This document shows, piece by piece, positions 1-32,101 of a DNA stretch of 32,101 bases (position 1 is the stretch's first letter; each line of letters begins with the position of its first letter). Both the position numbers and the translations under genes were made by a program. Location: positions 1-32,101 of IMG/VR virus record IMGVR_UViG_3300044729_001327, one strand, 5' to 3'. Below the pieces are notes generated by a model. The model saw nothing but the letters and a program-made list of their open reading frames with translations, did not search any database and was not told the origin of the DNA. This DNA is from a virus.

Positions 1-43
1 TACGAATATTTAAACAATTCATTTGAGTACTTAAATGTACCAT
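1..43 (-). CDS. start of a leftward gene cut by the window edge
   Basis: A leftward frame opens at an ATG at 43, with a second in-frame ATG at 22, and stays open to the window start, so only 7 to 14 codons are visible. The TATATTTG promoter element at 52-45 lies too close for the first ATG to have a leader, which favours the ATG at 22. Nothing can be said about function. Confidence 0.3.
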   Translation of the reverse strand, partial: MVHLSTQMNCLNIR

Positions 44-44
44 A

Positions 45-52
45 CAAATATA
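45..52 (-). promoter_or_regulatory. leftward promoter element TATATTTG
   Basis: On the minus strand the sequence reads TATATTTG, matching the Bacteroidota -7 consensus TAnnTTTG. It lies in the gap between the leftward 51-residue gene and the gene cut by the window edge. Single matches to this motif are expected by chance in DNA this AT-rich, so position is the main support. Confidence 0.35.
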
Positions 53-76
53 TTATTACAATTGTACTTGATTAAT

Positions 77-100
77 TTAAACTCAATGAATAGAGTTTAA
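77..100 (-). terminator. stem-loop after the leftward 51-residue gene
   Basis: TTAAACTC and GAGTTTAA form a perfect 8-bp stem around an 8-nt loop just past the stop codon of the gene at 106-261. No strong T-run follows on the minus strand, so it may be a weak terminator or an RNA-protecting hairpin. Confidence 0.3.
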
Positions 101-105
101 TATTG

Positions 106-261
106 TTAATAACCTAATGATAACAGAAAATTAGTATCTGCTGTAATCATAACACTATGTTTAGTGTAAACTGTTACTATTGTTACTGTTTTATAAGCAT
201 CTTGTTGCATTATTAAACAAAATGTTATGTACTCTTCTGGTGTTAATGTAATTGTTTTCAT
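106..261 (-). CDS. small hypothetical protein (51 aa)
   Basis: This short leftward frame begins MKTITLTPEEY and ends LLSLGY. It starts one base after the stop of the upstream gene (TAA-T-ATG), the same junction seen between several rightward genes, which supports it being real and translationally coupled. The product is rich in Thr, Ile and Val with no clear transmembrane segment, motif or family. It is followed by a stem-loop. I do not recognise it; small early proteins of this kind often counteract or reprogramme the host, but nothing here shows that. Confidence 0.55.
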   Translation of the reverse strand: MKTITLTPEEYITFCLIMQQDAYKTVTIVTVYTKHSVMITADTNFLLSLGY

Positions 262-262
262 A

Positions 263-487
263 TTATCCTTCATAAGTTTGATTTTCTAAACCATTAAGTT
301 CACATTCGTTTTGTAAATCAATTAACTGTTGAAGTTTATTAGGTGGAAATGATACATAATCGTATTCAGCCTCAATTTCTTTTTTAGTTAATGCAACAGC
401 ATATCTTTCAATAACTGTTGTACCAATAGAATGATTTACAAATTCTATTGTAAAAGGATTATATCCTAAAATGTTATGTGTTATCAT
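263..487 (-). CDS. small hypothetical protein (74 aa)
   Basis: A leftward frame beginning MITHNILGYNPFTIEF and ending in an acidic tail. I chose the ATG at 487 because it has the A-rich leader (aaaacaca) typical of Bacteroidota translation starts; a GTG at 499 would add four residues. The protein is mostly polar with an acidic central part and no membrane segment. It is coupled to the 51-residue gene downstream. No family is recognised. Confidence 0.55.
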   Translation of the reverse strand: MITHNILGYNPFTIEFVNHSIGTTVIERYAVALTKKEIEAEYDYVSFPPNKLQQLIDLQNECELNGLENQTYEG

Positions 488-532
488 TGTGTTTTGCACA
501 TTATTACAACTTGCCAGTTGATTGTTAAATTG

Positions 533-829
533 TTAGTAATTAATTGATTGTTTGTATTTTATACTTAAAACTTTGATATTTACTTTACAGAACCTACAAC
601 TCTTAGTAGTTTTCTTTTTTTTAGAAGGTTCAATAAACAAAAGGTTACAGATGTATAGCCTTGCATTTGCAACTACATTTAACTCTATCCTTTTTATTTT
701 AGTTAGGTGCTGTTTTTCAATAAAGAAAACCATATCAAAGAAATTGGTGTCCTCTGCACTCAGTTGTAATATTTCATAGCCTATAGACCACAAATAAATT
801 GTGTATGGAGTAATTCTTACATACTTCAT
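533..829 (-). CDS. hypothetical protein with a Cys-x-x-Cys pair (98 aa)
   Basis: A leftward frame starting MKYVRITPYTIYLW at the ATG at 829; an ATG at 847 would add six residues. The site at 829 is preceded by gtaat, like other starts here. The C-terminal third is strongly basic (SKKKKTTKS) and contains SCRFCK, a single Cys-x-x-Cys pair that could be half of a zinc site or a nucleic-acid-binding element. The N-terminal part is hydrophobic/aromatic. An overlapping rightward frame (552-779) is its shadow. No family is recognised. Confidence 0.5.
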   Translation of the reverse strand: MKYVRITPYTIYLWSIGYEILQLSAEDTNFFDMVFFIEKQHLTKIKRIELNVVANARLYICNLLFIEPSKKKKTTKSCRFCKVNIKVLSIKYKQSINY

Positions 830-898
830 ATTACAACTGTTAACCATAAGGTTAGTGCAAGAGTAGAAGCTTAAAGGTTTACCAACCTGAAAAAGTTA

Positions 899-1111
899 CT
901 AGAATATGCTAGGAATAGCAATCCATTGTAAAACAAGTCCTTGATGTTCTTTATCAACAATAACATATTGTATAGTATCACCTCTTAATAACTTATTAAA
1001 GTTTTTAGTAGTAATAAAATATGTTCCATAACTGTCATTAAACATGAAACAAACAGATGCTTTGTTAATGTGAACTAACTTGATTTGATTTAAAGATAAT
1101 GTTTTAAGCAT
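899..1111 (-). CDS. small hypothetical protein (70 aa)
   Basis: A leftward frame MLKTLSLNQIKLVHIN... ending WIAIPSIF. Alternating hydrophobic and polar stretches suggest a small beta-rich domain, with no membrane segment and no recognisable motif. Its start lies just past the terminator-like hairpin of the upstream gene (1137-1157), so it may be transcribed by readthrough or from its own weak promoter. No TAnnTTTG element is visible immediately upstream. Confidence 0.5.
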   Translation of the reverse strand: MLKTLSLNQIKLVHINKASVCFMFNDSYGTYFITTKNFNKLLRGDTIQYVIVDKEHQGLVLQWIAIPSIF

Positions 1112-1136
1112 AATTGTAATAATTAATTAAAAATGA

Positions 1137-1157
1137 AAAAGGGCATTTCACCCTTTA
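1137..1157 (-). terminator. intrinsic terminator of the 149-aa leftward gene
   Basis: On the minus strand AAAGGG and CCCTTT pair around a 7-nt loop and are followed by TTTTT-rich sequence. The hairpin lies just past the stop codon of the gene at 1164-1613. Confidence 0.6.
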
Positions 1158-1163
1158 ATGTTT

Positions 1164-1613
1164 TTACTTGTTCCAACTTTCTAAAGAAATTTCACTTGTT
1201 CTGCTAGATTCCTCTATTTCACCAAATACAATTACTGATTCATACAAAGTTTTAAACTCTTCTTCGGTAATACCCAAAGCTTTAGCTTTATCACTAGTGT
1301 AATAACCAGACATTTCTTTAGTTTCAAAAGTTGGTTCTTCAGTCCTTGCTTTTAATACATCAACTACTTTATGTTTTCTTTTGTTATAAGAATACATTAC
1401 TTTGTTGTTGTATTTATCATAAGATAAGAATACACGATTAACTTCTGAATTGGTATCTTTACCAAAACCCTCTATTTTAGGTGCTTCATATAAGCCGCAT
1501 AAAACTTCAGTTGCAATTGTTGGATTTGCAGTTGCATTAATTACCTCCAAAAGGTCTTCTACATTTAATGTAGGAAATTTAGCTTGTAATAAAGCTTTAA
1601 TGATTTTGTTCAT
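1164..1613 (-). CDS. hypothetical protein (149 aa)
   Basis: A leftward gene, MNKIIKALLQAKFPTLNVEDLLEV..., with a helical N-terminus, a central lysine/tyrosine-rich stretch (SYDKYNNKVMYSYNKRKHK) and an acidic, Ser-rich C-terminus. It is soluble by inspection and has no motif I can assign. It has a clear terminator hairpin downstream and about 300 bp of structured non-coding DNA (with the parS-like site) upstream. I read it as an early accessory gene of unknown role. Confidence 0.65.
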   Translation of the reverse strand: MNKIIKALLQAKFPTLNVEDLLEVINATANPTIATEVLCGLYEAPKIEGFGKDTNSEVNRVFLSYDKYNNKVMYSYNKRKHKVVDVLKARTEEPTFETKEMSGYYTSDKAKALGITEEEFKTLYESVIVFGEIEESSRTSEISLESWNK

Positions 1614-1777
1614 TTTGTATAAATTGTTTTTTAAATTGGGTTGAAATGGTTGAATTATTTTGATTGGTAATTGAAATAAGTGAGATAAAATAAAAAACCT
1701 ACTTGTATTACTACTTTCGGTTTTTATTGATAATCTGCACTATTATCTCCTTCACAATTGATTTACAAGCATTTACA

Positions 1778-1851
1778 AATCATTTTTTAACTGCTAACAC
1801 TTGTCTTTGACTGATTATTAATCAGGAAGTAGCTTTATTTAAAAAATGATT
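1778..1851. repeat. interrupted inverted repeat with a nested palindrome
   Basis: AATCATTTTTTAA (1778-1790) and its exact reverse complement (1839-1851) are separated by 48 bp. The spacer contains a 6-bp palindrome with a 3-nt loop at 1811-1825. It could extrude as a cruciform, fold as RNA, or bind a dimer. It ends 10 bp before the parS-like site. Confidence 0.6.
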
Positions 1852-1860
1852 AGTATGCCA

Positions 1861-1876
1861 TGTTTCACGTGGAACA
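1861..1876. promoter_or_regulatory. parS-type ParB binding site
   Basis: The 16-mer TGTTTCACGTGGAACA is, on the other strand, TGTTCCACGTGAAACA, which is the consensus chromosomal parS sequence of Bacillus-type ParABS systems. It has the CACGTG core and near-perfect dyad symmetry. It lies in non-coding DNA, 60 bp upstream of the hairpin ending a leftward gene. A chance perfect match in DNA this AT-rich is very unlikely. No ParB gene is seen in the window, so host ParB, or a phage ParB encoded elsewhere, would have to bind. Confidence 0.85.
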
Positions 1877-1925
1877 ATTACTTTAACTTGATGATTGCCG
1901 ATAGCTTAATTAGATTGTATGAATT

Positions 1926-1949
1926 AGTAAAGGCTATAAAGCCTTTACT
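1926..1949 (-). terminator. hairpin overlapping the stop of the 94-aa leftward gene
   Basis: AGTAAAGGCT and AGCCTTTACT form a perfect 10-bp stem with an ATAA loop. The stem overlaps the stop codon (1936-1934). Weak T content follows on the minus strand, so it may terminate transcription or protect the mRNA end. Confidence 0.6.
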
Positions 1950-2218
1950 AAATACATTTCTGTTGAACCGTCAACACCCTCTCTAGCCGCTAAATGTTGG
2001 ATTACTAACATTTCGGCAGAGATGATTTTAACAATATCATCAGCACTAAACCAAAGGTCTGCACCTTTAGGATTTACGAATTTATATCCGTTTCCTTTGG
2101 TCTTTACAGGTTCTGATACACCTAATTTTTTAAGCAAATCAGCACGAGTTATTTCGATTTCTGAAATAACCTCACGACTATCTTTTTTGATAGACGATAA
2201 AAATTGATCAATAGTCAT
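1934..2218 (-). CDS. hypothetical protein, first gene of the leftward block (94 aa)
   Basis: MTIDQFLSSIKKDSREVISEIEITRADLLKKLGVSEPVK... is a soluble, charged protein. The segment EITRADLLKKLGVSEPVKTKGNGYKF has a helix-loop-helix look but is not a convincing helix-turn-helix. It lies between the parS-like site and the origin-like region and has its own promoter element (TAATTTTG at 2249-2242) and hairpin. That position would suit a replication- or partition-associated protein, but no motif shows it. Confidence 0.6.
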   Translation of the reverse strand: MTIDQFLSSIKKDSREVISEIEITRADLLKKLGVSEPVKTKGNGYKFVNPKGADLWFSADDIVKIISAEMLVIQHLAAREGVDGSTEMYLVKAL

Positions 2219-2241
2219 AATATACGGGTTGCCGTTAGTGG

Positions 2242-2249
2242 CAAAATTA
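2242..2249 (-). promoter_or_regulatory. leftward promoter element TAATTTTG
   Basis: On the minus strand TAATTTTG matches the Bacteroidota -7 element TAnnTTTG, 23 bp upstream of the ATG of the 94-residue gene. No clear TTG -33 element is seen at the usual spacing. Confidence 0.45.
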
Positions 2250-2282
2250 GATAGGGGGTTCGGATTGACCTGCCCTCCACTT

Positions 2283-2345
2283 TCACACTCATAAAATTTA
2301 AAAAAAATTTTAAAAAAAAAATTATATGTATTTAAATATAATTCA
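2283..2345. other. A/T tract, possible unwinding element
   Basis: About 60 bp that are almost pure A and T, with runs of eight to ten A. It lies between a short GC-rich patch (2251-2280) and the repeat array, as expected for an easily melted origin segment. It could also simply be an upstream promoter element. Confidence 0.4.
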
Positions 2346-2380
2346 AACTATATAAGTTTACCTATCATATTTTAGAGTAT

Positions 2381-2389
2381 AAAGGAGGT
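2381..2389 (+). promoter_or_regulatory. orphan strong Shine-Dalgarno sequence
   Basis: AAAGGAGGT lies 9 nt before an ATG at 2399. It is fully complementary to a canonical anti-Shine-Dalgarno. No other gene start I inspected in this window has such a site; they have A-rich leaders instead, as usual in Bacteroidota. Confidence 0.5.
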
Positions 2390-2398
2390 ATTTACTTA

Positions 2399-2422
2399 AT
2401 GGATTATAAATCAGCATTTTAA
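2399..2422 (+). CDS. possible 7-residue leader peptide
   Basis: ATG-GAT-TAT-AAA-TCA-GCA-TTT-TAA encodes MDYKSAF and lies at ideal spacing from the strong ribosome binding site. It runs straight into the repeat array. It may be a regulatory leader peptide, or the remnant of a gene start left by recombination. Confidence 0.25.
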   Translation: MDYKSAF

Positions 2423-2530
2423 CTTGAGATAGTAATACAGCACTATTACTTCAAGTACTACAAGCTATAGTACTGAAGTACTACAAGCTGCATTACTTGA
2501 AGTATCACAAGCTGTAGTACTGGAAAAGTG
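2422..2530. repeat. iteron-like array, five degenerate units about 24 bp apart
   Basis: Units begin at about 2422, 2447, 2471, 2494 and 2518. Each starts with a palindrome of the TACTTGAAGTA type, and the middle units continue with a version of ctACAAGCTgtAGT. Spacing is 23 to 25 bp, a little over two helical turns, so proteins bound to each unit would lie on about the same face of the helix. There are no variable spacers, so this is not a CRISPR array. Iterons binding a replication initiator, or operators of a dimeric regulator, are the likely roles. Confidence 0.65.
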
Positions 2531-2564
2531 TCCACTAATTTATCATGTAAAGTTTTTAAACTAT

Positions 2565-2573
2565 TTATCCACA
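2565..2573 (+). promoter_or_regulatory. perfect DnaA box
   Basis: TTATCCACA is the strongest canonical DnaA box. It lies 35 bp past the repeat array and near the A/T tract, in non-coding DNA between divergent gene blocks. One exact 9-mer could occur by chance in a window this size, but its position makes an origin role credible. Confidence 0.55.
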
Positions 2574-2595
2574 ATATATTAAGTATTATTTTTTA

Positions 2596-2628
2596 TAGTA
2601 ATGAAAAATATTACTTGTAGTAATGAAA
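2596..2628 (+). promoter_or_regulatory. operator-like direct repeat overlapping the first rightward promoter
   Basis: TAGTAATGAAA occurs at 2596-2606 and 2618-2628, exactly 22 bp apart. Between them TTACT-tgt-AGTAA (2611-2623) forms a palindrome that contains the TTG of the promoter's -33 region. A regulator bound here would control the promoter at 2637-2644; the winged-helix gene just downstream is a natural candidate. Confidence 0.4.
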
Positions 2629-2636
2629 TATAGGAT

Positions 2637-2644
2637 TATCTTTG
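2637..2644 (+). promoter_or_regulatory. promoter of the rightward operon, TATCTTTG
   Basis: TATCTTTG matches TAnnTTTG. A TTG at 2615-2617 lies 19 bp upstream, within the usual Bacteroidota -33/-7 spacing. It places the transcript start near 2650, before the ATG at 2675, and would lead into the rightward genes starting there. Confidence 0.6.
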
Positions 2645-2674
2645 TACCATAATTCTGAAGCAAATGAATTTAAA

Positions 2675-2962
2675 ATGTTTAGGTTTGTTAAAATGATGAT
2701 AACTGAAAATAAAACTTATATAGATGAATGTAAAACAATGAGTCAAATTCATGTATATAATGAACTAATTAAAAATATGGATGAAAATCAATTGTGGTTT
2801 TCTAATTCTACTTCTAGGATAAAGATATGTAATAGTTTAAATTTATCAGATGGAAGAGTTAAAGCTATTGTTAAAGAATTAACAGATTTAGGATTATTAC
2901 ATAAAAAAATGAAAGGTATTTATTTAATATCTAAGGTATTTGTATCAACAACAAAAGAATAA
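2675..2962 (+). CDS. winged helix-turn-helix regulator (95 aa)
   Basis: The protein starts MFRFVKMMITENK. A TTG at 2642 would extend the frame, but it lies inside the promoter element, so I chose the ATG at 2675. Residues about 46-74 (SNSTSRIKICNSLNLSDGRV...) read as a helix-turn-helix and 75-90 (HKKMKGIYLISKVFV) as a wing, resembling winged-helix domains of plasmid replication and MarR-like regulators. It is the first gene of the rightward operon, just after the repeat array and operator-like repeats. I infer it binds that region, as autoregulator or replication initiator; which of these is open. Confidence 0.65.
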   Translation: MFRFVKMMITENKTYIDECKTMSQIHVYNELIKNMDENQLWFSNSTSRIKICNSLNLSDGRVKAIVKELTDLGLLHKKMKGIYLISKVFVSTTKE

Positions 2963-2963
2963 T

Positions 2964-3287
2964 ATGGAAAACAATATAATAACAACACAAGAGTCCCAAT
3001 ATAAATTAGTTGGGTTTGTAACTAATCAAAATAAAGAAGCTTTAAGAACAAAAAATAATTATATTATAAGAGTTTTACCAAATGGTGAATTTTTAGCAGT
3101 AGAATTACAAGGAACTCAATTTGAAATGGATATTTTAACTCGTCAATATTCAGTAAATGATAAAGACTATAGTGAAACAGAAGAAGAAATGTTACAACAC
3201 TGTATAGAAATTTTAAAATATACTCCTTATTTAGAAATAGATAAGTTAGAAATAGTAAAATCAAAATATAGTACAAATGAAAACTAA
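2964..3287 (+). CDS. hypothetical protein (107 aa)
   Basis: MENNIITTQESQYKLVGFVTNQNKEALRTK... begins one base after the regulator's stop (TAATATG), so the two are probably coupled. It looks like a small soluble alpha/beta protein with an acidic middle (SETEEEMLQHCIEIL). No motif is recognised. Its position directly after the regulator suggests a co-expressed partner, but the sequence does not show one. Confidence 0.6.
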   Translation: MENNIITTQESQYKLVGFVTNQNKEALRTKNNYIIRVLPNGEFLAVELQGTQFEMDILTRQYSVNDKDYSETEEEMLQHCIEILKYTPYLEIDKLEIVKSKYSTNEN

Positions 3288-3288
3288 T

Positions 3289-3711
3289 ATGAAAGAAGAA
3301 AAAACAAAATCAAAATTATCTATGGGATCAGATGGTATCCTTACAGAAGTTAAGTTTAAAGAAGAAAGTAAATTTGAAGGTATTCCTGACTTAAAAGGAT
3401 TTAAACTACCTGCACCTAACAGGTTGTTACTTAGACCATTACCTCAAGAAGATGTAACTCTACCTTCTGGTGTAATTATTCCTGCATCAGCAGCTGAATA
3501 TAAAGCTGTTGTAGCTTGTTCTCATCATAATTCTCCATATAAAAAAGGAGATGTAGTTGCTGTAGATGTTAATATGTTTCCTAATTTATGGGAAAACGGT
3601 AGAGAAACTCAATATAAAAACATTCCTATAGTGTATATAGAAGGAGAAGAAGTTTTAATTACTTATGAATCACATATAATTGGATGTTATGGACAACGAA
3701 TTGAAGAGTAG
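3289..3711 (+). CDS. GroES-like co-chaperonin (140 aa)
   Basis: After a charged N-terminal extension of about 40 residues comes a Cpn10-like beta-barrel: RLLLRPLP (45-52), a mobile-loop-like segment ending GVIIP (61-65), KKGDVVAVD (85-93) and a final ITYESHIIG. This follows the GroES order (R-x-x-x-x-P, loop with a hydrophobic tripeptide, GD-x-V, ES-x-I). Phage co-chaperonins such as T4 gp31 replace host GroES to fold capsid protein in GroEL, and the same role is inferred here. GroES is about 97 residues; the extension is extra. The start is taken after TAAT; an ATG at 3277 would add four residues. Confidence 0.7.
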   Translation: MKEEKTKSKLSMGSDGILTEVKFKEESKFEGIPDLKGFKLPAPNRLLLRPLPQEDVTLPSGVIIPASAAEYKAVVACSHHNSPYKKGDVVAVDVNMFPNLWENGRETQYKNIPIVYIEGEEVLITYESHIIGCYGQRIEE

Positions 3712-3937
3712 TTTAAATGAAATAGGTATTGAATTGCCTGATGAATTAACTGAAACTTTAGATAAACATTATGCTGTTCCTTATGTTACTTTTGAAGATG
3801 GGACTAGGTTATTTAAATCTTATAATCCTGAAAGACAAGCTATTGCAGGAGAAACATTTGAAGAATATAAGTTTAGAAGAAAGATAATGGTTAAAGGATT
3901 GAAGATTAGGAAACAACAAGGAATTAAAAACAATTAA
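3689..3937 (+). CDS. hypothetical protein (82 aa)
   Basis: MDNELKSSLNEIGIELPDELTETLDKHYAVPYVTF... overlaps the 3' end of the co-chaperonin gene by 23 bp. It has an acidic N-terminal half and a basic C-terminus (FRRKIMVKGLKIRKQQG). It is probably a small helical protein, with no family recognised. The ATG at 3689 was preferred to the TTG at 3680. Confidence 0.55.
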   Translation: MDNELKSSLNEIGIELPDELTETLDKHYAVPYVTFEDGTRLFKSYNPERQAIAGETFEEYKFRRKIMVKGLKIRKQQGIKNN

Positions 3938-3948
3938 AAATAAATAAT

Positions 3949-4275
3949 ATGAATAAAGTAAATTTTGGAACTGCTATTGAAGCAGTAAAACAAGGAAAAT
4001 TAATTGCTAGAGAAGGTTGGAATAGAAAAGGAATGTTTTTATTTCAAAGACCAGAAGATGAATTAGATATAGATATGATTATTAATAAAGTTAAATCTAT
4101 ACCTCAATCAGTAAAAGATTATTATGATGTTAATACTAAACAAAATTTATTACATCCAGTTAAAATTAAATTTACAGCTTATCTTTGTATGAAAGCTGCT
4201 GATAATACAATAGTAAATGGTTGGTTAGCTTCTCAAACTGATATGCTTGCAGAAGATTGGATAATTTTAGAATAA
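3949..4275 (+). CDS. tad2: DUF2829 / Tad2-family anti-Thoeris protein (108 aa)
   Basis: The protein has the DUF2829 signatures: FGTAIEAVKQGKLIAREGWNRKGMF near the N-terminus (6-30) and GWLASQTDMLAEDW at the C-terminus (91-104). In characterised members (Tad2) this small fold forms an oligomer that binds and sequesters the cyclic ADP-ribose-type signal made by the Thoeris sensor, so the effector is not triggered. Length is typical. It sits early in the rightward operon, where an anti-defence gene would be expressed soon after infection. Family membership is clear; which signal it binds is inferred. Confidence 0.85.
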   Translation: MNKVNFGTAIEAVKQGKLIAREGWNRKGMFLFQRPEDELDIDMIINKVKSIPQSVKDYYDVNTKQNLLHPVKIKFTAYLCMKAADNTIVNGWLASQTDMLAEDWIILE

Positions 4276-4279
4276 TTAA

Positions 4280-4426
4280 ATGATAATCAAGCTATTCCAT
4301 ACTGAACTTGAAGATGCTTTAACTACGTCTAATACTTTTATAAGTAATTATAAAGAACATGATATAGAAGTAGAAGATTATATTTATGTTGTGGAGAAAG
4401 GATTTTTACTTATTTTTGTAATATGA
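4280..4426 (+). CDS. small hypothetical protein (48 aa)
   Basis: A short frame, MIIKLFHTELEDALTTSN..., fills the gap after the Tad2-like gene and ends in an ATGA overlap with the next gene, which supports it as a real coupled gene. The final residues (GFLLIFVI) are hydrophobic but too short for a clear membrane anchor. No family is recognised. Confidence 0.5.
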   Translation: MIIKLFHTELEDALTTSNTFISNYKEHDIEVEDYIYVVEKGFLLIFVI

Positions 4427-4758
4427 ATCCGTATAGTGAAGTATTTACAACTAATTATGGGATAGCCTATGATAATTGGGTTCCGATAGATCTTGCTCCT
4501 GATGAACTAACTACAGTATATTTATGGTGTAACTATTATATATATGTAAAAAGGTCTAATTATTATTTGTTTTTAACTATTCTTGATAATAATAATAAAG
4601 TTTTATTTAGAAATTATGTTGTTACTATTAGTGATTATTTAAAAATAAAAAAGAAATTAAAACATATTAAAAAGTGTACAGAAAAAGATTGGGTATATAT
4701 TATTGGAAATCAAGAAGAATATCTTATAGATAACAATGATAATTATTTAATACCATGA
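4423..4758 (+). CDS. hypothetical protein (111 aa)
   Basis: MNPYSEVFTTNYGIAYDNWVPIDLAPDELTTVYLW... is rich in Tyr, Trp and Asn, with alternating beta-type patterns and a basic helical stretch (KIKKKLKHIKK) near residue 70-80. It overlaps both neighbours by ATGA-type junctions. It lies directly upstream of a fibre-like gene and could be associated with it, but no motif is recognised. Confidence 0.55.
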   Translation: MNPYSEVFTTNYGIAYDNWVPIDLAPDELTTVYLWCNYYIYVKRSNYYLFLTILDNNNKVLFRNYVVTISDYLKIKKKLKHIKKCTEKDWVYIIGNQEEYLIDNNDNYLIP

Positions 4759-5834
4759 CATTACCAGCAAAAAAACGACTATTTTCATTTGATTCAACAA
4801 CAACTACTAATTCAACTGATAAACTTGTAGTAGAACAAGGAACAGAAATTAAAATATCTACTTTAGATAAAGTAAGAATTTGGTTACAAGGACTGTTTGA
4901 TTTAAGATATGCTCCTATTTCATCTTTTTTAAATGGAATAGGATTTGTAAAAGTATCTGGAACAACTGTTAGTTATGATAATACTACTTATGCTCCTTTC
5001 AATACTTTATACTATATAGGTACAACTCCTCTTAATTTAAATAGAAGCAGTGCATCACAAACCTTATCAGGAGTTAATATAGATGGTAACGCAGCTACAG
5101 TAACAAATGGTTTTTATAATACTAGTTCTTTTAATTTAGGAACTACAAGTATTCCTGTAAATAGAGCTAGTGCTACTCAAAACTTAACTGGTATTAATAT
5201 AGATGGTTATTCAGGAACTGTATTAGATACTAATTTAGGAAAATCTAGTGGATTTATTGGAGGTAAAGCTTTTACATCTCCTGGGCATTATTCAAAACCT
5301 TCTGGTTATCAAGAGTTTGTAGTTAAAGCCGGTTCTATAGGAATACCAGATTCCGCTAGTGGTTATTTAGCATATAATGTTATAGGTAGAAGAGATACAG
5401 ATAGTGGATATTTTGCTACATTAACAGATGAAAGCAATATGTGGTTTACTTATAATTTATTTGGAAGTGCTTATCCTACTTGGATTAAAGTTCAAACTAA
5501 TGTAAATACAAGTGCAACTTATAGTAGTGGAAATACTTTTGTTAATACTTCTACTTCTAGTGGATTAATTACATTTAGTACAGTTCCATCTTCAGGTACT
5601 GGTCAAACATATACAATAACTAATAGTTATTTTGGCAATGCAACTATAGCTCAAGCAGCTATAATAGATTTTAGTATTAAATATTTAAATCCATTTGACA
5701 TTACTTATCCTCCTGTTTTATTATTAGCTGGTTATTTTATAAATTCAAGTGGACAAATAACTGTAAGAATATACAATGCTGGAGTTGGAACAGCTCCAAG
5801 TAGCTTTCAATTATGTTATAACGTAATAGGATAA
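4755..5834 (+). CDS. tail-fibre-like protein (359 aa)
   Basis: The N-terminus (about 1-60) looks like an attachment region, with LVVEQGTEIKISTLDKVRIW. Residues about 85-160 hold two copies of a roughly 37-residue fibre repeat of the type GTT-x-x-NRASATQ-x-L-x-G-x-NIDG, common in tail fibres and phage adhesins. The remainder is a Ser/Thr/Gly-rich beta region, ending in a compact beta domain (about 250-359). It probably forms a trimeric receptor-binding fibre. It is unusual that it lies upstream of the terminase genes, away from the main fibre cassette. Confidence 0.6.
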   Translation: MTLPAKKRLFSFDSTTTTNSTDKLVVEQGTEIKISTLDKVRIWLQGLFDLRYAPISSFLNGIGFVKVSGTTVSYDNTTYAPFNTLYYIGTTPLNLNRSSASQTLSGVNIDGNAATVTNGFYNTSSFNLGTTSIPVNRASATQNLTGINIDGYSGTVLDTNLGKSSGFIGGKAFTSPGHYSKPSGYQEFVVKAGSIGIPDSASGYLAYNVIGRRDTDSGYFATLTDESNMWFTYNLFGSAYPTWIKVQTNVNTSATYSSGNTFVNTSTSSGLITFSTVPSSGTGQTYTITNSYFGNATIAQAAIIDFSIKYLNPFDITYPPVLLLAGYFINSSGQITVRIYNAGVGTAPSSFQLCYNVIG

Positions 5835-6101
5835 ATGGATTTAAAAAATGAGATTAAACAATTAGCTATTAAACATAATTTAACTCAAAGTGAAGTTAAA
5901 AAGATTTGGCAATCTCAATTTAAATTTACTTCTTACATAATGAGTTTAGATTATAATAGTAAAGAAATTGAAGAAAGAAGAAATATAAAACTTAGAGGGT
6001 TCGGTACTTTTGAATTTTCTAAATATAGAGCTAAAAAAATAACAGATTTAAAACAATTAAAAGATGATAGACAAAGAAACATTTGTAAAAAGATTACCTA
6101 A
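5835..6101 (+). CDS. HU/IHF-like small DNA-binding protein (88 aa)
   Basis: Residues 1-50 are helical (EIKQLAIKHNLTQSEVKKIW) and are followed by IKLRGFGTFEFSKYRAKK (51-68). This matches the HU/IHF pattern: two N-terminal helices, then V-x-L-x-GFGTF-x-V-x-x-R. The long DNA-clamping arm of true HU is short or absent. IHF-like genes are a known feature of crAss-like phages. A DNA-architectural role is inferred. The fit is by eye, and some phage proteins with this pattern are not annotated as HU. Confidence 0.5.
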   Translation: MDLKNEIKQLAIKHNLTQSEVKKIWQSQFKFTSYIMSLDYNSKEIEERRNIKLRGFGTFEFSKYRAKKITDLKQLKDDRQRNICKKIT

Positions 6102-6384
6102 AATTGATACAGAAATATCATTAATAGATATGTGTAACAATACTATTCAAACTTGTAATATAATGGATAATGAAGAGTTAGCTATTTATAAAACAATTAA
6201 AGCTCATGCTGAAAGTATTCTTCTTAGAACTATTGAACAATTAGACAAAGTAACTAATCCTGTAAATTATAATGAGCATACTAGTTTTAAAAATGAAGAT
6301 TTTGAAATAGATAAAGAAACTCAAAAATGGCATAATTCTATAGCTAGACCTTATAAAGAAGAACAATTCAAACGAAGAATCTAA
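6064..6384 (+). CDS. hypothetical helical protein (106 aa)
   Basis: MIDKETFVKRLPKIDTEISLIDMCNNTIQTCNIMDN... is largely helical and charged and has no recognised motif. Its ATG lies 38 bp inside the preceding gene and its last base overlaps the exonuclease start, so it belongs to the packed operon. Its position beside a nuclease gene hints at DNA metabolism, but nothing in the sequence confirms it. Confidence 0.55.
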   Translation: MIDKETFVKRLPKIDTEISLIDMCNNTIQTCNIMDNEELAIYKTIKAHAESILLRTIEQLDKVTNPVNYNEHTSFKNEDFEIDKETQKWHNSIARPYKEEQFKRRI

Positions 6385-7154
6385 TGGTACAATTTAAAAG
6401 GTTATATTTTGATATTGAAGTAAGTCCTAACATAGGATTCTTTTGGCAACCAGGTTATAAACTACAAATTCCTCATGACAATATTATAAAAGAAAGAGCT
6501 ATAATATGTGTATGTTATAAATGGGAACATGAAAAAGAAGTACATTCTTTAGAATGGAAAAAAGGAAATGATAAGCAATTACTTATTAAATTTCTTAAAG
6601 TTCTTAATGAAGCTAATGAAATAGTAGGTCAAAATTCAGATAACTTTGATGTTAAATGGTTAAGAACTAGATGTTTATATCATAAAATAGAAATGATGCC
6701 TACATATTCTTCTGTTGATACTTATAAATTAGCTAAACAATATTTTAGATTTAATTCTAACAAATTAGATTATATGTCTTCTTTCTTAGGATATGGAAAT
6801 AAAATACATACTGAATATGATCTTTGGAAAAAAATAGTTTTAGATAATGATACTAAAGCTATGCAGTCAATGGTTAAATATTGTAAAAAAGATGTTCTTT
6901 TAACTGAAAAAGTTCATCAAGCAATGAAAAACTATACTAAACATAAAACTCATGTTGGAGTAACTATAGGAGAAACTAAAATAGATTGCCCTGAATGTGG
7001 TTCAGACCATATACAATCTAGAGGTTATAGTATAACAGCAGCTGGTACAAAGTTTAAAAGATGTCAATGTCAAAGTTGTGGTAAATGGTATCAAGTTAAT
7101 CTTAATGTTTATAACAAAGCAATATCAATTAAAAATAATAAAGCAATAGTATGA
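6384..7154 (+). CDS. DEDDy 3'-5' exonuclease with C-terminal zinc ribbon (256 aa)
   Basis: This RNase H-like exonuclease has the DEDDy pattern: D10-I-E12 in YFDIEV, GQNSDNFD (82-89) with the second-motif Asn and Asp, and Y166-C-K-K-D170. It resembles the proofreading domain of family B polymerases and YprB-like nucleases, but no polymerase domain follows. Instead the C-terminus has a zinc ribbon, with C202-P-E-C205 and a cluster C227, C229 and C232, probably for DNA or RNA binding. Roles could be end processing, degradation of host DNA, or recombination. Confidence 0.8.
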   Translation: MVQFKRLYFDIEVSPNIGFFWQPGYKLQIPHDNIIKERAIICVCYKWEHEKEVHSLEWKKGNDKQLLIKFLKVLNEANEIVGQNSDNFDVKWLRTRCLYHKIEMMPTYSSVDTYKLAKQYFRFNSNKLDYMSSFLGYGNKIHTEYDLWKKIVLDNDTKAMQSMVKYCKKDVLLTEKVHQAMKNYTKHKTHVGVTIGETKIDCPECGSDHIQSRGYSITAAGTKFKRCQCQSCGKWYQVNLNVYNKAISIKNNKAIV

Positions 7155-7423
7155 AATTTGTAACCTTACCTATATTATGTGAACTTGAAGATGAAGATAC
7201 TTCTTATAATGATTTATTAGATGAGCTTAATCTTCAAGGAGATAAAGAAAGATTCTGGAAAGATATTTGTTTTAATAAAAAAATATTAGAAGAAGAAATG
7301 CTTTCTATTGAACCTAGAAAAAACAATGATGAAAATTCGTTAATGACTTTTTATGGAGGTTCAACTCTAATTGTAGATTTAAATCTTAAAGAGTTAAAAG
7401 ATGTTTTAAATGATACCATCTAA
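7151..7423 (+). CDS. hypothetical acidic protein (90 aa)
   Basis: MKFVTLPILCELEDEDTSYNDLLDELNLQGDKERFW... is strongly acidic, with a final beta-type stretch (STLIVDLNLKELKDVL). It overlaps both the exonuclease and the metalloprotease-like gene. No family is recognised. Small acidic proteins in such operons can be DNA mimics or inhibitors, but that is speculation. Confidence 0.55.
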   Translation: MKFVTLPILCELEDEDTSYNDLLDELNLQGDKERFWKDICFNKKILEEEMLSIEPRKNNDENSLMTFYGGSTLIVDLNLKELKDVLNDTI

Positions 7424-7712
7424 ATTTAAAATACTAGGACATGAAATTGAAGTAGTAATAGATAATATCTATTGTCATCATCATGAATGTCAAGGTAGAT
7501 TTTTAGAATGGGATAATAAAATAATATTAGCCGATAGATTTAAAACAGCTAGAAGCTGGAGAAAATATAAAAAATCTGTTGTTGAACATACCTTCTATCA
7601 TGAATTAGCTCATTGTTTACTATACTATACTGGAAACAAGATATGGTTAAATGAACAATTAGTTGATACAGTAGGAGGTTTACTTCATCAATATAATTTA
7701 ACAAAAGAATGA
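7410..7712 (+). CDS. HExxH zincin-like metalloprotease (100 aa)
   Basis: The core is FYHELAHCLLYYTG, with H64-E-L-A-H68 forming the HExxH zinc site, and a later acidic segment (NEQLVDTVGG) that could supply the third ligand Glu. The N-terminal half is a small beta sheet (KILGHEIEVVIDN, IILADRF). Compact proteins of this type occur in phages and resemble the catalytic core of SprT- or ImmA/IrrE-like peptidases. The substrate is unknown. It may process a regulator or virion protein, or may be a degenerate zinc-binding structural protein. Confidence 0.65.
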   Translation: MIPSKFKILGHEIEVVIDNIYCHHHECQGRFLEWDNKIILADRFKTARSWRKYKKSVVEHTFYHELAHCLLYYTGNKIWLNEQLVDTVGGLLHQYNLTKE

Positions 7713-8335
7713 AATTATTAGCAGTAGATAAAGAAATGAATGTGGAAATAGAACCACATTGTTATGAAATAGAGGAATTTAAGAATGTTATTAAAAGAAT
7801 TAAAAAAACTAAAGGTGATACTGACGGAAGAAAGAAAGAATTGGCTAAAAAAGAACTTGCCTATATTTATCACATGGCTTCTAATGATTCTATTTATGCT
7901 AATTTTTCGGAAAGAGATAGACATTTTAATCTTTTAAATGATGTATTTGGAGATTCTAGTTATAAAATAGATTCTGAAGTTAAATTAGCTATTGAAAAGT
8001 ATAAAGAGTTAAATATTACTCCAGCTTTAAAGCTAATTGTAACACTTACAGAAACTCTTCATAAAACTGATAAAATTATTAAAGCTATTATTGAACAACT
8101 TGAAGAAAATTTAGAAAATAATACTCATAAACAACAATATGTTAAAATGGGTAATGCTGTTAAAACTGGTGTTCAAATAACTGTTGATGATATTAACTGT
8201 TTAATGGATGTAGGCAAAAGAGTACCTTTAATGTTAACTGAATTAGAAGGATTGCAGAAAAAAGTAGAAAAAGAAAAAGAAGAAAAAGCTTCAAGAATAA
8301 AAGGAAAGCTAGAAGTAAGTAATAGAGAAAGATAA
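7709..8335 (+). CDS. conserved-looking protein before TerL, candidate small terminase (208 aa)
   Basis: A helical, highly charged protein: N-terminal region with ELAYIYHMASNDSIYANFSERDRHFN (about 50-75), central helices, and a basic/acidic coiled-coil tail (LQKKVEKEKEEKASRIKGKLE). It overlaps the TerL start by one base, where a small terminase subunit would normally be. crAss-like phages lack an easily recognised TerS, and this position and helical make-up fit that role, but no DNA-binding motif proves it. Confidence 0.5.
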   Translation: MKLLAVDKEMNVEIEPHCYEIEEFKNVIKRIKKTKGDTDGRKKELAKKELAYIYHMASNDSIYANFSERDRHFNLLNDVFGDSSYKIDSEVKLAIEKYKELNITPALKLIVTLTETLHKTDKIIKAIIEQLEENLENNTHKQQYVKMGNAVKTGVQITVDDINCLMDVGKRVPLMLTELEGLQKKVEKEKEEKASRIKGKLEVSNRER

Positions 8336-10353
8336 TGTTAGATATAGGAATTTACGGTATTAATACGGATGAATTTCGTAAACCAGCAATTGAATTTTTA
8401 AAGAATGGTAAGTATATTGGTGCTGAAAAGAACAGCAGAGAATATAATAACTATTGGGATGAACAAGAATACTATTGTAAAAATGGTTATTCTGTTGGTG
8501 GTGTAAAAATTACTGGAGAACACTATTTTTACCTTAATTTCTGTCAAATAGTTTTAAAAAGAGATGTACTTGGTGAAACAACTAAGTCAAATAAAGTTAA
8601 ACAAACTAAATTACTAACATTTCCTGATTTCTGGGATAGTGATTGGTATTATTTTACTGAATGTGAAGCTGCTAAAAATGAAGGCCAGCACGTTATAGTT
8701 TTAAAACCTAGACGTAGAGGGTACTCATTTAAAAATGCAGCTAAAACTGCTTATAATTATAGCTTTTTTAGAAACTCTACTTCACTTATTATAGCTGAAC
8801 AATCAGGTTATGCTGAAGAAACATTGTTAATGGCTGCTGCTTATCTTGATTTTTTAATAAAGCATACAGATTTTGGTAAATCTAGGATAGTAGATAAACC
8901 TAGAAGTCATTTAGAATCAGGATTTAATGAAATATTACCTGATGGTCGAAGAGTAATTTCTGGTTACAGGTCTAAAATACTATCTTTAACTTCTAAAAAC
9001 AATCCTGACGTAGCAAGGGGTAAAGATGCTAACGTAATTCTTTTTGAAGAAGCAGGTTCTTTTACTAATTTAAAATCTACTTACTTAGCTACACTTCCAA
9101 CTGTACAAGCTGGAACAGGTGTATCTGGTCAAATTTTTTGTTATGGAACTGGAGGTGACTTTAGTGGTGGTATTGTAGACTTTGAAGATATGTTCTATAA
9201 TCCTGAGCCTTACAACTTTAGATCTTTTGATAATTCTTGGGAAGAAGGAATGTCAGGAACTAAAATAGGTTATTTTTTACCAGATTATTATTCAAAAGAT
9301 GGTTTTATAGATAATAACGGTAATTCTAAAACTAAAGAAGCATTAGCTTTTATTGAAGCTGAAGTAGAAAGAGTTAAAAGAACTTCTAAAGATTCTAATA
9401 CTATTGATAAGGTATTAAGTGAAAATCCTAGAAAACCATCTGAAGCTTTTATTAAATCTTCAAGTAATATTTTTCCTAAAGCTGAAATACAATCTCAAAT
9501 TAATAGAATTAAATCAGAAAGATCACTTCAATTTTTAGGTACAACAGGTAGATTAGTTGTTAATTCTTCTAATATACTTGAATGGCAACCTACTACTGAT
9601 GTTAAACCTATTTTAAATTTTCCTGTTAAAAAAGATGTAGATGGAGAAGGATGTATTATTGTTTATCAACCTCCTTACAAAAATGGAAATGAAACTCCAC
9701 CTGATTTATATTTTATTTGTCATGACCCTTATGCTACTGATAATGAGAATGGTCAATCTTTAGGAGCTTGTTTTGTTATTAAAAGAATTAATAATTTTAG
9801 TAAACCTTATGATTTAATTGTAGCTGAATATGTAGCTAGACCTAAATCACAAGATGAATATAATTATAACCTGTTTAATTTAGCTAAATATTACAATGCT
9901 AAAATAGTATTTGAAAATGATAGGGGAAATGTTATAGAATATGCTAGAAGAACTCATCAATTAGGATGGCTTCAAGAAGAGCTAGATATTTTTGATAAAG
10001 ATGGAGGATTAAAAGGTAAGTTAAATAGAAAATACGGATATTCAATGTCTAACAAAGAACTTAAAAGACAATGTGCTCTATATTTTAGAGATTGGTTACT
10101 TACTGAAAGAGAAAAAGATATAAATGGAAACGTAGAATTAAATCTACATAAAATTTATTCTATTCCTTTATTAGATGAAATTCTTAAATTTAATTATGAA
10201 GGAAACTTTGATAGAGTCCTTAGTTTATTTGGAGCTATGCTTTATAAACAACAATTAAATTTAAAACCACCTCCTGAACAAGAAGATAAGTATATATACA
10301 ATGATGAGTTCTTTAATAGATTCAAATTTGTTAATAATCAAAACTTATATTAG
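8335..10353 (+). CDS. terL: terminase large subunit (672 aa)
   Basis: This is the DNA-packaging motor. The ATPase domain has a Walker A-like KPRRRGYS (124-131) and Walker B VILFEEAG (234-241, with the catalytic Glu pair). The RNase H-like nuclease domain shows HDPYATD (first acidic residue at about D464) and FENDRGN (526-532). The arginine-rich Walker A variant and the texture of the nuclease part fit crAss-like terminases, and the length is in their range. It cuts concatemers and drives DNA through the portal encoded next. The portal promoter element overlaps its stop codon. Confidence 0.93.
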   Translation: MLDIGIYGINTDEFRKPAIEFLKNGKYIGAEKNSREYNNYWDEQEYYCKNGYSVGGVKITGEHYFYLNFCQIVLKRDVLGETTKSNKVKQTKLLTFPDFWDSDWYYFTECEAAKNEGQHVIVLKPRRRGYSFKNAAKTAYNYSFFRNSTSLIIAEQSGYAEETLLMAAAYLDFLIKHTDFGKSRIVDKPRSHLESGFNEILPDGRRVISGYRSKILSLTSKNNPDVARGKDANVILFEEAGSFTNLKSTYLATLPTVQAGTGVSGQIFCYGTGGDFSGGIVDFEDMFYNPEPYNFRSFDNSWEEGMSGTKIGYFLPDYYSKDGFIDNNGNSKTKEALAFIEAEVERVKRTSKDSNTIDKVLSENPRKPSEAFIKSSSNIFPKAEIQSQINRIKSERSLQFLGTTGRLVVNSSNILEWQPTTDVKPILNFPVKKDVDGEGCIIVYQPPYKNGNETPPDLYFICHDPYATDNENGQSLGACFVIKRINNFSKPYDLIVAEYVARPKSQDEYNYNLFNLAKYYNAKIVFENDRGNVIEYARRTHQLGWLQEELDIFDKDGGLKGKLNRKYGYSMSNKELKRQCALYFRDWLLTEREKDINGNVELNLHKIYSIPLLDEILKFNYEGNFDRVLSLFGAMLYKQQLNLKPPPEQEDKYIYNDEFFNRFKFVNNQNLY

Positions 10354-10358
10354 ATTTG
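10351..10358 (+). promoter_or_regulatory. promoter element TAGATTTG before the portal gene
   Basis: TAGATTTGTAA matches the extended motif TAnnTTTGTA. A TTTG at 10327-10330 lies 20 bp upstream, an ideal -33 element. The element overlaps the TerL stop codon and ends 18 bp before the portal ATG. Confidence 0.65.
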
Positions 10359-10376
10359 TAACTAAAATATTTAAAA

Positions 10377-12707
10377 ATGAGTGAAGTTCAATATATTTCT
10401 GATATACCAAATCAGAACATAAGTTATGCTGCTAAAATAAAAGATGATTATGACTGGGGTAGGAAGACTATGCTTGCTTATATCCAAAGATCTTCATTTT
10501 CTACTAACACTTATAAAATGTGGTTAAAAAAACTATATGACTATTATAATGGACATATAGATATTGAAGACTACAAATTAGTAACTGCCCCTTTTGGTAA
10601 AGAAATTGAAGGAGATTGGGCTGATGTTAAAAACTATCCTATTATTAAACCTAAAGTAGATTTATTAAGAGGAGAATTTAGTAAAAGACCTAAAGACATG
10701 ACAGTATATGTTGTTAACGATGATGTTAATAGCAAAATGCTAGAAGAATTAAACAAACAAATTAACGATAACCTTGAACAACAATTTATAAATACTCTTA
10801 ATGAAGCAGGTGTAGATACTGGTATTCCTTCTCAAGAAATACCTACTCCAGAATATATTAAAGAACAATTTGAATCTAGTTATAGAGATAAAAGAGCTAT
10901 TAACGGTCAACACGCTATTAATTTTATTAGTCAATACAATAAATTAGATGAAGTATTTGATGTTGCTTGGTTTGATTGGATGGTAACTGGAGAAGTATAT
11001 ACTAGAAAAGGAATTGAGCATAGTGAAATATTTGAAGAAGTTGTAAATCCTTTAGATATTGATTATGATAAAGATCCTGATTTACAGTTTATTGAAGATG
11101 GAGATTGGGTAGTAAGAAGAAAGTATATGTTACCTTCTTCTATTATAGATATTTTCTATGATGATTTAACTATGGATGAAATAAATCAAATAGAAACTTT
11201 AGCTATTCAAGGTCCAGCGTTTTCAACTACATCACCTTTTCTTTATGATAGAACAGTTCCTTTTAAAGCTTATTCTAGATTAATAGAAGTTCTTCATGTA
11301 GAATGGAAAAGTAAAAAGAAGATTGGTATTGTAGATTTTGTAGATGAAATGGGGCAACCTCAATCTTTAGAAGTTACTGAAGATTATACAAAAACAGAAG
11401 GGCAAACTCTTAAATGGTATTGGGTAAATGAAGTATGGGAAGGTTATAGAATAGGTACTACTTTATATAAAAGAATTAGAGCTTTACAAAACCAAAGAAA
11501 TTCTATAGATAATCCTTCTAAATGTAAACTATCTTATAATGGTAGGGTATTTTCTAATAGAAATTCAAGAAATATATCTATGGTTACTTTAGGTATTCCA
11601 TATCAAGTACTTTATAATGCTACTATGCACAGGTTAAAACTGGCTATGGCTAAGATGAAAGATGATATGGTTATTTTAGATATTAATCTAAAACCTAAAA
11701 ATTGGGAAATTGATAAGTGGTTATTAATGGCTGATCAAACTTCTATTATGTTTGCTGATTATGCTAAAGAAGGAGTTAATAGAAATAATAATACTCAATC
11801 TAGATTACAAATAGCATCTTCAACTATCCAAGCTTATATAGAATTACTTAGATTTATTAAACAAGAATGGGATGAAGTATGTGGTATTACTAAACAAAGA
11901 GAAGGTCAAATAACTTCTTCTGAAACAGTAGGTGGAGTAGAAAGAGCTGTAGTTCAATCTTCTTTAATTACTGAAGTTTACTTTGCTTACTTTGATCAGT
12001 TTAAAGAAAGAGAATATCAAGGATTACTTGATTGGTCTAAATTAGCTTGGATTAATGGTAAGAAAACTAGCTTTGTAATGCCTGAAACATCTAAAACTAT
12101 TTATATGGATATAGATGGTATAGAACATTCTGAATCGGAATATGGAATATTTGTAACTAAATCTAGTAAACTACAAGAAAAAATTAAAATGGTTCAGTCT
12201 ATAGCTCAACCTTTAGCACAGAATGGTACACCAGGTTCAACTATTGTTGAGATACTTGAATCTGATAATCTTGCCGATATTAAGATGAAGTTAAGAGCAG
12301 CTGAAGTTAAAATGCAAGAATATTCTCAAATGAAAGAAAAAGCTCAACAAGAACATGAGCAGCAAGTAGTTCAAATGCAGAGTGAAATGGCAGATAGAAA
12401 TCAACAATATGTTCTTGAGCAAATTGATAGAAAAGGTGAATGGGATATGAGAAAAACAGAACTTACTGCTTTAGGTATGGATGAAGGAGATGATAATACA
12501 GCTATTCAAAAAGCTATGATTGATGCAGGTCTTAAAGAAAAAGAACTTCAAATTAAAAATAGAGAAATAGATGCTAATCAATTTAATGATGACAAACGAA
12601 TGGCTCATGAATCAAGAATGAAACAAGAAGAAGTTAAAATTAAAGAAAAAGAAATGGCTAACAAATTAGCTATTGCTAAATCAAAACCTAAAACAGCTAC
12701 AAAGTGA
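10377..12707 (+). CDS. portal protein (776 aa)
   Basis: The dodecameric portal forms the DNA channel at one capsid vertex. Support comes from its position directly after TerL, its length, and family-like text such as YPIIKPKVDLLRGEFSKRP near residue 85-100 and a long charged C-terminal helix region (about 635-776, Gln/Glu/Lys-rich). That tail probably makes the barrel or a crown contacting DNA or cargo. A stretch of nearly 80 non-coding bases separates it from the scaffold gene. No truncation is seen. Confidence 0.9.
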   Translation: MSEVQYISDIPNQNISYAAKIKDDYDWGRKTMLAYIQRSSFSTNTYKMWLKKLYDYYNGHIDIEDYKLVTAPFGKEIEGDWADVKNYPIIKPKVDLLRGEFSKRPKDMTVYVVNDDVNSKMLEELNKQINDNLEQQFINTLNEAGVDTGIPSQEIPTPEYIKEQFESSYRDKRAINGQHAINFISQYNKLDEVFDVAWFDWMVTGEVYTRKGIEHSEIFEEVVNPLDIDYDKDPDLQFIEDGDWVVRRKYMLPSSIIDIFYDDLTMDEINQIETLAIQGPAFSTTSPFLYDRTVPFKAYSRLIEVLHVEWKSKKKIGIVDFVDEMGQPQSLEVTEDYTKTEGQTLKWYWVNEVWEGYRIGTTLYKRIRALQNQRNSIDNPSKCKLSYNGRVFSNRNSRNISMVTLGIPYQVLYNATMHRLKLAMAKMKDDMVILDINLKPKNWEIDKWLLMADQTSIMFADYAKEGVNRNNNTQSRLQIASSTIQAYIELLRFIKQEWDEVCGITKQREGQITSSETVGGVERAVVQSSLITEVYFAYFDQFKEREYQGLLDWSKLAWINGKKTSFVMPETSKTIYMDIDGIEHSESEYGIFVTKSSKLQEKIKMVQSIAQPLAQNGTPGSTIVEILESDNLADIKMKLRAAEVKMQEYSQMKEKAQQEHEQQVVQMQSEMADRNQQYVLEQIDRKGEWDMRKTELTALGMDEGDDNTAIQKAMIDAGLKEKELQIKNREIDANQFNDDKRMAHESRMKQEEVKIKEKEMANKLAIAKSKPKTATK

Positions 12708-12767
12708 TATAAATAATTACTCAATTAAAAAGTAGTTTAATAGTATAGAAATAAATTTAATAAATAT

Positions 12768-12775
12768 TAATTTTG
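12768..12775 (+). promoter_or_regulatory. promoter element TAATTTTG before the scaffold and capsid genes
   Basis: TAATTTTG lies 8 bp before the ATG at 12784, the same short distance as the element before 20927. No TTG is seen at the -33 position. It would drive the scaffold and capsid pair, which ends at the hairpin terminator at 15371. Confidence 0.45.
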
Positions 12776-12783
12776 AATAGAAA

Positions 12784-13899
12784 ATGAAAGATGAAAGTAA
12801 AGGAATATCAGCTCCTGACTCAATGGTAGAAGGACTTGATGATGTTTTAAATGATGTACCTAATATTGTTCCTATTGAACAAGAACAACTAGGTGATGAT
12901 GTTAAAACAGATGATGAATCAGTTGAAACTGAAACTAAAAAAAGAGGAAGACCTGCTAAACAAAAAGAAGAAACAAAAGCAGAAGAACCTGAAAAAGTTA
13001 AAGAATCTGTTAAAGAAGATTTTAAAACTGAAGAAGAAGAACCTGAAGAAAATTCAGAAGAGTCTTTAATTAAAACAATAGCTAGTAAATTAGGTATTGA
13101 ATTAGGAGAAGATGATGAATTTGAAGATTCTGAAGAAGGTTTAATAGCTTTTACTGAAAGAGCTGGTAAAGAATTTGCCGATCAACAGTTAAATAACTTC
13201 TTTGAAGAACATCCTGATTTAGGAGAAATTTTTGATTATGTAATGTTAGGTGGTAATGTAGAAGATTATTACAAAGCTATAACACCTGAAATAGATTACA
13301 AATCAATAGATATTGATAATGAATCAGTACAAAAATCTGTTTTAAAAACTCTTTATAGAAATAATGGGTATTCAGATGAACAGATAACAAAGAAACTTGA
13401 TAAATTTGAAATAGCTGGTATATTAAAAGAAGAAGCAGAAGAAGCTTCAATATTATTAGCTAAAGCTCAAGAAAAAGAAAAAGGTGCTCTAATAGAAAAT
13501 CAACGTAGAGAAGCTGAAGCGTCAAGGCAACGTCAAGCTAGAATATGGGGAGAAATGGAGCAAATAGTTAAAAATCGTAAAGTACAAGATTTTGAGATAC
13601 CTGTATCTGAAATTCAATCTACTTTAGATTATATGAAAAAACCTGTTAAAAACGGAATGAGTCAATGGCAAATTGATCAAAACGATTTAACACTTGAAGA
13701 TAGAGCTGCTCTAGCTTTCTTTATGAAGAATAAAGGTAAATTAGGTAAGTATATTAATCAAGCTGCAACTACTCAAAGAGTATCAACTCTAAGAAGTAAG
13801 TTGACAGGAGGTAAAACAACGATGAAAAGTGGAATGGGGAATGATAGCATAAATACTAATGATGATATAGTATTTGATGCAAGACCCACTAAAAAATAA
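12784..13899 (+). CDS. scaffold-like acidic head protein with an AT-hook (371 aa)
   Basis: It sits between portal and major capsid genes, where a scaffold is expected. Residues about 1-100 are extremely acidic and disordered. They contain KKRGRPAK (about 52-60), the core of an AT-hook, which binds the minor groove of AT-rich DNA. The middle is helical and acidic, a coiled-coil stretch (LAKAQEKEKGALIENQRREAEASRQ) follows, and the C-terminus is basic, as in scaffolds that dock on capsid protein. An AT-hook is unexpected for a protein that normally leaves before DNA enters, so it may stay inside as cargo. Confidence 0.65.
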   Translation: MKDESKGISAPDSMVEGLDDVLNDVPNIVPIEQEQLGDDVKTDDESVETETKKRGRPAKQKEETKAEEPEKVKESVKEDFKTEEEEPEENSEESLIKTIASKLGIELGEDDEFEDSEEGLIAFTERAGKEFADQQLNNFFEEHPDLGEIFDYVMLGGNVEDYYKAITPEIDYKSIDIDNESVQKSVLKTLYRNNGYSDEQITKKLDKFEIAGILKEEAEEASILLAKAQEKEKGALIENQRREAEASRQRQARIWGEMEQIVKNRKVQDFEIPVSEIQSTLDYMKKPVKNGMSQWQIDQNDLTLEDRAALAFFMKNKGKLGKYINQAATTQRVSTLRSKLTGGKTTMKSGMGNDSINTNDDIVFDARPTKK

Positions 13900-13926
13900 A
13901 ACTTTTAAAAACAAATATAAATAAAC

Positions 13927-15360
13927 ATGGCTCAATTAGTATTCGACCAACAATGGAACGAACAAATGAAAACCAACGATACGTCTTTAGCAAAGATGTT
14001 GATGTTGAAACCTGACCAATTATCTCCAGTATTAACATATCTTATGGGAGATGAAAGTCAAAGATTTCCTCTCATGTACCTTTCTGAAGGTATGAAAGCA
14101 ATGAAAGAAATAGAAGGTGATGAGTATGAATATGACGTAATTGGACGTCTATTCAAAGCTATTCCTTTAGCAGCAACTGTATCAACTGCAAATGCTGGTA
14201 TCGGTTACTCTACTTTTACTATTCAATTTCAAGAAAAATTATTTCCTAAAGATTACACAATCTTAACTCCTAATGGTTATCAATTAACAGTAGTAGGTGA
14301 ACCTTACCAAACAAATGGTTTGTGGAGCTTTCCTGTAAAATTAGTAGCTAAAAACAGTTCACAGTTTTTACCTTCTTCTGAATTAACTGCTGGTAACTTG
14401 TTCTCATTAGGTTGGGCAGCTGTAGCATCATTTGGTTCAACTGGTAATGAGTCAGTTTCTACTGCTCCTTATAAAGTGAGAGGTGATATTACTACTCTTC
14501 GTAAATCTTACAAATGGGAAGGTAATGTAAAATATCGTTCTACTGTAACTGTAAAACTTCCTACTTCTGGTGGTGGAGAAAAATCTTTATGGTGGCCGTT
14601 TGAAGAATACCAACACAACTTGTCATTCCGTCAAGAATGTGAAACTAACTATTGGTATTCAACTTCAAATCGTGATGCTTCAGGTATTGTTAATGAAAGA
14701 GATGTTAATGGTAATCCTATTGTTCGTGGTTCAGGTATTCTTGAGCAAATAATGAACAAAGATACTTTTGGTACTTTGACAGTAGATAAAATTCATCAAA
14801 CAATTCGTAGTACTTTCTACGGTATGTCTGATGCAAGTAATAAAGTTGTAACAATCTTTACTGGTATTGGTGGTCGTCAAGAATTTGATGATGCTATGAA
14901 AGCAGATTTAGCAGCTAGAAGTTACATTAAATTAACTGATGCTCAATTCGTTACTGGTTCTGGTTATTCATTAGCTTTAGGTGGATACTTTGATATGTAT
15001 CAGCACGTTGATGGTTACAAAATTATAATTAAAACTGCATCTATTTTTGATAATGGACCTCAAGCTTTAGCGTCACCTAGACATCCTAAAACTGGTTTAC
15101 CATTAGAATCACATAGATTAGTATTTGTTGATACATCTACTTATAACGGTGAAAACAACCTTGTAATGGTAACTAAAAAAGGCCGTTCAATGGTAAGAGC
15201 AGTTGTTAAAGGTATGAATGAAGTATCAGCTAATTTAACTGGTAATGATTCAATTGCAACTGATAAAGATGCAAGTTCAATTCACTTTATGAAAGCAGGT
15301 CAAGTAGTTCTTAGACGTTTCAATACTTCTATCGACCTACGTTGTGTAGCTGGATTGTAG
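13927..15360 (+). CDS. major capsid protein (477 aa)
   Basis: This is the HK97-fold shell protein, judged by position, length close to known crAss-like capsid proteins and family-like text (LVMVTKKGRSMVRAVVKGMNE near the C-terminus). The gene has an A-rich leader (acaaatataaataaac) and a higher share of C-ending codons (ttc, tac, aac) than its neighbours, as in strongly expressed genes. It is followed at once by a perfect hairpin terminator. The encoded GroES-like protein may help it fold. Confidence 0.88.
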   Translation: MAQLVFDQQWNEQMKTNDTSLAKMLMLKPDQLSPVLTYLMGDESQRFPLMYLSEGMKAMKEIEGDEYEYDVIGRLFKAIPLAATVSTANAGIGYSTFTIQFQEKLFPKDYTILTPNGYQLTVVGEPYQTNGLWSFPVKLVAKNSSQFLPSSELTAGNLFSLGWAAVASFGSTGNESVSTAPYKVRGDITTLRKSYKWEGNVKYRSTVTVKLPTSGGGEKSLWWPFEEYQHNLSFRQECETNYWYSTSNRDASGIVNERDVNGNPIVRGSGILEQIMNKDTFGTLTVDKIHQTIRSTFYGMSDASNKVVTIFTGIGGRQEFDDAMKADLAARSYIKLTDAQFVTGSGYSLALGGYFDMYQHVDGYKIIIKTASIFDNGPQALASPRHPKTGLPLESHRLVFVDTSTYNGENNLVMVTKKGRSMVRAVVKGMNEVSANLTGNDSIATDKDASSIHFMKAGQVVLRRFNTSIDLRCVAGL

Positions 15361-15370
15361 TATAAAATTT

Positions 15371-15402
15371 AAACTAGGAGTAGAAATACTCCTAGTTTTA
15401 TA
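15371..15402 (+). terminator. strong terminator after the major capsid gene
   Basis: AAACTAGGAGTA and TACTCCTAGTTT form a perfect 12-bp stem with a GAAA tetraloop, followed by a T-rich stretch. It lies 10 bp past the capsid stop codon. The loop region TAGAAATA is identical to that of the terminator at 19312. Confidence 0.85.
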
Positions 15403-15475
15403 TTGAGTTGTAGTGTTAATGGCAGCACAAAATACAATGGAGTATTTTAGCTGGGGTTCGATTCCCTGCCCTCAA
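15403..15475 (+). tRNA. tRNA-like element with aberrant anticodon arm
   Basis: The 73-nt element has clear tRNA parts: a D-arm GTGT/GCAC with loop TAATGGCA, a T-arm TGGGG-TTCGATT-CCCTG with an invariant-type loop, and TTGAG pairing with CTCAA at the ends. The acceptor stem has only five good pairs and then TT/CC mismatches. The anticodon arm pairs best as AAATAC/GTATTT around a 6-nt loop, or with an 8-nt loop, and neither puts U33 in place. There is no encoded CCA. It may be a degenerate tRNA, an unusual tRNA, or a tRNA mimic. The anticodon cannot be assigned. Confidence 0.5.
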
Positions 15476-15500
15476 CAAACTTAGAAAAAAAGAAAAAAAG

Positions 15501-16379
15501 ATGATTAAGATTCAACGAAAAGAGTACAAAAGACACGGTTTTGCTAAACAATTAGCTTCGGAGTCTGTAGCAATTATTGGTTCATACATGACTAAAACAG
15601 GTCAATCAGGTTGTGGACTATCATTGGAAGAAAAGAAAAAATGGATGCCTTTAATTTTAGCTATTGATAGTAAAGATATAGCTTTTTTAAAAGAGGTTAA
15701 TAAGTACTTTGACACTATGTCCATTAATGTTCCTTATGAAGGAGTTAGTTTAGATGAAACAATAGGAGAAGATGGAGAACCTAATAATGTAGAAGAATTT
15801 ATTAAATATAGATTCATTATGGGTCATCCGTATGTAGCTAAAGATCCTCAAGCAGCTGAAGCTGATGAAAAGAAACTATTTTACATAGAAAATGCTGAAG
15901 CTGAACTTCAAGCTAAATCTAAGAAAATTGGTAAGTCTACTAAAGCTTATATTGAGTTAGGTAAACTAATTGAAAATGAAGTTAAGATAGATTGGATACT
16001 TAGAGCATTATCTGTTAAGCATACTTCTATTGGTTCTATTGATAAAATAGCTTCAATGAAAAAAGCTGAAAAAGAAGTAGCTTTAGAAGAAATTGTTAAA
16101 AAAGATCCAGATTTCTTTATTACTTTAACATCAGATGATACTTTAGAATATAGAGCTGAAGTAGCTTCTATGGTTGAAGCAGGTATTTTTCAAAGAGTAG
16201 GAAACGACTATATTAATGGTACAGAAAATTTAGGAGATATAAATGCTGTAATAGCTTTCTTTAAAAATCCTAATGAATCTGAAAAAGTAGTAATATTAAA
16301 AGCTAAACTTAAACAATTCGGTAAAGAATTAAAAAGAGAAGCTAAAGAAGAAATAAAATCAAAAAAAATAAAAGAATAG
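15501..16379 (+). CDS. conserved-looking virion-module protein after the capsid gene (292 aa)
   Basis: MIKIQRKEYKRHGFAKQLASESVAIIGSYM... is mostly helical, with alternating acidic and basic segments, and ends in a very basic tail (GKELKREAKEEIKSKKIKE). Its position directly after the major capsid protein suggests a head or head-tail connection protein, as in other crAss-like genomes where the gene after the capsid is conserved. The sequence itself gives no mechanism. A terminator hairpin overlaps its stop codon. Confidence 0.65.
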   Translation: MIKIQRKEYKRHGFAKQLASESVAIIGSYMTKTGQSGCGLSLEEKKKWMPLILAIDSKDIAFLKEVNKYFDTMSINVPYEGVSLDETIGEDGEPNNVEEFIKYRFIMGHPYVAKDPQAAEADEKKLFYIENAEAELQAKSKKIGKSTKAYIELGKLIENEVKIDWILRALSVKHTSIGSIDKIASMKKAEKEVALEEIVKKDPDFFITLTSDDTLEYRAEVASMVEAGIFQRVGNDYINGTENLGDINAVIAFFKNPNESEKVVILKAKLKQFGKELKREAKEEIKSKKIKE

Positions 16380-16401
16380 GGTCAAACCTATTCTTTTTAT
16401 A
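16371..16401 (+). terminator. terminator overlapping the stop of the 292-aa gene
   Basis: AAAGAATAGG and CCTATTCTTT form a perfect 10-bp stem around GTCAAA, followed by a short T-rich run. The ascending arm includes the gene's last codons and its stop. No promoter element is visible before the next gene, so termination is probably partial. Confidence 0.7.
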
Positions 16402-16406
16402 AAACT

Positions 16407-17852
16407 ATGAGTAATATAAAAGAATGGCATATATTGTTGGACCAAGAATTAAATAAAGTAAATTCTGCTTTATATGATATTCTGACTCCTCAAGAAAAAG
16501 ACATAGCTTTCAATAAAAATATTGAAAAGTTTGTTAAACAAAGATATGGTGCTAATTCTAATGCTAAACAAAAAGGTTTTGAGCAATCTCAAAAAAGAAT
16601 AGATGATTTAAGAGAATTGGTTAAAATTAATTATAGTTTAACTGCTTATAAACCTAGTTTTGATGATATTGATTTTAATTCAATGGTAAAAGCAGAACTT
16701 CCTTCTGATTATTGTTTATCAATAAACACAAGAAGTCAAATTAGTTATGTTGATTGTGGAACTTTTACTTATCAAGAAGTTCCTAAAAACGAATACTATT
16801 CTGTATTACCTGTTAGTTCTTTTGTTAATACAAATTGGGGCACAACTAGATTAAAAACATTTTTATATAAAAATCCAGATGTTTATTATCTTGTTTCAGC
16901 AGCTGGTCCAGGAGCTCCAGGTTATAATATTTTTTATATGACAACTAATTTAGCTGCTATTAATTGGAGTGTTAATGACCCAATTGTTTTTGTTACAAAA
17001 GGAGGAACCGATTCAAACATTCAAATAGGAACAACTTATTATATAAAAACTATTACTTCTTCTAGTATGACTATTTCTGCTAGCCTCGTTGGAGGAGTTG
17101 CAGGTCCAGAATTTCAACTTAATGGTACTTTAACAAATACAACTGGAATTAAAAATTTAGGTGCAGATCCATCAAATGTAGATGTAGTAATAGGTACAGA
17201 TTTAGTAATGACTAATGCTTCAAATTATACAACTGAAGATAATAGTTATATGACTTCTGTAATTACAGATTTCTTAAAAAATAGTTGGAATGGTTTTTCA
17301 GGTACAGTAAATTCTGTAACATATAATTATAAATCTAAAGATTTTGAATTTTATTTTGAAAGATATAAAGATTTGTATTTTGCTAATAGTATTATTATAG
17401 TATATAAAGGAAGTAATAGTGTTATACCAACTTGGAGTTATTCAACTAATTCAGGTTCTACTTATACAGAATTAACTAATAATACTTATGCACTAACAAC
17501 GTATGTTTTAGGTGGAACAAATCAAACTACATCTAATAAACAAGTACAAGAAGATGATTTGTTTGCTTTGCAACAAGACCCTTTTAATGCTACTTATTAT
17601 GAGTTTCCTTTATGTTTTTTTAGTGGCAATGAATTAAACACTTATATTAATATAAATGATTTTGTTGTAAATAAAACTATTTTGTCTTACATTCGTAAAC
17701 CAAAAACTGTATCTTATTATTTAGATATAAATTGTGATTTACCTGAATTTACTCATAATGAAATATTAAGTATGACAGCTTCGTATTTACTTGAAGAGTT
17801 TGAAGCAGGAAGATATAAAACACATCAAGAAACAGTAATAACAAATGAATAA
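16407..17852 (+). CDS. virion structural protein (481 aa)
   Basis: The N-terminal 80 residues are helical and charged (FNKNIEKFVKQRYGANSN, then FEQSQKRIDDLREL). A long Ser/Thr/Asn/Tyr-rich beta region fills about 110-400, and a helical acidic C-terminus follows (HNEILSMTASYLLEEFEAGRY). A fold with helical ends around a beta domain suits a head-tail connector or ring protein of the crAss-like tail. Place and make-up are observed; the exact position in the virion is inferred. Confidence 0.65.
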   Translation: MSNIKEWHILLDQELNKVNSALYDILTPQEKDIAFNKNIEKFVKQRYGANSNAKQKGFEQSQKRIDDLRELVKINYSLTAYKPSFDDIDFNSMVKAELPSDYCLSINTRSQISYVDCGTFTYQEVPKNEYYSVLPVSSFVNTNWGTTRLKTFLYKNPDVYYLVSAAGPGAPGYNIFYMTTNLAAINWSVNDPIVFVTKGGTDSNIQIGTTYYIKTITSSSMTISASLVGGVAGPEFQLNGTLTNTTGIKNLGADPSNVDVVIGTDLVMTNASNYTTEDNSYMTSVITDFLKNSWNGFSGTVNSVTYNYKSKDFEFYFERYKDLYFANSIIIVYKGSNSVIPTWSYSTNSGSTYTELTNNTYALTTYVLGGTNQTTSNKQVQEDDLFALQQDPFNATYYEFPLCFFSGNELNTYININDFVVNKTILSYIRKPKTVSYYLDINCDLPEFTHNEILSMTASYLLEEFEAGRYKTHQETVITNE

Positions 17853-17896
17853 ATTTTTAAATTCAATAAATAAATAACAATTAAACAAACAAAAAA

Positions 17897-19288
17897 ATGT
17901 CAAAAACAGTTTTCATTGGAAATGCTTCAGCTTACACTACAGCAGCCAACCCAAATTTATTAGCAGCTGGAGAAATTGGAGTTTACTCTATTGCAACTAA
18001 TGGTACTTTTACTTTGCTTACAAACGGAACAACACCTGGTTCTGGAACTGGTACTGGATTAGTTACTGCTGCTGTAAAACTATTACCTTTAATGATAGCT
18101 CAAGGTATTGCTTCAGGTACTACTACTAACTTTAGAAGTGTAACACTTCAACCAAGAAGTGTAATTGCTGGATCAGTTCCTGCTACTGCTACTACTTACT
18201 TGTTTTCAATTCCTAATATCTATACAATAGGTTTTTCAGGAGTTTCAGGTGATTCAAACACAATTGTAGGAGCTACTGCTGGTACTTATGGTATTAATAT
18301 TAATAACATGAGTAAAGGTATTCCTCCCTTTCCTTACACAAGTTGGAACAAATCTTATCCGACTATTGGATCGGCTACACCTTTAAATATAGGTTACGAT
18401 ATGATGAAAGGTATTAATGCTAATACTTTAAATAATATTGCTACTGGTGCTTTACCTGAAGAAACTTTTGTATGGGCTTCTTTACTTTCAGGAACTAGTT
18501 CTACTTCATTACGAAATGTAGCTAATAGTGCTGATGTAACTGCTACTGTAACTAATGGTTCTACTGCTGTAATTTTAACAACTGGTTCTAGTACAATTAC
18601 TGTTGCTGATGGTTCTTATATTAGATTAGGTAGTGCAACTGATTTAGGTGCTCCTATTTATAAAGTATTGTCTGGTTGTACAACTGCCTTAACAGGTGTT
18701 ACAATTACTTTAGATTCACCTTATGTTAACAGTTCTATGGCTATGGGAGCTTCTGCTTCAACTGTTGCTGTAGGTGGACCTCTTACTCCAGGTGCAACTA
18801 TAGGTGTTAGATTTGTAGCTTTTGGTAATTCTTTTAATGGTATTCCTGTAACTCAATTAACTCCTAACAAACAAATATTTGTTTATGCTTCAGGTAATTT
18901 ATTTGATTTAGGAAGTGTAATTACTACAAATACTGTTGTAGCTAAACCTTATTTAAATGCTTCTAGTGCAGTAGTATCTGGTGTTTATCGTGAAGGCCAA
19001 GGTCTTGGTTATCAAGTACAAAAAGAAGAATTTATTGCTATGGGTTATTTTGGCTTTAACAATAGAGTATTTTTACCTTTCTCTAATCCTTATTATGCTT
19101 TGGCAACATCTAATTATGATGGTTTTGCATTTAAGTATAACGGTTATTGGGAAGATAAAACAGCTCAAGGTATTGGAAGACAAGAAACTTCAGAAATAGA
19201 AATATTTTGTGTTACTCCTTCTACTGATTCTGGTGATACTTTAGCTGCGCTGATTGTACCTACAATTATAGCTGCTTATGCTGCTTAG
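17897..19288 (+). CDS. probable abundant virion protein (463 aa)
   Basis: MSKTVFIGNASAYTTAANPNLLAAGEIGVY... is rich in Ala, Gly, Ser and Thr with little charge, typical of beta-rich shell, tube or decoration proteins. The gene has a very A-rich leader (aattaaacaaacaaaaaa) like the major capsid gene, and a terminator hairpin with the same TAGAAATA loop. By these signs it should be expressed strongly and alone, so I infer an abundant component such as an auxiliary capsid or tail-tube-like protein. No family is identified with certainty. Confidence 0.65.
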   Translation: MSKTVFIGNASAYTTAANPNLLAAGEIGVYSIATNGTFTLLTNGTTPGSGTGTGLVTAAVKLLPLMIAQGIASGTTTNFRSVTLQPRSVIAGSVPATATTYLFSIPNIYTIGFSGVSGDSNTIVGATAGTYGININNMSKGIPPFPYTSWNKSYPTIGSATPLNIGYDMMKGINANTLNNIATGALPEETFVWASLLSGTSSTSLRNVANSADVTATVTNGSTAVILTTGSSTITVADGSYIRLGSATDLGAPIYKVLSGCTTALTGVTITLDSPYVNSSMAMGASASTVAVGGPLTPGATIGVRFVAFGNSFNGIPVTQLTPNKQIFVYASGNLFDLGSVITTNTVVAKPYLNASSAVVSGVYREGQGLGYQVQKEEFIAMGYFGFNNRVFLPFSNPYYALATSNYDGFAFKYNGYWEDKTAQGIGRQETSEIEIFCVTPSTDSGDTLAALIVPTIIAAYAA

Positions 19289-19311
19289 TAATGTGTTTTT
19301 ATAATTAAATT

Positions 19312-19342
19312 AAAAGAGGATAGAAATATCCTCTTTTTTTAT
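19312..19342 (+). terminator. strong terminator after the 463-aa virion protein gene
   Basis: AAAAGAGGATA and TATCCTCTTTT form a perfect 11-bp stem with a GAAA loop, followed by TTT-ATTT. It closes the head block and precedes a promoter element. Confidence 0.85.
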
Positions 19343-19356
19343 TTAATATTATATGT

Positions 19357-19364
19357 TACATTTG
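19357..19364 (+). promoter_or_regulatory. promoter element TACATTTG opening the fibre cassette
   Basis: TACATTTGTA matches TAnnTTTGTA and lies 20 bp before the ATG at 19385, directly after the strong terminator. No TTG is seen at the -33 spacing. Confidence 0.6.
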
Positions 19365-19384
19365 TATCTCAAAATATTATTAAA

Positions 19385-19855
19385 ATGAATATAGATAAAT
19401 CAAACAGTGCTATACCTGTTGGAACAGATACAGTTACTGTTAATAGACAAGGTATATCTGAATATACTTGTACTTTAGAGAAATTAAGAGGGTATAAATC
19501 TTATGTAGCTCTTTTTTCTGTAGCAGATGATCCAGCACAAATACCAGAAATTGTTGTTATAAATAATGATTTTAAAACAGATTTTATTTTTACTCCAACC
19601 GGCAACACGACCCCCCTCCCCTGGGAGATAACTCCTGTTTCTAATGAAGCTATATTTACAAATAATAAAACAGTTTGTTTTTTTCAAAATTCCAGAATCA
19701 CCGCCGTCCCCCAATTCGATGCTACAGTTAGTTGGCAATTTTCCCGAACCTCAGATACAACCTGTCTTTTAGCATGGACCGCTGCGGCTCCTCATCAACA
19801 AGGAGATGACTTATCTTTTTATAATTGTTCTTTAGAAATAAGAGTTTATAATTAA
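19385..19855 (+). CDS. small beta-rich adhesin or decoration protein with an anomalous C-terminal part (156 aa)
   Basis: MNIDKSNSAIPVGTDTVTVNRQG... reads as a small beta-sandwich, with alternating hydrophobic residues and a final LEIRVYN strand. From residue 72 to about 135 codon use changes sharply: three clusters of codons ending in C (residues 72-79, 103-111, 120-132), while the rest of the gene almost never uses C at third positions. These residues (T, G, N, P, L, S, I, A, V, F) look loop-like and varied. This suggests a ligand-binding surface diversified by a retroelement, or a recombined segment. It is first in the fibre cassette, fitting a surface-exposed virion protein. Confidence 0.6.
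   Translation: MNIDKSNSAIPVGTDTVTVNRQGISEYTCTLEKLRGYKSYVALFSVADDPAQIPEIVVINNDFKTDFIFTPTGNTTPLPWEITPVSNEAIFTNNKTVCFFQNSRITAVPQFDATVSWQFSRTSDTTCLLAWTAAAPHQQGDDLSFYNCSLEIRVYN
19598..19793 (+). other. candidate variable region (clusters of NNC codons)
   Basis: Codons 72-79 read acc ggc aac acg acc ccc ctc, then ccc. Codons 103-111 contain seven NNC codons out of nine, and codons 120-132 four more. Adenine-specific mutagenesis of AAC-rich template codons yields NNC codons, so this is the pattern expected of a DGR variable region. A GC-rich stretch (about 19777-19793) follows, where an initiation-of-mutagenic-homing site would lie. No reverse transcriptase or template repeat is visible in this window. 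Confidence 0.4.
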
Positions 19856-19859
19856 TATT

Positions 19860-20651
19860 ATGGCATTACAAGTAAGAACTAGATTAACACCAGGTTATGA
19901 TTGGAAAAGTATCTTAGTAGAAGATATTACTGGAACAGGTATAACTGGTTATGGAAATAACCAAGACCCTGTTGGTTTTAGAGAATTATCTGATATTGTG
20001 TCAATTAGATTAGAATTAACAAGTCCTTCTTTAATTACTACAATAATAGATATAACTGGAGGAACATTAACAACTTTTAAAACTACTTTACAATATACTG
20101 TTACTAATCTAGCTTTAGGATATTTAATAGATGAACCAATAGAAGATGGAATTTGGACTGTTGTTTATACTCCATTTTTTAGTAATGATCCTGTAATTAA
20201 TTTATCAGCAACCACTCCTAATACTTCTTTAACTTATTTAACAAGTAATAAAACTAGTTTTATAAATGCAACTAAACTAATTAGAATAGCAACAACTACA
20301 TATTCTAATATACTATCTAATATTAAAGATGCTTTAGCTCCCACAACTTCTATTTTATCTACTAATGTTACTCAAACATCAATGACAGGAAGTCAATATT
20401 ATGTAGGATTAGGAATAACAAGTTATACACCTATTGCTAGAGAAATTAAAGAATGTTTAGACGGTAAAGTAGCTGATTTATCTGTATGTGACTGTGGATG
20501 TTTAGAACTACAAACTATTAAATTAGTAAATATGTATTTATTATATGATGCTATGTTTGTAAATTGTGCAGCTAATAATATTACTAAAGCACAACAGATA
20601 TTTGATTTATTAACAACTTATTGTGATAAAGATTGTGGCTGTAACAGTTAA
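19860..20651 (+). CDS. virion-associated protein with Cys-rich C-terminal helical domain (263 aa)
   Basis: Residues 1-190 form a Thr/Ser/Ile-rich beta region. The C-terminal 75 residues are helical and contain CDCGC (about 210-214), a further single Cys (NCAANN) and a final CDKDCGC. The repeated Cys-x-Cys pairs suggest a metal site or disulphide-locked bundle. It lies between adhesin-like genes, so a fibre base or linker is plausible. The next gene also carries cysteines in a helical setting. No family is recognised. Confidence 0.55.
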   Translation: MALQVRTRLTPGYDWKSILVEDITGTGITGYGNNQDPVGFRELSDIVSIRLELTSPSLITTIIDITGGTLTTFKTTLQYTVTNLALGYLIDEPIEDGIWTVVYTPFFSNDPVINLSATTPNTSLTYLTSNKTSFINATKLIRIATTTYSNILSNIKDALAPTTSILSTNVTQTSMTGSQYYVGLGITSYTPIAREIKECLDGKVADLSVCDCGCLELQTIKLVNMYLLYDAMFVNCAANNITKAQQIFDLLTTYCDKDCGCNS

Positions 20652-20913
20652 TATATATAATGACGATCAATTAAAAATAGTATCTGATATACTTGATGCT
20701 AATTTTATAAGGTACTCTAACGGTACTTATAATTACTATGCTTATGGTTTAAATTGTAAACATTTATGTATAGTATATAAACTTTATTTAGCTAAACGAA
20801 TTTTAGCAGATTGGACTCAAAATATGAATGGAGAAGTAGGAACTAACTATAATTCTATTACTGATGAGCAATTTACTAATATTTTAGTTGATGCTTTAAA
20901 TTATTGTAATTAA
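20623..20913 (+). CDS. small helical protein (96 aa)
   Basis: MIKIVAVTVNIYNDDQLKIVSDILDANFIRY... begins at a GTG inside the end of the previous gene; a GTG at 20635 is an alternative, and no in-frame ATG is near. It has a central NCKHLCIVYKLYLAKRIL helix with two cysteines and a C-terminal helix ending ALNYCN. The layout of cysteines in helices resembles the C-terminal domain of the preceding protein, so the two may interact or share ancestry. Function unknown. Confidence 0.5.
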   Translation: MIKIVAVTVNIYNDDQLKIVSDILDANFIRYSNGTYNYYAYGLNCKHLCIVYKLYLAKRILADWTQNMNGEVGTNYNSITDEQFTNILVDALNYCN

Positions 20914-20918
20914 ATTTG
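20911..20918 (+). promoter_or_regulatory. promoter element TAAATTTG
   Basis: TAAATTTGTAAA matches the extended motif. A TTG at 20888-20890 lies 20 bp upstream. It overlaps the previous stop codon and ends 8 bp before the ATG at 20927. Confidence 0.65.
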
Positions 20919-20926
20919 TAAATAAA

Positions 20927-21202
20927 ATGACAAAAACAGACGAACTTTTATTAATAACTTACCAATTGTGGTATTCAAGTATAGCAACTACTCCTGTAAC
21001 AGCTACTGCTTCTTTAACTGGGACTTTAACTGCATTACCTGATGTTCCTTGTAAAGCTGTTACTTTTTTAACTGCTTGTAATGTTTCAGCTAATAATGGG
21101 GCTACTATTGCAATTGGACCTGGATTAAACTTTCCTTGTCAAAATACTAATCAACTTTCTGTATCTGGTTCAGGTACTCTTAACTATATAATTTTAAGAT
21201 AA
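20927..21202 (+). CDS. small beta-rich virion protein (91 aa)
   Basis: MTKTDELLLITYQLW... continues with Thr/Ala-rich strands (LTALPDVPCKAVTF, NNGATIAIGPGLNF, QLSVSGSGTLNYIILR). The pattern of short strands with a final Ser-Gly-x-Gly-x-x-NYI is common in small phage decoration or fibre-tip domains. It has its own promoter element and overlaps the next fibre-like gene by one base, so it is probably part of the same appendage. Confidence 0.6.
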   Translation: MTKTDELLLITYQLWYSSIATTPVTATASLTGTLTALPDVPCKAVTFLTACNVSANNGATIAIGPGLNFPCQNTNQLSVSGSGTLNYIILR

Positions 21203-21972
21203 TGTCAAAGTTTATAACATCAGATCCTCCATATAATGCTGGGTTATACCCAACCACAGATGGTTTTTTAGAATTAGCTAATGGAGTTGCTTTATCTTCT
21301 ATATTAACTCATGTTACTGACCAATTAAATACTCTTTCTCCTTTAGAATTAAGTACAAATAGTATTCGTATGAATACAACGGCGGCAGCATCTAGAGCTA
21401 CTTTACAAATAACAAGTATTCCATTTACAACTGGCAATGGAAACACGAACCACCCTGTTTTATTATTTGGTGCTCACGGTGGGGAAATATGGGCAGCAGG
21501 TAGTGATGCAGGAACATATCTTGGTATAAATGCTGTTTCTGGATTCAAAGGTAATCTTTTAGATTTTCATATAGGAGGTAATGCAACAAGTATATTTAAA
21601 GTAGCAGCTTCTGGAGCAGTTACAACTACTGGTCCTATTACAGCTCCAAGAAATATTGGAATTGTTATTACTCCTACAGTTAGTGCAGGTGCAGTTACAG
21701 TAAATTGTTCTTTAGGAGAATTTCATAATATTAATTTAGTTAACGGAGTACCTACAGCAATTACTTTAACAAATCCTGCTATTGGAGTTTATATGCTTAA
21801 TTTAAAACAAGGTACTTCAGGTTCATGTTTAGCTACATGGTCAACAACAATTATATGGTCTGGAGGATCTGCTCCTGTTTTAACTACAGCAGCTAATCGT
21901 ATAGATATTATTACTTTAATATATGATGGAGTTACCTGGAGAGGAGTTCCTACATTTAATTTTGCTAGCTAA
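21202..21972 (+). CDS. tail-fibre-like protein (256 aa)
   Basis: The N-terminal 60 residues are a short attachment-like region. A beta-structured shaft (about 60-150) with GNATSIFKVAASGAVTTTGPI follows, typical of trimeric fibres. The C-terminal domain (about 160-256) has the order NINLVNG, GVYMLNLKQG, TIIWSGGSAPVLTTAANRID and then WRGV, a beta domain often seen at the end of phage fibres. Codons around 21370-21500 are more GC-rich than the neighbourhood, hinting at domain exchange. Confidence 0.65.
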   Translation: MSKFITSDPPYNAGLYPTTDGFLELANGVALSSILTHVTDQLNTLSPLELSTNSIRMNTTAAASRATLQITSIPFTTGNGNTNHPVLLFGAHGGEIWAAGSDAGTYLGINAVSGFKGNLLDFHIGGNATSIFKVAASGAVTTTGPITAPRNIGIVITPTVSAGAVTVNCSLGEFHNINLVNGVPTAITLTNPAIGVYMLNLKQGTSGSCLATWSTTIIWSGGSAPVLTTAANRIDIITLIYDGVTWRGVPTFNFAS

Positions 21973-24464
21973 TGAGGATACCTTTTGGATTTTTTGGAAA
22001 TTTAATAAATAGTATAATAGCAAATTTTAAAAATACAGTTTTTGCAAATAACGGTATTTTTGAAGCTGAAAATTATCTATATAATATTCTTAATTCTTTA
22101 ATGGCTTATTATAATTCATTTGTTGTATTTATTACAGCTAATGCTTATGAACAAAATTTTTTATTTGCAATTAAACCTACACCAATAACAGAAAATTATT
22201 ATTTACAAACAATATCAGGTGTTGGAGTTAATAGCTTTTGTACTGCGCCCATTGCTTTAAATGTTTCTGCTAATTTTACGGTTATAATTCAGATAGAGCC
22301 ATACCTAACCAGTGCTGATGCTATGAATGAGTTTTGTGGAAGTGGCCCAGGCGGTAATGGATGGGCCTTATCTTTAAATTCATCAAGCAGAATAGTATTT
22401 ACAGCTGCGGGTTTAACATCATCATCAAATGGGGGAATGAGCGGAAATATTCCCAGTTTATTATCTGCAAATCAAGTTCCAACGCTAAGAGTTAAGCAAT
22501 GGATAAGAATATCAAAAACTGCAGCCTCAACGTATGATTTTTATTATAGTATAGATGGAATTAATTGGACATCATTAGGCGGTTCTTTATTTCCAGTATT
22601 TTCAGATAGTTCGGGAGCAAGTGGTACAAGTATAAGAGTTGGATTGGGAAATGGTTCACAAAGTTTTTGTTTTATAGGTAAAATATTTAGGTGTAAATTT
22701 TTTTCCGATTCAACTATGACAACCCTATTAGCAGATTTCAATCCCAATGATGCTCAAGTAGGTAGGTATTCTACATGGAAATCCCCTATAACAGGAGAAG
22801 TTTGGAGTATATCTCAAAGCTCAGGAAACCCTCAAATATCAAACCAAGGAGTTGCTTTATATACAGGTGGAGGTAGTCGTTTTAGAACTAATAGTGCAGG
22901 TTTACTTGAAGATGTTAAAAAGAATCTTATACAATTTAGTGAGGATTTTTCTCAAAGTATTTGGCAAAAAAGTAATGTAACAACTGTCAGCAATAATGCA
23001 ATAGCACCTGACGGAACTATGACTGCAAGTACTATAACATTTGCAAATGTTAATGCTCAAATTCTTCAAAGTTTCACAACCATTATAGGAGTTAGTTATA
23101 CTTATACTACATGGGTTAAAGGTATAGCAGGACAAAGAACAAATATAAATATTCTTAAACCAACTTCGCCTTTTGAAAATACTAGTTTAAATTTATTGTT
23201 TGATGGTTCTTGGCAAATGGTATCATTAACCTTTACTGCATTAAGTACAACAACAGAAGTTCAAATAAGAAATAATTTTCCCGTTGGTAATCTTACTGCA
23301 ACAAATTTCAGTTGGTGGAGAGTCATGGTTGAAGTAGGTTCTGCTTATACAGCATATCAATACACAACAACAGATGCAATTTATCCAAGATTAGATTATA
23401 CTTATGGAGAACCTGCAATATTAAGTGAACCTGCATCAACCAATTATGCTTTACAATCAAATAATTTTAATAATGGTTGGACATTAACAAATATGACTGT
23501 TACACCCAATCAACCAAATAGTTTAACAGGTTTAAATGATGCAACATTATTAACACAAACAAGTACAACAGGAACTGTACATAGATTTACCTCTACAACA
23601 ATTCCAGCAAATACAAGAATATCAAATAGTTTTTATTTTAAAAATGTTAATGCAACTACTTTTAGAGTACAAATGAGTGATGGCTGGAATGGTGAAATAA
23701 GTGTTACATATACTGTTAGTGGTAGTTCAACACCTGTATATTTAAGTAATTCAACAAACTCTTTTATTATAAATCCAACATTTAATGTAAAAAGTGTTGG
23801 GAATGGATGGTATAAAATAACAACTTCATTTACACTTTATTCATCACCTGCTGTTTTGACCCCAAGTTGTTTATATGTTGGTACAATTGGTAATGGTAAA
23901 AGCATATTAATTTATGGTTCACAACTTGAAGATAAGTCTTTTGATACTTCTTATATTCCTACCACAACAGCAACAGTTACAAGGGTAGCAGATAGTTTTA
24001 ATTATATAAATAATTCTATCATAAATCAAACACAAGGTATATTATATTTTGAATTTTATTTTAATGGTACTAATTCTGCAAATGGCTTCAAAGGATTAAT
24101 AGGTATTTCAGATGTAAATGGTATAACTAATACAGATTACATTGCTTGTGCTTATAATTCAGATGGGTCTAGTTTACAGGTATTTTTACGAAGTGGTAAT
24201 GTGAATAGGGTTTCTTCTTTTTTTAGTTCTTTTGCAAATGGTATAAATAAAATAGCAATAGTATTTTCTCCAACCCTTGTTACTGCATATATGAATGGAG
24301 TAAATATGGGAAGTGCTACACCTAATAATTCTCCTAATTCTTGGGCTGTAACATTAGATAGAATACAAATAGGAAATCAAGTTCCAATACTTATTAAAAA
24401 CATAGCTTATATGCCAAGTGCAACAGCATTAACAAATTCTCAACTTTTAGCATTAACAACATAA
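21972..24464 (+). CDS. modular carbohydrate-binding tail fibre (830 aa)
   Basis: After an N-terminal anchor region (1-75), residues about 85-270 look like a concanavalin/LamG-type domain (FTVIIQIEPYL, WIRISKTAASTYDFYYSIDG). Then come two CBM4/9-like beta-sandwiches: about 320-500 (NLIQFSEDFSQSIWQKSN, then FSWWRVMVEVGSAYTAY) and about 495-680 (NYALQSNNFNNGWTLTN, then GSQLEDKSFDTSYIPTT). A second LamG-like domain at about 690-830 starts at GILYFEFYFNGTN and ends KNIAYMPSATALTNSQLL. No catalytic signature is seen. I infer binding of host surface glycans. Composition differs between modules. Confidence 0.7.
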   Translation: MRIPFGFFGNLINSIIANFKNTVFANNGIFEAENYLYNILNSLMAYYNSFVVFITANAYEQNFLFAIKPTPITENYYLQTISGVGVNSFCTAPIALNVSANFTVIIQIEPYLTSADAMNEFCGSGPGGNGWALSLNSSSRIVFTAAGLTSSSNGGMSGNIPSLLSANQVPTLRVKQWIRISKTAASTYDFYYSIDGINWTSLGGSLFPVFSDSSGASGTSIRVGLGNGSQSFCFIGKIFRCKFFSDSTMTTLLADFNPNDAQVGRYSTWKSPITGEVWSISQSSGNPQISNQGVALYTGGGSRFRTNSAGLLEDVKKNLIQFSEDFSQSIWQKSNVTTVSNNAIAPDGTMTASTITFANVNAQILQSFTTIIGVSYTYTTWVKGIAGQRTNINILKPTSPFENTSLNLLFDGSWQMVSLTFTALSTTTEVQIRNNFPVGNLTATNFSWWRVMVEVGSAYTAYQYTTTDAIYPRLDYTYGEPAILSEPASTNYALQSNNFNNGWTLTNMTVTPNQPNSLTGLNDATLLTQTSTTGTVHRFTSTTIPANTRISNSFYFKNVNATTFRVQMSDGWNGEISVTYTVSGSSTPVYLSNSTNSFIINPTFNVKSVGNGWYKITTSFTLYSSPAVLTPSCLYVGTIGNGKSILIYGSQLEDKSFDTSYIPTTTATVTRVADSFNYINNSIINQTQGILYFEFYFNGTNSANGFKGLIGISDVNGITNTDYIACAYNSDGSSLQVFLRSGNVNRVSSFFSSFANGINKIAIVFSPTLVTAYMNGVNMGSATPNNSPNSWAVTLDRIQIGNQVPILIKNIAYMPSATALTNSQLLALTT

Positions 24465-24781
24465 TGAAAACACTATATTTAAGAGCAGAAACAAAAGAGG
24501 AATTGGTTAAAGATATAAAACAACTATTTCCAAATTACAATGGAGAAACAGATTATTCTGATGGAACAAATCATCTTCATTACATAGGTGATATAGCAAT
24601 ACAAGATGCAGTAATAGATGACAAAGGAAAAGTAATTAAGCCACCTATTTTTTCAGGTAAACAACATTGTGATATTTTACTTAATCAAATATTTGAAAAT
24701 GAAGAAGAAAAAGAAAATTTTTTATCTCAATTTAAAACTTTAATGATGCAACCAAAAACACCTAAACATTTATTTGCTTAG
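24464..24781 (+). CDS. small protein after the large fibre, possible fibre chaperone (105 aa)
   Basis: MKTLYLRAETKEELVKDIKQLFPNYNGET... overlaps the fibre stop (TAATGA) and is soluble and charged, with an N-terminal strand-helix unit and a helical C-terminus. Genes in this place often encode chaperones for trimerising fibres, which is the basis of the suggestion. The sequence shows no assembly-chaperone motif I can name. Confidence 0.55.
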   Translation: MKTLYLRAETKEELVKDIKQLFPNYNGETDYSDGTNHLHYIGDIAIQDAVIDDKGKVIKPPIFSGKQHCDILLNQIFENEEEKENFLSQFKTLMMQPKTPKHLFA

Positions 24782-24817
24782 TTATTTAAAAAAACTAGAA
24801 AATTTGAATCTAAATAT

Positions 24818-24825
24818 TAAATTTG
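24818..24825 (+). promoter_or_regulatory. promoter element TAAATTTG before the lysis cassette
   Basis: TAAATTTGTAAAC, preceded by AATAT, matches the extended motif. It lies in a 65-bp gap and would drive the lysis cassette starting at 24847. The -33 region has no clear TTG. Confidence 0.6.
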
Positions 24826-24846
24826 TAAACACATACAACAAATAAT

Positions 24847-25011
24847 ATGAAAAAATATAATTTAGAATTATCAGAAGAAGAATTACAATTAGTTATGTTT
24901 GGATTAGGTAAATTACCAGCTGAACAAAGTTTAAATTTAATCTTCAAAGTAAAAGAAGAATATACAAAACAAAATCAACCTATTGTTGCATCTGATAAAG
25001 ATGAAGAATAA
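24847..25011 (+). CDS. small hypothetical protein (54 aa)
   Basis: MKKYNLELSEEELQLVMFGLGKLPAEQSLNLIFKV... is a short helical protein with a polar tail. Its text resembles small phage proteins in which a strand is followed by EELQLVxxGLGxLP and a helix. It has an A-rich leader and ends in TAAT-ATG at the first holin-like gene, so it is the first gene of the lysis transcript. The role is unknown; timing or inhibition of lysis is possible from position alone. Confidence 0.6.
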   Translation: MKKYNLELSEEELQLVMFGLGKLPAEQSLNLIFKVKEEYTKQNQPIVASDKDEE

Positions 25012-25012
25012 T

Positions 25013-25210
25013 ATGCAAAACTTAGAGCCTCAAACTGATTCACTGTATTGTGTTATTATAGCTTTTATGTTTTATTTTTTGCAGTATTTGTTAAATCATA
25101 CTCCAGAACTACAACTAATAGCTATTAGTATTACTATCATTTCTGGTAGCATTGCTATTATTTTAAATTTACCAAAACTTATTAAACTTGTTAAATCTTT
25201 TTTTCAATGA
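25013..25210 (+). CDS. holin-like membrane protein with two TM segments (65 aa)
   Basis: MQNLEPQTDSLYCVIIAFMF... has two hydrophobic segments (about 11-27 and 33-52) joined by a short polar turn, and a basic C-terminus (KLIKLVKSFFQ). This size and layout fit a class II holin. I chose the ATG one base after the preceding stop; an ATG at 25001 would add four residues. It lies two genes before the endolysin. Holin function is inferred from topology and place, since holins have no common motif. Confidence 0.6.
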   Translation: MQNLEPQTDSLYCVIIAFMFYFLQYLLNHTPELQLIAISITIISGSIAIILNLPKLIKLVKSFFQ

Positions 25211-25425
25211 AATACATATCTTTTAAAAACAACCCTTACACTACTATATTAGGATTAATAGTTACTTTAATAGGACTAGCTTTATTTACATTGCCTTATT
25301 TTATAGAACTACAAGAAAATGTTGAATGGTATCAATCAGCAGGTTGTTTTGCAGTAGGTATTTTGTTATTATTATCTCCTGATACTTTATTAGGAATAAT
25401 TAAAAAAAAATCAGATAGTATATGA
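25207..25425 (+). CDS. second holin-like membrane protein with two TM segments (72 aa)
   Basis: MKYISFKNNPYTTILGLIVTLIGLALFTLPYFI is followed by a polar loop and a second segment (AGCFAVGILLLLSP), then a basic tail (IIKKKSDSI). It overlaps its neighbours by ATGA-type junctions. Together with the preceding gene it forms a tandem membrane pair directly before the endolysin. The two could be holin and antiholin, or holin and a membrane partner; the sequence does not say which. Confidence 0.6.
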   Translation: MKYISFKNNPYTTILGLIVTLIGLALFTLPYFIELQENVEWYQSAGCFAVGILLLLSPDTLLGIIKKKSDSI

Positions 25426-25832
25426 TAAGTAAACATATTTCAACTGAAGAAGCTACTGTTAGTCCAACAAGTTTAAGATTAGGAATAAATAATACTCCAA
25501 CTCCTGAAATACTTGAAGCTATGAAATTAGTAGCTAATAAATGTTTTGAACCTTTAAGAGAATGGTATAAAAAACCAATAAAAATTAATTCTTTTTATAG
25601 ATCTCCAGCTCTTAATAAAGCTGTAGGTGGAGCTGACAAACCTATTAGTCAACATACTAAAGGTCAAGCAATTGATTTATCAGCTGGTTCTAAAGAAGAA
25701 AATAAAAAACTATATGATTGGTGTAAAGCTAATTTAGAATTTGATCAATTAATTTGGGAATACGGAGGAACTTGGATTCATATAAGTTATAAAGCTGTTG
25801 GCAATAGAAAAATGGTATTTAATGTAGGATAA
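25422..25832 (+). CDS. M15-family peptidase endolysin (136 aa)
   Basis: This zinc peptidase should cut peptide cross-links of peptidoglycan. It has the M15 signature SQH78TKGQAID85 and the second motif W-I-H120-I-S, giving zinc ligands His78, Asp85 and His120, plus a substrate-site segment NSFYRSPALNKAVGG (about 59-73). It has no signal peptide, so it needs a holin to reach the periplasm, which fits the two membrane proteins just upstream. Length is typical of single-domain phage enzymes. Confidence 0.88.
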   Translation: MISKHISTEEATVSPTSLRLGINNTPTPEILEAMKLVANKCFEPLREWYKKPIKINSFYRSPALNKAVGGADKPISQHTKGQAIDLSAGSKEENKKLYDWCKANLEFDQLIWEYGGTWIHISYKAVGNRKMVFNVG

Positions 25833-25951
25833 TGACATTAGATGAAAAAATCATTTATCTTGAAAAATGTTTAATAGCATTTAAACCTGAAGATGAAGAA
25901 ATGAAATTAATGTTAGATATAATTAAAGATATAAGGAGTTTAATAAAATGA
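25832..25951 (+). CDS. very small helical protein (39 aa)
   Basis: MTLDEKIIYLEKCLIAFKPEDEEMKLMLDIIKDI... overlaps the endolysin stop (TAATG) and the next start (ATGA), so it is held in the operon by coupling at both ends. It is predicted to be one or two amphipathic helices. No family is recognised. Confidence 0.55.
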   Translation: MTLDEKIIYLEKCLIAFKPEDEEMKLMLDIIKDIRSLIK

Positions 25952-26265
25952 TAGAGTTTGGATTTTTAAATGTATTAATATTTGTTTACCTTAAAACATT
26001 AATGGATATTACAGTGCATAAAGATTATTTTAAAAAATGGGGTTATAGTAAATTCTTTTGGAAAGAAACAGCCGAAGGGCCAAAAACAAGTTGGTTTCAT
26101 AAATACTTTCCAATGTTTTATGATATATGGCATTTATCTACTTTTTTACAAGTATGTCAAATTTGTTTATTATTAGCTATACCTTGTCATAATCCTTATT
26201 GTTTTCCTGTATTTTTAATATTTGGTGGATTAACTTTTAACTTTTTATACGGTCAAGCAAAATGA
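25948..26265 (+). CDS. membrane protein in the lysis cassette (105 aa)
   Basis: It has a hydrophobic N-terminal helix (FGFLNVLIFVYLKTLM), a central basic/aromatic loop (HKDYFKKWGYSKFFWKETAEG) and two close C-terminal hydrophobic segments (FLQVCQICLLLAIP and YCFPVFLIFGGLTFNFLYG). It lies between the endolysin and the candidate spanin and overlaps both neighbours. A lysis-related or superinfection-exclusion role is possible, but no motif supports either. Confidence 0.55.
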   Translation: MIEFGFLNVLIFVYLKTLMDITVHKDYFKKWGYSKFFWKETAEGPKTSWFHKYFPMFYDIWHLSTFLQVCQICLLLAIPCHNPYCFPVFLIFGGLTFNFLYGQAK

Positions 26266-26711
26266 AATATTTATTAATTTTATTGTTATTTTGTTCATGT
26301 TCAGCAGAATATCATTTAAAACAAGCTTTAAAGAAAAATCCTAAATTAGGAGATTCAGCAATTAAATATGTTCCTTACATTAAGGATACTACTATTTATG
26401 TAAAAATTTATGTTAAAGGAGATAGTACATCACAAAACAGTAAACAAATTATTGATTCTTTGCAAAGAGTTTTTAATGATAGTTTTACAACAGTTTACCA
26501 GCTAGTTGATTCTTTAGGAAATGTTAAAACTAAAGTTATAAGAAAACCTTTTTATATTCATGATAGTATTAATGTAATTATTCGTGATACTATTCAGACA
26601 AAATGTCCACCTCAAGTAATTGTAGAAGAAGGATATAAAAAAATGTGGGTTTGGTTATTAATTGCTATATTTGTAGGAATATATGGTATGACCATATTTT
26701 TAATTAAATGA
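26262..26711 (+). CDS. candidate unimolecular spanin (149 aa)
   Basis: The N-terminus MKYLLILLLFCSCSAEYHLK is a lipoprotein signal with the lipid-carrying Cys at 13, and the C-terminus (about 128-148, MWVWLLIAIFVGIYGMTIFL) is a transmembrane helix. The stretch between is periplasmic and rich in charged residues and beta-type text. A protein lipidated in the outer membrane and anchored in the inner membrane is the layout of u-spanins, such as T1 gp11, which fuse the two membranes in the last step of lysis. Place at the end of the lysis cassette agrees. Confidence 0.7.
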   Translation: MKYLLILLLFCSCSAEYHLKQALKKNPKLGDSAIKYVPYIKDTTIYVKIYVKGDSTSQNSKQIIDSLQRVFNDSFTTVYQLVDSLGNVKTKVIRKPFYIHDSINVIIRDTIQTKCPPQVIVEEGYKKMWVWLLIAIFVGIYGMTIFLIK

Positions 26712-26718
26712 CTGAAGA

Positions 26719-27390
26719 ATGGCTACTAAATCTGAAATCGTCTACAACATATTAAACCTAATGCAAGGAGGAAGAATTTCTGATGATTTTCTTCCAAGTT
26801 ATCAACAAATGTCTTTTATTGTTGATTATAAAAGAGCACAATATTTAAGACAAGATCAAACTAAAAACTATTTTGATAATGATTTTTATTATCAAGATTT
26901 AGGTTGTTTAGAGTTAGTTAAAGTAGATAAAGCTGAATGTTGTGAAATAGATTTAGGATGTGATATTTTAAAAACTAAAATAAAATTACCTGATGCTTTA
27001 AGATTTGAACAAAGATTAGCTATTAAAGTTAATGCTGTTGATAAAGCTACTAGATTTCAAATTATATTACCTGAAAGAGCACAATTTGTATCTTCAAGTA
27101 AATATGGTTCATTTGCTGTTAGATGTTATTGGTTAAACGGTTATTTGTATTTTCCTTTTAATGAAGAACTTACAAGAATAAACGTAAGACAAGTTTTAGC
27201 TGACCCTAGTGATGCTAAAAAGTTTACTTGTGGAGATGGCCCTTGTTTTACAGATAATTCTGAATATCCTTTACCTGCTGATATTATAGATTTGATTACT
27301 AAAGATATTATAAACACTGAAGGAAAAGCTCTATTAATAACAGAGCATGATACAGAAAACGATGCTACAGCAGGTACAAACAAAGGATAG
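26719..27390 (+). CDS. tail ring/connector-like structural protein (223 aa)
   Basis: MATKSEIVYNILNLMQGGRISDDFLPSYQQMSFIVDYKRAQ... has a helical N-terminus typical of head-tail connector or tail ring proteins and then a beta-rich domain with several cysteines (ECCEIDLGCD, CGDGPC). It opens the block of tail genes that ends with the giant tail protein, the same order as in other crAss-like phages. Its exact ring position cannot be read from sequence. The C-terminal tail is Asp/Thr-rich. Confidence 0.65.
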   Translation: MATKSEIVYNILNLMQGGRISDDFLPSYQQMSFIVDYKRAQYLRQDQTKNYFDNDFYYQDLGCLELVKVDKAECCEIDLGCDILKTKIKLPDALRFEQRLAIKVNAVDKATRFQIILPERAQFVSSSKYGSFAVRCYWLNGYLYFPFNEELTRINVRQVLADPSDAKKFTCGDGPCFTDNSEYPLPADIIDLITKDIINTEGKALLITEHDTENDATAGTNKG

Positions 27391-27859
27391 TTACGAATAT
27401 TATAAAGAAAAGAATAAATCTAAAATATTATATAGTGTTTATAAAGACATTATAGATGTCTTAAATTTTAAAGTTACGTCAGAAATCATAAAAGGTGAGA
27501 AATTTGTCATGCCTTACAGATTAGGACAAATATATGCAGTTAGAGCTGACAGAGCTTTTAAACTAAATAAAATAGGTAAGCCTAAAATGTTAATAGATTT
27601 TGGTAGTACTAATAAACTAAAGAAAGAAGGTAAACTAGCTAAAGATAAATTTGTCTATTATACAAGTCCTGAATATTGTTTTATTAAATGGTCGTTAGCT
27701 GGAGCTAGAGTTTCTGGTATTTTTGCTTATGTTTTTAAACCTTCTAAAACAAATGGTGTAGAAAGTAAAGTAGGATTTATGAATAGATTTTACACTTTTG
27801 TAAACTCTAATGAGCTTAATTCACTTATTTACCCTAAAGAAAAGAAAAAAATAAAATAA
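27347..27859 (+). CDS. conserved-looking tail-module protein (170 aa)
   Basis: A basic protein with KSKILYSVYKDIIDVLNFKV, then EKFVMPYRLGQIYAVRADR, and later YCFIKWSLAGARVSGIFAYVFKPSK, ending PKEKKKIK. The start at 27347 lies 44 bp inside the previous gene; an ATG at 27362 is equally possible. Small basic proteins of this type sit between ring proteins in crAss-like tail modules. A virion or assembly role is inferred from place; no enzyme motif is seen. Confidence 0.6.
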   Translation: MIQKTMLQQVQTKDSYEYYKEKNKSKILYSVYKDIIDVLNFKVTSEIIKGEKFVMPYRLGQIYAVRADRAFKLNKIGKPKMLIDFGSTNKLKKEGKLAKDKFVYYTSPEYCFIKWSLAGARVSGIFAYVFKPSKTNGVESKVGFMNRFYTFVNSNELNSLIYPKEKKKIK

Positions 27860-27867
27860 GAAAATAG

Positions 27868-27875
27868 TATATTTG
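27868..27875 (+). promoter_or_regulatory. promoter element TATATTTG in the tail module
   Basis: TATATTTG matches TAnnTTTG and lies in the 34-bp gap before the ATG at 27894. The following bases (ctaaa) depart from the usual GTA. The first visible -33 candidate is weak. Confidence 0.45.
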
Positions 27876-27893
27876 CTAAAAATATATTAAATT

Positions 27894-28625
27894 ATGATGT
27901 ACAGGTCTGTAAGCTCTAAAAGAGTTATTGATAAAGTTTTTGGAGCTTTTGGCAATATAATTTCTCAACACTCTGATAGATTAATAGGAGAATCTGTATC
28001 TTGGATAGGTATGGCATTAGAAGGAATTGGTTCTACAGCTCCTTTAGAAAACATTACAAAAAACTTTGAAGTTAAAAACGGTAGAGTATATTTACCTGAT
28101 TGTCTTTATCTTATAAGAGCAGTTGCTTATAAAGATTCTTGGTTATTATACGGTTCTCAAACTTTTAATTATGATTTACATTGTACTGATTGTGTAAATG
28201 AAAGAGTAATTAAAAATGATTTTTCATATATTGTTAATAACGGTTATATATCTACAAGTGTTCCAGACGGAGAACATATTTGTATAATGTATCAAGCATT
28301 TCCTGTTGATGATGATGGGTTCCCACTTATTCCAGACCACTATTCTGTTAATGAAGCTTTGTTTTGGTTTATTACTAAAAATTTAATGTTAGGTGGATTT
28401 TCTCATCCTGATAAATCTATTAACTATATGCTTGCTGAACAACAATGGTTAAAATACTGTACTCAAGCTGAAAACGAAACTTCAATGTTTGATATTCCTA
28501 AGATGCAATCATTTATTAATCAATGGGTTCAACTTATACCTAAAATTGATAGCTACAAAACATTTTTTCAAGATTCAAATAAACAAGAAGTATTTATTAA
28601 TCAAGATTTTAGAACTATTAGATAA
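27894..28625 (+). CDS. tail adaptor / stabilisation-like protein (243 aa)
   Basis: It begins with an amphipathic helix pair (RVIDKVFGAFGNIISQHSDRLIGESVSW), continues with a beta domain (KNGRVYLPDCLYLIRAVAYK), and has the segment ICIMYQAFPVDDDGFPLIPDHYSVNEALFWFI (about 128-160). That segment is typical of T7 gp11 / P22 gp4-like adaptor proteins, where a beta strand, PxDxxGxPxIPD and a helix occur together. It probably forms a dodecameric ring linking portal to the tail nozzle. It overlaps the giant tail gene by one base (TAATG). Confidence 0.65.
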   Translation: MMYRSVSSKRVIDKVFGAFGNIISQHSDRLIGESVSWIGMALEGIGSTAPLENITKNFEVKNGRVYLPDCLYLIRAVAYKDSWLLYGSQTFNYDLHCTDCVNERVIKNDFSYIVNNGYISTSVPDGEHICIMYQAFPVDDDGFPLIPDHYSVNEALFWFITKNLMLGGFSHPDKSINYMLAEQQWLKYCTQAENETSMFDIPKMQSFINQWVQLIPKIDSYKTFFQDSNKQEVFINQDFRTIR

Positions 28626-31600
28626 TGAAAGTATTTACAATAAACACAGACGTTGATCCACAAAATCAACCAGAAAATACTTCAAGATTAAATGTTAATG
28701 TTAATGTTAATGCTGAAGTAGGAGGAATAAGTAATGATTCAGGTTTTGTTGAATTAAGTGAATATAATAAATATATTAATGCTTCTGGAACATCTTCTCA
28801 AAAAAATAAAATTTGTATAGGTAAAATATTACTTCCTGATAACAGAATATGTTTATTTAGTTATTTTAATCCTCAACCTAATAATGTATTTATTACTGAT
28901 GTTAATCCTTACGGAGAAATAGGTATTCTTCAAAATGATAGCTATACTCCTGTAATGAGAGATGGTAATTATTCATTAAAATTTGACCCTAATTTTCCTA
29001 TTGAAGGAACAGCTAAAACAAATGGTTTAGGAGAAACTATTGTTTATTTTACTGATAACAATACGGCTCCTAAGTGGTTAAATTTAACTACACCTCAATT
29101 ACCTTTAGATAATTTATTAAATTTTTCAGCTTCTAATTATAGTCAATTATTATATTTCCCTTCTTATACTCAATCTAATATTCATTTAGATTCTGTATCA
29201 ACAGGTGGTGGAAATGTTCCTACTGGTACTTACATACCTTTTATTGCTTGGGCTGATGAAAATTATAATGATTCTCCTGTTATACTTCCAGGAAATGTAA
29301 TTTCTATTGGTGGAGGTACTTTTCCTAGTCAACAATATGATGGTGCTGTTCAAGGTACTAATTCAGGTAAATCTTTTACTTTAAGAATAGATGCTGCTGA
29401 TTTAAATACTAATTATAATTATGTACATTTATATCTTGTTCATAGAGAAGGAACAGCTGATATTGTTTATGATTATGGTTTTACAAGTTATGAAACAAGT
29501 AATGATTTAAAAATAACTGTATCAACTATTGATAATCTTGTAAAAGTTGATTTAGAAACACTTACTGTTAAATCACCTTATTATAAAACAATTAAATCTA
29601 TTACTCAATTAGATGATGTAATGTATTTAGCTAATTTAAAAGCTAGAGAAGATTTTGATTTTCAACCTTATGTAAATGGAATAATAGTAGATTGTGTTAC
29701 AAAAGAAATAGATGTTAATAATGATTTTACTAATTATAGAAATGAAGTAACTATTTATGATGATAAATCTTTTATGTGGGATGAAGTCTATGCTTTATAT
29801 GCTTCATATACAATACAAGATGAATTTGGTACTTATGAAACTAAAGCTTATCATATTCCAGGAAGACCTGCTTATAATATTCAATTAATTAAATCTAGTG
29901 GATTTTATGCTTCTTCTAATGAAAAAGCTCTTATATCTACATTATCAGGAGAAAATGATAATTTGGTATTTAATGGCGGTAATCCTGATACAGACCCTTC
30001 TCCTGGAGGCCAAATTTATGCTATTAATAATAATGCTAAAGTATTTCATGCTTTTCCTTGTAGTTATAATAGTAATGTTACAAATATTTATGGTATAACT
30101 GGAGCTAATGGTACATCTAATATGGGATATTGGGAAAATGAAAATGAAACATATCCTAATACCGATAGTTGGAAAGCATTAAATAATTCTGGTACATTAT
30201 TATATGATAATAGAAATCAAAAAGTAAGACACCATAAATTTCCTCATCCTTCTCAAGTAGAAAGACAAAATACAGATCCTATATTTATGCACTTAGATAA
30301 TGTTAGATTACCAGCAGAATATAGTAGAATGAATATTTTAGGTATTAAACTTAAAAATATTCAAACACCTCCAGGTTTTGCAGGTAAAGTTAAAAAATTA
30401 AATATTTATTATGCTAAAAGAACTATTAATAATAGAACAATTTTAGGGCAATCTATAGGTATTTATAATTGTGAAATTTATCCATATTACCCTATTCCAG
30501 CAGTTCCTCCGTCTGGTCATATTGATGCTACTGGACAAGGATACGATTTAGATAATTGGACAGTACATTCAGGAGGAAATATAAAATTAATAGAACAACA
30601 TATTGGTTTAAGTTCTGGACCTTCGGGGCCTAAAGGAAGACCTGTTAATACTTTTTTAAATACTAAATTTATTAAATGTTCTCCTTTTGATGTAGTATCA
30701 AATGATACTACTATTCAAGGAGTAACTCATATTTCTTATTTATACAATATAGAAGCTAATTATAAATACATTTCTAGTAAAGGTAATACTTCAAATTCTA
30801 GGGGTAAAATTGCTGCTAATTCAAATTGGTTTTGGAATCCTACAGATTCATCTATTAATAATGATCCTGTTTTAGCTATTAATTGTTATAAATTTAGTTT
30901 GAACAGATTAATTAGAAAAGTTAAAAAAGGTAATTTAATAGAATCTGTTCCTAATTATCCTAATTTAGATTCTAAAGGTTATCCTCAATCTGAATTTAAT
31001 GCTGGAGTATATGGATATTCTAAACAAGTTAATCATTATCGTTCAGATAAAACAGCTTTGTTTGAACATTATAATGTTGAAGGATTAGATTATTATTTAG
31101 GAGCAAATATAATTCAAGGAGATGGGACGGAAGGTGGAGTAGTTCCTTATTTAAATGGAACAGATGTAAGACCAACAACAACTATTCCTTTAATTAATTT
31201 AAATCAATTTAAACAAAATGTTTATTTTAATTTTTCAGAACAAGAATTAGTATATCTAGGAGAAAGTTTTACTTTTGGTGGAACAGTAAATAATATTTAT
31301 AAAGGTGATACTTTTACTAATTTATACGGCTATAGGTCAGTAACTGATTTAGCATCTGTTATAAATCCAGCTCCAGTACCTGAACCTGATAGAAATGTGT
31401 CTTTAGAATTAAGATTTTTACATTTTTTTGGCTGTCAATCTACTTCTAATATTAATTATAGAAATAGTGGTACTAATAGTTATGACATATATTTTCCTAA
31501 ATCATCAGCTTTTGATGTATTAGGTGTACCTTTAATGGGAAATTTAGGATTAGCTAACTATTATGGTTATAATAAAGATTATTCAAGAGGTTCTGATATT

Positions 31601-32101
31601 ATTCAGCCTATGATTAGTGGATTTATTAATCCTAAATTATCTACAGAATTTCCTACTAGAATACAAAGAACTGTTAAAAACAATCCTGAATCAACTATTG
31701 ATTATTTTAGAGTATTATTAACTGATGATTATATAGACTTAGAAAAACTTAAAGGTTCTATTTGGGCTATACGTTCTTATAATAACAAATTAGCTATTCT
31801 TTTTGAAGACACTATTAGATTAACTTTAGGTAGAGAAGTAATGAAAACATCTGCTACTGATGCTTACATTGGTTCTGGAGATATATTCTCTGTTAAACCT
31901 GTAGATGTATTAACTACTGATGGAGGTTATGGAGGATGTACAAGTCAATTTTCTATTTGTAATACTCCTTATGGATTATTTTTTCCTGATTTAAGAAGAG
32001 GTAAAGTATTTTTATTAGGAGAAGGATTAGAAGAAATATCTAAAAATGGAAACTTTAATTTCTTTAGAGATAATATGGAAATTACTGTTGTTAATTCTGT
32101 A
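28625..32101 (+). CDS. giant tail protein (nozzle/muzzle-like), truncated by the window end
   Basis: The frame opens at an ATG overlapping the previous stop and stays open for 1159 codons to the window edge. Near residue 141 YFTDNNTAPKWLN resembles the TDG-N-x-P-K motif of T7 gp12-like nozzle proteins. KVRHHKFPHP (about 533-542), the segment around GIKLKNIQTPPGFAGKVKK, and the last part (FPTRIQRTVKNNPES, AYIGSGDIFSVKP) read like the very long tail proteins that follow the adaptor in crAss-like phages. It is predicted to form the distal tail tube. The true C-terminus is not seen. Confidence 0.75.
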   Translation, partial: MKVFTINTDVDPQNQPENTSRLNVNVNVNAEVGGISNDSGFVELSEYNKYINASGTSSQKNKICIGKILLPDNRICLFSYFNPQPNNVFITDVNPYGEIGILQNDSYTPVMRDGNYSLKFDPNFPIEGTAKTNGLGETIVYFTDNNTAPKWLNLTTPQLPLDNLLNFSASNYSQLLYFPSYTQSNIHLDSVSTGGGNVPTGTYIPFIAWADENYNDSPVILPGNVISIGGGTFPSQQYDGAVQGTNSGKSFTLRIDAADLNTNYNYVHLYLVHREGTADIVYDYGFTSYETSNDLKITVSTIDNLVKVDLETLTVKSPYYKTIKSITQLDDVMYLANLKAREDFDFQPYVNGIIVDCVTKEIDVNNDFTNYRNEVTIYDDKSFMWDEVYALYASYTIQDEFGTYETKAYHIPGRPAYNIQLIKSSGFYASSNEKALISTLSGENDNLVFNGGNPDTDPSPGGQIYAINNNAKVFHAFPCSYNSNVTNIYGITGANGTSNMGYWENENETYPNTDSWKALNNSGTLLYDNRNQKVRHHKFPHPSQVERQNTDPIFMHLDNVRLPAEYSRMNILGIKLKNIQTPPGFAGKVKKLNIYYAKRTINNRTILGQSIGIYNCEIYPYYPIPAVPPSGHIDATGQGYDLDNWTVHSGGNIKLIEQHIGLSSGPSGPKGRPVNTFLNTKFIKCSPFDVVSNDTTIQGVTHISYLYNIEANYKYISSKGNTSNSRGKIAANSNWFWNPTDSSINNDPVLAINCYKFSLNRLIRKVKKGNLIESVPNYPNLDSKGYPQSEFNAGVYGYSKQVNHYRSDKTALFEHYNVEGLDYYLGANIIQGDGTEGGVVPYLNGTDVRPTTTIPLINLNQFKQNVYFNFSEQELVYLGESFTFGGTVNNIYKGDTFTNLYGYRSVTDLASVINPAPVPEPDRNVSLELRFLHFFGCQSTSNINYRNSGTNSYDIYFPKSSAFDVLGVPLMGNLGLANYYGYNKDYSRGSDIIQPMISGFINPKLSTEFPTRIQRTVKNNPESTIDYFRVLLTDDYIDLEKLKGSIWAIRSYNNKLAILFEDTIRLTLGREVMKTSATDAYIGSGDIFSVKPVDVLTTDGGYGGCTSQFSICNTPYGLFFPDLRRGKVFLLGEGLEEISKNGNFNFFRDNMEITVVNSV

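Follow-up and report, generated by a model that had tools for sequence, protein, structure and literature searches.

The window, i.e., the whole 32,101-bp stretch of phage DNA analyzed here, carries in a non-coding gap one exact copy of the 16-bp parS site typical of bacterial chromosomes, identical to sites present in the chromosomes of Bacteroidota, and no ParB gene was detected along with it. The observation is correct and is not due to chance. Orphan sites of this kind were found to recur in many phages unrelated to one another, a pattern suggesting that the ParB protein of the host is borrowed, and this recurrence is a more important result than the single site in the window. We would give an even chance to the broader proposal that unrelated phages carry orphan chromosome-type parS sites as part of a general strategy in which host ParB, and through it ParA and SMC, is recruited for segregation, positioning, or compaction of their genomes. 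If this is true, phages would depend on the bacterial centromere in a way so far unrecognized, comparable to the use some phages make of the host XerCD/dif system. Phages with ParABS systems of their own are known, but in the literature searched, which reached few subscription papers and no preprints, no precedent was found for a phage carrying the host-type parS by itself.

The parS site and the neighboring origin-like region

The parS site TGTTTCACGTGGAACA (reverse complement TGTTCCACGTGAAACA) occupies positions 1861–1876 of the plus strand. It is palindromic at 14 of its 16 positions and matches the 16-bp consensus TGTTYCACGTGRAACA exactly; the preliminary description, which had read it as the exact reverse complement of the consensus, was confirmed on this point, and no other copy with zero or one mismatch occurs in the window. 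When up to three mismatches were allowed, three matches were observed versus 0.13 expected from dinucleotide shuffles of the window, two of the three being a single palindromic site counted on both strands. The chance of an exact copy occurring in any of the four strand-forms of parS was estimated at 5e-6 per window, based on a first-order Markov model of this AT-rich sequence. A two-mismatch copy at 17504–17519 was attributed to chance, since it lies inside an ORF (16407–17852), is common to the related record L004, and shows a changed core.

A comparison with host-type parS, which had been proposed as a check, was made at the level of the phylum. The exact 16-mer was present in 41 of the 148 Bacteroidota genomes scanned (sampled from the phylum to which an Aequorivita genome belongs) versus none of the 148 in the case of the reversed control, and a site with at most one mismatch was present in 53 of 61 Bacteroidota genomes, typically in 1–3 copies located within a few kb; almost nothing was obtained with the reversed control. 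These exact and near-exact matches indicate that what the phage carries is an ordinary Bacteroidota parS, and the earlier suggestion that host ParB could use it is strongly supported by this identity in sequence. The window site resembles the centromere of the chromosomal ParABS systems of Bacillus, Pseudomonas, and Bacteroidota in its 16-bp sequence, its non-coding location, the proximity of an origin-like region, and the number of copies (1–3 per replicon), but differs from it in sitting on a virus and in having neither parA nor parB encoded in the same fragment. The absence of parB from the window, which had also been noted beforehand, held when the TIGR00180 profile was searched, no match being obtained in the 32-kb fragment.

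Non-coding DNA makes up only 6% of the window, and the location of the site in such DNA, as originally claimed, was verified: it lies in a 320-bp gap (1614–1933), the second largest in the window, between two minus-strand ORFs encoding 149 aa (1164–1613, downstream of the gap) and 94 aa (1934–2218, upstream), for neither of which any relatives were found among phages or viral contigs or by profile searches. The gap contains an imperfect 17-bp inverted repeat with arms at 1774–1790 and 1839–1855 (16 of 17 positions paired), forming a cruciform-like element of 82 bp (1774–1855) which includes a smaller hairpin, folds with about −20 kcal/mol, and ends 5 bp left of parS. A perfect 12-bp stem with a 4-nt loop (1924–1951) spans the 3' end of the minus-strand ORF 1934–2218 and is terminator-like, without a clear T run. 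Scans for tRNAs, Rfam families, sigma-70 elements, and terminators around parS yielded nothing, and no Bacteroidota-type promoter was found in the gap.

The preliminary description further placed the site next to an origin-like region. The features behind this label were recovered, namely a skew switch, a DnaA box, repeats, and diverging gene blocks, and the label itself, applied here to positions 2281–2650 on the basis of these signals, is reasonable but unproven. This region is conserved in L004 and comprises an A/T-rich stretch, three 22-nt direct repeats (2453–2521), and a perfect DnaA box TTATCCACA (2565–2573). The GC skew, negative to the left, turns positive at about 2.0–2.5 kb, and a leftward block of small ORFs without relatives meets the rightward structural block at about 2.2–2.67 kb, the two blocks diverging from there. 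A putative Bacteroidota-type promoter for the rightward block, TTG-N19-TATCTTTG, was located at 2615–2644 on the plus strand by consensus match. The first gene of this block (2675–2962, plus strand) encodes a small winged-helix protein recognized by weak HTH matches, which is a candidate replication or regulatory protein; its predicted structure had a pLDDT of 39 and was not used. The parS site is situated 0.4–0.7 kb left of the skew switch, the DnaA box, and the repeat cluster. Chromosomal parS sites likewise lie near oriC.

Relationship to crAss-like phages

The window corresponds to an IMG/VR record with a GC content of 0.284; since this record is linear and 32,101 bp long, most of the phage genome is missing from it, the full genome being probably about 90–100 kb in size, as in the named relatives. 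The genes encoding a crAss-like terminase large subunit (TerL, phrog_6681, 8335–10353, assigned by profile search and TerL comparison), a portal protein (phrog_6547, 10377–12707), and a major head protein (MCP, phrog_11589, 13927–15360), the last two assigned by profile search, are collinear on the plus strand, which places the phage among the crAss-like phages (Crassvirales). Its TerL shares 34–38% identity with those of named crAss-like phages, among them Flavobacterium phages and gut Suoliviridae with genomes of about 90–100 kb, and the recorded hosts of the named crAss-like phages are Bacteroidota. TerL relatives were also sought in bacterial genomes as a clue to the host, and none were found there. 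The exonuclease gene at 6384–6775 shows 68% nucleotide identity to Flavobacterium phages of strains LMO6/LMO9, which gives a hint of a Flavobacterium-like host.

Conservation of the 16-mer in close relatives, which the preliminary description had proposed looking for, was not observed. A parS site with at most one mismatch occurs in none of the 78 other crAss-like records (28 TerL relatives and 50 further records, ten being named genomes). L004 is the only close relative with overlapping DNA: it is 93% identical to the window over positions 2268–3938, and left of position 2268 it carries 612 bp of unrelated DNA without parS; the other 77 records likewise have no such site. The site is thus accessory and not a core crAss feature, and the lack of a site with at most one mismatch in every crAss-like relative checked gives no sign of selection on parS in this lineage. 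Most of the 612 bp of L004 (its positions 1–612) is non-coding; a CCACGCGTGG palindrome and short repeats occur there, and this locus may harbor another cis element in L004.

Searches with the left 2.27 kb of the window uncovered no relatives among phages or, apart from L004 with its divergent left part, among viral contigs; in the 148 Bacteroidota genomes, the sole matches were AT-rich scraps of at most 60 bp. The GC3 of the minus-strand cassette flanking parS is 0.206 versus 0.115 in the right block. This left cassette may be a recent acquisition, an assembly join being less likely; apart from the GC3 and the missing relatives, nothing points to a chimeric join.

Orphan parS sites in other phages

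The exact parS 16-mer was found in at least 120 viral-contig stretches, a lower bound, versus 1 and 17 in the case of two control 16-mers, for which the scans were complete. Among the matches listed, 37 of 134 parS sites were intergenic versus 7.9% of random positions (p ~1e-11), and at GC below 0.5, where gene calling is safer, this was the case for 27 of the 74 loci listed versus 10%. The second control 16-mer keeps CACGTG, is itself palindromic, and is often intergenic (7/17), which makes it a conservative and not a neutral control, and the intergenic enrichment is accordingly supportive and not decisive. Several of the sites are located in gaps adjoining terminase, capsid, tail, tape-measure, or endolysin genes, which indicates that, in those contigs, they belong to phage DNA and do not result from host contamination. 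Contamination may explain some of the viral-contig matches, but as a general account it fails for the sites between structural genes and for the phage isolate described below.

In about 10 pairs of non-identical phages showing 64–87% identity when the flanking DNA (±1 kb) was aligned, such as L107/L115, L047/L149, L071/L113, L079/L106, and L056/L109, parS occupies a homologous place; this test is suggestive, parS itself having served to find the pairs and some of the sites being in coding sequence. The conserved sites in the L041 family and in L118/L142 are inside coding sequence, where protein conservation could also preserve them. No match to the TIGR00180 ParB profile was obtained in 45 of 50 parS-bearing viral records, only one of the 50 exceeding the curated cut-off, and no ParB was found in 18 viral contigs of a second set (two of them common to the first set); this lack of ParB carries less weight as a result, many of the parS-bearing records being fragments.

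The Pelagibacter (SAR11) phage HTVC027P, an isolate reached via terminase similarity and hence independently of the parS search, carries a site matching parS at 15 of 16 positions (CGTTTCACGTGAAACA), which is intergenic (MN698241.1, 16412–16427; L391, 2413–2428). As in the window, this is an intergenic orphan site, no ParB having been found in HTVC027P; the two phages differ in that HTVC027P belongs to an unrelated lineage with a different host and its site departs from that of the window at one or two positions. Three named relatives of HTVC027P have no parS site.

Two viral contigs carry several parS-type sites each. L074 (IMGVR_UViG_3300037518_000322), a GC-rich record of 116 kb, has 12 of them within 5 kb (8906–13863), 11 of the 12 being TGTTTCACGTGGAACA and many lying just past stop codons; no ParB match was obtained in the whole record, the only similarity of which to named phages is a 102-bp match to Streptomyces phage Yara. 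The 77-kb contig L037 has three parS-type sites in one gap (6637–6894), two of which are in direct tandem; this gap adjoins an ATPase-like gene, and no ParB match was found.

Possible roles of the site and other genes in the window

Judging from its base sequence, the window site is likely to be bound by ParB, and we hold this view with good confidence. The available text of one report describes ParB as loading on the 16-bp parS in the form of a CTP-dependent clamp and acting as an adaptor to ParA or Smc (PMC8494293). After infection, the host ParB would recognize the phage parS, load there as such a clamp, and spread over the origin-proximal phage DNA, and a low-copy circular or episomal form of this DNA would become attached to the host ParA/SMC segregation machinery. 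We infer that the phage DNA could in this way be kept near the nucleoid or the origin and be inherited by both daughter cells in a carrier or phage-plasmid state. Given that the site lies close to the origin-like region and that crAssphage has been suggested to be a phage-plasmid, our best guess, and the likeliest use, is that an episomal phage genome is partitioned or tethered through it, a reading to be held tentatively, at slightly less than an even chance. In Pseudomonas, a single parS can suffice for segregation, according to the part of the source available (PMC4368675).

The fact that crAssphage (Carjivirus communis), which belongs to the same order, has been called a putative phage-plasmid and credited with extrachromosomal persistence provides a parallel; in the available text, this proposal rests on repL and plasmid genes, and a host-type parS is not mentioned there (PMC11652158), whereas no repL was found in the window. 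Neither an integrase nor RepL nor any other plasmid-maintenance gene was identified in the 32-kb fragment. The mycobacteriophage RedRock and P1 also carry a phage-borne partition centromere near their replication region, but these phages encode their own ParA and ParB and have dedicated parS repeats (PMC7157519), whereas the window has a host-type site and no match to TIGR00180 that would point to a ParB of the RedRock/P1 kind.

The main rival to partition is local silencing or condensation, ParB titration being a lesser one. ParB spreading from the site might repress or time the leftward early operon, or the site might load SMC so that the replicated phage DNA is compacted before packaging. 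The parS lies about 250 bp upstream of the minus-strand ORF 1164–1613 in a gap with hairpins of its own, the sites of other phages often adjoin terminase or structural genes, and the isolate HTVC027P has no evident plasmid biology; in the available parts of the sources, the ParB of P. aeruginosa is reported to repress promoters adjoining parS3 and parS4 (PMC5521831) and ParB to connect parS to Smc (PMC8494293). Such a local effect is nevertheless somewhat unlikely, given that the gap has no recognizable Bacteroidota-type promoter and that partition accounts no less well for a single site in the vicinity of an origin-like region. If phage parS copies were instead amplified so as to strip ParB from the host sites and disable host segregation, a few dozen of them would outnumber the 1–3 sites of a Bacteroidota chromosome, and the array of 12 sites in L074 would suit this purpose; with one parS per genome, however, the phage would titrate ParB weakly early in infection, and the host chromosome is in any case usually destroyed by lytic phages, which makes a decoy quite improbable.

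That the site is not a phage adaptation at all, and reflects a captured host fragment, an assembly join, or chance, would fit the lack of relatives of the left 2.27 kb, its deviating GC3, and the absence of the site from the crAss relatives. This we regard as unlikely, since the chance expectation is so low, the opposite gene orientation of the left block matches the skew switch, no host gene is recognizable in that block, and orphan parS sites are over-represented in phages generally. A phage ParB encoded in the missing two thirds of the genome is conceivable in a fragment of this kind, and a parABS system belonging to the phage itself is known from RedRock, for example (PMC7157519). When 39 crAss-like records, including ten named genomes, were searched for ParB_N, none gave a match above the family cut-off, which makes a phage-encoded ParB unlikely, and the parS of RedRock is an unrelated repeat array and not the chromosomal 16-mer (PMC7157519); we consider a complete parABS of the phage's own very improbable. 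Returning to partition through host ParB, if this protein does load at the site, it would provide a cheap means of persistence for non-integrating phages such as the crAss-like viruses and would bear on how these phages stay with their hosts, and ParB and SMC would become host factors in infection.

Several other genes in the window gave profile or nucleotide matches. The gene at 3949–4275 encodes a protein of the DUF2829 type, matching phrog_1048 and phrog_872 and, at the nucleotide level, DUF2829 genes; DUF2829 presumably takes in the Tad2 anti-Thoeris family, in which case this may be a counter-defense gene. Weak matches to a GroES-like co-chaperonin were obtained at 3277–3711, and a GroES is also annotated near the portal gene in phage DSL-LC04. 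An HU-like DNA-binding protein, matching PF00216 above the cut-off, is encoded at 5835–6101.
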